Shown here: piece by piece, positions 1 to 52,819 of the stretch
Position numbering within the stretch: position 1 is the stretch's first letter
Layout: each line of letters starts with the position of its first letter
Source of the DNA: a virus
Reading direction: 5' to 3' (one strand)
DNA length: 52,819 bases
Virus record (IMG/VR): IMGVR_UViG_3300024520_000098
Coordinates: 1 to 52,819 of that record
Notes under the pieces: model-generated
Told to the model about the DNA's origin: nothing
Seen by the model: the letters and a program-made list of their open reading frames with translations, nothing else
Database searches by the model: none
Position numbers and translations under genes: made by a program

Positions 1-2
1 GC

Positions 3-34
3 GTGTAATACAAGTGTAATACAGGTGTAATACA
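3..34 (+). repeat. Three iterons upstream of the initiator gene
   Basis: TGTAATACA occurs at 4-12, 15-23 and 26-34, exactly 11 bases apart, so each copy sits on the same face of the helix. The unit is itself an odd palindrome (TGTA-A-TACA). The array ends seven bases before the Shine-Dalgarno of the first gene, whose product has a ribbon-helix-helix-like N-terminus, a fold that binds such repeats in tandem. Likely operator and/or origin sites; function is inferred. Confidence 0.75.
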
Positions 35-61
35 CCTATTCGAGGGAAGGATTGCTGTACG

Positions 62-814
62 GTGGGGAAGACTCTTCAGATACGAACGACAGACGAGCTA
101 TACGAGGAGTTTTGCCGTCTACGCGATGAAGGCAGATTCTCGTCAAACACTTTTTTGGAGACGCTGATTAGTGAATATATTAAGTCAGCTTGTAATACAC
201 CTGTAATACAACACGACTTGGCTCCAGTACCACGAATTGAGTCAGAGTGTAATACAGTTGTAATACACCCAAAATCCCTTTCCCCCCAGACCCCCCTATC
301 CCTACTGAACGTAACAAATATAAGTAGTAACAGTAGTTCTCTAATGGGGACTACTAGTTCTACTCTTAATAGGGACAGGGTAGATTCACTAGAACTCTTT
401 ATGGAGGAGTCATGGCCTGGACTGGTAGGAGAGGCTGAGACGCTCTCTGCATGGATACAAAGCTGTTCCAACGCCTACCCCGGAGTAGACCTCCTGAGAG
501 AGGCGAAAGCAGCCTTAGCGTGGACCCTGGAGAAGCCTGGGAATGAGAGGAAAGCTATCCGGCAGTTTCTAAGGAACTGGTGGAGGAAGGCTATGCCCAA
601 GGATGACATCTCAGGGATAGCGGCAGAGAAGTGGCTTCGCATGAATAACAGCAAGCCTGACTACTTGCTGAAGAGCTTCCTGCGGGGCAAGGATATATCA
701 GAGACGTATGTGCATAGATTCGTGAGCTATCAGCAAGTGAAGCCACCATCGAGCGCTACAGAGGTTGTGAGGTTGTACAGAGACAATATGTATGAGCAGC
801 ACATGCTGCTCTAA
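62..814 (+). CDS. Probable replication initiator with ribbon-helix-helix N-terminus
   Basis: 250 aa, GTG start preceded by GAGGGAAGG at 42-50. Residues 1-40 look like a ribbon-helix-helix DNA-binding domain: a short strand (KTLQIRTTDELYEEF), a turn with serine (FSSNTF) and a second helix ending in ISEYIK. Residues about 50-110 are a low-complexity linker rich in Ser, Thr and Asn. The rest (WPGLVGEAE..., then AALAWTLEKPGNERKAIRQF and NWWRKAM) resembles the C-terminal part of phage O/DnaT-type replication proteins. It lies directly upstream of the helicase gene, as lambda O lies before P. Four further TGTAATACA iterons lie inside the coding sequence. I infer that it binds the iterons, opens the origin and recruits the helicase; it could instead be only a repressor. 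Confidence 0.6.
   Translation: MGKTLQIRTTDELYEEFCRLRDEGRFSSNTFLETLISEYIKSACNTPVIQHDLAPVPRIESECNTVVIHPKSLSPQTPLSLLNVTNISSNSSSLMGTTSSTLNRDRVDSLELFMEESWPGLVGEAETLSAWIQSCSNAYPGVDLLREAKAALAWTLEKPGNERKAIRQFLRNWWRKAMPKDDISGIAAEKWLRMNNSKPDYLLKSFLRGKDISETYVHRFVSYQQVKPPSSATEVVRLYRDNMYEQHMLL
191..269 (+). repeat. Four intragenic iterons
   Basis: TGTAATACA at 191-199, 202-210, 248-256 and 259-267, in two pairs each with the same 11-base pitch seen upstream of the gene. The pairs lie in the region coding for the linker of the initiator. They are followed at about 305-345 by an A+T-rich stretch with runs such as AACAAATATAAGTAGTAA, the usual arrangement of iterons next to an unwinding element. Same arrangement as the lambda origin inside gene O. 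Confidence 0.7.
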
Positions 815-829
815 GGAAGGTGTGGGGAA

Positions 830-2116
830 ATGGGTTCAGATAATTCAGAGAGGGCGTTGCTCGCCCTTTGTCTGAGAAGACCAGAGTCAGTGGATGACGC
901 GCTGTCTCATGGGATTAAAGCGAGCTACTTCGGTAGCGGCAAACATAGGCTGCTATGGAAGGGGTTCGCGGAAGACAGAGCAAGAGGCATAGGGCCAGAT
1001 GAGGCTACCCTCTATGACAGACATGAGTCGTATGTAGGCGAAGGAAGAATCTTTGATTCGTGGAAGAGCTTTAACGACTTCATCAAAGAGCTAAAGGTGT
1101 CACCTTCTTCCAAGCATAGCCTGAGTGGGTATGTGGAAAAAATCGCGGAATCAGCGAGAAGGCGGCAGATAGTAGGGGCGGCTCAAAGCCTCATAGCTAT
1201 GGAGCAAGATAGCTACTCGATGGAGTCGATACTGGAGGAGGCGTCTAAGATAACGTCTGCGTCTAACTGGGCTCCTGAAGGAGCGTCAGACCCGCTGCTC
1301 GCCTATGACATCGTAGAGGATTACTTCGATGAGCTAGAGGCGCAGAGGAGGGGTGAGCGAGCTACAACGCTAGTCCTTACCGGCGTAAAGGCATTGGATG
1401 ACATTCTTATAGTGCGTCCAGGGCAGATGGTTGTTGTGGGGGGTAGGCCCAAGCAGGGCAAGACGCATTTGACGATCTCCATATTGAAAAATATCGCGAA
1501 GATCTACTCCAAGCCCGCGCTGATGATTTCAGCAGAAATGGGGAGGGGGCAGCTAGGAGAGCGCATGGCTACCTCGGGAGCGAAGATGGGGATGACGCTG
1601 GGAGAGGCGCAAAGCGCAAGGGAGCTAGTCCTTGAACAATGGCAAGGGGTGCCGCTCTACTTCGATGACAAGCCGAAAAGCGTTAACTCAGCAATCACAG
1701 CTATACGAACAGCTAAGAGAAACCTGGGGATATGCGTAGCGGCAGTGGACTACTTGCAGCTTCTGAAGATGGGGAACGAGTCCAGCAGAGAGAGACAGGT
1801 TGCAGAGGCGTCGTCCTCGCTGAAGAGACTTGCTATGGAGCTAGATATTCCCATCTTTGTAGTCGCCCAGCTAAACAGAAAAGCAGACTACCGGGATAAC
1901 AAGAGACCCGTCCTTAGCGACCTACGAGACTCAGGTCAGATTGAACAGGACGCTGATGCGGTCGCCTTCGTCTATAGACCAGCATCATACGATGACGAGT
2001 ATGAGCCCAAGAGCGACGTAGAGGTGATCGTCAGGGCGCAGAGAAACGGACCCACAGGAACCGCTCGCTGTCACTGGGAGCCGGGAGAGGGGTGGTTTCA
2101 AGATGTCAGAGACTGA
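830..2116 (+). CDS. dnaB: Replicative DNA helicase, DnaB family
   Basis: 428 aa, ATG 830 with AAGGAAGG at 813-820. Hexameric 5'-3' helicase for the replication fork. The N-terminal helical domain (residues 1-130) begins with DNSERALLALCLRRPE, as in DnaB. The RecA-like motor follows: Walker A GRPKQGKT at 205-212, a second nucleotide-contact segment ISAEMGRGQLGERM near 233-247, Walker B VAAVDYLQLLK with Asp307, then VVAQLNR and DLRDSGQIEQDADA, which are typical of DnaB. Length is close to the 450-470 aa usual for the family. It sits 15 bases after the initiator gene, and its last 14 bases overlap the next gene. With no primase or polymerase visible, it probably joins a host-supplied replisome loaded by the upstream initiator. 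Confidence 0.93.
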   Translation: MGSDNSERALLALCLRRPESVDDALSHGIKASYFGSGKHRLLWKGFAEDRARGIGPDEATLYDRHESYVGEGRIFDSWKSFNDFIKELKVSPSSKHSLSGYVEKIAESARRRQIVGAAQSLIAMEQDSYSMESILEEASKITSASNWAPEGASDPLLAYDIVEDYFDELEAQRRGERATTLVLTGVKALDDILIVRPGQMVVVGGRPKQGKTHLTISILKNIAKIYSKPALMISAEMGRGQLGERMATSGAKMGMTLGEAQSARELVLEQWQGVPLYFDDKPKSVNSAITAIRTAKRNLGICVAAVDYLQLLKMGNESSRERQVAEASSSLKRLAMELDIPIFVVAQLNRKADYRDNKRPVLSDLRDSGQIEQDADAVAFVYRPASYDDEYEPKSDVEVIVRAQRNGPTGTARCHWEPGEGWFQDVRD

Positions 2117-2519
2117 GCTAATCACACACCTGCTCTCCTATAAGCGAGGAAACAAGGTCTGCGAAGTACACCCTATTGATAGGAATGAATGGCGCTCATG
2201 GGCAGCTTCTGTCTATGCACAGTCGGTAAGAGAAGCAGAAACATCGAGTGCGGAGCTTCCCATGCTCATCGCCTCGTGGATGGCTATGCGAGCCAAGAGG
2301 CATGGATGGGAAGACCTCTTCTGCAATTGGGCAGACAGAGCGCATAAGTATGGGCTTCCAGACAAGGCATCGTTTGGGAGACATGTATTTCTGGACCTGG
2401 ATAAAAGGCTGCTCTCGGAAGAGAGATACAACCAAGCCTTTCGATCATTCAAAGATAACTACGAGGAAGCGATGGGCTACCCGGTATCAAAGAGTTCACT
2501 AGCTGATAAGGAGACGTAG
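2103..2519 (+). CDS. Unknown protein following the helicase
   Basis: 138 aa, ATG 2103 inside the end of the helicase gene (14-base overlap), which suggests coupled translation; no strong Shine-Dalgarno is visible. Predicted to be mostly helical, with four Trp residues and the C-terminal segment RYNQAFRSFKDNYEEAMGYP. No motif I recognise. Its place between helicase and resolvase genes argues for a DNA-replication accessory role such as a helicase partner, but nothing in the sequence proves it. The stop is two bases before the next ATG. Confidence 0.6.
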   Translation: MSETELITHLLSYKRGNKVCEVHPIDRNEWRSWAASVYAQSVREAETSSAELPMLIASWMAMRAKRHGWEDLFCNWADRAHKYGLPDKASFGRHVFLDLDKRLLSEERYNQAFRSFKDNYEEAMGYPVSKSSLADKET

Positions 2520-2521
2520 AG

Positions 2522-2989
2522 ATGAAGACATACATAGGAATTGACCCAGGGCTATCTGGGGCAATGGTTGCTGTAAACGGAGACGGAGAGGTTGTTGGAC
2601 AACTCGTCATGCCAAGGACAAGCGGCAGCAAGGGTCCGCTGGACGTTAAGTGCATCCTCGCTTGGCTGGTTGAGGTAAAGGGAGGCTCTACGGTGACAGC
2701 CTCGCTGGAGCGAGTATCAACTAGGCCAGGACAGTCAGCTACGTCCACTCTTACAAGCGGGGTGAACTGGGGCAGGCTAGACGCTCTCCTTACCGCGCTT
2801 GGAGTTCGATACGACACCCCAACCCCGCAGCAATGGAAGCGCAAGCTAGGGCTACCCAAGAGGCCAGCTAAGGAGCGGCAGCGGTCAAAAATGGATGCCG
2901 TAGAGCTAGCTGGTAATCTCTTTCCAGCCTGGAGCTTATGCCAGGAAAGAAAACCACTCCTCACGACGGGCTTGCAGACGCAGCCCTGA
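2522..2989 (+). CDS. RuvC-like Holliday junction resolvase, frame broken near its end
   Basis: 155 aa as read. Ribonuclease-H-fold endonuclease family that cuts branched DNA during replication, recombination or packaging. The first catalytic motif is clear (YIGIDPGLSGA, Asp8), the second too (ASLERVS, Glu63), and WKRKLGLPKRPAKERQRSK fits the basic region of phage RuvC proteins. The third acidic motif is missing in this frame: the reading ends ...ERKPLLTTGLQTQP. In the frame two bases on (equivalent to -1), bases 2938-3018 read MPGKKTTPHDGLADAALI then AEYARRTL, exactly the family's catalytic C-terminus. A single lost base around 2915-2940, a sequencing indel, or ribosomal frameshifting would explain it. 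Confidence 0.85.
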   Translation: MKTYIGIDPGLSGAMVAVNGDGEVVGQLVMPRTSGSKGPLDVKCILAWLVEVKGGSTVTASLERVSTRPGQSATSTLTSGVNWGRLDALLTALGVRYDTPTPQQWKRKLGLPKRPAKERQRSKMDAVELAGNLFPAWSLCQERKPLLTTGLQTQP

Positions 2990-3018
2990 TTGCGGAATAC
3001 GCGAGAAGAACACTTTGA
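2938..3018 (+). pseudogene. Out-of-frame C-terminus of the RuvC-like resolvase
   Basis: Reads MPGKKTTPHDGLADAALI followed by AEYARRTL and TGA at 3016-3018. HDGLADA carries the last catalytic aspartates of RuvC-type enzymes, and the segment is in a frame shifted by -1 relative to 2522-2989. The join is most natural near 2920-2935, where LFPA of the main frame would continue as LELMPGKK. No canonical slippery heptamer is present; the nearest candidate is A-AGA-AAA at 2944-2950, which re-pairs poorly. Confidence 0.75.
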
Positions 3019-3024
3019 TACCTG

Positions 3025-3053
3025 TTGACGCAAGCACAATCACTGTTATTGTG
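3025..3053 (+). promoter_or_regulatory. Possible promoter/operator: 19-base palindrome
   Basis: CACAATCAC-T-GTTATTGTG at 3035-3053 is a palindrome with one mismatched pair. It directly follows TTGACG (3025-3030), a near-consensus -35 box, in the short gap between the resolvase remnant and the next gene. A repressor site overlapping a promoter is a reasonable reading; no good -10 box is visible, so confidence is low. Confidence 0.35.
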
Positions 3054-3072
3054 TCGGAGAAATGGAGGACGC

Positions 3073-3381
3073 ATGTTCGACCCTACTGACCTTACCGTAA
3101 AGGACGCTCGCTCTAGACTCAGCGAGCTTTCTATGGATGACCTTTCCGCCGTTATGAAGCTAGAGGTAGACGGTAAGCACCGATCATCCCTTATCGCTGA
3201 TATTGGCAGGGCTATTGACGCCCTAAAAACCGCTGAAGAGGAGGAGCCGATGGTAGAGGCTCTTGCTCCCACGCCGCCTGAGTACGAGACGATTACGCTA
3301 GAGCAATACTTCAGTCTAAAGCGCTTGCAGAAAAGAACGTGGGAGCGCGCAGCAGACGGGAGCTTTAGGAGGTTGCGATGA
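3073..3381 (+). CDS. Small protein with HeH/SAP-like helical motif
   Basis: 102 aa from ATG 3073, chosen because GGAGG at 3064-3068 sits at the right distance; an upstream TTG at 3025 in frame has no ribosome site. Residues 5-50 (DLTVKDARSRLSELSMDDL then KLEVDGKHRSSLIADI) match the helix-extended-loop-helix pattern LTV..LR..L..LS.EEL..L...E..GK.R..L found in phage head-end and DNA-binding proteins. The C-terminal half is acidic, then basic. Its last codons overlap the next start (ATGA). The role is unknown; small helical DNA- or portal-binding adapter is a guess. Confidence 0.6.
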   Translation: MFDPTDLTVKDARSRLSELSMDDLSAVMKLEVDGKHRSSLIADIGRAIDALKTAEEEEPMVEALAPTPPEYETITLEQYFSLKRLQKRTWERAADGSFRRLR

Positions 3382-3776
3382 AGACTTGCACTGTATGCAA
3401 GAAGTCTAAAGGCTTAATAGGATTCCATAAGGACAGTCGGATTAAGAGTGGTTATCGCTCTTCCTGCAAGGACTGTGTTTCTAAGTGGACCTTTGAGCAG
3501 ACAGGCAAAGAGCCTGTCCGAGATCCAAGCATTACTCATAAGGACTGCCCTCGCTGCGAGCGAGAAAATCGCCCGCACCTTCACCCGGTATCCAACTTCG
3601 GCCTAGCTCGTCGCCGGATAGACGGGCTTAACTCGTGGTGCAAGCGCTGCTGCGTAGAGGTGTCGTCTGCGTGGCAACAGACAGAGGTGGGCAAGCAGAA
3701 GCATGCAGAGGCCGTTAATCGGTATCGCCAGAGGGCGCAGACCGCTAGGCTTAGGTCAGCGTCTGATGGGGGGTAA
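3378..3776 (+). CDS. Zinc-finger protein of the phage endonuclease VII-like type
   Basis: 132 aa, ATG overlapping the previous stop. Two treble-clef-like Cys clusters: CTVCKK at 4-9 with CKDC near 30, and CPRC near 57 with CKRCC near 88. The layout MKTCTVCKKSKGLIGFHKDS is common in phage HNH/endonuclease VII-like proteins, but I do not see the catalytic HNH His and Asn, so it may only bind DNA or RNA. The strongly basic C-terminus (RYRQRAQTARLRS) supports nucleic-acid contact. It precedes the putative small terminase and large terminase genes. Confidence 0.6.
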   Translation: MKTCTVCKKSKGLIGFHKDSRIKSGYRSSCKDCVSKWTFEQTGKEPVRDPSITHKDCPRCERENRPHLHPVSNFGLARRRIDGLNSWCKRCCVEVSSAWQQTEVGKQKHAEAVNRYRQRAQTARLRSASDGG

Positions 3777-4248
3777 AAATAAAGGCGCGGTAGACATCCC
3801 GTCATTCGCCTCTGACGAGGATAGGTACGAGTGGGAAGTGGACCAGCGCTTTTACTCGATGGATAAAATGGACAGGTGGGTGTCTGCGGAAGGCATTCAA
3901 ACGATAGGACCCCCCATTCCCCCAGGAGCCTCTGTCTTCCACGGAGGTAATTCTCCAAAAGAAGCGTTTAGGCTTGCTGATGAAGAGGGCTACCTAGCCT
4001 GTCGCCCAGCGTCAGAGATTCTAGGTTGTCACTACAAAACGGTTCGCAGGCTTGCAGATAGGCTTGAGTGGTTAACAATCGCTTACTCTACCTACGACGG
4101 TAAGGTTAAAGGAACTCGTTATCATTGCCGGATGTTGCGAAAGAAAGAGCTTCGCTCTCTTAAAAAGCAGTACAAGGATCGCGTGAAGGGGATGGAAAAG
4201 GGTGGCAACAAAAAGACAACGGCAGCAAACATTCGCAGAACTGGCTGA
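3766..4248 (+). CDS. Winged-helix protein, candidate small terminase subunit
   Basis: 160 aa from ATG 3766, which overlaps the end of the previous gene; an ATG at 3703 is in frame but buried in that gene. A helix-turn-helix is visible at about residues 82-103 (CRPASEILGCHYKTVRRLAD), followed by a wing-like segment and a basic helical tail (RKKELRSLKKQYKDRV). It overlaps the large terminase start by 47 bases. Position and DNA-binding fold fit a small terminase subunit that recognises the packaging start site, but sequence similarity to known families is not evident, so a regulator is also possible. Confidence 0.5.
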   Translation: MGGKNKGAVDIPSFASDEDRYEWEVDQRFYSMDKMDRWVSAEGIQTIGPPIPPGASVFHGGNSPKEAFRLADEEGYLACRPASEILGCHYKTVRRLADRLEWLTIAYSTYDGKVKGTRYHCRMLRKKELRSLKKQYKDRVKGMEKGGNKKTTAANIRRTG

Positions 4249-6142
4249 GCTAGAACTTACGTCAGGCAAGCACACTAACTTCGCTGTCTTTGCAGAGAAG
4301 TACCAGCGCATCCAAACGAAGTCAGGCGAGCTTGTTCCATTCAAGCTGAACAGGTCTCAGCTTCTCCGCGAGAAGATGCTGGTCGAGATGGAAGAGGCTG
4401 GACTGCCCCTTCGCGTCTGGGAGGCAAAGGCCAGACAGGCTGGCTGTAGTACGCATATACAGGGGAGAATGTTTTGGAAGTGCGTCACCAATAGAGACGA
4501 GGCGGCTCTTATCGCCGCCCATGCAGACCACTCAGTTCACAATATCTTTACAAAAGCTAAGATATTCCATGACAATTTGCCTGGAAACCTTCGCCCTCTA
4601 ACGAAGTACAACAACAGGAACGAGCTAGACTTTAGGGCTCCTGCCGGCGCTACCGGGCTTAGAAGCAGGCTTAGTGTGATGACCGCTAAGAGCGTTGAAG
4701 ATGCTCGCGGAACCACTGCTCGTCAGGTGCATGCGTCAGAGGTTGCGTTCTACAAGCGTCCCGAAGAATACTTCCTTGCTACCTTGCAGTCAGTTCCTGA
4801 CCAGCCGGGGACGATGGTCTATTCAGAGTCTACGTGTAACGGTTCTGGCGACTTTCATCACACGATGTATTTGAGCGCAAGAGTGTGGGGAGGGGAGCCC
4901 TACCCTTGGATGACTCTGAAGAAGAAGCACCCTGGAGATCCAGACTCAGCTTGGTATGCGTACTTCACTCCCTGGTTCCTCGTTGAGGAGTATGAGAGGC
5001 CCCTTTCTTGTTCAGAGAAAGAGTTTAAGGATTCTCTTAATCTGGAGGAGCAGAACCTCCTAGAAGAGTTTGGCGAGTGGATAACGTTTGAAGGACTTTC
5101 CTGGCGACGGGCAACCATTGCCACTAAGTGCGGAGGCTCAGTCGAGCGCTTCCATCAAGAATACCCGTCTACAGATGAGGAGGCTTTTTCTGCGTCAGGG
5201 CACCCTGTGTTTGACAGGGCTCTTATCGAGCGACAAAAGAACGACTTCGCTTGCTGGTGCGAGATGTGCCTTCCTCACTCTGGAGCAACAAAGCCGGACG
5301 GGAACTCTTGCCCAGAGCATGGGTGGTACGAGATTCAGGACACGGCGGTTGGCGTTTCTGGTCGTGAGCGAATGTTCTCCACCTACAAGCCAGCGGTAGA
5401 GAAGACCTCTCAGGGAGCAGGAAGGCTGTCTATCTGGGAAGACCCCATTCCAGGCACTAGGTATGTGATAGGGGTTGATGTTAGCAAGGGGGAATACTCT
5501 AAAGATTGGGACCACGCTTTCATTGTGAACCTAGCTACCCTTGAGCAGGCTGCTGAGTGGCGCGGTCGAGTAGACCTAAACGACTTGTCTGAAGTCTGCC
5601 TTCTTCTCTGCGCCCACTACAATAATGCGATTCTTGCACCGGAGGTTACGGGGCTTGGCGCTGGGCTGCTCGCCATTCTTGAGCGGGCTAGGTACTGGAA
5701 TCTATACAGGCGAGTGACGGTAGACACGATTGGAGGCCCTACTGTGATGCTTGGCTGGGACACCAATAGGAAGACCAAGCCCGCAATGGTGAGCTTGATG
5801 CAGAAAGCCCTGAGAGAGGACTACATCAAGATTCGGTCAAAGAAGGTTCTTGAAGAGATGGGCGCGTACACAAAGACGATTCTTTACAGCAAGTCTGGGA
5901 TGGACGACAACACCGCAAAGATGTCTGCTCCGTCAGGGAAAAACGATGACGCCTGCGTTGCAGCAATGATTGGCAACGCTGTTTCTCACTACACCCCTGG
6001 GGGGCTAACGAAGGCTGGCAACGTAGAGGAGAATAAGACAACACCTCTGGACCACAGGAAGTGGAGCAGCGACGATTGGGATGTCTACGAGAGGGCTGCT
6101 ATGAAATCAGCTAGAAGGCTCTCAGGTAAGAGGCGGCAATAG
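4202..6142 (+). CDS. terL: Terminase large subunit
   Basis: 646 aa, GTG start. ATP-driven motor and nuclease that packages DNA into the procapsid through the portal. The ATPase half has the Walker A variant KARQAGCSTH at 76-85 and a Walker B/adenine region VHASEVAFYKRPEEYF near 175-190, preceded by the typical MTAKSVEDARGTTARQ. The nuclease half has VIGVDVSKG near 422-430 (first acidic residue), LAPEVTGLGAG (second) and GKNDDACVAAM near 580 (third), matching RNase-H-type terminase nucleases. The gene overlaps the putative small terminase at its start, and its 3' end overlaps a convergent minus-strand gene by 21 bases. Confidence 0.93.
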   Translation: MATKRQRQQTFAELAELELTSGKHTNFAVFAEKYQRIQTKSGELVPFKLNRSQLLREKMLVEMEEAGLPLRVWEAKARQAGCSTHIQGRMFWKCVTNRDEAALIAAHADHSVHNIFTKAKIFHDNLPGNLRPLTKYNNRNELDFRAPAGATGLRSRLSVMTAKSVEDARGTTARQVHASEVAFYKRPEEYFLATLQSVPDQPGTMVYSESTCNGSGDFHHTMYLSARVWGGEPYPWMTLKKKHPGDPDSAWYAYFTPWFLVEEYERPLSCSEKEFKDSLNLEEQNLLEEFGEWITFEGLSWRRATIATKCGGSVERFHQEYPSTDEEAFSASGHPVFDRALIERQKNDFACWCEMCLPHSGATKPDGNSCPEHGWYEIQDTAVGVSGRERMFSTYKPAVEKTSQGAGRLSIWEDPIPGTRYVIGVDVSKGEYSKDWDHAFIVNLATLEQAAEWRGRVDLNDLSEVCLLLCAHYNNAILAPEVTGLGAGLLAILERARYWNLYRRVTVDTIGGPTVMLGWDTNRKTKPAMVSLMQKALREDYIKIRSKKVLEEMGAYTKTILYSKSGMDDNTAKMSAPSGKNDDACVAAMIGNAVSHYTPGGLTKAGNVEENKTTPLDHRKWSSDDWDVYERAAMKSARRLSGKRRQ

Positions 6143-6685
6143 CTTGTAGTAGCCTCGTCTGGTTGAAGTGATTGTGTCGTAGTTGCTGTAAACAACTTTC
6201 TGAACGTGCTTCCTATCAACGCCTACGCTTTTAATTATCTCTGCGAGCTTCGTCTCACCGTTGTCTTTTAGATAGCTAACAATAGAGCTATAGATTGATT
6301 CTTCGCTCGGCTCTTCAGAGACTTCTTCGCCGTCATGCTTGTAGGTCGTAACTCCTAGCTTGGACTTCCCTGGTTCCTTGCTGGTTCCGTCATCCACAAC
6401 CAAGCGTCCAGCCACTGCTGCTTGCCGATCTCTTTCGGCTTTACTAGAGAACTCCATTCCACGAATCTCAGGGCTTGACGTTCTTCCCCACTTTCCTCGG
6501 ATCGTAAGGTCCGCAGGAGCAGAATCGGGTGGGTATATGCGGGTGGCTCCCAGCCTTCCGCAAACAACGCATCTACAGTCTCTGAAGTCATCAGCCTTAC
6601 TTCTCATGTAGAGGTCTGGTTTTGTGTGCCAGTCAAAAAGCCTGTCACACAAATCGGAACTGCACTGCATCGGATATATAGCCAT
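6122..6685 (-). CDS. Zinc-ribbon plus winged-helix protein coupled to portal
   Basis: 187 aa. The N-terminus (MAIYPMQCSSDLCDRLFDW, then CRCVVCGRLG) is a zinc ribbon of the FmdB type, with Cys pairs near 8/13 and 40/43. After a hydrophilic linker, residues 128-185 form a helix-turn-helix/winged-helix (IYSSIVSYLKDNGETKLAEI, VDRKHVQKVVYSNYD, TSTRRGYYKL). The ATG overlaps the portal stop by one base (TAATG), so the two are cotranslated. Its 3' end overlaps terL in the convergent direction. A DNA-binding factor next to terminase and portal could mark the packaging site or regulate head genes; this is inference. Confidence 0.65.
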   Translation of the reverse strand: MAIYPMQCSSDLCDRLFDWHTKPDLYMRSKADDFRDCRCVVCGRLGATRIYPPDSAPADLTIRGKWGRTSSPEIRGMEFSSKAERDRQAAVAGRLVVDDGTSKEPGKSKLGVTTYKHDGEEVSEEPSEESIYSSIVSYLKDNGETKLAEIIKSVGVDRKHVQKVVYSNYDTITSTRRGYYKLLPPLT

Positions 6686-8679
6686 TAAAACCCACCTCTT
6701 GTCTGTAAATGTTGAATGAGTCCAGCGGTGCCCGATTGGGCGTTGCCAGACTGCTCACCTCTTGGCCCTGTCCCAGCAAGGCTTTCTCCATTCTGAGGGT
6801 TGAGCCCCATGCTTTCAACCCCTTCTGGCCCAACTTGTCCTTCGGCGGTTGGTTGTGCTTGTAGACCAGCGCCTCCCATTGCAGCCCCCTGTAGTTGAGA
6901 CAGCGGCCCAACAAGAGCCTGTCTGTCTTGACGCCACACGCTAAAGGCTTGGTCCATGAAGTTTTGAATGGAGTCGGGGGGTAGGATTCCTCCCTGAACC
7001 AACGGCATCATGGTTCCCATAACCTGCTGCATGGTTTGCAGTAGACCAAGGAATGCCTGCTGTTCCTCCGCTGGATTAACCGGAAGGGTTGAGCCAGCCT
7101 GCACATTCACGTCGTAGTACCCCTGAATGTCTGACGAAGTGAACGCGATGAACTCATCCTCTCCATCTGAGCCGTTGATTCTCAGGTATCTCGTTTCGTC
7201 CCAGTATTGGCGAATGATGGAGAGAATCTTTCTGGATATGTGAGAGACAAACCTCTCGGTTGCCTCAAGGCGTACCCCGACTCGGCCCTGAGTTGCGGCA
7301 GAGGCGATAGCTACTTCTGTAGCAGTGGTTCCCTTTCGGCTTGCCCCTCCTCGCTGGAACGAATCGACTCCGCTGATTTCGTACATCATCTTTTGGAGAC
7401 CGCTTATAACCATAGATGTCGTTGAGGGAGGCGGTGCTTCGGGAAGAATCATAAGAGCGTCTTGGATTCTTGCTACACCAGCGGGAATCTCGGCAACCTC
7501 CATGTCTTCTTCAGACTCAAGGAGTGCTGTTAGCTGCCCGCCCTCAAGAACCCCAGGCATGGCGACAAACTTGCGTCGAGAGGAGAGCCGGTGGTGCCTA
7601 AGAACGTAAGCCCACTCGTCGTTTAGCCTGTTGGATATTCCTCGAATGGAGGATAGGTCTGATACATGTGTGCTGTAGAAGGAGTCGGGGACATCAATAA
7701 ACTTGAGTGTCTCGTATGGGTAGCCTTTCATCTCTATCGGATCATCAATGTGTCGAAGGACGGAATCCATAGAGTCGCCAGACCCTGGGTTCTTGGTGAG
7801 CCACATTATCCGTCGCCGCATCCCATTCTCTGAGTTAGCCCAATACCTAAGCTCGTAGATAACTACATAATCAGGAGCAATCTCGGGCTCTCCGGTGATG
7901 TTGTCTTCTGTTGAGCCAAGCGATTCTGGGACAGCATCTGACAGCCAAGAGTCAGGCTTTATGTCTTCTGGCACATCGAATCGGTCGTCTGCGCGAAGGT
8001 CGTCTAGTCGGACAACAAGTCTTTCAGCGACCCAAGGGCATTGGTTTAGGTCTGTATATCCTGGGGGTACAATTAGGTTCCACGGAGCTACTCGCGTAAG
8101 CATTGGATTGTCGTTTGGCCCCTCGTCAAAAGAAAGCTGTTCGTTCCCAAGGAAGTCTCTAAGTCTTCGTTGCTGAGCCTTGCTTATGGGGTCTTTGCCC
8201 TCACCCGGCATTTCCTGCTCTGGCCCGGTGTCGTAATCCTCTTGGGGGAAGAACGCATCGCTCGGGTCGTATCCAACCTTCCCGAATCCAAGTCCGAACA
8301 AGAGGGCGTCTAAGACAATCTTTCTAGTTGTCTGGTTCGCACCTATCTCATTCCAGATGTAGTTCAGGGCTCCCTGGGCAATCCTTGCGGAATCTTTATC
8401 TCCCGGCCTTCTCGGCTTCACATAGATATATGGATTAGCGGAGATAACCCCTGGAAGAATTGTGTTTGCGTTAGACAGGAGGAAGTTGAACTTAACCTCT
8501 CCCTCGCTGTCTCCGTAGAAATCAAGGCCCCCGCTTTGTGACGGGATTGCTGAGTAGTCCTGCTGCACCGCTCTCCAGTACGGAAGATGGTTCTCTTCTA
8601 AAACTTGCTCTGAAGAGTCAATCTTTTGGAGCCATAGCTCTACTGATTCGTGGTCAATTTCTATTTTAGAGTCAGTCAT
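6685..8679 (-). CDS. Portal protein
   Basis: 664 aa. Dodecameric channel at one capsid vertex for DNA entry and exit. Typical portal segments: HLPYWRAVQQDYSAIPSQ, FNFLLSNANTILPGVISANP followed by YIYVKPRR, LFGLGFGKVGYDP, RVAPWNLIVPPGYTDLNQCP, ISNRLNDEWAYVLRHHRLSS and GGASRKGTTATEVA. The C-terminus (about 560-664) is Gln/Gly-rich, as in many podovirus portals. It lies on the strand opposite to terminase, scaffold and capsid genes, an unusual inversion inside a head module. Shine-Dalgarno is weak (AAGG about 12 bases upstream). It starts 76 bases from the divergent scaffold gene. Confidence 0.9.
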   Translation of the reverse strand: MTDSKIEIDHESVELWLQKIDSSEQVLEENHLPYWRAVQQDYSAIPSQSGGLDFYGDSEGEVKFNFLLSNANTILPGVISANPYIYVKPRRPGDKDSARIAQGALNYIWNEIGANQTTRKIVLDALLFGLGFGKVGYDPSDAFFPQEDYDTGPEQEMPGEGKDPISKAQQRRLRDFLGNEQLSFDEGPNDNPMLTRVAPWNLIVPPGYTDLNQCPWVAERLVVRLDDLRADDRFDVPEDIKPDSWLSDAVPESLGSTEDNITGEPEIAPDYVVIYELRYWANSENGMRRRIMWLTKNPGSGDSMDSVLRHIDDPIEMKGYPYETLKFIDVPDSFYSTHVSDLSSIRGISNRLNDEWAYVLRHHRLSSRRKFVAMPGVLEGGQLTALLESEEDMEVAEIPAGVARIQDALMILPEAPPPSTTSMVISGLQKMMYEISGVDSFQRGGASRKGTTATEVAIASAATQGRVGVRLEATERFVSHISRKILSIIRQYWDETRYLRINGSDGEDEFIAFTSSDIQGYYDVNVQAGSTLPVNPAEEQQAFLGLLQTMQQVMGTMMPLVQGGILPPDSIQNFMDQAFSVWRQDRQALVGPLSQLQGAAMGGAGLQAQPTAEGQVGPEGVESMGLNPQNGESLAGTGPRGEQSGNAQSGTAGLIQHLQTRGGF

Positions 8680-8693
8680 TTTTAAGTTGGGCC

Positions 8694-8722
8694 TTGACAG
8701 GGGTTGCAGATTGCTTCTGAAT
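8694..8722 (+). promoter_or_regulatory. Possible promoter for scaffold and capsid genes
   Basis: A perfect TTGACA at 8694-8699 lies in the 76-base divergent gap between portal (-) and scaffold (+). At 17 bases the next hexamer is CTGAAT, only a half match to a -10 box. A promoter is required somewhere here because the portal gene is inverted, so the plus-strand genes cannot simply be read through from terL without antisense passage. Confidence 0.4.
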
Positions 8723-8755
8723 TACTTTTACGCGGTTTCTACGCAGGAGGTACAG

Positions 8756-9574
8756 ATGACAAATGTTGTTTCCGACAACTTTGAGGAGACCCTCGATACA
8801 GAGGATAACTCCGATGAGATCGGTTTTGAGAACAATGGTGTCGAAGAAGATGGTTACGCAGGACACGAGCAAGAAGCAAGCTCGGAAGACAATGGAGACG
8901 CTTTTTGGAACGGCAATCCAGAGGAGCTTTCTGAAGACCTAAAGCCCGTTTACAAGAACATGCAGGCTGCTTTTACAAAGAGGATGCAACGAGCATCCGA
9001 CTTGGAGCAGAAATACATGGATTCTATTGAGGCGGCTAACGCTGTCTTGGTGAACGGTCGAGGTCAGGGAGCACCCCAGGAGAACGCGCCGGTCGAGGAA
9101 GTTAGAGATGTTCCAGACATGTCTAAGGGCGCTAAGCCCGAAGAGGTTATTAATTACTACGTTCAGCAAGCTGTTGGCGAAGCAATTAAGAAGTCTGGAA
9201 TCAGTTCCGTTGTTGACCAAGTGCAGCCGCTTGCTAATCAGCAGAAGGTCGTTTCGGCCTATCAACAATATGCTGCTGAAAATCCAGGGATAAACCACGA
9301 GGCCATTGCTGGTCAGGTGGGGAGTATCTTGGATACTAATGCGGACCTTGGCGCTCTCGCAGCAACCAATCCAGGCGCTGCTATTCGTATTGCTGCTCAA
9401 ATGGCTCAATCGAATGTGGCAACTAAAAACAAACGTTCTAAAGAAAAACAACGCCGTCAGGCTGCTCCTGTCTCTGCTAGACAGGGCTCGGTTAAATCAA
9501 GGCGAAAAGAGTCTATGCTCGATGCCGCGACCCGTGCCCTGCAAGAGGTTGGGCTTCAACCAGATGGCTTCTAA
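8756..9574 (+). CDS. Capsid scaffolding protein
   Basis: 272 aa from ATG 8756, which has AGGAGG at 8745-8750; an in-frame TTG at 8687 is not needed. Guides assembly of the major capsid protein and then leaves the procapsid. The N-terminus (1-60) is very acidic, followed by NPEELSEDLKPVYKNMQAAF, a phrase typical of podovirus scaffolds, then a coiled, Gln/Ala-rich middle and a basic C-terminal segment (KNKRSKEKQRRQ, KSRRKES) that would bind the coat protein. It directly precedes the major capsid gene with a 13-base gap. Confidence 0.85.
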   Translation: MTNVVSDNFEETLDTEDNSDEIGFENNGVEEDGYAGHEQEASSEDNGDAFWNGNPEELSEDLKPVYKNMQAAFTKRMQRASDLEQKYMDSIEAANAVLVNGRGQGAPQENAPVEEVRDVPDMSKGAKPEEVINYYVQQAVGEAIKKSGISSVVDQVQPLANQQKVVSAYQQYAAENPGINHEAIAGQVGSILDTNADLGALAATNPGAAIRIAAQMAQSNVATKNKRSKEKQRRQAAPVSARQGSVKSRRKESMLDAATRALQEVGLQPDGF

Positions 9575-9587
9575 CTAGGAGAAAGCC

Positions 9588-10664
9588 GTGCCAGCAGTCA
9601 CAGCTACGATCCCTTTTGATAGGGTCTATTCAACAACTGCCGCAGTTGAACGTTCGACAGTCGCGATGGAAATCGTGCAGGCGAACCCTCTCCTGTGGCA
9701 CATGTACCGTCAAGGTGCAGTCGCTTACGAAGGCGGCACCGAGTGCCGTGTTCCCGTAGTCCTGAATGAGTCTTCCAACGTGGGAGCCATTGGCACCTAC
9801 GCGACCTTCTCGACTACCCCCGAAGACGGTCCCGACAAGGCTCGCTTCCCTGAGTGGTATAAGAACCGCGCATCAATGGTGATTGACAACACTGAGCTTG
9901 CACAGAATCGTGGCAAGTATCAGATCGTCAACTTGCTCAAGGCCAAGCAGGCAATCGCAAAGATTAGCTTGGTTAACGAGCTAGGCCGTCAGATGTACCA
10001 GAACAACGCAGCCCGACCCCTAGAGCTTAACGGTCTTCAGACTGGCTTCTTTGAGTTCGCGGCAGAGGCGGCTCAGGCCGCTATTGTTGGTGGAATCAAT
10101 AAGGCTGCTTACCCCCGCTGGCGCAATCGCTACGGCCTTATGACCGCCTTTGGCACTGACGGACTGGATACTTGGGAAGAGGTGTACATGGATTGTAGCC
10201 AGCGCGGCACACATCCTGACATCATTTTTGCCGACCCAATCATTTACCGCTTCTTCAAGCGGCTCGTTGCCCCGAATCAGGAAGAGCGCGATGTTGCTCT
10301 CTGGAACCAGGGCTTTGAGAACCTGCTCTTTAACGGCACCCCGGTTGTGCCCGACGAGGAGTTGGATGGAACGGGTCAGACCTATTTCGTTACGACCACT
10401 GGCCGACGAAGCGTCACCGACTTCAACTTGAAGCCGGAATACTTTGAGGTCCCTGGCAAGAACCCCTTGGTGCAAGCAAAGGCTACCGGCATCGGTATGC
10501 AGCTTGCTATCTTGAAGGACGACGACTTCCGTCAGACCGCCTTCTTGACGCCGCCTAACAGTGATGTGATTCTCTCGCACCTGTACTTCACAGCAATGAT
10601 GACCACCTCCAGCGAAGGCCGACAAGGCTGCACAGATTTCGCTGGTGGCGCTCCAGTATTTTAG
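9588..10664 (+). CDS. Major capsid protein
   Basis: 358 aa, GTG start with AGGAG at 9577-9581. Forms the icosahedral shell. The order 'GAIGTYATFSTTPEDGPDKA', 'NTELAQNRGKYQIVNLLKAK', then 'RQMYQN' matches the P22/HK97-fold coat proteins in which a domain equivalent to 'elkn-GK-xIidLlkAK-e-a--sl' is conserved. Later segments HPDIIFADPIIYRFFKRL and LNDEELDGTG-like loops fit the same fold. Immediately follows scaffold and precedes a cement-like protein. Local codon use favours C/G third positions more than the neighbours, consistent with very high expression. Confidence 0.88.
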   Translation: MPAVTATIPFDRVYSTTAAVERSTVAMEIVQANPLLWHMYRQGAVAYEGGTECRVPVVLNESSNVGAIGTYATFSTTPEDGPDKARFPEWYKNRASMVIDNTELAQNRGKYQIVNLLKAKQAIAKISLVNELGRQMYQNNAARPLELNGLQTGFFEFAAEAAQAAIVGGINKAAYPRWRNRYGLMTAFGTDGLDTWEEVYMDCSQRGTHPDIIFADPIIYRFFKRLVAPNQEERDVALWNQGFENLLFNGTPVVPDEELDGTGQTYFVTTTGRRSVTDFNLKPEYFEVPGKNPLVQAKATGIGMQLAILKDDDFRQTAFLTPPNSDVILSHLYFTAMMTTSSEGRQGCTDFAGGAPVF

Positions 10665-10676
10665 GAGGCTGAGAAT

Positions 10677-11213
10677 ATGTCTGGATTTATGCACGGAGGC
10701 TCAGCCCTCACCCTAGATATTGGTTGCCGTAACGACACTGGCGCTGCCTGCTCTGGTGGCGACATTGTGCAGATTGACTTCCTCCAGCTTGTTGGTGGCG
10801 TCAATGTGGCTCAGGACGGGCTTGGGGCTATCACCCCTCCCGCTCTTGGCGCACCAGCCCTCAACGGCTGGGCGTTCGCCGCAGCCGACCTTGGCTCTGG
10901 CTACATGTCAGTGACAGGCGCTGTCATTGCTCCGCAAGGCCATACAATTATGGCTACCGAAGAAATGACAATCCGCGTGGCTGGCGTTGCCGAGGTTTCG
11001 GTACTTGGTCCCGGTGGCGGCTTAGCCATTGGCGACCTTCTTGATATTAGCCCTGGCGCAAGCAACCTTGTTGATTCTGCGCTGAGCGGTGGCAACCTGG
11101 GAACGGCTACTCCTGCCACGGCAGGACTTCTCCGAGGGGTTGCCCTGGAGACTGTTGCTGCTGGCGTAACCGCCGTTATCTCTGTCTGGCTTAAGCCTTT
11201 CGGTGGTATCTAA
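10677..11213 (+). CDS. Probable capsid cement/decoration protein
   Basis: 178 aa, ATG with AGGAGG at 10663-10668. Low in charge, rich in Gly, Ala, Val and Leu, consistent with an all-beta protein. The order ACSGGDIVQI, TEEMTIRVAGVAEVSV, GLAIGDLLDISPGASN, ATAGLLRGVALETVAAGVTA is the pattern of DUF2190-like capsid proteins, which bind the outside of the shell. Directly after the major capsid gene, as expected. The family assignment is by pattern, so moderate confidence. Confidence 0.65.
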   Translation: MSGFMHGGSALTLDIGCRNDTGAACSGGDIVQIDFLQLVGGVNVAQDGLGAITPPALGAPALNGWAFAAADLGSGYMSVTGAVIAPQGHTIMATEEMTIRVAGVAEVSVLGPGGGLAIGDLLDISPGASNLVDSALSGGNLGTATPATAGLLRGVALETVAAGVTAVISVWLKPFGGI

Positions 11214-11227
11214 AAACTAACGTGTGA

Positions 11228-11250
11228 GCCGGGGGGCTTTGCTCCCCGGC
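11228..11250 (+). terminator. GC-rich stem-loop after the cement gene
   Basis: GCCGGGGGGC (11228-11237), loop TTT, GCTCCCCGGC (11241-11250): ten pairs, one of them G-U when read as plus-strand RNA. No U-run follows, so it is more likely an intercistronic mRNA-stabilising or processing hairpin, or a leaky terminator that keeps capsid expression above that of tail genes, than a full terminator. It lies 23 bases before the next ATG. Confidence 0.6.
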
Positions 11251-11273
11251 AATCACAGCTAGGAGAATTGAAA

Positions 11274-11735
11274 ATGGCTGTAGCAGTACACGTTGGTCGA
11301 GTAGCAAAGGAGTACACTCCTTACGGCTATTCGATTATGGAAGACGTTTCAGGAGCTTTCCGGTTTACCGCCGGTGCTGGCGGTGCGACCGTCTTTTTGC
11401 CTATGTTTGACGATGCAGATGCTCGTATTGAGGCTATCAGTATTATCAGCGAAGGCGGTTATAATCAGGGAGCAGATAACGCTGTTAATAGCTGGGTTAT
11501 ACGGCTTGCAAGCTTTGACGCAGCAGGGGCCGCTACAACGCATGCCCTGGTGATGGACACAAGCACGGTAGTGACCGCAGCACCCCAGATTGGCGCTAAT
11601 GTTAGGGTTTCCGCGACCGCCTCAACCCCGGTGATTGCAGCGGGAAGCACGCTTGCAATTATTGTGGGTGAGAATGGAACCGCTAACGGAAACATTGACG
11701 CGACTGTTTTGGTCCGCGTTCGTCGCAAGGCATAG
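11274..11735 (+). CDS. Structural protein, unknown, likely beta-sandwich
   Basis: 153 aa from ATG 11274 (AGGAGA at 11261-11266); a TTG at 11268 in frame lies too close to that site. Sequence is Ala/Val/Thr/Gly-rich with alternating hydrophobic residues, and ends in NIDATVLVRVRRKA. Such a composition is usual for head-decoration or collar proteins. Placed between the cement protein and the connector. I recognise no specific family. Confidence 0.6.
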   Translation: MAVAVHVGRVAKEYTPYGYSIMEDVSGAFRFTAGAGGATVFLPMFDDADARIEAISIISEGGYNQGADNAVNSWVIRLASFDAAGAATTHALVMDTSTVVTAAPQIGANVRVSATASTPVIAAGSTLAIIVGENGTANGNIDATVLVRVRRKA

Positions 11736-11772
11736 TTAATCCCCCGCCCACCTACTCTTTGGAGGGTCGTTC

Positions 11773-13146
11773 GTGAACCTTTCGGAACTCAGAACGGCCC
11801 TCCAAGATAGGCGCGAGGACTATTCGCAAAGCAAGGCGAAGCTTAATCGCCGTATCAATCAAGCGTACCTAGACATGTGCTCTAGGCGTAAGTGGGGCTG
11901 GCTCCGTCGCGAGTACAGCGCCATCACAACTGCCCCCAATACGCAGTTCACGCAGGTTCCCTTCACACAGGGCGACCACGAGATTGACATCCTTGCTGGC
12001 ACAGACGCCCTAATTAGAACTCCTCCGACTGTTTTTGGGACGAGTCTTTTGGTTAACGGAGGGGTCTATAAGGTTGTTTGGGTTGGCGACCTTACTGGGG
12101 TTGTTGGCGCAGAGAGCCAGATCGTTAAAATTGAGCCGCCGTTCCAGGGCGCTACCGGGAACTACGACATCACGATCTTGTACAACGAGATTGCGCTGCC
12201 GAAGGGGTCTTCAGGGGTAGAGGCGGTTTCGTTTACATCAGCCAACTCAGAGCAGCCCCTGTCCTTGGTTGCTTTGTCCACGGCTCAGATGATGTACAGA
12301 GATGCGGGAGAGCAGGGACAGCCTTCCCAGTTTGCCGTGAGCAAGAAGGACCTTATCTCCCGCCCTTTAACGGCGATTCCTCCCGCAGCTATTACCCTAT
12401 CTGCTGGCACCGGAGACGCTACCCAGCGACCGCCGCAGCCGTTAACAGACCCGACTGTAAACCCAAGGTATTACGCATATACCTATGTGAATAACCAGAC
12501 CGGAGCGGAGTCTATTCTCAGCCCGCCCACCGTAAGCCCAACCACAATGGCTGGGGCTCCCGGTGGCGAGCTTAGGGTTCTCTTTCAAAAGACAGACCTC
12601 ACCATAAAAGAAGATTTTACAATCAACCTCTACAGCACAACTGCGGGTGGAGACGCAAACACCTTTTACTTTGTGGGTGATTCGGGTGGGGTCACTGACC
12701 CAATGTTCCGTCTTCAAAACAACGCTAGCGACCAATACTTAATTGAATCTGGTAAATACAGAGCGCCAGACTCCGGTGGCATTCTGTCTCTTCGCTTCTT
12801 CCCAACACCCAACGACATCTACAAGGTGACTGCTGTTTACAGCGTGTCTGCTAGGGCTATGGGCGAAGATGCCGATGTCCCTGTATTCAACGCAGACTTT
12901 CACCAAGTCATTCTCGACGGGGCAGAGGCCCTTATGCTTGAAGCCTCTGATGAGCAGCGCAGAGCGAATCAGGCGCGAGGTCGATACGAGCAGGGTATCG
13001 CTCGTATGATTCAGCTAGACCGGCTCAACGCACAACAAAGAGTTGTTATCGGCGGGAAGAGGCGCATCACTGGTCGCCTAACCGCATGGAACAACTCATT
13101 CCCCAACTGGGGCCCAAGCGGTCCCGGCTGGCCCTACCCGCCGTAG
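11773..13146 (+). CDS. Head-tail adaptor / tail tubular protein
   Basis: 457 aa, GTG start, GGAGGG at 11761-11766. The helical N-terminus (LSELRTALQDRREDYSQSKA, LNRRINQAYLDMCSRRKWGW) is the signature of podovirus adaptors that dock under the portal. A beta-rich middle contains YYAYTYVNNQTGAESILSP, a fibronectin-like segment. The C-terminus (VILDGAEALMLEASDEQRRA, QARGRYEQGIARMIQLD) returns to helices, as in gp11/gp4-like proteins. Three bases separate it from the next gene, which looks like the nozzle. Confidence 0.7.
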   Translation: MNLSELRTALQDRREDYSQSKAKLNRRINQAYLDMCSRRKWGWLRREYSAITTAPNTQFTQVPFTQGDHEIDILAGTDALIRTPPTVFGTSLLVNGGVYKVVWVGDLTGVVGAESQIVKIEPPFQGATGNYDITILYNEIALPKGSSGVEAVSFTSANSEQPLSLVALSTAQMMYRDAGEQGQPSQFAVSKKDLISRPLTAIPPAAITLSAGTGDATQRPPQPLTDPTVNPRYYAYTYVNNQTGAESILSPPTVSPTTMAGAPGGELRVLFQKTDLTIKEDFTINLYSTTAGGDANTFYFVGDSGGVTDPMFRLQNNASDQYLIESGKYRAPDSGGILSLRFFPTPNDIYKVTAVYSVSARAMGEDADVPVFNADFHQVILDGAEALMLEASDEQRRANQARGRYEQGIARMIQLDRLNAQQRVVIGGKRRITGRLTAWNNSFPNWGPSGPGWPYPP

Positions 13147-13149
13147 CCC

Positions 13150-15393
13150 GTGTCTGACGGTAAGGGAAAGAGGAAGAAGTTTGAGCCGCTACAGATACGC
13201 GGAATAGATACCCGCGTCTGGCAAAAGGAGGGCTCTTCTAACGATATAAAGGGAGCGCTCTTCACTGTCAGGGGAGAAGTCGCGAAGGCTCCAGGCATAA
13301 AGCCTATATACGATGTCTACCATCCAGACGGGGGAACCCCTCTCTTTTGGCCGGGGATGAAGTTAGCAGGCCCTGGCGGGGCAAGCACCCCATTCAACGG
13401 TCCTCTATACGCGCTAGGGGCGTTTCACCACCACGGCATTACCGACTTAATCGCCCAATTCAATGACTCGGGCGGCGAGTTTAGCCATCTTGTTGTCATT
13501 AGACCGACAATTGGCAGTGCGGTGACAATAGACCCGTTCGTTGGGGCTCAGCTTAACGGGCTATCTCCAGCGCGAGGACCCGGAGACTCTTATAGGTTTG
13601 TTCAGTCTGGTGACATACTTATATGCACGAATGGAGTTGACCCGAACTACAAGTGGGATGGGTATAAGTTTTCTCCGCTAGGGATAAGCGATCTCCCGCC
13701 AGCCCCAGTTGTTCCGGTAAAGTCCGTGACTGATGTTTCGTATATAGTCGGCTCTGGTGCCTCCCTTTTTGTCAACAACGCTCAGGGGCCTTGCTATATC
13801 GAGAATAGTCCAAAGGGCCTGTGGGGCGACTTCTCGATAAAGGTAGACACCACCTCTGTTCAGCCTCAGAGATTCCAGTATCGAATGACTTGGGTGAACG
13901 ACAAGGGCCAGGAGTCTGAGGGGGGCAGCGTGTCTAACTCGCTGACTGACGCCGGGTGGGTTTCGACAGACTCTATATTGCCAAACCCAAGCGACGTTCC
14001 CTTTCCAGAGTGGGGAAACAACAACGGCGCTTATTATGTAGTTAAGGTTGATGGGCTAGCCGCCGACGTTCCGTCTATAGACATTGTGGCTAGGCACCTC
14101 TATCGCTCTACCGATGGGGGGCTTACATGGCTATTTCACTCAAGGCTTCCTGGGAACAACACAGAGACGCTTTGGGATTATGTGAGCCCAGGGGAGCTAG
14201 ACCCTACCGCAGAGCTTGCCTCAGACGGGTCTGGGAAGGCCCCTCCCATCGCAACGTGGGCATTTCCCTACAGAACGAGGACCTACTACGGGGGCCTCTA
14301 CTCGATGAACTCTACCCTCGCCTACTCCAACAAGAATGGCGGCAAAGAGGGGGTGGCTACAGCCAACTACATAGATCTCGGGAGCCACGACCCAGACGCG
14401 CTTACTGGGTATTCGGTATCCCAGGATTACGCCCTGATATTTAAGCGAAGAAGCTTTTACATGCTTACGCATGACAAGGAAGAGCTTCCAATCATTACTC
14501 CAATATCTCAGGGAGTAGGGGCTGTTTCTGATAAAGCCATAGCCTCCTTTGAGGGAAAGACTTATTGGATCTCAGAGATGGGCTTTTACTCATACGATGG
14601 GTCTAAAGCGTATGCCATGAGCCTGGAGCTTAATGAGAGGTTTAAGAGCCTTCCCCCAGCGAAGCTTAGGGACGCCTTCTGTTGGATAGATCCAGCAGAG
14701 CGAAGAGTCATGTTTAGCGTTTGCGGTGGCCCAGGTGATGTGAATGAAGACGTTTGGGCGATTCACGTAGACAGCGGAGCCTTCTCCATACTTGATGGTT
14801 ATGAGATTGCCTCCGCTGTTAGCTACGACAAGTACACTTATGTTGGATATAGAGACACAAATAACAACATCTATGACTTAGGCATGTGGGGGGTTCAGAG
14901 CGAGATAGGTGGGTACCACTCTGTAACCCCCGTACTTCCCCCGTCTCCTACCAGTGGTTCGTTTGAAACAGCGTGGCTTACCCTAGACAACCCAAACTCT
15001 GACAAGACCTTTCAGCGCCTTGATGTCTTCTATGTCCAGACAACTAAAAATCCAATCAACTTCTCTTGGTATTTAGATTGGGATGATCGCTACTCTGGGA
15101 CTAAATCAATAACCCTTGCAGAGGATGCGGCGACCACATGGGGAACATCGGCAAGCACGATTAACTGGGATAGCGGAATACTCTGGGACTCAGAGCGGGT
15201 TCGCTCTCTTAGAATTGACTTGGTTGATACCGAGGAACGCTCTCTTCACGGCAAGGCCATTAAGTTTAAGTTCAAAGACAAGGACGTTGTGGAGGACACG
15301 GAGACCCCCTGGAAGATTGTTGGATTCCTCCTTTGCTATACAGACTTTGGAACGAGGTCAGAGGGCACAGACCTCTCCCCGGAGACGGCATGA
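13150..15393 (+). CDS. Tail nozzle / stabilisation protein
   Basis: 747 aa, GTG start right after the adaptor stop. Mostly beta, with several repeats of the kind RHLYRSTDGGLTWLFHSR and AIASFEGKTYWISEMGFYSY-DGSKAY, typical of beta-propeller proteins that extend the podovirus tail (P22 gp10-like or T7 gp12-like). The early sentence EPLQIRGIDTRVWQKEGSSN and AKAPGIKPIYDV is also common to these. Gene order adaptor then nozzle supports the call. Function by position and pattern. Confidence 0.7.
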   Translation: MSDGKGKRKKFEPLQIRGIDTRVWQKEGSSNDIKGALFTVRGEVAKAPGIKPIYDVYHPDGGTPLFWPGMKLAGPGGASTPFNGPLYALGAFHHHGITDLIAQFNDSGGEFSHLVVIRPTIGSAVTIDPFVGAQLNGLSPARGPGDSYRFVQSGDILICTNGVDPNYKWDGYKFSPLGISDLPPAPVVPVKSVTDVSYIVGSGASLFVNNAQGPCYIENSPKGLWGDFSIKVDTTSVQPQRFQYRMTWVNDKGQESEGGSVSNSLTDAGWVSTDSILPNPSDVPFPEWGNNNGAYYVVKVDGLAADVPSIDIVARHLYRSTDGGLTWLFHSRLPGNNTETLWDYVSPGELDPTAELASDGSGKAPPIATWAFPYRTRTYYGGLYSMNSTLAYSNKNGGKEGVATANYIDLGSHDPDALTGYSVSQDYALIFKRRSFYMLTHDKEELPIITPISQGVGAVSDKAIASFEGKTYWISEMGFYSYDGSKAYAMSLELNERFKSLPPAKLRDAFCWIDPAERRVMFSVCGGPGDVNEDVWAIHVDSGAFSILDGYEIASAVSYDKYTYVGYRDTNNNIYDLGMWGVQSEIGGYHSVTPVLPPSPTSGSFETAWLTLDNPNSDKTFQRLDVFYVQTTKNPINFSWYLDWDDRYSGTKSITLAEDAATTWGTSASTINWDSGILWDSERVRSLRIDLVDTEERSLHGKAIKFKFKDKDVVEDTETPWKIVGFLLCYTDFGTRSEGTDLSPETA

Positions 15394-15593
15394 GCGAAAA
15401 GCAACGTCTCATAGATAGGCTTATGACTGCGTTGCAGGAGCTTGATGTTGGGTTTTCCACCGCATCAGCAAGGCTCAATCCTTTGATAGCCGTAAACAGA
15501 GCCCTGTCCAAAGCAGGGGCTGCAAGAATAAACAGCATAGATGAGGTGACTGAGCTACGAAGAGCGCTCTCTTCCGCAGAAAGGCTTCTCTGA
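15390..15593 (+). CDS. Small helical tail-region protein
   Basis: 67 aa from ATG 15390, which overlaps the previous stop (ATGA). All-helical (KQRLIDRLMTALQELDVGF, EVTELRRALSSAERLL). No recognisable family. Tight coupling on both sides (its stop overlaps the next ATG) suggests it is expressed in fixed ratio with nozzle and fibre proteins, perhaps a chaperone or a trimerising piece. Confidence 0.55.
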   Translation: MSEKQRLIDRLMTALQELDVGFSTASARLNPLIAVNRALSKAGAARINSIDEVTELRRALSSAERLL

Positions 15594-16285
15594 TGCTGTA
15601 TGTCAAGAAGGGTATGTTTGCCAGCCCAAACGTGGCTTCAGCAGAAGAGCTAAACAGGGAGTTTAATCGTGCAGTTGATTCTGTTTCCAGAATTGACCAC
15701 ATGATGATTTTTCCGTCCTCACTCAGTAGAGACAACTTCTTAAAGCCATACGAAAGCACCAGGGCTCCTTCGTCAACTCACAACATTGCTTACGCCATAG
15801 GAGGAGGGTCCGCTCAGACGTTGTTTCAGGTATCAAAGGTGACTGGCGCTGGAAACCTCGTAGATTTTAATGAGTACGGCAATAGGGTGCTGGTAGACCT
15901 GAGAGACGGGACCCTAGCGGTCGCATCCCAAAGCCCTCGCATGGAGCTAAACTTTTACCTAGCTGATTATGCAAAGGTAATTATTGTTGGTTGCTGTCAA
16001 TACACAAGCAGCTACCCAGGAGTTACCCATCCAGATTTCGTAGACCTCAGGCTCCAGGTTGTCGTTAACGGGACCAGGGGAAGCATTGAGCAGAGAGCTA
16101 TTGAGGGGGACGGGTATGGCAAGGTTCAGTGCGGCCTAAGCATCCTTGATAGTGTGGTGCTTCCAGGGGGCACCCACAGGATTGGCCTTGCTGTTTCCGA
16201 GGGGATGGATGAAGCCTCTGTTACCGGGGGCTTGCAGGGAGAGATAACCAAGGCAACGATTTCTGCGATTGGCTTGTATAGATAA
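15593..16285 (+). CDS. Tail protein, first of three related
   Basis: 230 aa, ATG overlapping the previous stop. N-terminus has the motif SAEELNREFNRAVDSVSR, followed by a beta-rich body and a C-terminus ending ATISAIGLYR. This plan (helical N-anchor with N-x-x-F, then a jelly-roll-like body ending in an aromatic-basic dipeptide) recurs in the next two genes. Probably a virion-surface or receptor-contact protein bound at the tail tip. Receptor not predictable. Confidence 0.55.
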   Translation: MLYVKKGMFASPNVASAEELNREFNRAVDSVSRIDHMMIFPSSLSRDNFLKPYESTRAPSSTHNIAYAIGGGSAQTLFQVSKVTGAGNLVDFNEYGNRVLVDLRDGTLAVASQSPRMELNFYLADYAKVIIVGCCQYTSSYPGVTHPDFVDLRLQVVVNGTRGSIEQRAIEGDGYGKVQCGLSILDSVVLPGGTHRIGLAVSEGMDEASVTGGLQGEITKATISAIGLYR

Positions 16286-16932
16286 TGTCTGGCGTAAGCT
16301 TTAAGTTCATCCCAGGTGAAGCGATTACCAGGGCAACTGTTAATCAGAACTTTACGGATTTGGTTACAGCGTCATCTACCATTGAGCCAAGCGCGGTGCT
16401 TGATGGGACGATTCTTCCAGTCCATATAAACCCAACTGATGCGACTGTCCTAAAGGACTTTTACCAGCATAAGAGAGAGGTAAGCGTTGCTGCCGCTGGC
16501 GCAAAGACTCCCATAGCCGGAAGCAACGCTACAGGAGGAGCCCAGATAACCCAGGTTGGCAATAACGATGTAATCCTTGTCTCAGCCTTTGCTGAGTTTG
16601 AATACAACAATCCCCTCGCTGCGGCTGTGTTCCTTGCTTATGACATAGGAACCCTAAGCATAGATTCGGGGATACCCGCCGCTAATGTCCCGATCCCTGG
16701 CGATGGAGGGGTTGACTCCTGCTCTAGGATTTACGAAACACAGCACGGGGTTAACGGCGGGAAGTATGATTCAATAGTTAGGACTACGTGCCAGCTTGAC
16801 TGGACCTTCCAGGCTGTATTTCCTCACGCAAATAGCCCTCAGTACATAACGCTTTACTGGCACCCCCCGGTGACTAACGCAAATCTGACTTGCACTAGCG
16901 CTGGTGTATACGTTTACATAATAAAACGATGA
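16285..16932 (+). CDS. Tail protein, second of three related
   Basis: 215 aa, start overlaps the previous stop. N-terminal anchor AITRATVNQNFTDLVTASST, body beta-rich, C-terminus CTSAGVYVYIIKR. Same plan as its neighbours on both sides, with little direct identity, which suggests old duplication followed by divergence. GC and codon use match the neighbours. Confidence 0.55.
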   Translation: MSGVSFKFIPGEAITRATVNQNFTDLVTASSTIEPSAVLDGTILPVHINPTDATVLKDFYQHKREVSVAAAGAKTPIAGSNATGGAQITQVGNNDVILVSAFAEFEYNNPLAAAVFLAYDIGTLSIDSGIPAANVPIPGDGGVDSCSRIYETQHGVNGGKYDSIVRTTCQLDWTFQAVFPHANSPQYITLYWHPPVTNANLTCTSAGVYVYIIKR

Positions 16933-17687
16933 CTACTTACGTACCTACCGTTATTGGCGCTGGACCGTTCGATGGCTCCGTTGTTGATGACAATTTCGAC
17001 AAGTTTCAGACAGCGACTGGAGCGCTTACCGGGACTAACTTTGCCAACACAGACGACCTTGGCTTCAGAAACATGCACCCAGGCTCTGTAACAGAGACCT
17101 TTGTGGAGAATGGGAACCCTGTCGTTGCGATATACAATGCGTTTTCGGCCCTTGATTCGAACCTAGCAAGACAGCCTTACCCTAGCGGGAAGAGAAGCCC
17201 TTTCGTGAACGTGGTTCACGACACCGAGGTTTCCTTTGTAGCAAAAGCTGATGGCGAAGTTTTTGTGGTTTCTTCAGCAGCCCTTAGCAGGCCTAAGTGT
17301 CACTGGATAGTAACGGCCACAAATAGAACTTATTTCAATGTGTACGCCTACCTAAGAATGGCCGAGGGCCTTAACCAGGGGACCGCAGCCAGTACGGGCA
17401 TAATTGGCGCGGCTAACTACACATGGACATTTGGGCAAGAGTCCTCTGAGCGAGTTGGGCAGGATCTTAGGGCTTGCGGTCATCAGACCATAACCTCTGG
17501 GGAGAGGTATTCTTTTTGGCTGGAGCTAAGCATAAGTGCCTCGACAGTTCTCCCTACCGGGGTGATTGCAATGGACCCCTGGCCGATTGGGTCAGCGACT
17601 AACCCAACATACTTTCCTGAGGGGGCTCCTGCTGTTTCCATTTATGGTTCTTCCAGACAAACGGTTGCTACCTGTATATACAAGTAG
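16929..17687 (+). CDS. Tail protein, third of three related
   Basis: 252 aa, start overlaps the previous stop by four bases. Anchor segment FDGSVVDDNFDKFQTATGAL, then beta-rich sequence with NRTYFNVYAYLRMAEG, and C-terminus RQTVATCIYK. Last of the tandem set; the internal virion protein genes start 12 bases on, after GAGGAG at 17687-17692. Confidence 0.55.
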   Translation: MTTYVPTVIGAGPFDGSVVDDNFDKFQTATGALTGTNFANTDDLGFRNMHPGSVTETFVENGNPVVAIYNAFSALDSNLARQPYPSGKRSPFVNVVHDTEVSFVAKADGEVFVVSSAALSRPKCHWIVTATNRTYFNVYAYLRMAEGLNQGTAASTGIIGAANYTWTFGQESSERVGQDLRACGHQTITSGERYSFWLELSISASTVLPTGVIAMDPWPIGSATNPTYFPEGAPAVSIYGSSRQTVATCIYK

Positions 17688-17698
17688 AGGAGTGATTT

Positions 17699-18271
17699 AT
17701 GGCTGCTACTGAGTTCACATGGGACCCTGCTGTTGAGGCACAACGAGCTTCGGCTGAAGAGTCTCGCCTTGCTGGGTCGATGGACCAGCAGCTTCTTCGC
17801 GGATACCAAGACCTTTTTGACGAGGAGTCTCGTGCTCAACTAGCCGGGGCTCAAGACAAGAAGCTCGCAAACTTTGCGCGACTTAACCAATCCATGCTGT
17901 CGCCCACTCGCCCAGGCTCTGCCGGAATTACATACGGAAGAGATGTTGCAAGGGCCGCTGCGACTCGTGGAGCGCTTCAAAGGCTCTTCGAGAGAGACGA
18001 GCTTGCTGGTCGATTTGCTGCTGATGCAGAGCAGCAGGCGGCTACAAATAAGTTTCTTCAAGAGAGGCAGTACGCCAGAAACCTTGACCAAATGGCTAAG
18101 CTTGGCCTCTTCAACCAAGTAACGGGCGCTGCTCTTACAGGGGGAACGATGGCGGCTCATGGCATTCAGCGGGCTGTTCCCAGGAATACTGGAGAAGTAG
18201 GCCCTGCTCCAGAGACTGTTGCTTTGAATAACCAGTTAGGCCCTGCGCTTGACAATGTATACAGGAGCTAG
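17699..18271 (+). CDS. Internal virion (ejection) protein, small
   Basis: 190 aa. Helical, rich in Ala, Gln, Arg and Glu in the first 130 residues (QRASAEESRLAGSMDQQLLR), then a short Gly/Ala hydrophobic segment (VTGAALTGGTMAAHG). First of four consecutive genes of this composition ending with the giant protein, the usual order of podovirus ejection proteins that leave the head before DNA and form a trans-envelope channel. No enzyme motif. Confidence 0.55.
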   Translation: MAATEFTWDPAVEAQRASAEESRLAGSMDQQLLRGYQDLFDEESRAQLAGAQDKKLANFARLNQSMLSPTRPGSAGITYGRDVARAAATRGALQRLFERDELAGRFAADAEQQAATNKFLQERQYARNLDQMAKLGLFNQVTGAALTGGTMAAHGIQRAVPRNTGEVGPAPETVALNNQLGPALDNVYRS

Positions 18272-18274
18272 GTT

Positions 18275-19069
18275 ATGGCTATTGAGACAAGGCAACAGCT
18301 TGATAGGGCTATAGCCGACAGGGGTCGATCTGCTGTTGAGCAAGAGCTTCAAAGCGGTGACTTTGGGGTATCTCTTTCCGACATAAGCGAAGGGCTTTAT
18401 CAGAAATGGGCTCGCGATAAGGCGTCAGGGATGATTCGGGGGAACCCTGTTTCTGGTGCGTTTGGTAGGTCTGCTCAGACAGCGCTAGGCAGACTGTCTG
18501 GCTTAAAGGCCGCTGTGAGGCCAGAGTTTGAACTGGCCGGAAAAGAAGCCTTTTCAAATGAGATGAAGAAGGCCCGCGTAGACGCTCAAAAGCTTGCTCA
18601 GAAAGCAATGCCTGGAATATCTCAGGGCTACAGGAGCGCCTTAGAGGGCTTGGCTAGGGCAAGAGGGAATCGCTTGGAAAACGCCAACCTAGCGGGAGGC
18701 ACGGCGCTTGGCCTTCTCGGCGGGGGATTGGGGGTTGCTGGCGGAATACTTTCAGCAATTCCTATTACAGCCCCTCTCGGCATTGCCCTTACTGCCGCTG
18801 GCGCTGGAACAGGGATTGCCGGTAAAGCGGCGCAGGCCGCAGAGACAAAGAGGATTGGTGAATTAACACAGAAAGACCTCACTACGGCTGGGGGGTTCAC
18901 GACTCCCGAGGTTCGCGTTGATAAGCTTGACCTCCCGTCTTCAAATATAAGTCTTGCTGGCTCGTCTTCCGCCCCACGGTTTAATCTTCTGGGCCAGGAA
19001 GATCAGGATTACTTCTCCAACGCTCTTCGCGGCTTTAATACCTATCCCGATCAAGAAAGGTATCTATAA
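18275..19069 (+). CDS. Internal virion protein with glycine-zipper membrane segment
   Basis: 264 aa, ATG three bases after the previous stop. Helical N-terminal half; residues about 140-190 form a glycine-zipper hydrophobic stretch (ALGLLGGGLGVAGGILSAI, then LGIALTAAGAGTGIAG) able to insert in a membrane. Likely part of the ejection channel made after adsorption. C-terminal 60 residues hydrophilic. Confidence 0.55.
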   Translation: MAIETRQQLDRAIADRGRSAVEQELQSGDFGVSLSDISEGLYQKWARDKASGMIRGNPVSGAFGRSAQTALGRLSGLKAAVRPEFELAGKEAFSNEMKKARVDAQKLAQKAMPGISQGYRSALEGLARARGNRLENANLAGGTALGLLGGGLGVAGGILSAIPITAPLGIALTAAGAGTGIAGKAAQAAETKRIGELTQKDLTTAGGFTTPEVRVDKLDLPSSNISLAGSSSAPRFNLLGQEDQDYFSNALRGFNTYPDQERYL

Positions 19070-19072
19070 CAA

Positions 19073-21367
19073 ATGGCTATCAACCTCCCCGCAGGATACG
19101 ACCTTGGCCCAGCGATAAGAAAGCAGGGAGTGGGGGATGCTCTCAATGCAATGGTTGGCGGGATGGAGAGGGGCCAGAGAATTGGGCAGGGCTTCGTTAA
19201 TACCGAGCTTGCTATCCGCGACCAGATGGAGCAGGAGAAGGCCGCTCGTCGCAAGGAGGCTATCGACGAGGCTGCTCTTTTAGAGGCCGCAGCTTGGGAG
19301 GCTGGCACTCAGGACATTGGGGGTCCTGGGCACCTACTCCGCACAAGGGGTAGCAGGAGGTCTTCTGGCGGGACCACTGGCGGTTACTCTCAGGCCCTTT
19401 CTGCGGGCGCTCCGATTGGAATAAGCAGGGCCGAGGCGGCAGAGGCTATGGCATTGCAGCAACAAGCAGCCATTGAGCAGGATGCTGTCAACAGGGCTGC
19501 GATGATGGGAGAGCGGTCTCGCCTTCAGGAGGCTCTTGATGACGCCCGGATTGATTGGGACAATGCAGAGGGGCGTCATGTGGCAGGGGTTGCTGGGTCG
19601 CAGTTCCCAGGGGCGCTTGACGAGGGTGAAGTCATGGCGGCACTTAATGCCCTTAAGCAAGACGCAGGCGCAGCGCCGGTAGGCCCAGAGTACGTCGTTA
19701 AAGAGGGGGATAGTCTCTCTGCGATTGCTCGTGAGCTTGGCATTCCCCTTGAAGAGCTATCTGCCTTAAACAGAGGGCTTACCCACCCAGAGCAGGCGAG
19801 CGAAGGAAGGCTTGCTGGAGAACCCCGCATTCACCCTGGAGAGACTGGAGAGCGCAGGAAGCTTTTGGTTGGAGAGAATCTTCTCTATCCAGGGGAGAAG
19901 CTGGCTCTTCCTGGCGCTCCTACCGATCCTAGCCCTGTTGCAGCGGCGGTTGGTAGCCCTGCCGCTGGGGGGAGCCGACCTGTATCAGAGCTTCAGGCAG
20001 CGATTGGCGCATACGATAAGTCAATTGAAGCGCTTCCCCAGCCTAAGCCTGTCTCTAAGAACCCCTTCCACACCCGCTTTGGGAAGAACAAACTTCCTGA
20101 CCCGAAGGCTGTTGCTAGCGCTGTTCGGCTGGCCAGCAAGGGCGACTATGGAATGATTAACGAGATTGCCGGAAGGCCCGTTAAGAAGAGCGAGCTTGAG
20201 GGCCTTTACTCTGACTACGAGGGCTACATCGTTGACGTTGAAACCTTTGGCAGGGCGAAGGTTGTTAGCGACAGAGAGAAAAAGCTTATCGAGGAAGAGG
20301 CCAAGGTTCAGAAGGACAATGAGTCCAAGCGGGAAACCTTAATGACCGGGATAACGCTAAGCCTTGGCGAGGGCGGTCGATCTGGATTAACTGAAGAGCA
20401 GATAGGCGACCTTGCCGGTGGAATAGCCGACACATGGCTTCTTGATAAGGCTCTTGGTAGCGCTCAGCTTAGCAACCTGCTGAAGATGGGCACCGAGGAC
20501 AGGGCGACTGCTGCTCTTATAGCTAAAAAGAGCAGGGCCTCTAGGAGAAAGTCTACCGCAGAGCTACAGGGCCTCTACCCAGGGCTGAACGTAAAGTATT
20601 ACGACGCAGCGAGGGCGGCAGACGCAGCCCTAGACACTTGGCTTGGTCAGCTTAATACGCTGGAAGAGAGAAGGACTGGAGGGGCAGACCCTGAAGCGAT
20701 TAAGCTTCTTCAGCTAGGAGTCGATGCTGCTTACAATAACTACACCAGGGTTAGGGACGACTTTAAGGATGTGTCTGGTCGTGCGCACAAGGCAAAGACC
20801 GACGAAGAGAAGGCGACGCTGCGGGTGAAAAGAATAGAGGAAATGGCTAAGGCCATAAAGAGCGGCAAGGTGACTCCAGAGGCTGTCAAGAGTCGAGCCA
20901 TTGATAGATACGGAAGCGCTGAAGGGTCGTCTATTGCAGCCGCTGCCGCAGAGATGGCTAAAGAAACCTCTGAAGCTACTTCAGGCGGCGGCACCAAGAC
21001 ACCTCCTTTGGGGGATGGCGCGAGGGGCGGCGAGCCAGAGGCACCGCAAGACTCTCCTAATGGATTAGATAAACGCATAAGAGAGCTTCGTGGAGAGGGG
21101 ATAGGGCTGGGTGCCTTTTCTCAAAAAGGGCGTCTTGGGCAAGCTTTTGACGCGGCTTTTACGGACAAACATAGGCCACTCGCTCTCCTTGAGAGGGACC
21201 TTGAAGACCTTCTAAGGGAAAGAAAGACCCCACAACTTAGGGACAGCCCTGGGCTGGAGAAGAGGATTGAGGATAAGGTTGCCGAGATAGAGGCTTGGTA
21301 TGCCTCCAGCGAGGGAAGAGAGTTGAAAGATATCTATAAAGCCCAAAGACTTCTAAGAACCCAATAG
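19073..21367 (+). CDS. Internal virion protein with LysM domain
   Basis: 764 aa. Helical throughout except residues about 206-281, where YVVKEGDSLSAIARELGIPL and EELSALN form the first two-thirds of a LysM domain and LLYPGEKLALPG the last strand. LysM binds N-acetylglucosamine in peptidoglycan. About 35 residues, including RIHPGETGERRKLLVGE, are inserted between LN and LLYPGEKL, so the domain is split by a loop. Coiled-coil-rich C-terminal half with basic and acidic clusters. I infer that it anchors the ejection channel in the cell wall. No lytic motif of its own. Confidence 0.65.
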   Translation: MAINLPAGYDLGPAIRKQGVGDALNAMVGGMERGQRIGQGFVNTELAIRDQMEQEKAARRKEAIDEAALLEAAAWEAGTQDIGGPGHLLRTRGSRRSSGGTTGGYSQALSAGAPIGISRAEAAEAMALQQQAAIEQDAVNRAAMMGERSRLQEALDDARIDWDNAEGRHVAGVAGSQFPGALDEGEVMAALNALKQDAGAAPVGPEYVVKEGDSLSAIARELGIPLEELSALNRGLTHPEQASEGRLAGEPRIHPGETGERRKLLVGENLLYPGEKLALPGAPTDPSPVAAAVGSPAAGGSRPVSELQAAIGAYDKSIEALPQPKPVSKNPFHTRFGKNKLPDPKAVASAVRLASKGDYGMINEIAGRPVKKSELEGLYSDYEGYIVDVETFGRAKVVSDREKKLIEEEAKVQKDNESKRETLMTGITLSLGEGGRSGLTEEQIGDLAGGIADTWLLDKALGSAQLSNLLKMGTEDRATAALIAKKSRASRRKSTAELQGLYPGLNVKYYDAARAADAALDTWLGQLNTLEERRTGGADPEAIKLLQLGVDAAYNNYTRVRDDFKDVSGRAHKAKTDEEKATLRVKRIEEMAKAIKSGKVTPEAVKSRAIDRYGSAEGSSIAAAAAEMAKETSEATSGGGTKTPPLGDGARGGEPEAPQDSPNGLDKRIRELRGEGIGLGAFSQKGRLGQAFDAAFTDKHRPLALLERDLEDLLRERKTPQLRDSPGLEKRIEDKVAEIEAWYASSEGRELKDIYKAQRLLRTQ

Positions 21368-21373
21368 GCAATC

Positions 21374-24300
21374 ATGGCTGAAGAAGACTTCTCGTGGCTC
21401 TATGACAAGCCTACGCCGACCCCCCCTCCAGCGGTCCCTGTTGCTCAGGCTCGTGCCGAGGCTATGGAAGAGGCGATCCCAGAAGAGGACTTCTCCTGGC
21501 TCTATGGCGATGAGGCTCCTGTAGACGCTGTTCCTGTAGACGCTGTTCCAGAAGAGGAACCTCAAGAGGCTGTTGCAGGCCCCCCTAGCGATGAGGGCGG
21601 GGAGGATTTCTCCTGGCTTTATGGCGACACGGCTGGGCCTCCTATTCAAGCGCCTCCTGCTGAAGAGGACTTTGAAGCCCCGCCAGACCCGTCGCCCTTC
21701 CCTGCACAGCCACTAAGTGATTCTGAGCTTGATAGGGCCTTTGGGCTAAGCGCCGATGCTGGCCTAAGCATGGAAGGCATAATTCCAGGCTTTAGCGCTG
21801 GCGCTACGGCAGCGGAGTCCTTGCTTCCAGAGAACCTTCCAGAGGAGGTCCCGTCCACTATTTCGGGAGACAGGAAGGGAAGGCTTAAGGGTGATGACCT
21901 TCGCCGCGAGTGGGCGAAGATGCAGTACATCTATAAGAAGTCTATTACTCCAGACAGGCGGCTAGAGGCTGTCGGAGAGTTTGTTCATAAGTGGAGACCA
22001 GAGCTTGCTGAACGCGCTGGTTGGTCCCCAGACGGGTATCAAGAGCCAGAGGGATTGTTCGGGCTCTTCGACTGGATTGACAAGCTTGGACCTCGCCCCG
22101 TTCGCGCCCTGGCTAGGTCACTCAGAGAGCTTGAAGTTCAGAGAGCGGCGGCAGAGATTTCTGGCACAGAGCCTCCGTCTTTTGATGACGCGCTGAAAGC
22201 TATTTCTAGGAAGTACGAGGAGGACAAGGGCTACCCCGAGCATGGCGAGAGCCTTCTTAGGGATGCGCTTCTTTACTTTGGTGGCTCTGACGACCCAGAG
22301 GAAATCCTTAGCCAAGAGGCGGCTAAGAACAGGGGAGAGAGTTGGGCCGATAAAGCTTTGGATTCCTCCGCAGAGGAGCTTACTAGGTTTGGCTATGAGA
22401 TTGCCAAGCACCCCATCATCTCAGGAGCACTTGGCGGCGCTGCCGGTCTCTCTGGCTTTGGTCTTTTTGGCCCCATTGCAGCGGCTGCTGGTGGCATCGC
22501 TGGCGGCATTGGTGGGGCGTACTTTGGTGCTGGGGTTGATAGCGACGTATACGACACCGCAAAGGAAGAGGCGGTAGCGGCTGGCTCAGAGGGCGGGCAC
22601 TTCGCCCAGGGCCTCATCGCCTTGATGCTCTTTGACCCCCTTAACTTTATAAGTTTGGGTAAGTTCAGAGGAGCTACTGACTCTGCCAAAGACCTTATTG
22701 AGAAGGGGATGGGAGTCACGCGGAAGGGGGATGAGGCAGTTTCCGCTGAAGCTATCTCCTACCAGCGGGCCGGAAGGCAGCAGTTCGTACAAGAACTCCT
22801 AGAGGAGGCCCCAGAAAGCGTAGAGGCTGCAACGATAGGTCGCCTCTCCAATCAGCTTGATAGGGCAGAGGAGGCTCTGGACAGTGCTACGAGGTCGGTG
22901 AGGCTTAGGGAGGGTCTTTCGGAGTCTGCCGCAGCCCGAGGCGCTGACGACCTAGATGTGTTTGACGATGTTCGCTCTGCTTCTCAAGAGAATGCAGTAG
23001 TGGCTCAAGAGGCTTTTGATTCTATAAGGCAACAGTTTGACAATGCAGTGGAGTCGTTCACTGGCGACCTCCCTGCTGTAGCGAGAACAGCAGATCAGGC
23101 TCAGCTTATTGCAAAGAGTGACCTGCAAAGGGCGGCTGTTGCTGCTTTCAACATAGGGGCAGAGCTTAGGGGCTCCTTTGCTCCAGCACTTCTGGCGAAG
23201 CTTAGGGAAAAGGCCGTCCTCCTTGGGGTCGGAACAGATGAGGCGCAGAAGGCGTGGCAGGCTGGCCTGAGAGCGGCAGACGACCAGCGGCTTATCTTGG
23301 TGGGCTTTGAGGATGTCGCTGGAACAGCAATAGGGACTATGAAGGCGAAGCCAATCCTCAAGGATGTGGGCGCTGCTCGCGTGTATGAGATGGCGAAGAG
23401 GGGGGAGCTTGGTGTTGACGCGAGAGTTGCCGCAGAGCGACCCCAGTACAACGCTCTTGAGAAGATCATTGATAAGAGAAGCGGCAAGTCTTTTAAGGAG
23501 CTTTCGGACGAACTTACCGATGTCAGCTATCGCCCGAAGGAGGGCGTGGGCAGATTCGTAGACCCTACGTACTTGATCAGAAAGACTCTGGAGAGCACAA
23601 AGGGTGCTGGCGAGCTACAGGCTATTCGGGGAGAGGCTCAAAACATAAAGAGGCTGCTCAGAGATCCAAAGGTAAAGGGCGCTGCTCGCTCTGGATTAAA
23701 GAAGCGCCTTAAAGACCTTCAAGAGATGAGCAAGCAAGCCTCTTCAAAGAAGGGCCTTAGCAGAGAGTTTAAGCTCCTTCAGGAGGAGCGGCTAGTAACC
23801 GACCTCAACCCGATCTCCATGACCATAACCAGAAAGATACTGGACATGGCTCCGTGGCTTGACCCGCCTCGACAGTTTCTTCAAACCATCGGCAGGGGGA
23901 CTTTAAGCAGGACAGGGCAGCGACCACAGTTCTACACAAAGACAGGGCCTGAAGGGAAAAGGGTTCTTCGTGACAAGAACGAGATGGTTTACCCGCCAGC
24001 CCACTACCACGTCGAATTGCTTGAGCAGGCAAGGCATAGAGCTAGGTCTTTAGGCAAGGTTATGTGGCCTTCCGTTAGGGCCAAGATCCTCACCATCACT
24101 GAAGACGAGGAGGTACTTCGGGTTGCCAGGGAGTTTGTGGAGCTAGGCTATGCAGCACCACTAAAGGGAGTTAAGGGCGCTGAGCAACTCGTAGCAGCGA
24201 TAACCATTAGAGAATTGAATAGGGTTCTCAACCGCATCACTCAAGAGGGGACTCAGGGAACCGCTAGGGGCGACGGCTATCAGATGCTTAACGAGGAGGA

Positions 24301-27300
24301 AACCAAGCGGGCTATCAATGCCATAGACACTCTTGCAAGTACTCATCCAGAGATGGACACGTCTAACCTCAGAGCAGCGATAGAGGAGTACGGAGAGACT
24401 ACCGCTGGCATCTTGAGAGAGAGGGAGAATGAGGCCCTTTGGGCTCCCGGTAGCGACCTCGATAACGCAAGAAGGGACCGCCTCAACGAGACTCGCCTTG
24501 AGCTAGCCGTGTTTGAAGGCGCGTATAACAACATTGTTACCGAGAAGTTCCTCATGGGCGCAGAGCTTGAGGCTGCTGAGAGGGCAGAGCGTCTTCGCCC
24601 AGAGCTTGAAAGGCTTCAGTCAGAGGTTCATCGGATTAACGAGTTGCTTGGTAGCAAGGAAGTTACCTCTGAGCAGGCTATGGATGACCTCATTGAGACG
24701 CTGCTCCGCGAGGCAGAGGACATGCCTGGGGTCAATCTCAACCGTGATGAGCTTATCCCCATCGCTATACCGAGGAGTCCAGAGTACCTAGAGGCTGCCA
24801 AGGGCCTGGAGTCTGAGGCGCTAGTCGCTCACAAGGTCGTCCTTCGCGACCAGATTATCGAGATGTTTGACGAGACTGCTGCCAACACCGTCATGGACGT
24901 GATGGATAGGTGGGCTCAGATAGCCTATGAGCAGGGGAAGGTTACTCGCAAGGACGAGTGGTATCAGCAGGTCACTGGCATCCATGACGTGAAGACAGCG
25001 TTCTCTGAGGCTATGGGTCCAGGGATGCTCTTTCACGAGTACGAAGCAGCCCCAATCTTCTACTCCCAGCTTTATCGGTCTTTGGAAAAGGTTGGAGTCC
25101 CAGAAAAGGTTTCCCTAAATACGCTCGTAGACAACCTTGTTAGCTCTGGCGTTTCCCAGTCAACAATAGATGAACTGGACCTGACCGGCTGGGTACAGAG
25201 AAAGCTTGACGACATTGGAGAGTCCTTCGATGAGTCTTACCGAGGACCCCCAGAGAAGCAGGCTGGAATTAAAGAGCGCTCCCTTGAGAAGGCGACTGTT
25301 CGTCCTATCGATATAAAGAATTACATAGAGTCAACCGGACATGAGTCTGGAGACATCCTGAACAGGCTTGTGGGCGGCGATGTTTCCCTAAAAGACCTAA
25401 GCAAAATAGTTAAGAGCCTTGGCGTTGAGGTAAAGAACACAGGGCTTGCAGAGCTTTTGGTTGGCGAGATTAAATTACGTCTTGGCCGAAAGCAGTTGGA
25501 CGATTTTGAAGACCTTATTGCGAATAGCAAGTACGGGCTGTCAGACGCACTTAAATCTCCTCTTGTTCAGGACATAAAGTTCACGAGGGAGGAACTGCTT
25601 AGCTGGGTCAACACGTTCAGGACGCAGATTGGCGACGATGTTCGCGGCTATTTCTCCGACAAGGGCGACCTGAGCAGGCGGCTTGACCCTACCGAAGACC
25701 TTGTTCCCTGGAACGATCTTGCTGAAGACGTGTTGGGTAGACCGCTCTTTGGGGATGACTTTATTGGCGGTCACTCTCCTCGCCTTGATGAGTACATGGA
25801 GGCCCATCCAGTTCAGCGTCATGAGGAGTTGCTTGATCCGACTACGCGAATCCCAGAGGAGGACTTTCGGGTAACTGACGGTGATGCCTATCTATTCACG
25901 ATAGAAAATCTCACCGCAGACCCTGCGACGGGCAGGCTACGGGCTGAGATTGAGTTTACTGCCGAGACTCCCTATGGCGCTCAGGAGTTTGTGATTGAAA
26001 GGGGTATCGACCCAGAGGACTTCGGTGTTTCAGAAGAACTATTTCGTAGCTACTCTAAGCACTACGACGAGTCGGGGAAAAGGACCGACGAGAGCCTTAT
26101 GGGGGCTGAAAAGCGCGACGTAGCTTTCCCAGAGACAGACCCGTTCGACATTGGCCTCAACCTAAACACGCCGGGACAGGAGAAGTACACAGAGTGGCTT
26201 CTCATCAACAAGGGGGAGAGCGCAGAGGGGGTCACTAGCTCTGGCTCTGTTGCTCACTTTGGTGACACGAAGGACATCATTACCCATGTGCGGTTTGGCG
26301 TTCGCAAGGGGCCAGACGGCAAGCAATGGATGCACATCGAGGAGATTCAGTCTGACCTAGCCCAGGGGCTGAATAAGGCGAAGCGAGGCGATGCGGCGAC
26401 AAAGCTAACGGAAGACCTTTATGGCTTGGGAGACTCGGGGCGCACCGTCTCTGGCGAAAAGGCTCTTTGGGAGAGGCTAGCGTTCGACAGAGGGGTGGAA
26501 GCGGCAGACGAAATAGCGGCCATCGCTGAAGACACTATTTCCTGGCTAAACGAAGCCAAGGCGGCTCTTGGCAGCGCAGCCTTTAAGAGGATTGTTGATG
26601 AACTGCCTGAGGAGGCTCTTTGGTCTGAGTTCAACGGATACGACCCAAGAACTATGTCTGCCGGGAATCTCGACGGGCTTGCTCTTGAAGACTTCGGCAA
26701 GCTAGTCGATGCTCTTGTGTCATCAAAGGGTGGTATTGGCGAGACTGCTAACACCGGAAGACAGGCTGGAATATCGGCAGACACCAAGCTCCCCTATGAG
26801 AAGGGATGGATAGACCTTGCTATCAAGCGACTGGTTGCCTTTGCCGTAGACGGGGCAGACGAGCCCATTCATGGCATCTCTTGGACGACAGGAGACGTTC
26901 AGGACACCCGGTACATGGGGCTTGCTAAGGACGCCCTGATAGGCCAGTACGACACTGCTATGCCCGCTAGGTTTAGAAGCCTGTACGGAAAAGATACCGG
27001 GGGAATCGAGCTAAAGGACTTCTCGTTTAAGACAAGCGATACGGTGGTTGACGACCTTGATGACGCTGGCGATGTAAACCAAAGCCTTTCTCGCTTTCTT
27101 GACGAGCTTGGCGAAAGAGACACGGGGTCACTAGCTCTGGACTTCGGAAGCGGTGTTATTTGGTACATCTACAAGAGCCTTGGCAAGGAAGGCCGCAAGC
27201 GCTACGGGGTTGCAGAGATAGAGACTACTGCCTTTAAGGAGTTTGGCGCAGACATTCGCGAGACAAGGCAGGCGCTTCTGGACTCAAAGCTTGCAAAGAT

Positions 27301-30300
27301 TCCTGTAAAGGACATCGACTTCGGCTCAGAGGTTCACGGCTTTGAGATAACTCCAAAGCTTAAAGAGCATGTGCGCAAGGGTCAGGCGCTTCACCACCTG
27401 AAGGACAAGGTTGTTCGCGGGGCAATGAAGCTTGAGGAGGAGGGTCGCGTCTCCATCCACGCCTTTGAGTCTGCAACCGTAGGCACCCTGGTTCACGAGA
27501 TGGGCCATGTGCTGCGTCGCAACCTCCAAGAGGGCGAGCTAAAGACCGTAAAGGACTGGCTTGTTGGCGAATCGTCTAGGCTCAGCAAGCTCCCGAGGGA
27601 GGAGCTAAGCAAGGACATAGCCCACCTCTTTGAGGCAGAGGGAGTCGTTAGGGTTGTAGACAACAAGGGCAACTTCACCAGAGAGGGCGAGGAGATTTTC
27701 GCTCGTGGCTTTGAGCGCTACCTCATGGGCGACCCGCCAAGAGGGGCTTCTGACGATGTTCTTAAGCTCTTTGAGAAGATGAAGAAGTGGCTTACCGACA
27801 TCTACAAGGCTGTAACTGGCAACGACGTTGAGGTGTCCCAAGAGATCAGGCAAGTCTTCGATAGGTACATTGCTGGCGGGGAGCAGCCCAAGGTTGCGGC
27901 CAAGGAGAACTGGCAGATTAAGCGCGTCGATGTGGGAGCAAAGCCAGGGCAGACGCTAGAGGAAGCTCTGGAGCTACACCGGGGTCAGGTCGAGGCCGCG
28001 ATAAACAGGGGAGACGACGTTCCTGCTGAAGTCCTTATGGACTACGAAGACCTCCTTCTCGACATCGCCAACAAGGCAATCAATCGCGGCAAGGGCGCGA
28101 CGAAGGATGCAGGCAAGCGCCTTAACAAGGCAGCTAAAGAGATGGGGAAGATTGCTGATGAGGGTGTTGAGGCTCCAGAACCAAAGAGACAGCGCACCAG
28201 GTACGACGGTCTAACACCGGAAGAGGCTTTTGAGCTGTATCAGAAAAATGTTTCTTCTCTTGAAGCGAGCTTCTTTGCAAAAAGAGAAAAGATCAAAGAC
28301 AAGAGAAAGCAAGAGATACTCAGTAGGCAGTTTCTTGATGAGAGGGTGAAGCTCGATGATGAGTATGACCTCGCAAAGGAGGTTGTTGATAAAGGGGCAG
28401 CCCGTGGTCGCAGGAAAAGGGCTGGCAACCTAGACATAGCCAGGGAGAATGTAAGGAAGGCTCTCAGTGTAATCAGAAGGGCCTCCAAGGATAAGAAGTT
28501 CTCAACGGCAGCAAAGCAACTAGAGGCAGTCAAGGCTCTTAAGGCGGGGGAAGAGCTTGCCGTCAAGGCTGGAAGCCGCGAGAGACACCTTCTTGAGGCT
28601 CTAAAGTCCAAGTACGAAGACCAGACAGGAGAGCTTCTTCAGACAATAGACTCTTCTAGGGTAGAGGCTAGGTCGAACGCACGTAGAGCGGCATACATGC
28701 TTACGAGGGGTGTCCTTCGTGGAGAGCAAACCGTGGCTCCCGGCCAGGGAAGGGCTCAGCTTGAGCAGGCTATCGACCTAGTGTTGAGTCAGTTCGGTAG
28801 GGGCGCTGACCCGCTTGACGTGCTTCAGAAGGGTGTCACTAAGGGGCTTGTTCAGCGAGCGACTATGGCTCTTCCAGAACGCATCATCGCTGTAGAGAAA
28901 AGGATAAGCGACCTTGAGATAAAGATTGATGAGAAGGCAACGAAGGGCTTAAAGAGGCAGCTTGCTAATCAGAAAAGAAAGCTTGCTACCCTTCGTGAGC
29001 AGGCTCAGCCAATCAAAGATCAGATCGTTGTAGGCCAAGAGGACCAAGTAACAGGGCTTGGCAGGGCCGTTAAGGAGCTTCGCGCTCAAGAGAAGGCAAC
29101 CAACAGAGTTCTGGGAGGGGTTGAACCCACCGTAAAGGCTGTGACTGACCAGCTTTCTGACATCGAGGGAAGCCTTGACCGCCTCGCTAAGTTTGCCGAA
29201 AGCATGGACTATGACTTCAGGCTACCGGCAGACATCAGGCGCGAGATTTACAGCGCCAAGCAGTCGTATCTGAACAACATCGAAGCGCACAGAATAAATT
29301 ACGACGGCGCGATGCAGGCATTTAGGGAGGCAGAAACCGGCAGGGCAATGCTGAACATGACCAATGATGAGATGACTCGCGTGAAGAGGCTCGTCAAGGA
29401 CCCCAATCTTCATGACCTGACTGCTGGCAAGGAGAAGCTGCTGAAGAAGGCTAGGGCTGAGACAACTAGGCTCTCCGCTTCAATTGCTCGCTTGAAAGAT
29501 TCCGGTAAGGATACCTCTAAGCAAGAAGCTGCTCTTAATTCAGCGCGTCGTCGGGTTGACATCCTAGAAGATGAGGGGATGACCAAGGAGGTCATCGAAG
29601 CAGCTAAGTTAATTAAGAACTTCTTTGACGACTGGCTTGAGAAGCTCAAGGAGAACGGCGTCCTTGATAAGGGCTTTGACGAGGAAGCGTTCTTCGACCG
29701 GGTAGATATTGCTGGCTACATTCCTCACGTAACAACTGTCACGACGCGAAGGAAGATCGAAGCCCTGAGAGGGAAGGGGATGCTCCCGAGAAGGGGAGAG
29801 CCTGGGTTCGCCAAGAAGCGGAAGATAGCTGGAACGATTGATGAGATCAACGCCCAAGCGAGAACCAGCGTGGCTGAGTCAATCGCCTACCACCTTGCCT
29901 CGACCCATCAGTTTGGCGATGAAGCGGTGGAGGCTTCCAAGCTAGCGGGGGACCAGCTTAAAGAGGTGCTTAAGAAGAATGGCATTGAGTGGACTAAGCT
30001 TATTGATGAGATCAAGTCAGACGCTGGTCTGGATGACATATTTGAGTTCTTTGAGACTGACCCGATGGTTCTCATGGAGCGATACAACGACTCTGCCTCC
30101 CAGCTTGTTGCCGATAACAAGTTCATCGAGGACATACTTGAGCTATTCCCGTTGGGTCGCGAGCTTGGCGACATGTACGGCGAGTTTGCCGATGCACGAG
30201 CCCTGTCTCTTGGGTACGAGCGGCTCTCTTCTGTAGAGCAGTTGCAGGTTGTGATGGGCAAGAAGCTGCCCCCACAGCTTCGTAACTTTGAGTCCCTAAT

Positions 30301-32167
30301 CAAGCAGCAGTTGGCTGAAGGGGTGCCTCTTAATGAGATTGTCGATGACCTCATTGCGAAGGGGGTAAGCGCTGAGCTTATCTCTCCTGACATCGTTCAG
30401 GGGTTTGCCGCAAAGCAGTGGTACGTGCCCTCCTCTGTGGCTGAGTACCTTCGCTACATGAATAAGCCAGACAAGTTCTTGGGGATGTCTGCTGACCATA
30501 AGTTTGTTCAAGTCTTCGACGGAATCCAGTCTTGGATGAAGATGATGGCAACCATCGCGGCTCATGCCCACCTTGGTCGCAACTGGATTGGAAACGTCAT
30601 CTCTCCGATTCAGGAGATGGGCCTTGGGGCCTTGGACCCAGAGTCTCAGTTTGCCGCCATAATGATATGGGGATCGTGGAGCGATAAGCATTTAGGCAAG
30701 ACGCTTGAGTTTGCTGGCAGGAAGATGACCATCAAGGAGTGGCGTGAGTTCTGGCAGGTGCGTGGTGTTTACGACTCTCCCGTTTCTTCCGAGTTCATCA
30801 AGGAGACGATGGGGGTCCAGGGCCTTCAGGAGGTTCCCACCATAGAGAGGCTTGCTAAGCAGCTTGGTGGTACTGGAGCGGGAGCGGCTCTTGGGGGGGT
30901 TGTGGCTGGCCCAGCGGGGGCCTTTATAGGGGGCCTTGCTGGAGCCTTCATCACGGCTAAGCCCTTTAGAAACAGGGCATGGACTAGCTTTGTCGATGAC
31001 ATTGGCAGCGCTGTTGAGGCTGGCCCAAAGAGGGCTATACCTGCTATCGGTCAACATGTTTCTGGCGTAGGCACTGGCGCTGTCATTGGGTCTGCGATTG
31101 CTCCTGGGGTTGGCACTGCAATTGGCGCTGCAATTGGTGGGCTATCCTTCCCTGATTACATCAAGATGATGTCGGGTCTTAACCAATCCATTGAAGCTCA
31201 GGCTCGCGTAAGCATGGCTATGGCGCTTTTGAAGAAGGGTGAAACTCCCGATGCTGCTCTTGCTGCGGTTAACAGGGCGCTGAGAAACTATTCAGACCTA
31301 AACCCTTGGGAGCGTAGCGTTATGCGCCGGGTGTTCTTCTTCTACACATGGGACGCTGGCAACATCAGGTTCCAACTTCGTCAGCTTCGCCGGAAGCCGA
31401 GAGAAGCAAAGGTCGTAGCGTCCTTTGGCAACGGTGTTTACAAGGGGCAGTTCTCTGAGGAGGAGATCAATGCGCTTCCAGAGCACCTGCGGTGGAGGGT
31501 TATCTTCAGGACTGGAGCTACCAAGCTAATATCCCTCTCTGGTCTTCCTCATGAGCCAGCTATTGAAATACTTAGTCGTGGAAAGCACGGAATCCCAACA
31601 GGTCTTGTCTCTAGGATTAGGCCAGACGTGCTTACCTTCATTGAGTGGGCTTTCGGTGGCGGCAAGAGCACCTACTACGGGAAGCAGTGGGAGCAGATAA
31701 ACAATGTTCGTTCTCTGAAGAACGCCCCTCCCCTTCTTAAAGCAATGGTTGGTTTCCCGGAGGACGGGGAGACGCTTCGCGTTCCTATCTATAAGAACGG
31801 AAAAAAGACTGGGAAATACAGGACAGAATATAGGGCCAAAAACCCAAGGCTTATGTACTTAATGCAAAGGGTTCCTGGCTACCGAGTCATAAACGAGTAC
31901 AACAAAATTGTTACTGACACGTTTCAAAGCTTTGCAATGGACCAGGGTGACGATACTCTTGCGGCCACTGGCTCAGAGAGGTTCTGGGCATTTGCCTTTG
32001 GGCAGAAGCCGACAACGATTGACTGGGACGGTCAGATTCAATACATGGCATACCAACTTGAACAGCGTCTTCTGGACATAGTTGACAACGAGAACTCAAG
32101 AGCGGTTAAGGAAATAAAGGCTCTTAGTCCCACATGGACAGGACCAGCAGAACCAGTGGCCCAATAA
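21374..32167 (+). CDS. Giant ejection / polyvalent protein, 3597 aa
   Basis: A fifth of the window. Visible in order: three DFSWLY repeats at 5-10, 39-44 and 78-83 in an acidic, Pro-rich leader; a glycine-zipper hydrophobic region near 350-385; long coiled coils at 480-900; EEIQSDLAQGLNKA near 1655 and KGWIDLAIKRLVAFA near 1810, a pair recurrent in giant phage virion proteins; a zincin motif VHEMGHVLRR with HEMGH at 2041-2045; coiled coils at 2230-2650; HLGRNWIGNVISP near 3065; two glycine zippers near 3165-3195 and 3230-3260; and SDLNPWERSVMRRVFFFYTW near 3306-3325, also typical of such proteins. It fits the 'polyvalent protein' class injected with DNA to act on the host. The metallopeptidase may cleave host or capsid proteins. 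No RNA-polymerase motif was found. Confidence 0.8.
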   Translation: MAEEDFSWLYDKPTPTPPPAVPVAQARAEAMEEAIPEEDFSWLYGDEAPVDAVPVDAVPEEEPQEAVAGPPSDEGGEDFSWLYGDTAGPPIQAPPAEEDFEAPPDPSPFPAQPLSDSELDRAFGLSADAGLSMEGIIPGFSAGATAAESLLPENLPEEVPSTISGDRKGRLKGDDLRREWAKMQYIYKKSITPDRRLEAVGEFVHKWRPELAERAGWSPDGYQEPEGLFGLFDWIDKLGPRPVRALARSLRELEVQRAAAEISGTEPPSFDDALKAISRKYEEDKGYPEHGESLLRDALLYFGGSDDPEEILSQEAAKNRGESWADKALDSSAEELTRFGYEIAKHPIISGALGGAAGLSGFGLFGPIAAAAGGIAGGIGGAYFGAGVDSDVYDTAKEEAVAAGSEGGHFAQGLIALMLFDPLNFISLGKFRGATDSAKDLIEKGMGVTRKGDEAVSAEAISYQRAGRQQFVQELLEEAPESVEAATIGRLSNQLDRAEEALDSATRSVRLREGLSESAAARGADDLDVFDDVRSASQENAVVAQEAFDSIRQQFDNAVESFTGDLPAVARTADQAQLIAKSDLQRAAVAAFNIGAELRGSFAPALLAKLREKAVLLGVGTDEAQKAWQAGLRAADDQRLILVGFEDVAGTAIGTMKAKPILKDVGAARVYEMAKRGELGVDARVAAERPQYNALEKIIDKRSGKSFKELSDELTDVSYRPKEGVGRFVDPTYLIRKTLESTKGAGELQAIRGEAQNIKRLLRDPKVKGAARSGLKKRLKDLQEMSKQASSKKGLSREFKLLQEERLVTDLNPISMTITRKILDMAPWLDPPRQFLQTIGRGTLSRTGQRPQFYTKTGPEGKRVLRDKNEMVYPPAHYHVELLEQARHRARSLGKVMWPSVRAKILTITEDEEVLRVAREFVELGYAAPLKGVKGAEQLVAAITIRELNRVLNRITQEGTQGTARGDGYQMLNEEETKRAINAIDTLASTHPEMDTSNLRAAIEEYGETTAGILRERENEALWAPGSDLDNARRDRLNETRLELAVFEGAYNNIVTEKFLMGAELEAAERAERLRPELERLQSEVHRINELLGSKEVTSEQAMDDLIETLLREAEDMPGVNLNRDELIPIAIPRSPEYLEAAKGLESEALVAHKVVLRDQIIEMFDETAANTVMDVMDRWAQIAYEQGKVTRKDEWYQQVTGIHDVKTAFSEAMGPGMLFHEYEAAPIFYSQLYRSLEKVGVPEKVSLNTLVDNLVSSGVSQSTIDELDLTGWVQRKLDDIGESFDESYRGPPEKQAGIKERSLEKATVRPIDIKNYIESTGHESGDILNRLVGGDVSLKDLSKIVKSLGVEVKNTGLAELLVGEIKLRLGRKQLDDFEDLIANSKYGLSDALKSPLVQDIKFTREELLSWVNTFRTQIGDDVRGYFSDKGDLSRRLDPTEDLVPWNDLAEDVLGRPLFGDDFIGGHSPRLDEYMEAHPVQRHEELLDPTTRIPEEDFRVTDGDAYLFTIENLTADPATGRLRAEIEFTAETPYGAQEFVIERGIDPEDFGVSEELFRSYSKHYDESGKRTDESLMGAEKRDVAFPETDPFDIGLNLNTPGQEKYTEWLLINKGESAEGVTSSGSVAHFGDTKDIITHVRFGVRKGPDGKQWMHIEEIQSDLAQGLNKAKRGDAATKLTEDLYGLGDSGRTVSGEKALWERLAFDRGVEAADEIAAIAEDTISWLNEAKAALGSAAFKRIVDELPEEALWSEFNGYDPRTMSAGNLDGLALEDFGKLVDALVSSKGGIGETANTGRQAGISADTKLPYEKGWIDLAIKRLVAFAVDGADEPIHGISWTTGDVQDTRYMGLAKDALIGQYDTAMPARFRSLYGKDTGGIELKDFSFKTSDTVVDDLDDAGDVNQSLSRFLDELGERDTGSLALDFGSGVIWYIYKSLGKEGRKRYGVAEIETTAFKEFGADIRETRQALLDSKLAKIPVKDIDFGSEVHGFEITPKLKEHVRKGQALHHLKDKVVRGAMKLEEEGRVSIHAFESATVGTLVHEMGHVLRRNLQEGELKTVKDWLVGESSRLSKLPREELSKDIAHLFEAEGVVRVVDNKGNFTREGEEIFARGFERYLMGDPPRGASDDVLKLFEKMKKWLTDIYKAVTGNDVEVSQEIRQVFDRYIAGGEQPKVAAKENWQIKRVDVGAKPGQTLEEALELHRGQVEAAINRGDDVPAEVLMDYEDLLLDIANKAINRGKGATKDAGKRLNKAAKEMGKIADEGVEAPEPKRQRTRYDGLTPEEAFELYQKNVSSLEASFFAKREKIKDKRKQEILSRQFLDERVKLDDEYDLAKEVVDKGAARGRRKRAGNLDIARENVRKALSVIRRASKDKKFSTAAKQLEAVKALKAGEELAVKAGSRERHLLEALKSKYEDQTGELLQTIDSSRVEARSNARRAAYMLTRGVLRGEQTVAPGQGRAQLEQAIDLVLSQFGRGADPLDVLQKGVTKGLVQRATMALPERIIAVEKRISDLEIKIDEKATKGLKRQLANQKRKLATLREQAQPIKDQIVVGQEDQVTGLGRAVKELRAQEKATNRVLGGVEPTVKAVTDQLSDIEGSLDRLAKFAESMDYDFRLPADIRREIYSAKQSYLNNIEAHRINYDGAMQAFREAETGRAMLNMTNDEMTRVKRLVKDPNLHDLTAGKEKLLKKARAETTRLSASIARLKDSGKDTSKQEAALNSARRRVDILEDEGMTKEVIEAAKLIKNFFDDWLEKLKENGVLDKGFDEEAFFDRVDIAGYIPHVTTVTTRRKIEALRGKGMLPRRGEPGFAKKRKIAGTIDEINAQARTSVAESIAYHLASTHQFGDEAVEASKLAGDQLKEVLKKNGIEWTKLIDEIKSDAGLDDIFEFFETDPMVLMERYNDSASQLVADNKFIEDILELFPLGRELGDMYGEFADARALSLGYERLSSVEQLQVVMGKKLPPQLRNFESLIKQQLAEGVPLNEIVDDLIAKGVSAELISPDIVQGFAAKQWYVPSSVAEYLRYMNKPDKFLGMSADHKFVQVFDGIQSWMKMMATIAAHAHLGRNWIGNVISPIQEMGLGALDPESQFAAIMIWGSWSDKHLGKTLEFAGRKMTIKEWREFWQVRGVYDSPVSSEFIKETMGVQGLQEVPTIERLAKQLGGTGAGAALGGVVAGPAGAFIGGLAGAFITAKPFRNRAWTSFVDDIGSAVEAGPKRAIPAIGQHVSGVGTGAVIGSAIAPGVGTAIGAAIGGLSFPDYIKMMSGLNQSIEAQARVSMAMALLKKGETPDAALAAVNRALRNYSDLNPWERSVMRRVFFFYTWDAGNIRFQLRQLRRKPREAKVVASFGNGVYKGQFSEEEINALPEHLRWRVIFRTGATKLISLSGLPHEPAIEILSRGKHGIPTGLVSRIRPDVLTFIEWAFGGGKSTYYGKQWEQINNVRSLKNAPPLLKAMVGFPEDGETLRVPIYKNGKKTGKYRTEYRAKNPRLMYLMQRVPGYRVINEYNKIVTDTFQSFAMDQGDDTLAATGSERFWAFAFGQKPTTIDWDGQIQYMAYQLEQRLLDIVDNENSRAVKEIKALSPTWTGPAEPVAQ

Positions 32168-32172
32168 TAATT

Positions 32173-32199
32173 ACTTTGATAACTTCTTTTTAACAAAGT
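32173..32199 (+). promoter_or_regulatory. Short inverted repeat in the gap after the giant gene
   Basis: ACTTTG (32173-32178) and CAAAGT (32194-32199) flank an A+T-rich 15-base loop, and TAGGAG follows as Shine-Dalgarno of the next gene. Could be a weak terminator or an operator; too short to decide. Confidence 0.3.
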
Positions 32200-32212
32200 C
32201 GTAGGAGCGACA

Positions 32213-32635
32213 ATGCCTTATTACAACAGAGTATCCGACCTAGTTTTAACTGGTCACAACTTCGACACCGGAGCGGGGGGAGTTAACCCAACCGTCCTTT
32301 CTGGGCTGAACCTTGGGGTTGCGACTAAGCCACTACAAAGCGGCAGGTTGTGCGGGTTAGCCGTTACGCTTCAGGACAACACCAATAATAGCGGTGGTGA
32401 CTACGTGGTTGAGATCTACACAGAGAACTCAGGCACTCTTACTGCGGGGACTACGGTGGCGAACGTATACACAGCGACCTTTTCGTTCGCTGATGAGGAA
32501 GAGACAATCGTTGATACCCTGAGTCAACCGATACCGTTCCTTGAGCAGCCGTTCGTTCGGGTTTCGCAGACATCTGCTGTACAAATATCCAACACGCTGA
32601 ACATCAAGTTCTTTGTGGAAGCAACTGATAACTAG
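32213..32635 (+). CDS. Unknown structural protein, likely beta-sandwich
   Basis: 140 aa, ATG with TAGGAG upstream. Sequence is beta-rich and Thr/Asn-rich (YVVEIYTENSGTLTAGTTVA), ending SNTLNIKFFVEATDN, like head-fibre or tail-fibre tips. Nine bases before the lectin-like gene and probably cotranscribed. No family recognised. Confidence 0.5.
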   Translation: MPYYNRVSDLVLTGHNFDTGAGGVNPTVLSGLNLGVATKPLQSGRLCGLAVTLQDNTNNSGGDYVVEIYTENSGTLTAGTTVANVYTATFSFADEEETIVDTLSQPIPFLEQPFVRVSQTSAVQISNTLNIKFFVEATDN

Positions 32636-32643
32636 GGGGCGTT

Positions 32644-33456
32644 ATGAGCGTTCAACGCTCCAATCCTAGAGTAGAGTCGCCCACTAACGCCAACGGTGTC
32701 CTTCGTGACAACCCAAGGCTTTCGTTTGATCCACGAAACATGCAGACCCCACTGGCTGTTTGGGTTCGCTCCGATCTAAGCACCACCATGAACGGCTCGA
32801 CTGTTTCGGGCTGGGCCGACATGAGCGGAGAGGGCAACAACTTCGCGCAAGCCACTGCTTCGCTCCAGCCAGCACTTACAGCCAATGGCATTGGCGGTCG
32901 TCCAGGCATTTCCTTTGATGGAACGTCTGACCAGATTAACGGTCCCAGCTTTTACGGCCTGCTCAGCGATCCCGCAGACTGGACGATCTTCGCGGCGGTA
33001 GGTAGCGGATGGACGTGGGGTCCAAGCATTTACGCCTATTATGGTCGCGGCGTGGTCGGAGCCCCAGTAGGCCTTGGCAGTTGGTTTTATGCCAGTGTCA
33101 CCTCCGAGGCGGGCCCCGGCTTCGGTGTCGGGTACTGGGACAACCCTGCCTTGACTCACCGAATAGGCTACGAAGACTCCGCATCCGAAGGGGAAAATGT
33201 GGTCCTCTCTTTCGTGAGCGACTCCAGCAACTTGACGACGAGCGTGAACGGATCGGCGGGCTCCACAACAGCCGGTGGTGGTCCTGGGGTAGGCTCATCC
33301 GCTACGACTCTCCAGATTGGCAAAGGAAACGGCAACCTCCTTTATTGGGACGGGTCGATCTCTGAGGTGTTGATCTTCGATGGCACCCTGAGCGGCGACG
33401 AGATCAAGCAGGTCGAGCAGTACCTTGGCGACCGTTACAACATCGGGGTGCGATGA
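32644..33456 (+). CDS. LamG/concanavalin-like lectin tail protein
   Basis: 270 aa. From about residue 35 it reads PLAVWVRSDLSTTMNGSTVS, GWADMSGEGNNFAQAT, LQPALTANGIGGRPGISFDG, then ISEVLIFDGTLSGDEIKQVE near the end: the pattern of concanavalin-like jelly rolls of the Laminin-G type found in phage fibres and secreted glycan-binding proteins. Probably binds surface polysaccharide of the host. N-terminal 30 residues are hydrophilic and could attach it to the virion. Its stop overlaps the next start. Confidence 0.7.
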   Translation: MSVQRSNPRVESPTNANGVLRDNPRLSFDPRNMQTPLAVWVRSDLSTTMNGSTVSGWADMSGEGNNFAQATASLQPALTANGIGGRPGISFDGTSDQINGPSFYGLLSDPADWTIFAAVGSGWTWGPSIYAYYGRGVVGAPVGLGSWFYASVTSEAGPGFGVGYWDNPALTHRIGYEDSASEGENVVLSFVSDSSNLTTSVNGSAGSTTAGGGPGVGSSATTLQIGKGNGNLLYWDGSISEVLIFDGTLSGDEIKQVEQYLGDRYNIGVR

Positions 33457-33746
33457 TGAAGTGGTTAGTCCTAGAGACACTGGGAGCCGCTGAGAGTCGC
33501 GCAGACGACCTGACTGAGGCTATGGGGTATCCGCACCCACTCACCGACACAGAGCGCGCCTCGCTCCCTATAGAGCATCCTACTAACGACAAGGGCGCGG
33601 TTCCTATAGGCCCGAGCGTCTGGTCCTGGGTTGCTGGCAGTCTTATCGACATGGCTTCTTTGTTGACATCGACTGAGCAGGCTGCTTTGTATGACCGCGC
33701 AGAGATGGACTCTGCCGGATGGTTTCCGTTAGTTCCAATGGAATAG
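33453..33746 (+). CDS. Small unknown protein before the lysis genes
   Basis: 97 aa, ATG overlapping the previous stop. Contains LSTSTEQAALYDRAEMDS-like helical end and a central VWSWVAGSLIDMASLL hydrophobic patch. Not long enough for a clear membrane call. No family recognised; could be a fibre chaperone, judging by its place after the lectin gene. Confidence 0.5.
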   Translation: MMKWLVLETLGAAESRADDLTEAMGYPHPLTDTERASLPIEHPTNDKGAVPIGPSVWSWVAGSLIDMASLLTSTEQAALYDRAEMDSAGWFPLVPME

Positions 33747-33748
33747 TT

Positions 33749-33937
33749 ATGGACCTCTTCATACAGTCTTGGCCTGTCCTTTTATCTGGTGCGTCCCTTG
33801 TCGTTGGCGGCTCCCTGTGGGCTGGCAAGGTCTTCTTCATGCTGCAAGGCATCGAGGCGAAGATCGACTGCATGTCTCAGAACATTGCTACGCACGAGCA
33901 TGACCCAGAGGGTCGTGTTGTTATCCCAGCGAGGTAG
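33749..33937 (+). CDS. Small one-span membrane protein, possible holin
   Basis: 62 aa from ATG 33749; an in-frame start at 33719 lies within the previous gene. One membrane segment (PVLLSGASLVVGGSLWAG) near the N-terminus, then an amphipathic helix (LQGIEAKIDCMSQNIATHEH). It stands two bases before the endolysin gene. Class and length fit a small holin or holin partner; the sequence alone does not prove it. Confidence 0.5.
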   Translation: MDLFIQSWPVLLSGASLVVGGSLWAGKVFFMLQGIEAKIDCMSQNIATHEHDPEGRVVIPAR

Positions 33938-33939
33938 TT

Positions 33940-34347
33940 ATGCCTTCCTTCAGTAAGAGCAGCAAGGATCGCCTTGCTACATGCCATCCAGACCTCCAGA
34001 AACTGATGAACGAGGTGATAAAGCACATCGACATCAGCATTCTTGGAGGGCACCGCAGCGTGGAAGAACAGGCGGAGATTTTCCGGAGAGGGATGTCTAA
34101 GCTCAGTGGTGCTCCGGGGCAACTGAGCAAACACAACCACTCTCCAAGCCTTGCTGTGGACTTCAGCCCCTATCCAATTGACTGGCAATCACGCGAGCGC
34201 TTCATTGCCGCCTCGTACTTTGCTAAGGGCATCGCGACTCAAATGGGAATCAAGGTAAGGCTCGGATGTGATTGGAACGCGGACCTCGTATTCTCAGAGG
34301 GCTTCTTTGATGGGCCCCATCTGGAACTGGTGATTGATGATGGCTGA
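33940..34347 (+). CDS. Endolysin, M15-type peptidase
   Basis: 135 aa. Zinc L-alanyl-D-glutamate or D-Ala-D-Ala peptidase that cuts peptidoglycan cross-links. Zinc-site residues visible: SKHNHSPSLAVDFSP (His67 and Asp74 in the H-x-x-S-x-A-x-D spacing) and FFDGPHLEL (His127, with Glu129). SILGGHRSVEEQAEIFRRG is the usual 'GyRs-eeQ---y--G' entry. Length equals that of the T5 endolysin type. No signal peptide, so a holin is needed; holin candidates lie on both sides. Confidence 0.88.
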   Translation: MPSFSKSSKDRLATCHPDLQKLMNEVIKHIDISILGGHRSVEEQAEIFRRGMSKLSGAPGQLSKHNHSPSLAVDFSPYPIDWQSRERFIAASYFAKGIATQMGIKVRLGCDWNADLVFSEGFFDGPHLELVIDDG

Positions 34348-34519
34348 AAAGACTAAGAACATCCTTATCCTCATTGCTGTTGCTGCCCTGTTTGTGTCGA
34401 TGATAGTGGTGCAGTGGAGCCCACCCTCTTCTCCATTGTTGGATGACGACGACAGCGCCTCTTCTGGTGATGACGATTCTTCTGGTGATGACGATTCAGC
34501 GGAGGGAGCCAGTGAGTGA
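34340..34519 (+). CDS. Membrane protein with Asp/Ser tail
   Basis: 59 aa. ATG 34340 overlaps the endolysin stop. One membrane segment (ILILIAVAALFVSMIVV) followed by a low-complexity acidic tail in which SSGDDD is repeated; the DNA shows a direct repeat of TCTGGTGATGACGATTC at 34463-34497. Lies between endolysin and another membrane protein, so a lysis role is likely, for example holin regulator. Sequence gives no family. Confidence 0.5.
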   Translation: MAEKTKNILILIAVAALFVSMIVVQWSPPSSPLLDDDDSASSGDDDSSGDDDSAEGASE

Positions 34520-34944
34520 CCGACGACCTGCCACAGTGGTCAACCACGAAGACCATCGCGACCGTCAAGGAAGCGATGATGGAGGGGTTGGCAGAAAGGG
34601 ACGCCACGGAGGTTCAGGAGGCGAAGCTGCCTCTGAAGGTGGTAGTCGGTCTGTGCGTTTTTTTAATAACTCAGGCGCTTACGGTAGCTGGGCTTTATCA
34701 CGATATTCGGTCAGACGTTCGGAGTCTCCGGGAGGCTCAGAGTGACCTTGAGTCCCTGGCTGCGGAGTCTGACCTTGACGCGGTGCGTGTTCGCATCGAC
34801 TCGGTGCATTCGATGGTGACGGAGCTAGAGTCTGACATGAGGCAACCGCCTACCAACCTTGACCACCTTCGCGTGATTGGTGAAATCAAGGCTGACATGA
34901 GGCTCATCGAGCAGCGAGTGAAGTGGCTGGAGAATAGGCTGTGA
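34516..34944 (+). CDS. Membrane protein with C-terminal coiled coil
   Basis: 142 aa, GTG start overlapping the previous stop. Cytoplasmic N-terminus of about 40 residues, a membrane segment (LKVVVGLCVFLITQALTVAG), then a coiled coil with heptad-like leucines (VRSLREAQSDLESLAAESDL ... RLIEQRVKWLENRL). Topology is that of holin-associated or inner-membrane spanin proteins. No partner outer-membrane lipoprotein lies adjacent; the spanin candidate is 3 kb away on the other strand. Confidence 0.5.
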   Translation: MTDDLPQWSTTKTIATVKEAMMEGLAERDATEVQEAKLPLKVVVGLCVFLITQALTVAGLYHDIRSDVRSLREAQSDLESLAAESDLDAVRVRIDSVHSMVTELESDMRQPPTNLDHLRVIGEIKADMRLIEQRVKWLENRL

Positions 34945-34986
34945 GCGGACACATAGTGCTGGCCCTGGCAACGCAGGGGGCGCTCA

Positions 34987-36060
34987 ATGTCGTCATTTGA
35001 GGGCTTGCTTCGCCAAAAGACCGCCCTGCCCTCTTATACGCCTGAGGGCGTAAGGCTTGAAGCGCCGCCCATAGACATGAACCAGATCATCGGGGAGTCC
35101 ACTCTCCGTGGAGTCCTGGGCTCGATACCTCTTGCGCCCACCTACGAGGGGCTGCTTGCTGCCACGCAGCCGCAGGGCGAAGGACAGCTTGTGTTCCGTG
35201 GAATCAGGGGCGAGGGCGTGAACCCATTGGCTCACCCCGAAGGCAAGCCAATACCGGTAAGCGATAACCCGTATGTCTCCCACACATACACCACGTCCAA
35301 GCGCCACGCGAAGGCGCGCCCAAGCGCTGTCGGGGCGGGACAAACCTACCCGCTCCGGGTGTTTCCAGATGAGCTTGTTGAGGTTGGCGCAACAGAGGTC
35401 GGGGGGCACCTAAGGCCAGACCCAAGCCCGCCACCGGGAACTGTCTGGACAAGGGGTAACATTACTAACCCAAGGTCTCCCATTTGGCACGATCCCGGCG
35501 GCGTAGACCCAGAGGAGTTCTGGAAAGAAGGCTCTAGGCAATCCCTATGGGGCAAAGGAACAAGGTCGATGACCTCTGGCAAGCCGCTGGGAGACGCGGA
35601 AACGAGGGAACTCTGGAAAGACGCTGCAAGGAGGATTGACGTTTCCCCCAACCCGGAGGGCCTGACCAGCGAAACAAAACAACGCATCCTGAAAGAAATA
35701 CTTAACGACCCTAGATTCGAAGCCCCCCTTGCGTCACGAGTTGGGCTTGGCTTGCGCTCCCTTGGCAAGGGGCTTTTGAAGGGGCTTACCCCGGCAGCGC
35801 TTCTTGAAGGAGCCTTGCTTGCTGGCCCTATTTCCGGACTTGCTGGTGGTGCTGGCTACGCCTATGACGCTCCAGAGTCAGCTGGCCTATTTACTCCACC
35901 TGGCCCTGGCTATGAAAGCGTGCTTTCAACAATGGACATTGAGGAGGTGGCTATGCAAAAGGAGTTGGAGAAGGAGGCCAGCAGGTTGCGGTTGATAGAG
36001 CAGCATCGGGCCTCTGGCTACGACATTCCTGACAACGCAAGGGTATCCTCACTGCGATGA
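34987..36060 (+). CDS. Unknown virion-type protein with possible ADP-ribosyltransferase-like core
   Basis: 357 aa. Residues 67-135 read QLVFRGIRG, PVSDNPYVSHTYTTSKRHAK, GQTYPLRVFPDELVEVG. The order aromatic-Arg-Gly, Ser-Thr-rich strand with tyrosine, and late 'v-P-e-lvEV' strand resembles the R-S-E core of mono-ADP-ribosyltransferases that phages pack in virions, but the match is loose. A Gly/Ala/Leu membrane-like segment follows at about 262-290 (GLTPAALLEGALLAGPISG). Sited among lysis and membrane genes. An ejected host-modifying protein is possible; call is uncertain. Confidence 0.5.
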   Translation: MSSFEGLLRQKTALPSYTPEGVRLEAPPIDMNQIIGESTLRGVLGSIPLAPTYEGLLAATQPQGEGQLVFRGIRGEGVNPLAHPEGKPIPVSDNPYVSHTYTTSKRHAKARPSAVGAGQTYPLRVFPDELVEVGATEVGGHLRPDPSPPPGTVWTRGNITNPRSPIWHDPGGVDPEEFWKEGSRQSLWGKGTRSMTSGKPLGDAETRELWKDAARRIDVSPNPEGLTSETKQRILKEILNDPRFEAPLASRVGLGLRSLGKGLLKGLTPAALLEGALLAGPISGLAGGAGYAYDAPESAGLFTPPGPGYESVLSTMDIEEVAMQKELEKEASRLRLIEQHRASGYDIPDNARVSSLR

Positions 36061-36431
36061 CCACCTCTGACTACATGGACTTAGCTGTTCGAGCAGGCGG
36101 TATTTCACTGGCGACCTATGCGGTTATCGGGCAGGTAGCAAAGCCTGGGATTAGGATGCTGGCGAAGTACCACTCCCACCCAATCGGCAAGCTGACAAAG
36201 GGTCAGGAGGAGTTCTATCGATGGTTAACCCGCACTCTCTGTGTTGTTATCGGCGGCATCATGGGCTACATGCCTCTCTGGCCCGGTTGGTTTGAACCTA
36301 GTTGGGGTCCAATCCTTGGCTGCATCGCCGGTTCTATGTCCCCTGGTATCTACCTTGCCGTTTCTAAAGCCCTACCAAAGAAGCTCCAGAAGCTCATCTC
36401 CGGTGCCTCTGTTTCGGGCAGCAGTAAATGA
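36057..36431 (+). CDS. Multi-span membrane protein, holin candidate
   Basis: 124 aa, ATGA overlap with the previous stop. Three hydrophobic segments: AGGISLATYAVIGQV, LCVVIGGIMGYMPLWPGWF and WGPILGCIAGSMSPGIYLAV, and a basic C-terminus (KALPKKLQKL). Size and topology suit a class I holin or phage membrane protein that opens the inner membrane for the endolysin. It is coupled to the next membrane gene by a four-base overlap. Confidence 0.5.
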   Translation: MTTSDYMDLAVRAGGISLATYAVIGQVAKPGIRMLAKYHSHPIGKLTKGQEEFYRWLTRTLCVVIGGIMGYMPLWPGWFEPSWGPILGCIAGSMSPGIYLAVSKALPKKLQKLISGASVSGSSK

Positions 36432-36775
36432 GCACGTATCTGATAGGCATGGCTGTGGCCTTGGTAACAGCCTTGGTTGTTATTGGCGTTGTCGCGGCGA
36501 AGAACGAGGAACTCAGGACGAAGCTTGTGGGGGTAGGTCTGGGAATTGCCGGTGCCCTTGCTGCAATCGTTGCGCTGATGTTGGCTAATTCTGACGCAAA
36601 GAAGGCGCGCAGAGTTATGAACTCTAAGAAGGAAATTAAAGATGCAGTTAAGGATTCTAAAGAGCGGCATGCTGAAGAGGTTAAAGATGTGTCTGCTATT
36701 CAAGACGAAGTGGATGCAATTTCAAACGGATCTTCGGGCTTGGATGCGCTCGCTGCTAGGATGAACGAGAGGTAG
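36428..36775 (+). CDS. Membrane protein with charged coiled tail
   Basis: 115 aa. Two hydrophobic helices (LIGMAVALVTALVVIGVVAA and VGVGLGIAGALAAIVALMLA) and a charged coiled-coil tail from about residue 58 (KKARRVMNSKKEIKDAVKDS). May work with the preceding protein in lysis. Family not recognised. Confidence 0.5.
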   Translation: MSTYLIGMAVALVTALVVIGVVAAKNEELRTKLVGVGLGIAGALAAIVALMLANSDAKKARRVMNSKKEIKDAVKDSKERHAEEVKDVSAIQDEVDAISNGSSGLDALAARMNER

Positions 36776-36777
36776 TT

Positions 36778-36912
36778 ATGGCTGTCAAAGGAAAGAAGTG
36801 CGTGGTTAAGCGAAAGTCATCCTCAAAGAAGGGTGCTCGCAGACAGCCCGTTAGCAAGATGCGAACGGCAAGGAAGAAGAGTAAGCCCGGTGGGGCGAAA
36901 GGTCCGTACTGA
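36778..36912 (+). CDS. Lysine/arginine-rich 44-aa protein
   Basis: Starts MAVKGKKCVVKRKSSSKKG and ends KPGGAKGPY; about 40 percent Lys plus Arg. ATG two bases after the previous stop, TGA overlapping the next ATG (TGATG). First of three consecutive small basic proteins. Such peptides may condense DNA or coat RNA, like protamine-type proteins of some phages; function is inferred from composition only. Confidence 0.55.
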   Translation: MAVKGKKCVVKRKSSSKKGARRQPVSKMRTARKKSKPGGAKGPY

Positions 36913-37142
36913 TGAAATCACATCGCCCAGACGAAGCGAAGAAGCACATGAAGGAAGAGGGCCATAAAGACCGGGAGAATGCGCACCATTCTGGAGTAAA
37001 GATCGTCATCAATGTGGGCGGTCCTCCGATGCCGATGGCTCTGCCTATTGGAAAGCCGCCGAGGAAGCTGCTTAAGAAGAGGCTGAAGAAGCTTAGTGCT
37101 AAGGGACCGATGGAAGCTGCTCTTAGCGAGGCCTGCTGCTAA
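36912..37142 (+). CDS. Small basic protein
   Basis: 76 aa, overlapping both neighbours by one base. His/Lys-rich N-terminus (HRPDEAKKHMKEEGHKDREN), then a hydrophobic VKIVINVGGPPMPM segment and a basic tail (PRKLLKKRLKKLS). Ends in CC. No family recognised. Shares lysine richness and strict coupling with the genes on both sides. Confidence 0.55.
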   Translation: MKSHRPDEAKKHMKEEGHKDRENAHHSGVKIVINVGGPPMPMALPIGKPPRKLLKKRLKKLSAKGPMEAALSEACC

Positions 37143-37291
37143 TGCCGGTCAAGCCCTGCAAGTCTAAGGGCAAGCGGGGCCACAAGTACGGCACCAAGGG
37201 CAAGTGCTACACAGGGAAGAGCAGCAAGGGCAAAGCATCAAGACAGGGGCGAGCTATCAAGGCGTCTCAGGGAAAGAGAAGCGCCAAGTAG
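37142..37291 (+). CDS. Lysine-rich 49-aa protein
   Basis: Starts MPVKPCKSKGKRGHKYGTKG, contains KCYTGKSSKGKASRQGR and ends KRSAK. About a third lysine, with Gly and Ser: a protamine or H1-tail composition. ATG overlaps the previous stop. Last gene of the plus-strand arm, directly before the structured non-coding region. Either virion DNA-binding peptide or RNA-binding partner of that region; both are inference. Confidence 0.55.
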   Translation: MPVKPCKSKGKRGHKYGTKGKCYTGKSSKGKASRQGRAIKASQGKRSAK

Positions 37292-37697
37292 CCGCTTGAT
37301 TAGAAATTGTGCAGTGGGTACGCTCCCCACTGATCTCCAAGGGATGCGTCTCCCCACAATCAGCGCATCTCTTGCCTATGGCCCCCGTCCAGTACCTCAA
37401 CCTCCTGGGCGGGCGGCCTATTGGGCAGAGCACACCCCCATCCAGCGACCCCTTACTGCTGAGCAGCGGATGGACGCTTACATGCTGGACAGTTTCAGCT
37501 TAGCTACCCTGGTCGCATGCAGGCAGCGTCACCTTTTCGGTTCATCACTAAGCAGACGGGGGTATATCTGCTTGACCCACAGCGATGCTGCGTGATTCAC
37601 CGAGCCTAAAATTGAAGAATCTTCTTCTCCCTGTACAGCACCCTGCTCTTGTTTCGCCCTATGAGGCTGGGGCCACTCGGAGCAGGGGTATGGCGGG

Positions 37698-37747
37698 GAC
37701 CGTAGCAGGGAGGGGTTGCGCTTGGCAACGGTCTAGGTTATTTTTCC
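37698..37747 (+). terminator. Possible terminator inside the structured region
   Basis: GACC at 37698-37701 pairs with GGTC at 37730-37733 outside the GTTGC/GCAAC hairpin, and TTATTTTT follows at 37739-37746. The U-run comes six bases late for a classic terminator, so this may end plus-strand late transcription only partly. Confidence 0.35.
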
Positions 37748-37810
37748 ACCGTGTTGCGATGAGGCTCGCTGGCATCCTTCTTCCTTTGCCAGCTTGACGC
37801 AACACGTTTG

Positions 37811-37859
37811 TACAGCAACAACTCCCCCTCACACCTGACCGTGGGGGGGAGTTGCTGTA
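37811..37859. terminator. 15-pair hairpin between convergent arms
   Basis: TACAGCAA-CA-ACTCCCCC (37811-37828) pairs with GGGGGAGTTGCTGTA (37845-37859) with a two-base bulge. It lies at the meeting point of the plus arm and the minus arm, next to the minus-strand stop at 37860, so it can act in both directions. No U-run on either side. TACAGCA also occurs at 37634-37640, offering the 3' arm an alternative partner. Confidence 0.6.
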
Positions 37860-38300
37860 TCAGGGCCTCGATATAAGAAGAGCAACTACTGCAATCATCG
37901 CAGCGCCAGTTCCAACGCTCACACCCAGGAAGAACATCTTTGGCTGTGCGTTAAGAGCGGCCTTCGTCTGGTACTCCTGCGCTGCAAGAATCTCCTGGGC
38001 TAGCTCTCTATCGCTTTCCCTGCCCTTGTAGGAGACATCGAGAGCAAGCTTTGTCTGGGTGAGGAGGTCTGACTCATCGAGCAGAGCCTCAAAGTCATTG
38101 GGAGGCACCAGCATTCCTACGCAGTCAGGGTCGATACCGGGTCCGATGGGCTGCGTATTCACGCACCACTCATCGTTGTTCGCCGGAATCTCTATGTCTG
38201 GAATCTCTACGCGAGGAAAGGGTTCCTCGAACAATGCTTGAGATGCTGGAACATGAGCGCACCCGCCAAGCAGAATCAGTAAGGGAATCATCTTATTCAT
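37860..38300 (-). CDS. Unimolecular spanin candidate (lipoprotein with C-terminal membrane helix)
   Basis: 146 aa from ATG 38300, which overlaps the previous stop (ATGA); a longer start at 38318 would spoil the signal. Lipoprotein signal MNKMIPLLILLGGC with lipobox cysteine at 14, then a Pro/Asp-rich periplasmic part, a helical region (residues 70-115) and a C-terminal membrane helix (KMFFLGVSVGTGAAMIAVVA at 121-140). An outer-membrane lipid anchor and an inner-membrane helix in one chain of about 130-150 aa define u-spanins, which fuse the two membranes at the end of lysis. Unusual: it sits at the tail of the early minus-strand arm, not next to the endolysin. Confidence 0.65.
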   Translation of the reverse strand: MNKMIPLLILLGGCAHVPASQALFEEPFPRVEIPDIEIPANNDEWCVNTQPIGPGIDPDCVGMLVPPNDFEALLDESDLLTQTKLALDVSYKGRESDRELAQEILAAQEYQTKAALNAQPKMFFLGVSVGTGAAMIAVVALLISRP

Positions 38301-38500
38301 AGCCGTCTGGCCTTCCACATTTGGTTAAAGCTAAAGCTAGCAAGCGGTCTCTTGGATGTCCTTATCCAGTTCTCGTATCCGCACTCGCACTCTTGTAGCC
38401 AGAACGCAGGTAGCTTAAGAGATTTCCTAAACTCTTCGTCTGTCTTATCAGTAGGGTTGTGCATCTTCCAAGGACCATACTTATGGCGGTGCTTGCTCAT
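38297..38500 (-). CDS. Small unknown protein
   Basis: 67 aa. Ends four bases into the spanin candidate and begins within the stop of the upstream gene (GGATGA), where GGAGG directly abuts the ATG. Contains WLQECECGYENWIRTS, a possible half zinc site with two cysteines, and YGPWKMHNP. Family unknown. Confidence 0.5.
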   Translation of the reverse strand: MSKHRHKYGPWKMHNPTDKTDEEFRKSLKLPAFWLQECECGYENWIRTSKRPLASFSFNQMWKARRL

Positions 38501-38952
38501 CCTCCGATTGAAGACAGGAAGCCCTTTGTCGCCCCTGTCAGGCCCGCGATAAGCGCACCCATTTTATCGACCGCCTCTACGCGAACAATCCTTGGGGCGC
38601 TGAGCAGCGCGATTGGCCTCCCGATGTGGAAGGACTTGCTTGCCCCACTGCGCATCTCCTGAAACTCTACCTCCTGCGCTGCAAGGCACCACTTTGAACT
38701 AATCTTTGTATACCCAACAGCCCACGCCTCCCTGGAGCGGCGAACCCCTGGAGTTGTCGCATCAACCCAAGGCCCCACGCTTAGGTGATGCTCGGGTTGG
38801 TCAAGCCAGTATGTATCGCCCACTCCCATCGACCCAAGGCGCTCCTCTATGGAAAGGATTCTCTCATTCAGCCTGTCTGTCGCCTCGTTCAGGGCGCTTG
38901 CTACTACAGACAATTCCCTAAGCCCTTTCTCTAAGTCGTCGCTTGCAGGCAT
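38497..38952 (-). CDS. Unknown protein with N-terminal coiled coil
   Basis: 151 aa from ATG 38952, with GGAGGG at 38958-38963 on the coding strand; an earlier GTG lies inside that site. N-terminal coiled coil (LEKGLRELSVVASALNEATD, RLNERILSIEERL), then a globular part with REAWAVGYTKISSKWCLAAQ and PIALLSAPRIVRVEAVDKMG. No family name I can give. Overlaps both neighbours; part of the recombination/early transcript. Confidence 0.5.
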   Translation of the reverse strand: MPASDDLEKGLRELSVVASALNEATDRLNERILSIEERLGSMGVGDTYWLDQPEHHLSVGPWVDATTPGVRRSREAWAVGYTKISSKWCLAAQEVEFQEMRSGASKSFHIGRPIALLSAPRIVRVEAVDKMGALIAGLTGATKGFLSSIGG

Positions 38953-38956
38953 GCCC

Positions 38957-39454
38957 CTACCCTCCACTGATGGTGAAGTGCGGGGATGGAACCAACTGCC
39001 TGCTCAGCAAGGGCTCGTTGGATAGCGTTACCTCTTGGCTCTCGCTCTCCACCGTGACGACGCGAACGTTGTACTTGCTCATCCAGAGGAGCAGCTTAAC
39101 GACATGCTCGCTGATCTCTTTAGTCGCTTGGTGGGGCCTGCTAATCCCATCCCTATGGTACGGACCAGTGCCTTCAGTAATTGGCACAGGAGTCCTCACC
39201 ACTTTGCGCGTAGGCTTCCTGTCTGTGTAGTTCGCTGGGCGAGGATTGTTCTTTCCTCCTCGCGGGAGTTTGCCGAGCCCATGCTTGGTTCGGTAGTCCC
39301 TTACCGCCTTGTAGTATTGAGTGCGCCCGGTGCTCACCCCCTGACGCTTACACTCTTTATCAAAGTCAATAACTGTCATCTCTGGATTCTTGTTGATAAG
39401 AGCCCCCGCCCACTTGGCTAGGGACGTGTAGTCGATTGGATCTAGTCTTGTCAT
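38957..39454 (-). CDS. Putative DNA-binding protein
   Basis: 165 aa from ATG 39454 (GGGGAA six bases before). An upstream in-frame ATG at 39532 would add 26 residues but lacks a ribosome site. Residues 10-60 (PEMTVIDFDKECKRQGVSTG, RTQYYKAVRDYRTKHG) look like a helix-turn-helix, followed by a basic linker (KLPRGGKNNPRPANYTDRKP) and a beta-helical C-terminus. A regulator is plausible. Confidence 0.5.
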   Translation of the reverse strand: MTRLDPIDYTSLAKWAGALINKNPEMTVIDFDKECKRQGVSTGRTQYYKAVRDYRTKHGLGKLPRGGKNNPRPANYTDRKPTRKVVRTPVPITEGTGPYHRDGISRPHQATKEISEHVVKLLLWMSKYNVRVVTVESESQEVTLSNEPLLSRQLVPSPHFTISGG

Positions 39455-39617
39455 TGTGTTCCCCACGTTGATATTAAATGCTGGTTTGAACGCCTTCTGC
39501 AAGGCGCTCCGTTCTCCACCACCAGCAGGCATAGCCGGTTATCCGTCGCCCAAGTTAATGTCTTCTATAGCCGCCACAGGCGACTGAACGCCGGTCATTG
39601 GAAAGGAGTTGTGGCGA
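39455..39617 (-). other. Gap of 163 bases upstream of the DNA-binding protein
   Basis: No convincing gene. CGCCTT (39491-39496) and AAGGCG (39501-39506) form a small hairpin with a four-base loop, 37 bases ahead of the ATG at 39454. An open frame of 19 codons (39539-39598) has no ribosome site. Confidence 0.4.
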
Positions 39618-40100
39618 CTAAAACGGTATCTCGTCCTCATCGTCATCCTGAACAACCTCTTCGCTGGTTTCCCCCAGCCTGTCGATGTAGACGTTGATGA
39701 ACTCTCGGTTGCCCTTGCGAGCAGTTTTCTGAGTGATGACCACTGGCTTGCCAAGCACGCCTGACCGCACGTTTCCTGTGTAGCCAGTGTCCTCGTTAAA
39801 GAGGTCCCCCCATTCAGGGATCTCACCCGTCACCGTGCGAACGTCCTTCTTTATGTACCCAACTGTTGCCGGTCCAACCATAGAGAACCGCTGTAGCTGC
39901 TCTCCCTTGGCTGCTCCGTTAGTGAGGTTGAACCACCACGAAACGTAGTAGTCGCCCTCCTTGCTTGAGAACACGCTGAAGTCGTCAACGACCGCCTGAT
40001 AAGTTCCATCAGGTATGCGGCTCATCTCTCGCTTCTGCCTTGTTTCTGAGTTACCCGGATCTTCAGCGGGTGTGCTGTTAAATAGTTTTTCAATACCCAT
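39618..40100 (-). CDS. Single-stranded DNA-binding protein, DUF669-like
   Basis: 160 aa, ATG with AAGGAAG. Reads IPDGTYQAVVDDFSVFSSKE, GDYYVSWWFNLTNG and then KGNREFINVYIDRL, the OB-fold order of phage DUF669 SSB-like proteins. The C-terminal tail DDDEDEIPF closely imitates the acidic tip of bacterial SSB (DDDIPF) that docks host repair and replication proteins. Next to a Sak4-like ATPase, the usual pairing for single-strand annealing recombination. Confidence 0.8.
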   Translation of the reverse strand: MGIEKLFNSTPAEDPGNSETRQKREMSRIPDGTYQAVVDDFSVFSSKEGDYYVSWWFNLTNGAAKGEQLQRFSMVGPATVGYIKKDVRTVTGEIPEWGDLFNEDTGYTGNVRSGVLGKPVVITQKTARKGNREFINVYIDRLGETSEEVVQDDDEDEIPF

Positions 40101-40110
40101 AGCTTCTTCC

Positions 40111-40836
40111 TTACTTAAAGCTGTTTCTGAACGACTTGCTCAGAGAATCAAATGACATATCAATCGTTTCTGGAAGCTCCCTGACGCCAAGCTGTCCCCT
40201 TGCCTTGGCCTCAATCCTCTCCCTCTCGTTCTCTATTGGCTGAGTGCGAAGGATTCTGTTGTTCTCTGGGGTGATCTCGCACCTCAAGATGAAATCAACA
40301 GCCCCATGAAGCATCTCTCTCGCCTTACCGGGAAGCGCACTGCTCACGTAGTAGCGACCAGTTGCTACCTCCTTGCTCCCCACCTTCTCTCTAATCTCAT
40401 CCCTCTTCTCGTGGCTAATAAACACCACGCACATTGGAAGAGCACGAAGCTGAGCTATTAAGTTTGTGAACTCACGGCTCACCGCTCGCCAGCCTCTGCC
40501 CCAATCGCCGTCTGCAACATCGACCCATCCGTTCTGGTCGCAGACATACGAGGAACAAAGCACATGAGCTACGTCTACTGTGTCGAGTACGACAGTCTTG
40601 TACTTATGCTTCTCTGTCTGGATTGCCTGTAGAAGAACGTCGAAGTCCTTCCATGTAGCGATGTCTACTTTCGCAGCATCCATGCCAGCGGTTCCTGCTT
40701 CAGTGGCAAGGAACAACGGGCTTGGGAACTGGCTTGCTAGTGTTGTTTTTCCTACGCCCGGTGCTCCGTAAAGCAGCCAAACATAATCACTCATCTTATT
40801 ACTTGGGGCCGTAGGCCCATCCGGAAGAATCCCCAC
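40111..40836 (-). CDS. Sak4-like RecA-fold recombination ATPase
   Basis: 241 aa, GTG start with GGAG six bases before. Walker A LLYGAPGVGKTTLAS at 21-35, Walker B KTVVLDTVDVA with Asp85, an aromatic sensor region WVDVADGDWGRGWRAVSREF and CVVFISHEKRDE. Single-domain RecA core without N- or C-terminal extensions, as in Sak4, which anneals strands together with phage SSB. The SSB gene follows by ten bases and the nuclease gene precedes by two, forming a three-gene recombination set. Confidence 0.85.
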   Translation of the reverse strand: MGILPDGPTAPSNKMSDYVWLLYGAPGVGKTTLASQFPSPLFLATEAGTAGMDAAKVDIATWKDFDVLLQAIQTEKHKYKTVVLDTVDVAHVLCSSYVCDQNGWVDVADGDWGRGWRAVSREFTNLIAQLRALPMCVVFISHEKRDEIREKVGSKEVATGRYYVSSALPGKAREMLHGAVDFILRCEITPENNRILRTQPIENERERIEAKARGQLGVRELPETIDMSFDSLSKSFRNSFK

Positions 40837-40838
40837 AA

Positions 40839-41711
40839 TTATCTCCTTAGTTCTGGGTGTGTGTCATCGAGTTTTCTGAAAGCTGTCTTTGGCACCGCAC
40901 CAATGCAGTGGTCAAAGTAGGGACATCTTCCCCGGCTTATGCAGCTATTTGTATTCATTAAAGGAACGCGACCAGCCTTGAGTCCAAGAACCCGTTTGTG
41001 CATTTCCCACGCCTGCTCTTCCCAACCTCTAAGCTGCTCGTCAGTTCTGGTGACAAGAGTCTCGTAGAAATAATGCTCTTGCCGGTCCAAGTAGTCAAGG
41101 TGAAGCCTCTCCAAATACTCGTCTAGTGTTTCGGTTTTCTTCTGCTTGATTGTTGGTTTCTTAATTACCCTGTAACGCACCTTTCTAACGGGTTTCCCAA
41201 AGTGCCTGCTAGCTGCAACTAGATAAGCTGACACTTGAAAGTCGATGTCTAATCTAAGTATGTAATCTTCATTCAAGATGCCTGCTGTTTTCCACTCACC
41301 AAGTATCACCTCGTCTCCGTCTGTCCAGGCACCATCCCAAACACCGGACAGAACATGCTTTCTGCTTGCCCTCCCGGTCTTTGGGTTTCGCAGCGGTAGC
41401 CTGAAGACAACCTCTTGCATGTCAGGCCAGTCAGACCACATGTTAAGAGCGCCTCCTACCATTGCGGATACGTGCCCCTCTCGTAGCTCGTGCTTCTCTT
41501 TCTCAAAGGGTAGCCAGACAGGGCCAGACATTTCTCTGAGAGCCTTTATCCCCTCGTCTACAGATGCAGACCTCAGCCCCTCGTGAACCGCTACCCCCAT
41601 GCTTAGCGCTGGGTGGGTGTTCAGTGGAACAAGCCCCTCCACGTATCGCATCGTGTACCGCTTCTCGCATCGGCTGAGTGTCATGCACTCTGATTGCGTC
41701 ATCTCTTCCAT
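40839..41711 (-). CDS. Cas4/RecB-like PD-(D/E)XK exonuclease with Fe-S cysteines
   Basis: 290 aa from ATG 41711 (TGATG overlap with the upstream stop; GGAGA before). Catalytic residues by motif: MGVAVHEGL (His43), GVWDGAW (Asp126), ILGEWKTA (Glu139, Lys141), and a later QVSAYLVAA helix. Cys15 in SRCEKRY together with Cys257, Cys263 and Cys269 (CISRGRCPYFDHC) match the four-cysteine iron-sulphur site of Cas4/AddB-type nucleases. It would resect DNA ends to give single strands for the SSB and Sak4 proteins encoded next. Confidence 0.8.
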   Translation of the reverse strand: MEEMTQSECMTLSRCEKRYTMRYVEGLVPLNTHPALSMGVAVHEGLRSASVDEGIKALREMSGPVWLPFEKEKHELREGHVSAMVGGALNMWSDWPDMQEVVFRLPLRNPKTGRASRKHVLSGVWDGAWTDGDEVILGEWKTAGILNEDYILRLDIDFQVSAYLVAASRHFGKPVRKVRYRVIKKPTIKQKKTETLDEYLERLHLDYLDRQEHYFYETLVTRTDEQLRGWEEQAWEMHKRVLGLKAGRVPLMNTNSCISRGRCPYFDHCIGAVPKTAFRKLDDTHPELRR

Positions 41712-42031
41712 CACTTCTCCTTGTTGACGAAGACAGGTATCCCGTACCTCGTTCGCTTCTGACTCACAGCCTGCCTGCTGACACCTAGCTTGGTAGCAAG
41801 GTCGCCGTCAGGCATCATTCCCATTAACTCCCAGCCCCCACTCTGAGGCGTGAGTCCATCAGGGCGACCACTCCTCCTAACCACAACACCCCACTCCCTC
41901 AACCTTCCAGAGAGGGTTGATATTGATATGCCAAAGTCCTTGGCTATAGATACGAGGCCCTCCCCACTCTCGTATCTCATAGCCATGCTTTGCTTTTCCT
42001 CTTCCTTAAACGTTCGCCTTCGGTTGCTCAT
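41711..42031 (-). CDS. Double helix-turn-helix regulator
   Basis: 106 aa, ATGA overlap with the DUF932 gene. Two helix-turn-helix segments: SIAKDFGISISTLSGRLREW (residues 28-47) and LATKLGVSRQAVSQKRTRYG (about 78-97), joined by a basic linker (GVVVRRSGRPDG). N-terminus MSNRRRTFKEEEKQ is basic. Candidate repressor of the repeated early promoters, or terminase-type DNA-binder; target not shown. Confidence 0.65.
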   Translation of the reverse strand: MSNRRRTFKEEEKQSMAMRYESGEGLVSIAKDFGISISTLSGRLREWGVVVRRSGRPDGLTPQSGGWELMGMMPDGDLATKLGVSRQAVSQKRTRYGIPVFVNKEK

Positions 42032-42996
42032 GATGCAATTTCCAGCAAGGCCTTGGTTCCGACCCGCACGAAGTTGGCAGAGGGACCATCAACCAGACTG
42101 GCAAACCTACGCTCGTCTCCGTTGCTTCCACGAGTAGGGAACTGGTAGCTGGAGTATTCAGTAAGAGCGTTGTACGCACCCCATGCAGTTCCGCGAACTC
42201 CAGGGATCTCAGTGCCTCGACCGTCCATGTACAGGTTGGTAAGCACTCGCCTGTTGTTTTCAGCGCGGGTTACAGCGACCTTGCTAGATTCATCCTCTGT
42301 TGGGAAAGACCTCTCGCATAGCTCAATCCACTGCTTCATAGAGAAGGGTGTGTCGGCAAGCTCCCTGAAGAACTTTGCGTTTGCGTCAAAGGAATGTCGA
42401 GCCATCCCTAGCGCCTCCCTTGCGTCTTCAATTCGGTGCATCACATTCTTGGTGTGACGGATGCCGATTCCAGACTTGAGTCCTTCACGCAAGGCGATTC
42501 GTGCAGTGTTTGCACAGACAACTCTTACGTTAGTGAAGAAGCATCGGAACTTGGTCTTACCGTCGTGCCCCGTGTAGAGAAGCAGATAGTGGTCAACCTT
42601 ATCTCCTGGGATAATCTCGCTCTCGTGTGCCTTGGCGAGAAGCCAAACCTTTGTGCCGCCGAACAGCGATCCCGCCGTGTGATACCGAACCTCCCCGTCC
42701 TCAACCAATGCGTCTAGGAAATCAAACGACTCACGGTTCTGAACTGGGAAGTAGTTGGGTGATGCAATACCAAGCGGCTTGCCATCGCTAAGCCGAACGA
42801 TTGCTTCATGCGTGTCGATGTCAATGACACCGTGCTCGTCTGTGTGGCTGAAGAGAGGCTTTAATCCAACCTCCCAGTCCAGCCCCGCTCGAATGATTGC
42901 TTCGTCAGAGAGGATGTCTTCATCCCCGACGTAGGTTCCAAAGCCATGCCAGGGGGTTTCCCCGACGTACATCATAGTTTCTACGTGTGCGCTCAT
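42028..42996 (-). CDS. DUF932 phage/plasmid-like protein
   Basis: 322 aa from ATG 42996 (AGGAG at 43003-43007); the open frame extends upstream without a ribosome site. YVGETPWHGFGTYVGDEDIL near the start, SPNYFPVQNRESFDFLDALV, AGSLFGGTKVWLLAKAHE, TNVRVVCANTARIAL and RVLTNLYMDGRGTEIPGVRG with TAWGAYNALTEY are the hallmarks of this family (TIGR03299), widespread in phages and plasmids. Biochemical role unknown; often beside recombination genes, as here. Confidence 0.88.
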   Translation of the reverse strand: MSAHVETMMYVGETPWHGFGTYVGDEDILSDEAIIRAGLDWEVGLKPLFSHTDEHGVIDIDTHEAIVRLSDGKPLGIASPNYFPVQNRESFDFLDALVEDGEVRYHTAGSLFGGTKVWLLAKAHESEIIPGDKVDHYLLLYTGHDGKTKFRCFFTNVRVVCANTARIALREGLKSGIGIRHTKNVMHRIEDAREALGMARHSFDANAKFFRELADTPFSMKQWIELCERSFPTEDESSKVAVTRAENNRRVLTNLYMDGRGTEIPGVRGTAWGAYNALTEYSSYQFPTRGSNGDERRFASLVDGPSANFVRVGTKALLEIAS

Positions 42997-43006
42997 ATCT
43001 ATTCTC

Positions 43007-43552
43007 CTAATAGTGGACTGGGTTAGTCGTAATTGAATCGCCAGGACTGAACTCAACCTCGTTCGTGGCGCTTGTCGAATGTGTGTTCGTTGACTCTGTA
43101 TTATTGCTTGCAGCCGGGACAGCCCCTGTCCTGGGTAGAATCTCTGCGTCTTGAAGAGCAACGACAAGAGCCTTGAGTGCTGCTGTTACACCCGACAGAG
43201 ACTCTTTGCCCTCGCCTCTTAGCGCCTCAACAATCGCATCCGCTTCGTCTGCGTTTCCACACGGAAGGCCAGACTCGACACTGAAAACGTCAAGCGCGGC
43301 GACAAGCATCTCGTCTCGTTCGATGTACTCATCAACATCGTCGGGACTAACGCCATGTTTGTCGGCAACGTCTATCCACTCGGAACCCTTCTCAAGAGCC
43401 TCAACCACCTCCGCGCCATCGCTCCAGCCCTCGTTCTCAATCGTCTCCCAAGACTCTGCTGCCTCTGCTATCTCGTCAACACGCTCCCTCAACAACTCAG
43501 CGCATGACTCAATCTCGGAACAGGCGCTTCTTATTTCGTGTGTATCAACCAT
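43007..43552 (-). CDS. Acidic helical protein, unknown
   Basis: 181 aa, ATG with GGAGG. Strongly acidic and helical (EIESCAELLRERVDEIAEAA, DEYIERDEMLVAALDVFSV), ending in a Ser/Thr/Asn-rich tail (NNTESTNTHSTSATN). First gene after promoter P6. Composition recalls DNA-mimic inhibitors, but no motif supports a specific target. Confidence 0.55.
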   Translation of the reverse strand: MVDTHEIRSACSEIESCAELLRERVDEIAEAAESWETIENEGWSDGAEVVEALEKGSEWIDVADKHGVSPDDVDEYIERDEMLVAALDVFSVESGLPCGNADEADAIVEALRGEGKESLSGVTAALKALVVALQDAEILPRTGAVPAASNNTESTNTHSTSATNEVEFSPGDSITTNPVHY

Positions 43553-43593
43553 CTGACACTCCTCTCAATCTGGGTTTCCCCGTTGGTTTCTAT

Positions 43594-43635
43594 CGCTGAC
43601 TTAATCAGCTTATCGAATCAATTTATCTCTGTCAA
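43594..43635 (-). promoter_or_regulatory. Early promoter P6
   Basis: On the minus strand: TTGACA (43630-43635), 17 bases, TAAGCT (43607-43612), immediately followed by GATTAAGTCAGCG (43594-43606). Drives the DUF932/recombination block from 43552 leftwards. One of six matching promoters in the arm. Confidence 0.85.
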
Positions 43636-43651
43636 CAAAAAAGTTTGGCAA

Positions 43652-43912
43652 CTATTGCGGGGGTATGCGTCCGTCGCTTATGGCTCCCTCGCGTATCCAC
43701 GCTTGGAAGGAGTACACGCACCCACCGCAGAGCGCTCCTCCTACTGCCCTTGGGCCAGCCTTTTGGTCGCCCCTCACCTGACCTATGCAGGCCCATTTCT
43801 TATCCTCTATCGGTTCCTTGCCACATCGCACACAGCTTTGAGCATGCGAGCACCTGTCAAGGAAGCTCTCAAGGGTAGATGAGATTATTGTTCGCTCAGT
43901 TAAAGAAGCCAT
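43652..43912 (-). CDS. Small zinc-ribbon protein
   Basis: 86 aa. CVRCGKE (residues 27-33) and ALCGGCV (60-66) give a four-cysteine zinc ribbon; the intervening segment is basic. Starts 17 bases inside the end of the upstream gene, with GGGAG at proper spacing. Last gene before promoter P6. Family unknown. Confidence 0.55.
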   Translation of the reverse strand: MASLTERTIISSTLESFLDRCSHAQSCVRCGKEPIEDKKWACIGQVRGDQKAGPRAVGGALCGGCVYSFQAWIREGAISDGRIPPQ

Positions 43913-44357
43913 ACCAAGACTCCCCTACTGGCTTTAGAGTTTTGTCTATGTCTCTGCTAACCGTTCCGTCTGGCATCACCTGGGCCTCAAGGAATCTGCT
44001 CTCCATGCTTTTGCATTCCATTATTGAGGTAAGGCATTCGGACGCTCCTTCAAACTCGCTCGCCTCCATGCCAGAGTTAAGCGCACAAAGCAGGTTCATC
44101 CCATCAACCCCATCGGGAACATCAATCCCGAACGACTCTGCCACGGTTATAACGGCATCCGCCCTAGACGTTTCTATAGCTGAGTGAATAGCTCCCTCCC
44201 ACTCGCCCATATCGTCTCCGCTATCTGGAACTAGAATCATTGGCTCCGCACCGTTTCTTGGGATGACGAAAGCAATTGCAGATAAGACCCCATCGGTCTC
44301 CTTCATTCTTATTGCCTGGGAAAAGATTGCGTCCTGCATTTCTTCAAGGTTGTTCAT
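43896..44357 (-). CDS. Unknown early protein
   Basis: 153 aa from ATG 44357, which overlaps the upstream stop and has AGGAGGAGG before it. Reads as an alpha/beta protein: LSAIAFVIPRNGAEPMILVP, then ADAVITVAESFGIDVPDGVD. This order (a beta strand stating a value, then 'vitvaEs') occurs in many phage small proteins of unknown role. No catalytic motif seen. Confidence 0.55.
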   Translation of the reverse strand: MNNLEEMQDAIFSQAIRMKETDGVLSAIAFVIPRNGAEPMILVPDSGDDMGEWEGAIHSAIETSRADAVITVAESFGIDVPDGVDGMNLLCALNSGMEASEFEGASECLTSIMECKSMESRFLEAQVMPDGTVSRDIDKTLKPVGESWYGFFN

Positions 44358-44542
44358 GCCTCCTCCTTGCTGGCATGGGGGGCGACGGCTTTCTGAATCT
44401 CCCACACTGCCTGTCCAGTTGCCGTCCTACACTGGCTCTCGGCTAACCTCTTCAGGGCGTCGAACTCCTCCTGCGTAAGACTTATCGTGATCTTCCTGGT
44501 TGCGTCCTTCTTGCTTCGTCCTCTGTGTACCGTGTCGCTCAT
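44354..44542 (-). CDS. Ribbon-helix-helix-like protein
   Basis: 62 aa from ATG 44542 (AAGGAGGAAGC before). RKITISLTQEEFDALKRLAE followed by a second helix (GQAVWEIQKAVA) matches the Arc/MetJ ribbon-helix-helix layout, with a basic N-terminal arm (HRGRSKKDATRK). A small dimeric repressor candidate for early promoters. C-terminus KEEA is made by the next gene's ribosome site. Confidence 0.65.
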   Translation of the reverse strand: MSDTVHRGRSKKDATRKITISLTQEEFDALKRLAESQCRTATGQAVWEIQKAVAPHASKEEA

Positions 44543-44919
44543 GCTTCCTCCTTCCACTTAGGACAGTCAGAGTTGACTCCAGACTCTATGCCTGGACACA
44601 CGCCGCCCAACTTGTCTCCAGGGCACCATGCTCCCTCCTCTGTTGCCTTTTCGTATGCGGCAACTAGCACCCTAGATGCTTCTTCGTGGAACACTTCGCC
44701 GGTTTCCCAGTTCAGGCAGTGGATGGCGTCGGCTACAGCAGCCAGCAATTCATCCCGTTGCCTCTTTGTCTCAGGCGCACGTTCAATGAGCAGCCTGTTG
44801 GGGTCGTCGATTGAGTCTCCTGGCGGCAGATGGACGCCAGAGCCAGACTCGTCGCGGATGAGCCAGTAGCAGGGTCTCTGCCACTCGACACCCCACGGTC
44901 CAGGTGTGTGCTTGCTCAT
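44539..44919 (-). CDS. Phage 'HTPGPW' protein
   Basis: 126 aa, ATG in an ATGA overlap. Begins MSKHTPGPWGVEWQRP, the opening of a common family of small phage proteins of unknown role. Helical middle (RQRDELLAAVADAIHCLNWE) and two CxP-type cysteines near the end (WCPGDKLGG, DCPKWKEEA). Often found in early or accessory regions. Confidence 0.6.
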   Translation of the reverse strand: MSKHTPGPWGVEWQRPCYWLIRDESGSGVHLPPGDSIDDPNRLLIERAPETKRQRDELLAAVADAIHCLNWETGEVFHEEASRVLVAAYEKATEEGAWCPGDKLGGVCPGIESGVNSDCPKWKEEA

Positions 44920-45344
44920 GCTTCCTCCTTCCTTGCGACAGCCTCAAGGTGACGCTCCTCTTCGTCCTTCATGTACCGCTCCATGCGCTTCATGAACTGA
45001 GTTCGTGTCACCGTACTCACGTTGGTACTCAGTCCGATGTGCCTTCGCACGTCGTCAATGCCAACAACCCTAGTGGCCCAAGTGATCTTGCCGTTCTCGT
45101 CCTCCTCTGGCTCTTGAAGCATTGGACCCATCACCCCCTGCCACATGAGCAGGCGAGTCGCAAACTCGACGTAGTTCTTCTGGGTAATCTCGCCCATGTC
45201 GATACCCATCGTTCCCCACACAAGCACATCAGTTACCCCCGAAACCTTGAACAACGGATTACCGTCTTCGCTAAGCTCGCCAGTCTCCGTCCAGCACAGT
45301 TCCTTGTACCCATCAATATCTTCAAAGTTAAAATTAAGCGACAT
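44916..45344 (-). CDS. Unknown early protein
   Basis: 142 aa from ATG 45344 (AAGGAGGTTGAG before; a TTG two codons earlier overlaps that site). MSLNFNFEDIDGYKELCWTE and a central TLLMWQGVMGPML-like helix; the end is a highly charged helix (RTQFMKRMERYMKDEEERHL). No family recognised. Overlaps upstream gene by 11 bases and is coupled to the next by ATGA. Confidence 0.5.
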   Translation of the reverse strand: MSLNFNFEDIDGYKELCWTETGELSEDGNPLFKVSGVTDVLVWGTMGIDMGEITQKNYVEFATRLLMWQGVMGPMLQEPEEDENGKITWATRVVGIDDVRRHIGLSTNVSTVTRTQFMKRMERYMKDEEERHLEAVARKEEA

Positions 45345-45975
45345 CCTCAACCTCCTTTATGTGGGACCACTCGCGCCCCATCGCGTTTGTAAGGTCGCCC
45401 CCGTCAAGGACAACCATCATGAAAAGATAACCAAGCTCTGCATTCCAGCCAACAACAGTTCCAGCACCACGACTGGCGTCCAGAAACACTCGTTCCCCAA
45501 GTTCAGGGCGACTGTCGCAACTCCACACGAGGTAGTCAGTGGGGGACTTGTACGTTGCTGCGTCTTGATTCTTGTGCTCGTCCTTTAGCTCGCGAAGGAC
45601 AGGTACATCTGGCAACGGCTTGGTGGCTACAGTGACGTACACGTAACCGCCAGACGCCTTTGCCGTTACCTTGATGAACCAGTCCTCAAGAAAGACGACA
45701 GCCTCGCTTCCTGACGACTCCATCTTCCAGTTGTTCTTTGCCTCGCGGAAAGCCTCCTGTATCTCATCAAAGACCGACCGCATCATAAGCCTGTGAAAAG
45801 CCATGAGCGCAGCCTTGTCTTCCTCGCTTGCGTCCTGATCTATAGGCTTGCCTCGCAAGTACCAAGTTTGCCTGTCGCCAAGGAAGCCAATGCTCTTCCC
45901 GTCGTCAATCCCTCGCGCCCCCCATGCAATATCTCCAGCCTCTGCAAGTGCTGGGCTGTAACCAAATGTAAACAT
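45334..45975 (-). CDS. Unknown early protein
   Basis: 213 aa from ATG 45975 with AAGGAGGTTGAG. Alpha/beta composition; contains VVFLEDWFIKVTAKASGGYV and YVTVATKPLPDVPVL, and a C-terminal domain with GAGTVVGWNAELGYLFMMVV LD, like small KOW/SH3-type barrels. Preceded by a GC-rich hairpin at 45989-46011 that abuts the ribosome site. Confidence 0.5.
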   Translation of the reverse strand: MFTFGYSPALAEAGDIAWGARGIDDGKSIGFLGDRQTWYLRGKPIDQDASEEDKAALMAFHRLMMRSVFDEIQEAFREAKNNWKMESSGSEAVVFLEDWFIKVTAKASGGYVYVTVATKPLPDVPVLRELKDEHKNQDAATYKSPTDYLVWSCDSRPELGERVFLDASRGAGTVVGWNAELGYLFMMVVLDGGDLTNAMGREWSHIKEVEDVA

Positions 45976-45988
45976 TCTCAACCTCCTT

Positions 45989-46011
45989 GCCCCCCTACAA
46001 AGCCGGGGGGC
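45989..46011 (-). promoter_or_regulatory. GC hairpin upstream of ribosome site
   Basis: GCCCCCC (45989-45995) pairs with GGGGGGC (46005-46011), nine-base loop. It ends two bases before AAGGAGG of the gene starting at 45975. No U-run. Probable intercistronic stability or processing element. Confidence 0.55.
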
Positions 46012-46029
46012 TTGGCTGTGGTTAATGAG

Positions 46030-46614
46030 TTAGTCGAGCCTTACAGGCATGACAATCATGGAAGCGCTCTTGAACAACTCGTCATCACCGTCAAAGCTAA
46101 AGACTGCCGGGGCTAGCGCATCGTTGTGCTGCAATGTAATCGGCGTAGTCTTTCCTCGACCGGACAACTTGAGCGCCTTGAGTATCTTGTTCAGCGAGTC
46201 TAGGTACTTCGCACTGAACCCGATGTAGGAAGACGGCTTCTCAAAACCCTGCGGAAAGACTTGCCTAACATCTGGGAAGTCGTAGCCAGAATCGGAGCGC
46301 ACAAGCTCGGCGTGCCCCTTACTGTCAACGAACTCCTTTACCGATGCCCCCGCCAGCAACATGTGGCACTCGCCTTCAGTGTTGTGGATGGGGCCTGTCT
46401 CAATGCACAGCAGCACATGGCCGTTGGTTGAGATAAGGAAGGTTGCGTCCTCGTGCATCTCAATAAACACAGAGTCGAGCATGGGCCTGTCCTTGCCTCC
46501 CATGCACTCGTTCAATGCTTTGAACATGGGCACATTCTCAGGGCCAAAGGATGGGACGGTCGTCTCTTCCCTTGGCGGCAGGGATGCTCCCCGGTATCGA
46601 ATCGCAGTAGTCAT
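46030..46614 (-). CDS. Short sliding-clamp-like protein (DnaN-like)
   Basis: 194 aa, ATG with GAGGAG. The C-terminal half reads FSAKYLDSLNKILKALKLSG, then TPITLQHNDALAPAVFSFDG and SASMIVMPVRLD; the last phrase equals the conserved clamp terminus (VVMPMRL). The first half has a clamp-like strand-helix plan (FLISTNGHVLLCIE, KEFVDSKGHAEL, YDFPDVRQVFP). Bacterial clamps are about 366 aa in three domains; this has room for about one and a half, so it must oligomerise more or act as a modified clamp. With no phage polymerase present, it may redirect the host polymerase or act as a decoy. Confidence 0.7.
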   Translation of the reverse strand: MTTAIRYRGASLPPREETTVPSFGPENVPMFKALNECMGGKDRPMLDSVFIEMHEDATFLISTNGHVLLCIETGPIHNTEGECHMLLAGASVKEFVDSKGHAELVRSDSGYDFPDVRQVFPQGFEKPSSYIGFSAKYLDSLNKILKALKLSGRGKTTPITLQHNDALAPAVFSFDGDDELFKSASMIVMPVRLD

Positions 46615-46631
46615 GGGTGTGTACTCCTCAT

Positions 46632-46652
46632 GCCGGGTACGAGGCCCCCGGC
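46632..46652 (-). promoter_or_regulatory. GC hairpin upstream of the clamp gene
   Basis: GCCGGG (46632-46637) pairs with CCCGGC (46647-46652), nine-base loop, ending 17 bases before the clamp ATG and just before GAGGAG. Same placement as at other early genes. Confidence 0.5.
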
Positions 46653-46694
46653 TGGCGCTGTTGGTTTCAGTTGGTTGGGAAGGCTCAGGGGTAG

Positions 46695-47015
46695 CTACGC
46701 ACCCCCCTTCTTGCTCGCAGCACGTTCAGCAACCGCATTCTTGGTGCTCTTCTTTGAGCTACGCCGCTTGGTTGCAGGCGCTGCCTTGACCTGGGGCGCA
46801 TCGCTTGCCATCCGCTCAAGTGCAGCGAGGATGTCTCGCAGTTGAGCCTTGGTGAATGCCTTGACGGGGCGACTCTTGTCGCCTGTGGTCATCACTCGCA
46901 CCTTGGGCTCAAACGCCCTCCCATCCTCGTTCGTGTAGAAACTCTCGACCACACGAAGGTCGCCGCTTGTAGATTTCTCTTCGCCTAGCTCAGTCATAGT
47001 TCCGGTAAAAGCCAT
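46695..47015 (-). CDS. Small protein with lysine-rich tail
   Basis: 106 aa from ATG 47015 (AAGGAG before). N-terminal 70 residues are beta then helix (VRVMTTGDKSRPVKAFTKAQ, LRDILAALERMASDA); the tail is basic and Ala/Lys-rich (ATKRRSSKKSTKNAVAERAA, SKKGGA), suited to binding nucleic acid. First gene after promoter P5. Family unknown. Confidence 0.55.
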   Translation of the reverse strand: MAFTGTMTELGEEKSTSGDLRVVESFYTNEDGRAFEPKVRVMTTGDKSRPVKAFTKAQLRDILAALERMASDAPQVKAAPATKRRSSKKSTKNAVAERAASKKGGA

Positions 47016-47028
47016 ATCGCTTGTCTCC

Positions 47029-47066
47029 TTGCCCCTTGTGTTGTGAAGCCAGGGAAGTCGGGGCAA
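47029..47066 (-). promoter_or_regulatory. Leader hairpin of the P5 transcript
   Basis: TTGCCCC (47029-47035) pairs with GGGGCAA (47060-47066), 24-base loop, in the untranslated leader between promoter P5 and ATG 47015. The stem reaches into the AA of the AAGGAG ribosome site, so folding could modulate translation. Confidence 0.45.
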
Positions 47067-47069
47067 CCT

Positions 47070-47111
47070 CGCTGACTTAATCAATCTAAATGGTTATCGT
47101 TTCGATGTCAA
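47070..47111 (-). promoter_or_regulatory. Early promoter P5
   Basis: TTGACA (47106-47111), 17 bases, TAGATT (47083-47088), then GATTAAGTCAGCG (47070-47082), all on the minus strand. Preceded by GAAAAATAGTTG, as at P4. Drives the gene at 47015 and the clamp region. Confidence 0.88.
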
Positions 47112-47123
47112 CAACTATTTTTC

Positions 47124-47140
47124 CAACTACGAAGTAGTTG
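47124..47140 (-). promoter_or_regulatory. 7-3-7 inverted repeat upstream of P5
   Basis: CAACTAC-GAA-GTAGTTG. It lies 12 bases upstream of the -35 box of P5 and downstream of the ardA stop. The P4 copy (47774-47790) has CAATTAC-GAA-GTAATTG, a compensatory change that keeps pairing. Terminator, processing site or activator site. Confidence 0.6.
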
Positions 47141-47151
47141 TTTCGCGTGTC

Positions 47152-47685
47152 CTATATGCATCGCAACACAGCCACGCCGCCCTCCTTCAGGCTCACGCTG
47201 GTGTAGTTGTCTATGAACAGGTCGCGAGCCAGTCGCTCCCAGTCGATGTAGATTCCGAGAAATCCGTCGGTGTCCTCGCCCATGCTGACGACAAACTCAA
47301 AGGCGAAGTCTTCCTCGCTCTCATAGGTGCCCACATAGGCGTCTTCGATGTACTCGTTTACCTGCTCAAGGCTTGCGTCCCCGCCGTGGTAGTCGAGTGC
47401 ATGCTCCAGCACTCCGTATGCATGGTGGTTGGAGTTGCAGACCTCATCGACCAGAAGCCCTAAGCGCAAAGCCACAGACGGGCTGCACTCATCCCTGATT
47501 GGCAGGCCCTCGTGGTCCATGACCCAAAGCTCTTCAGCGTCCTCTACTGGCGAGCTACCAAGGACTCGCTTGAGTCCCTTATTGAACTCATCCTCATCGT
47601 CACAATCAAGCCACTCGCCATGCAGTATTCCTGAGTTGTATGCGGCTAGGCATCCGACCCATGCTCTCGGTTCTATTGCGCTCAT
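47152..47685 (-). CDS. ardA: Antirestriction protein ArdA
   Basis: 177 aa, ATG with AAGGAG. DNA-mimic protein that occupies the DNA groove of type I restriction enzymes. Signatures: PRAWVGCLAAYNSGILHGEW near the N-terminus (family 'clasYn-G-lhG-Wid'), EELWVMDHEGLP, NEYIEDAYVGTYESEEDFAF and FLGIYIDWERLARDLF followed by NYTSVSLKEGGVAVLR. Very acidic. Length 165-180 aa is normal. First gene after promoter P4, so made very early, when incoming DNA must be protected. Confidence 0.88.
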   Translation of the reverse strand: MSAIEPRAWVGCLAAYNSGILHGEWLDCDDEDEFNKGLKRVLGSSPVEDAEELWVMDHEGLPIRDECSPSVALRLGLLVDEVCNSNHHAYGVLEHALDYHGGDASLEQVNEYIEDAYVGTYESEEDFAFEFVVSMGEDTDGFLGIYIDWERLARDLFIDNYTSVSLKEGGVAVLRCI

Positions 47686-47720
47686 ACCTTCTCCTTCTTG
47701 CTTTGCAGCGACATCATTGC

Positions 47721-47762
47721 CGCTGACTTAATCAATATATCGAAGTGATTAAACTCTGTCAA
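47721..47762 (-). promoter_or_regulatory. Early promoter P4
   Basis: TTGACA (47757-47762), 17 bases, TATATT (47734-47739), GATTAAGTCAGCG (47721-47733). The best -10 box of the set. Drives ardA. Confidence 0.9.
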
Positions 47763-47773
47763 CAACTATTTTT

Positions 47774-47790
47774 CAATTACGAAGTAATTG
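47774..47790 (-). promoter_or_regulatory. 7-3-7 inverted repeat upstream of P4
   Basis: CAATTAC-GAA-GTAATTG, 11 bases upstream of the -35 box of P4, the covarying twin of the repeat at 47124-47140. Confidence 0.6.
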
Positions 47791-47826
47791 GTCCCACGTA
47801 CTGCTGTTCGCGGCCCATGCCCGCTC

Positions 47827-48258
47827 CTAAATCCAGTCCGACGAATGGTCTTCGTCGTCTATGTGTTCCTCGATTAGCTTTGCAATTTTCTTGTGCGAGT
47901 TTGTGTCCCTTGTCCATTCGCACACATCGCCTAAGTCGGTGCGCTTCATGCCAGCCCACTCACACACATGCTCTGGAAATCTTGCGAAGGTTTCATGGGG
48001 TTCCCAATAGACCTCGCCGGTATCCCAATCCATGTGCTTAATGCTTGAGCGAAACCCCCAGCGATGCCACGGTCTGTCAATCCATGCTGCGTCTATGTCG
48101 TCGCCAAGCGTTATGTAGACCTCAAGCAACACACCAAGGGCGCTTCGTGCGTCTGAGGCTGTGCGGCACCTGGGTATCACCCCCTTGCGTGAGTTAGTCC
48201 TCGTGTACGAACCACTGAGCAGTTGCGTAGTCCAAGCCGCTTTGACTATGGACCTCAT
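47827..48258 (-). CDS. Unknown early protein of the phage 'LGVL' type
   Basis: 143 aa, ATGA overlap with the upstream gene. LLSGSYTRTNSRKGVIPRCR, ARSALGVLLEVY, FPEHVCEWAGM and KKIAKLIEEHI follow the order of a widespread phage/bacterial small-protein family ('YtQ-r--Lr---CCLGVL-dl ... P--v--waG ... iA-lIE'). The usual CC before LGVL is replaced by SA here. Function of the family is unknown to me. Confidence 0.6.
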   Translation of the reverse strand: MRSIVKAAWTTQLLSGSYTRTNSRKGVIPRCRTASDARSALGVLLEVYITLGDDIDAAWIDRPWHRWGFRSSIKHMDWDTGEVYWEPHETFARFPEHVCEWAGMKRTDLGDVCEWTRDTNSHKKIAKLIEEHIDDEDHSSDWI

Positions 48259-48479
48259 GCCCGCTCCGCTCTCATGGTTTCTTCGTACTCGTTTTTATCC
48301 AGGGACTCCGAGCCCGCTGAGCAGTGGCAGTAGGGCTCAAAGCCATCGCGGGTTAGTCGCTCGCCTGTGTTCAGGCAAGTCGTACACTCGATTTCATAGG
48401 TGTGGTTCCATCCCTTGAGTTCGTCAATCATGCGGGCTAGCAACTTAACCTGATTGATTAGTGCCTTTTCCTTGCTCAT
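48255..48479 (-). CDS. Small zinc-binding protein
   Basis: 74 aa, overlapping both neighbours by four bases. N-terminal helix (KALINQVKLLARMIDELKGW), then CTTCLNTG and YCHCSAG, a four-cysteine zinc knuckle. Acidic C-terminus. Family unknown; the small Cys-pair proteins in this arm may target host regulators. Confidence 0.55.
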   Translation of the reverse strand: MSKEKALINQVKLLARMIDELKGWNHTYEIECTTCLNTGERLTRDGFEPYCHCSAGSESLDKNEYEETMRAERA

Positions 48480-48991
48480 GCTTCCTCCTCTGCATCCATC
48501 AGTGCTCTGTGCTCCTCAAGTGCATCCACAAAGTTATCTCTTGCTTGCTCTAGTGCTGACCATCCGTTGCCAGCAACTACCTCTTCTTCGTACTCCCAAT
48601 CGCTACCGTCCCATGCGATTCCAGTCACGATTACCTTGCTTATCCTTTCCCACGGCTTGAGTTCCTCTGCCGCAAGTCGGTCCTCGTTTGAGGCAGAGTG
48701 GAACCTCCTGCCGTCACGCATCACAAGGAGCAAGCCATCGTCGCTGTACCTTTCAGTAGCCCTAAGGCAGGACCGAATGGGCGCTATGCCAGCCCAATCA
48801 CAGAAGGAGTAAATGCTGTCATGTGCTGGCTCTAGGTCATGCTTCTCATAACAATCAGAGTCACCAACAGAGCCACACTTCGGGCACTCAGGGCAGTCGC
48901 AGTTATCTACGTGGTTAAGGCATACGTCGCAGCCTTCTTCATGCTGGGCGCAGTGTCTATCCCATGCTTCGCTTGGACATTCGATGCTCAT
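48476..48991 (-). CDS. Cysteine-rich early protein
   Basis: 171 aa from ATG 48991 (GGAGGGGAGC before). The first 50 residues hold eight cysteines in CDVCLNHVDNCDCPECPKCG, a double zinc-knuckle. The remaining part is alpha/beta with LLLVMRDGRRFHSASNEDRL and a C-terminal acidic helix (QARDNFVDALEEHRALMDAE). Ends EEEA through overlap with the next ribosome site. No family recognised. Confidence 0.55.
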   Translation of the reverse strand: MSIECPSEAWDRHCAQHEEGCDVCLNHVDNCDCPECPKCGSVGDSDCYEKHDLEPAHDSIYSFCDWAGIAPIRSCLRATERYSDDGLLLVMRDGRRFHSASNEDRLAAEELKPWERISKVIVTGIAWDGSDWEYEEEVVAGNGWSALEQARDNFVDALEEHRALMDAEEEA

Positions 48992-49239
48992 GCTCCCCTC
49001 CATTCCCTTGCTGCCTCGACTAGCGGGCAGTCTGGCTCGCCACTCGTACACTGCGCGCCCTGGTCGAGGATGAGTCCCTCGGTGTCATAAGCCCACGCAA
49101 TCGCGCCAGCCTCCGTTGTGATGCTTCCCTTTTCGAGTAGCTCGATGATGTCTTTGTCATCCCAGCACTCGTCTATGTATGTGCATGACCCACGTCCCAC
49201 ACGCTTATCGTTCCTAATTGCTTCGATTAACTTGCTCAT
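48988..49239 (-). CDS. Small acidic early protein
   Basis: 83 aa from ATG 49239. MSKLIEAIRNDKRVGRGSCT, then YIDECWDDKDIIELLEKG and GAIAWAYDTEGLILDQGAQC. ATGA overlaps at both ends. An in-frame extension upstream has no ribosome site. No family recognised. Confidence 0.55.
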   Translation of the reverse strand: MSKLIEAIRNDKRVGRGSCTYIDECWDDKDIIELLEKGSITTEAGAIAWAYDTEGLILDQGAQCTSGEPDCPLVEAAREWRGA

Positions 49240-49397
49240 ACCTCTTGCTCCCTTGCGGTTAGTGCGACGAGTGCCACAAGGCACACGCCGCTTGCGTTGA
49301 ATAGAAATAACCATCCTCCGTCATGCTCTGCCGATGCGAGTAGTAAGCCTGCACACACAGCACAGGCTTGGATGAAGTGTTTGACCTTGTGGTTCAT
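49236..49397 (-). CDS. Small membrane protein
   Basis: 53 aa from ATG 49397 (GGAGG before). Two short hydrophobic helices: HFIQACAVCAGLLLASA and GWLFLFNASGVCLVALVAL. Could be a superinfection-exclusion-type inner-membrane peptide, judged only from early position and topology. Confidence 0.5.
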   Translation of the reverse strand: MNHKVKHFIQACAVCAGLLLASAEHDGGWLFLFNASGVCLVALVALTAREQEV

Positions 49398-49960
49398 GCC
49401 GCCTCCACTTCCTTGCCTCGCCATACGGGCAGCGGGCTGAAGGCGTCAACGAACTCGCTTGCGTACCTACCAATCTTCACAACCTCGATTCGCTTTGCCT
49501 TCATGCGCTCAAGTGCCTCGACTACAGCGCGAGGCTCGTCTAGCTCGTATTGGTAGCAGTCCCTTGGTCCGTAGTATCTGCCCAGCGACTTCGCTATGTC
49601 GCGAGAGATTCCAACCAGCAACTTGCAAGCCCACTGCATTACGTTGAGTCGCCTGCACCTTTCGATTTGGTGTCGGCAATAGCTCTCGTGCCCGTCGTCG
49701 CTAGTGTAGTGCTGCCAGTGAAGCTGCACCCCCTTGTCGCAGTCAAGCCAGTAGTAGGTGTCATGACCGAGCCTTGCGAGCTTCTCCCACTGGTCAGGCT
49801 CCCCGTAGTGGTTTGGGTCTTTGGTGCAATTGGCTATCTTTCTCACCACGCTTCTTGGGGTGCATGGCGAGAGAGTTATGTATGTGTGTCCGTACCCACC
49901 GTTATCGCAGTCGATTACCTCGATTCGATAGGTGAGGATTTCTTCCTGGGCGTTGCTCAT
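49394..49960 (-). CDS. Unknown early protein
   Basis: 188 aa, overlap by four bases at both ends. YRIEVIDCDNGGYGHTYITL, then ARLGHDTYYWLDCDKGVQLH and WHYTSDDGHESYCRHQIERC-type segments; aromatic- and His-rich. ALERMKAKRIEVVKIGRYAS near the end. No recognised family. Confidence 0.5.
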   Translation of the reverse strand: MSNAQEEILTYRIEVIDCDNGGYGHTYITLSPCTPRSVVRKIANCTKDPNHYGEPDQWEKLARLGHDTYYWLDCDKGVQLHWQHYTSDDGHESYCRHQIERCRRLNVMQWACKLLVGISRDIAKSLGRYYGPRDCYQYELDEPRAVVEALERMKAKRIEVVKIGRYASEFVDAFSPLPVWRGKEVEAA

Positions 49961-50103
49961 CGGGCTACCTTTCCTTTGTGCTTTGCGTGTCTGTACCCTT
50001 TGCGGCCAGACCCACGCAGCGCTTTGTTTTTGTGCTTACCTGCCCCGCTACGCTGAAACGCAGCGACAGCAGTCCAGTTGCGTACCTTTCGGCGCTTCGT
50101 CAT
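49957..50103 (-). CDS. Arginine/lysine-rich 48-aa protein
   Basis: From ATG 50103, the first gene after promoter P3. MTKRRKVRNWTAVAAFQRSG then KHKNKALRGSGRKGYRHAKH: about 40 percent basic. A codon-rich upstream extension lacks a ribosome site. A small nucleic-acid-binding peptide made early, perhaps interacting with host nucleoid or RNA. Confidence 0.55.
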   Translation of the reverse strand: MTKRRKVRNWTAVAAFQRSGAGKHKNKALRGSGRKGYRHAKHKGKVAR

Positions 50104-50131
50104 GGCAGGACTCCTTTCGGCCAGCGACCAT

Positions 50132-50173
50132 CGCTGACTCAATCAATCTAAATCAATAGGTTCGGTCTGTCAA
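50132..50173 (-). promoter_or_regulatory. Early promoter P3
   Basis: TTGACA (50168-50173), 17 bases, TAGATT (50145-50150), GATTGAGTCAGCG (50132-50144). Preceded by GAAAAATAATTG. Drives the coupled set from 50103 to about 47827. Confidence 0.88.
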
Positions 50174-50183
50174 CAATTATTTT

Positions 50184-50474
50184 TCATCCTTCCGGGCAAA
50201 GCATCGGGTGAAAAGAATCCTCAGTCGGCAGCCACTCCGCACTACATATGCCGCCGTGCGCCTGCAACTCTGCACGGGTAGCAAGCGTCATGTAGTGCGA
50301 CTCATCGTCGCCAGACTCGCTGACACGAGCGATGAACTGCTCTCGACTCTCGCCTGTACGCTGGCGAAGATGCGACACGCTAGGCATCGACTCAGTTGGG
50401 TGCGCGACTATGGACAAGCCCTCTTCAAGCGCCCATTGAATCGTCTGCGGCATGTAATCGTCTCTCAAAGGCAT
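50184..50474 (-). CDS. Unknown early protein
   Basis: 96 aa from ATG 50474 (AAAGGGGG before). MPQTIQWALEEGLSIVAHPT, then HLRQRTGESREQFIARVSES and a His/Cys-containing end (ELQAHGGICSAEW). The open frame runs further upstream through a perfect inverted repeat and is not used. Stop is ten bases from the -35 of P3. Confidence 0.5.
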   Translation of the reverse strand: MPLRDDYMPQTIQWALEEGLSIVAHPTESMPSVSHLRQRTGESREQFIARVSESGDDESHYMTLATRAELQAHGGICSAEWLPTEDSFHPMLCPEG

Positions 50475-50501
50475 GACTGCCCCCTTTCGTTGTTGGGAAC
50501 C

Positions 50502-50533
50502 CCCTGCATCGAGCCACCACTCTCGATGCAGGG
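50502..50533 (-). promoter_or_regulatory. Perfect 12-base inverted repeat
   Basis: CCCTGCATCGAG (50502-50513) and CTCGATGCAGGG (50522-50533), loop of eight. Lies between the stop at 50560 and ATG 50474. No U-run follows, so a processing or stability hairpin is as likely as termination. Confidence 0.6.
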
Positions 50534-50559
50534 ACGCACAGGGCCTAATCCCACCCTGC

Positions 50560-50805
50560 CTATGCAGACACTTGCACGGGCTCGCTGCCCGCCCAGACAT
50601 GAGCGCTCTCATGCAAGTGCCACTCGCCGCCATGAATTACGAAGGAAAAGACACCGTAGTGCTCGTCTGCGATGTCGAGGGTTTCCCCTTCCGGGTGCAT
50701 GCCCGGTACGGGGAGGAGGAGTTCGATGATGTCGCCTGCGATTTCCGCGATGGCGACGTAGGTGCTGCCTTGGTGCAGCGGGGCGATGGTGAATAGTGGG
50801 GACAT
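50560..50805 (-). CDS. Unknown early protein
   Basis: 81 aa, ATG with AAAGGA, first gene after promoter P2. Beta-rich: TYVAIAEIAGDIIELLLPVP, GETLDIADEHYGVFSFVIHG. Compact small barrel judged from pattern. No family recognised. Confidence 0.5.
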   Translation of the reverse strand: MSPLFTIAPLHQGSTYVAIAEIAGDIIELLLPVPGMHPEGETLDIADEHYGVFSFVIHGGEWHLHESAHVWAGSEPVQVSA

Positions 50806-50843
50806 GGCTGGTTCCTTTCGGGATGCAGCGAGACGGGATGTTT

Positions 50844-50885
50844 CGCTGACTCAATCAATGTAATCCGGTTAACTCTGGCTGTCAA
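50844..50885 (-). promoter_or_regulatory. Early promoter P2
   Basis: TTGACA (50880-50885), 17 bases, TACATT (50857-50862), GATTGAGTCAGCG (50844-50856). Preceded by GAAAAATAATTG as at P3. Confidence 0.88.
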
Positions 50886-50909
50886 CAATTATTTTTCAAT
50901 GGGCCTTCA

Positions 50910-50932
50910 GTGTTGCTTTTCTTGCGCAACAC
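50910..50932 (-). terminator. Small hairpin ahead of P2
   Basis: GTGTTGC (50910-50916) pairs with GCAACAC (50926-50932), nine-base loop, in the gap after the gene ending at 50979. The same stem sequence appears in the structured RNA at 37751/37799. No U-run. Confidence 0.4.
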
Positions 50933-50978
50933 GCATGATGGAGCGCACAGGTGTGTGCCTATGCGCTCGACATGCGTG

Positions 50979-51248
50979 CTACGCAGTGATGTGCCCCCAT
51001 CCGCGTGGCGCGCTATCCGCATGCTCTGTGCGCTCAAGCGTGTTCGCGAGTGCTGCAAGGCGCGTCTCCGCTTCCTCCCACGATCCCGCGATGTCAACGA
51101 ACGGGGTTTCGCCGGGTGCCTGATACTCGAACTCGTACATACCGGGTGCGATTTCCCACACGTAGCCCACGAGTATGTCCCCATCGCGCTGTAGCGCTCG
51201 CGTGGGCACACTGTGATGCTCGCTATCGTCTATGAATTGCAATTCCAT
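50979..51248 (-). CDS. Unknown early protein
   Basis: 89 aa, ATG preceded by AAGGAGTTGAGAT. MELQFIDDSEHHSVPTRALQ, WEIAPGMYEFEYQAPGETPF, then a helix (SWEEAETRLAALANTLERTE). Small alpha/beta fold; no family recognised. Confidence 0.5.
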   Translation of the reverse strand: MELQFIDDSEHHSVPTRALQRDGDILVGYVWEIAPGMYEFEYQAPGETPFVDIAGSWEEAETRLAALANTLERTEHADSAPRGWGHITA

Positions 51249-51327
51249 ATCTCAACTCCTTATATGTGTGCGCTTGTTAGTGGGCGCAGTCGTACGCACG
51301 AGCGAACTCGTGCGCACTCAGCGACCG

Positions 51328-51573
51328 CTACTCAGCGGGCCAAATCTCGTTCGCGAGCCGCTTGCATGCGAGCCCGTCGCGGAGCGAGTGAGTGGTCCAG
51401 TCGTGCTCGCGAGACCCCAGACAGCGCAAGCGCTCCACATGTGCGAGTAGTGCGGGCCAGCCACGACGCTTGCGGGCGACAGGCTCGCCTGCCTTGCCTA
51501 CGCCTCGCACGATGGCGCGCATGCCTCCGTGAGGGCCTGAATATCTGTAGAAAATTGTGGGAACGTTAAACAT
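51328..51573 (-). CDS. Unknown basic early protein
   Basis: 81 aa from ATG 51573 (AAGGAGTTGAGC before). MFNVPTIFYRYSGPHGGMRA, then VARKRRGWPALLAHVERLRC. Rich in Arg and His. No family recognised. Confidence 0.5.
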   Translation of the reverse strand: MFNVPTIFYRYSGPHGGMRAIVRGVGKAGEPVARKRRGWPALLAHVERLRCLGSREHDWTTHSLRDGLACKRLANEIWPAE

Positions 51574-51596
51574 GCTCAACTCCTTGTGTGTGTGTG

Positions 51597-51965
51597 CTAT
51601 GCGCACACGGTTTCGACTGCGGTAGGCCAGTCGGTTGCTTGCTCAAGTGCGACTCTCGCGGCCATGCGCAATTGCTTGACCGAACGTCGCCGGAATCGCT
51701 CAACTCGTGCGACCGCATCCTCGCTATGTGCGATGGCGTATTCGCGCCAGGGCTTGTCGCCGCGCTCGCTATTGCATGCGCTGCATGCGGTCACGAGATT
51801 TCGAGGATGGTTGCCCCCGTCCTTGCTCACGGGGCGCAAGTGGTCGAGTGTCAGGGCTTCGTTGCTCTCGCAGTACACGCAGCGACCGTGGTCGCGCATG
51901 TAAATCGCGAGCCTAAGGTCCTTGCGTATCCAGTTCATCCCTTGCCAATTATCTCGACGGCACAT
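51597..51965 (-). CDS. HNH endonuclease
   Basis: 122 aa, ATG with GAGGAG. Zinc cysteines CVYCES (29, 32) and CSAC (61, 64) hold the finger; TLDHLRPVSKDGGNHPRNL carries the catalytic His42 and Asn56, followed by ACSACNSERGDKP. Typical McrA-like HNH core in a normal-sized phage enzyme. Possible roles are homing, packaging or breaking host DNA; early location favours one of the first or last. Confidence 0.88.
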   Translation of the reverse strand: MCRRDNWQGMNWIRKDLRLAIYMRDHGRCVYCESNEALTLDHLRPVSKDGGNHPRNLVTACSACNSERGDKPWREYAIAHSEDAVARVERFRRRSVKQLRMAARVALEQATDWPTAVETVCA

Positions 51966-52033
51966 AGCTGCTCCTCATGTGTGTGTATGCGAGGGGGCGG
52001 GACGCACACCATGTGCGCCCCGCGTCATATGCG

Positions 52034-52546
52034 CTACTTACGAGCGCGCCATGCGACACCGGCTGCTTTCATCGAGTGACCATCCTTCATGGCGCGACCA
52101 CTAAACGTGCGCCACGAGTCCTTCTTGCGCGGGCTCGGGCAGGCACCCTGCGAGGGTGCGGATTCGGGCATAGGACCCATTGCAGCGTCAAGCGACTCCT
52201 CAGACGCCTTGACTCCGCGACCTTGCGATTTGACGGCTTTCTTGCTCGCACCCTTGCTCGCCTTGCGCTTGCTCGCCTTGCGGGTGGGTGTGGGTGTGGG
52301 TGTGGGTGTAGGCTCGCCTTGCGCAAGTGCAATGGCTTGAGCGAAGGCTTGAGCCTGCTCGCCTGAGAAGGACTTGAGGGCACGAACCTTGCCCCCGACT
52401 GTGTACGCTCGAAGGCGGGCATCCGAGCCTCCGCAAGATGTGCGAGCGACGATGATAGTCGCCTTGCCGAAAGTGGACTTCACGCCCTTGCCAGTGCAGG
52501 TGTGATTGGCGGGAAGGGTGAACTTGTTTACGAGTGAAGTGGTCAT
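52034..52546 (-). CDS. First early-arm protein, basic with Pro-Thr linker
   Basis: 170 aa, first gene after promoter P1. N-terminal 75 residues are mixed beta/helix (TLPANHTCTGKGVKSTFGKA, RALKSFSGEQAQAFAQAIAL). A PTPTPTPTPT linker, coded by a GGGTGT DNA repeat at 52285-52312, leads to a Lys/Ser-rich region (RKASKRKASKGASKKAVKSQ) and a second basic domain. Probably binds DNA or RNA. No family recognised. Confidence 0.6.
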   Translation of the reverse strand: MTTSLVNKFTLPANHTCTGKGVKSTFGKATIIVARTSCGGSDARLRAYTVGGKVRALKSFSGEQAQAFAQAIALAQGEPTPTPTPTPTRKASKRKASKGASKKAVKSQGRGVKASEESLDAAMGPMPESAPSQGACPSPRKKDSWRTFSGRAMKDGHSMKAAGVAWRARK

Positions 52547-52559
52547 AACTTGCTCCTAT

Positions 52560-52571
52560 GCCCCGTGGGGC
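52560..52571 (-). promoter_or_regulatory. GC palindrome in the P1 leader
   Basis: GCCCCGTGGGGC, 13 bases before ATG 52546 and just before AGGAGC. Same position relative to the ribosome site as hairpins at 45989, 46632 and 47029. Confidence 0.45.
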
Positions 52572-52591
52572 GTTGTGTGGTGCCAACGTCG

Positions 52592-52633
52592 TGTTGACCC
52601 AATCAATCTACGTTATTTTTCGATTTGGTCAAA
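52592..52633 (-). promoter_or_regulatory. Early promoter P1 (divergent copy)
   Basis: TAGATT (52605-52610) followed by GATTGGGTCAACA (52592-52604), with TTGACC at 52627-52632 (spacer 16) or TTTGAC one base further (spacer 17). A weaker variant of the family, at the head of the minus-strand arm. Confidence 0.65.
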
Positions 52634-52639
52634 TGGGGT

Positions 52640-52819
52640 ACTGCTCTCTACTTTGCAGACCAGTGCAACGATTATTTTTCTCAATTTAATTTTACGATTG
52701 TAGAGCAGTGGCACGTTTGCTCCTTAATAGGGGTCGTTGTGTGCGGTTTTGGGTTGTGTGTGGTGCGTGCGCCGCCCGTGGCACGCTGCGCATGCTGCGT
52801 ATCGCATGTGCTCGCATAG
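52640..52819. other. Gene-free AT-rich control region at the window end
   Basis: No gene in 180 bases. ACTGCTCT (52640-52647) and AGAGCAGT (52702-52709) form an inverted repeat around an A+T-rich block (52669-52697) that begins and ends with ACGATT. The last 80 bases are G/T-rich. If the molecule is circular, this joins the iterons at base 3 and separates the two divergent arms, so it may be part of the origin. Confidence 0.45.

Follow-up and report, generated by a model that had tools for sequence, protein, structure and literature searches.

The two gene arms of this uncultivated phage's genome, analysed as a single viral record of 52,819 nucleotides (the window), converge on a gap of 568 bases at 37292-37859. 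The gap is the exact interval between the stop codon of the rightward arm's last open reading frame (ORF; 37289-37291) and that of the leftward ORF facing it (37860-37862), and it is the sole large convergent gap in the record as judged by simple gene tiling; gaps of similar size at 3381, 43167 and 49960 overlap ORFs that such tiling skips. Holin- and spanin-like genes precede three small ORFs at the end of the rightward arm. The features at the junction are:

36778 to 37291, plus strand: three small ORFs closing the rightward arm, of which the first and third are lysine-rich (ORF list and tiling)
37292 to 37859, unstranded: noncoding gap where the arms converge, a candidate for a shared 3′ untranslated region or an orphan RNA (flanking stops, no coding signal, fold z -5.1 plus and -4.8 minus)
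37860 to 38318, minus strand: small lipoprotein-like gene that closes the leftward arm, its signal peptide ending LLGGC (sequence comparison; relatives' copies lie on the opposite strand)

Elsewhere in this 53-kb genome, an ORF of 3597 aa occupies 21374-32167 (+), and a portal-like protein (phrog_1216, E 2.5e-19) is encoded at 6685-8679 on the minus strand of an otherwise rightward structural arm, between the terminase and the major head protein.

The gap is noncoding and structured. An initial annotation had described about 570 bases without a convincing gene, and we found that all ORFs inside the gap, on both strands, score negatively against the phage's own codon usage (per-codon log scores of -0.25 to -0.02, versus mostly +0.10 to +0.26 for neighbouring genes). 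None of these ORFs matched a Pfam family, the longest had no match among phage records, and the frames of the gap gave nothing beyond short weak matches to the proteins of relatives. The comparison with dinucleotide shuffles that the initial annotation had proposed placed the gap below the shuffles on both strands, with -243.6 kcal/mol on the plus strand (z -5.1, 0 of 100 shuffles as low) and -240.7 kcal/mol on its complement (z -4.8).

The 93 segments of the same length in the record had a mean z of -0.98 (sd 1.45), and the gap ranked second among them by a hair; first was a 569-nt tile at 10812-11380, mostly coding and with one intergenic hairpin, at z about -5.0. Because such a value also occurs elsewhere in this genome in a tile that is mostly coding, a z of about -5 in a single sequence is insufficient to call a large RNA, and the gap serves as a warning against doing so. 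A strong hairpin between two structural genes (11213-11268, GCCGGGGGGCTTTGCTCCCCGGC) falls in the tiles at 10812 and 11201, both with fold z about -5, and two 200-nt tiles in or beside coding sequence, 801-1000 and 41801-42000, are as extreme as the gap (z -5.7 and -5.0).

Structure within the gap is uneven and lies mostly at the right end. On the plus strand, the two right-end hairpins (37747-37860) gave z -7.2, the left-end hairpins in series (37292-37436) z -4.4, and 37292-37745 as a whole z -3.15; the middle (37437-37697), where a three-way junction had been claimed, was no better than shuffles at z -1.05. Perfect stems of six or more pairs numbered 23 against 11.6 expected from shuffles, and those of nine or more pairs 3 against 0.14, and the excess was weak without the last 115 bases (15 versus 9.2 expected, a count that 10 of 200 shuffles reached). 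The perfect stems of 5-15 pairs named in the initial annotation are present where it placed them, but the longest has 10 pairs rather than 15; of its overall picture, the lack of coding and the fold below shuffles stand, but the even, ornate architecture does not. The individual helices are:

37312 to 37332, unstranded: hairpin 1, CAGTGGG/CCCACTG, pairing probability 0.72
37340 to 37372, plus strand: hairpin 2, AGGGATGCG/CGCATCTCT, with a G-U pair on the plus strand, pairing probability 0.76
37374 to 37430, unstranded: hairpin 3, CCGTCCAG/CTGGGCGG within an outer helix, pairing probability 0.997
37537 to 37603, unstranded: helix with a symmetric TC/TC internal loop, three-way junction disfavoured (helices 0.83-0.85, junction arms 0.25 and 0.13)
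37641 to 37687, unstranded: hairpin CCCTGCTC/GAGCAGGG, pairing probability 0.998
37750 to 37806, unstranded: two-layer hairpin, CGTGTTGCG and CGCAACACG around GCTGGCA/TGCCAGC, z -3.9 plus and -3.4 minus
37811 to 37859, unstranded: strongest hairpin, abutting the leftward gene's stop codon, without a T tract on either strand, z -6.8 plus and -5.6 minus

Several helices of the gap thus exceed a pairing probability of 0.7, and the hairpins at 37385-37412, 37641-37687, 37750-37806 and 37811-37859 are well determined. The two-layer stem around GCTGGCA/TGCCAGC was correctly recognised as such. The proposed three-way junction survives only in its closing helix with the TC/TC loop; its arms pair poorly, and the junction fold lies 1.7 kcal/mol above a simpler local fold. 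Neither of two further proposals was borne out: the stem of an ATTGTG/CACAAT pseudoknot had a pairing probability of 0.006, in a method that does not model pseudoknots, and a switch of partners between TACAGCA and the terminal hairpin had one of 0.000. A CsrA sponge, an idea raised by minus-strand loops containing GGA, was dropped because the GGA counts equalled those of shuffles.

Folding cannot decide which strand is transcribed, since the minus strand folds better in 37437-37745 (z -3.65 versus -2.39) and the plus strand better at both ends. The suggested expression from the late operon's end reflects position only; the gap's plus-strand purine content (0.456) resembles that of the leftward arm (0.446) instead of the rightward arm (0.53-0.61). 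No promoter-like site was found in a scan of the gap.

Searches with the holin, the leftward arm's ATPase-like gene and the lipoprotein gave 113 viral loci, many of them sharing contigs; none held a sequence similar to the gap, and 37 whole records of relatives gave only matches of 13-22 bases. The short matches, 22 nt in L113 and 17 nt in L012, go no further, and the latter lies within a RuvC-like coding ORF. No homologue of the gap was recovered by distant BLAST of phages and plasmids or by degenerate patterns drawn from the gap's own translations across IMG/VR and 84,980 genomes, and covariance models of both gap ends, run over 68 sources, recovered only the window itself. An 18-base pattern matched four times in the genomes, versus about seven matches estimated by chance, and none of them extends. 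We accordingly use the word orphan for the gap as it stands within the collections searched, at the sensitivity used.

ROOL RNAs are similar to the gap in size, and the initial annotation had likened the gap to a large RNA of the GOLLD or ROOL kind. The gap shares with ROOL that it is phage-borne, noncoding and rich in helices, and with GOLLD, one member of which comes from a marine sample, that it is phage-borne, noncoding and structured, but it is shorter than the 800+ nt of many GOLLD members. Covariance-model searches of Rfam were run at gathering and permissive thresholds, with relatives searched as well; no family reached the gathering cut-off in the gap, and the ROOL and GOLLD models were unmatched even permissively, over the gap at E up to 5 and over the window at E up to 3. 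ROOL and GOLLD often lie near tRNA islands in phages and prophages, a setting that is usual, not universal, and they are marked by covarying helices and pseudoknots and by homo-oligomeric cages (PMC12286853). The 52.8-kb window holds no tRNA or tmRNA, and the conserved pseudoknots or kissing loops of ROOL and the conserved 3′ domain of GOLLD have no demonstrated counterpart in the gap, which is known from one sequence. Since the models are unmatched and tRNAs are lacking, the gap cannot be filed under ROOL or GOLLD; the want of a homologue and of a promoter-like site, the ambiguous strand and an interior that is in part no better than shuffles likewise leave the likeness unsupported.

One may postulate instead that this phage lineage makes a large, free-standing noncoding RNA, some 450-570 nt long, whose class has yet to be described. 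We regard this as unlikely, if a serious contender: 568 nt without coding signal in a compact phage genome, a fold that none of the shuffles equals (z -5.1, 0/100) and several helices above 0.7 would suit such an RNA, but no homologue appeared in IMG/VR, the 84,980 genomes or the phage and plasmid records at the sensitivity used, the strand is ambiguous, no promoter-like site was found and the middle folds no better than shuffles on the plus strand. More doubtful is a fuller version, in which this discrete, undescribed RNA of about 450-570 nt would have hairpins in series as its 5′ domain and two hairpins as its 3′ domain, be made at the arm junction and act in late infection. If the gap does make a discrete RNA, it would add another large noncoding phage RNA to a group with unknown roles.

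The right-hand part of the gap (37703-37856) might alternatively be a small regulatory RNA homologous to the Rhizobiales sRNA Atu_C7 (RF02501), which we consider highly improbable. The layout of the gap's 3′ 150 bases is alike, and the model aligns over its full length at 23.8 bits, with the same succession of outer helix, asymmetric internal loop, pyrimidine-looped inner hairpin and end hairpin; this score is far under the gathering score of 45, however, the E value of 0.16 over the whole window is level with that of a snoRNA match (0.14), weak matches (E up to 10) also occur in 10 of 14 control genomes, and the gap's end hairpin has no T tract, unlike the family consensus. The similarity is near chance once the number of families and the window length are counted.

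The same junction in relatives is much shorter. In 12 related records whose arms converge, the gap never exceeds 337 bases and is mostly about 100 or less (-26 to 102), all lengths being approximate and derived from simple gene tiling: 102 bases in L002 and L004, 93 in L011, 72 in L015, 229 in L008, 337 in L010, 50 in L113 and 2-3 in L013 and L012, with overlapping genes in L003, L111 and L114. The gaps of L002, L004, L011 and L015 hold a hairpin that sits between A and T tracts (AAAGCGGCGTTCCC..GGGAGCGTCGTTTTCTTTT in L015), giving them the look of a two-direction terminator, and the junction of L008 has strong hairpins too. The gap studied here resembles these convergent terminators in its position between the arms and its strong, self-complementary hairpin on both strands, but it lacks the A and T tracts, has 568 bases rather than 72-102, and carries extra hairpins.

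A factor-independent terminator has a G+C-rich hairpin at a gene end and a T tract directly after it. The hairpin at 37811-37859, beside the leftward stop, is such a G+C-rich hairpin, and no T tract follows either it or the hairpin at 37750-37806 on either strand; a terminator scan returned nothing within the gap. The missing T tracts weaken the case for termination and, with the empty scan, imply that transcripts would stop there only with the help of Rho or some other factor, or that the hairpins merely protect transcript ends.

In L003, L027, L111 and L114, homologues of the lipoprotein (44-50% identity) follow the spanin-like gene in the rightward arm, and L110 agrees in having the lipoprotein gene opposite the ATPase-like gene. 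Set beside these homologues, the copy at 37860-38318 (-) represents a local inversion or move. In relatives, protein genes separate the arm junction from the spanin-like or lipoprotein genes. Both this arrangement and the strand of the lipoprotein gene would fit a gap that consists of gene remnants or is a scar of recombination, dating from the strand move, with structure incidental save for the end hairpins, and so would a purine content matching the leftward arm (0.456 versus 0.446) and not the rightward arm (0.53-0.61). We think this origin improbable, as the frames match relatives' proteins only by short weak matches and no families, and stems of nine or more pairs are too numerous for plain decay. 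A simple reading, which we only propose, is that the lipoprotein gene and the gap moved together.

Because no relative of the gap came up in any search, calling it an unusual shared end of two operons is sounder than declaring a new giant RNA proven. We lean modestly towards a lineage-specific shared 3′ untranslated region where both transcripts meet and end. The rightward (late) and leftward transcripts would meet and both stop in a lineage-specific noncoding spacer, and the hairpins at 37750-37859, which form in RNA of either strand because they are self-complementary, may cap or stop these transcripts and prevent read-through from one arm into the other, in place of the short two-way terminator present at the junction in some relatives. 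The remaining 450 bases would be moderately structured filler, perhaps acquired when the lipoprotein gene switched strand; both the end-capping or terminating role of the right-hand hairpins and this origin of the gap are what we infer. The shared 3′ end is consistent with the exact fit of the gap between two convergent stops, with the hairpin at 37811-37859 adjoining the leftward stop, and with relatives that have terminator-like hairpins in shorter gaps at the same junction and the lipoprotein gene in the other arm. Against it, a two-way terminator takes about 50 bases, not 568, and the hairpins at 37312-37430 (z -4.4 on the plus strand for 37292-37436) are left unexplained. If the gap is a shared operon end, a 40-base terminator gave way in this lineage to a structured spacer that exceeds it more than 10 times in length.

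In two of the related records, L006 and L010, about 900 extra bases lie between the arms relative to their kin L004 and L002, likely marking an insertion site of the leftward arm near the junction.
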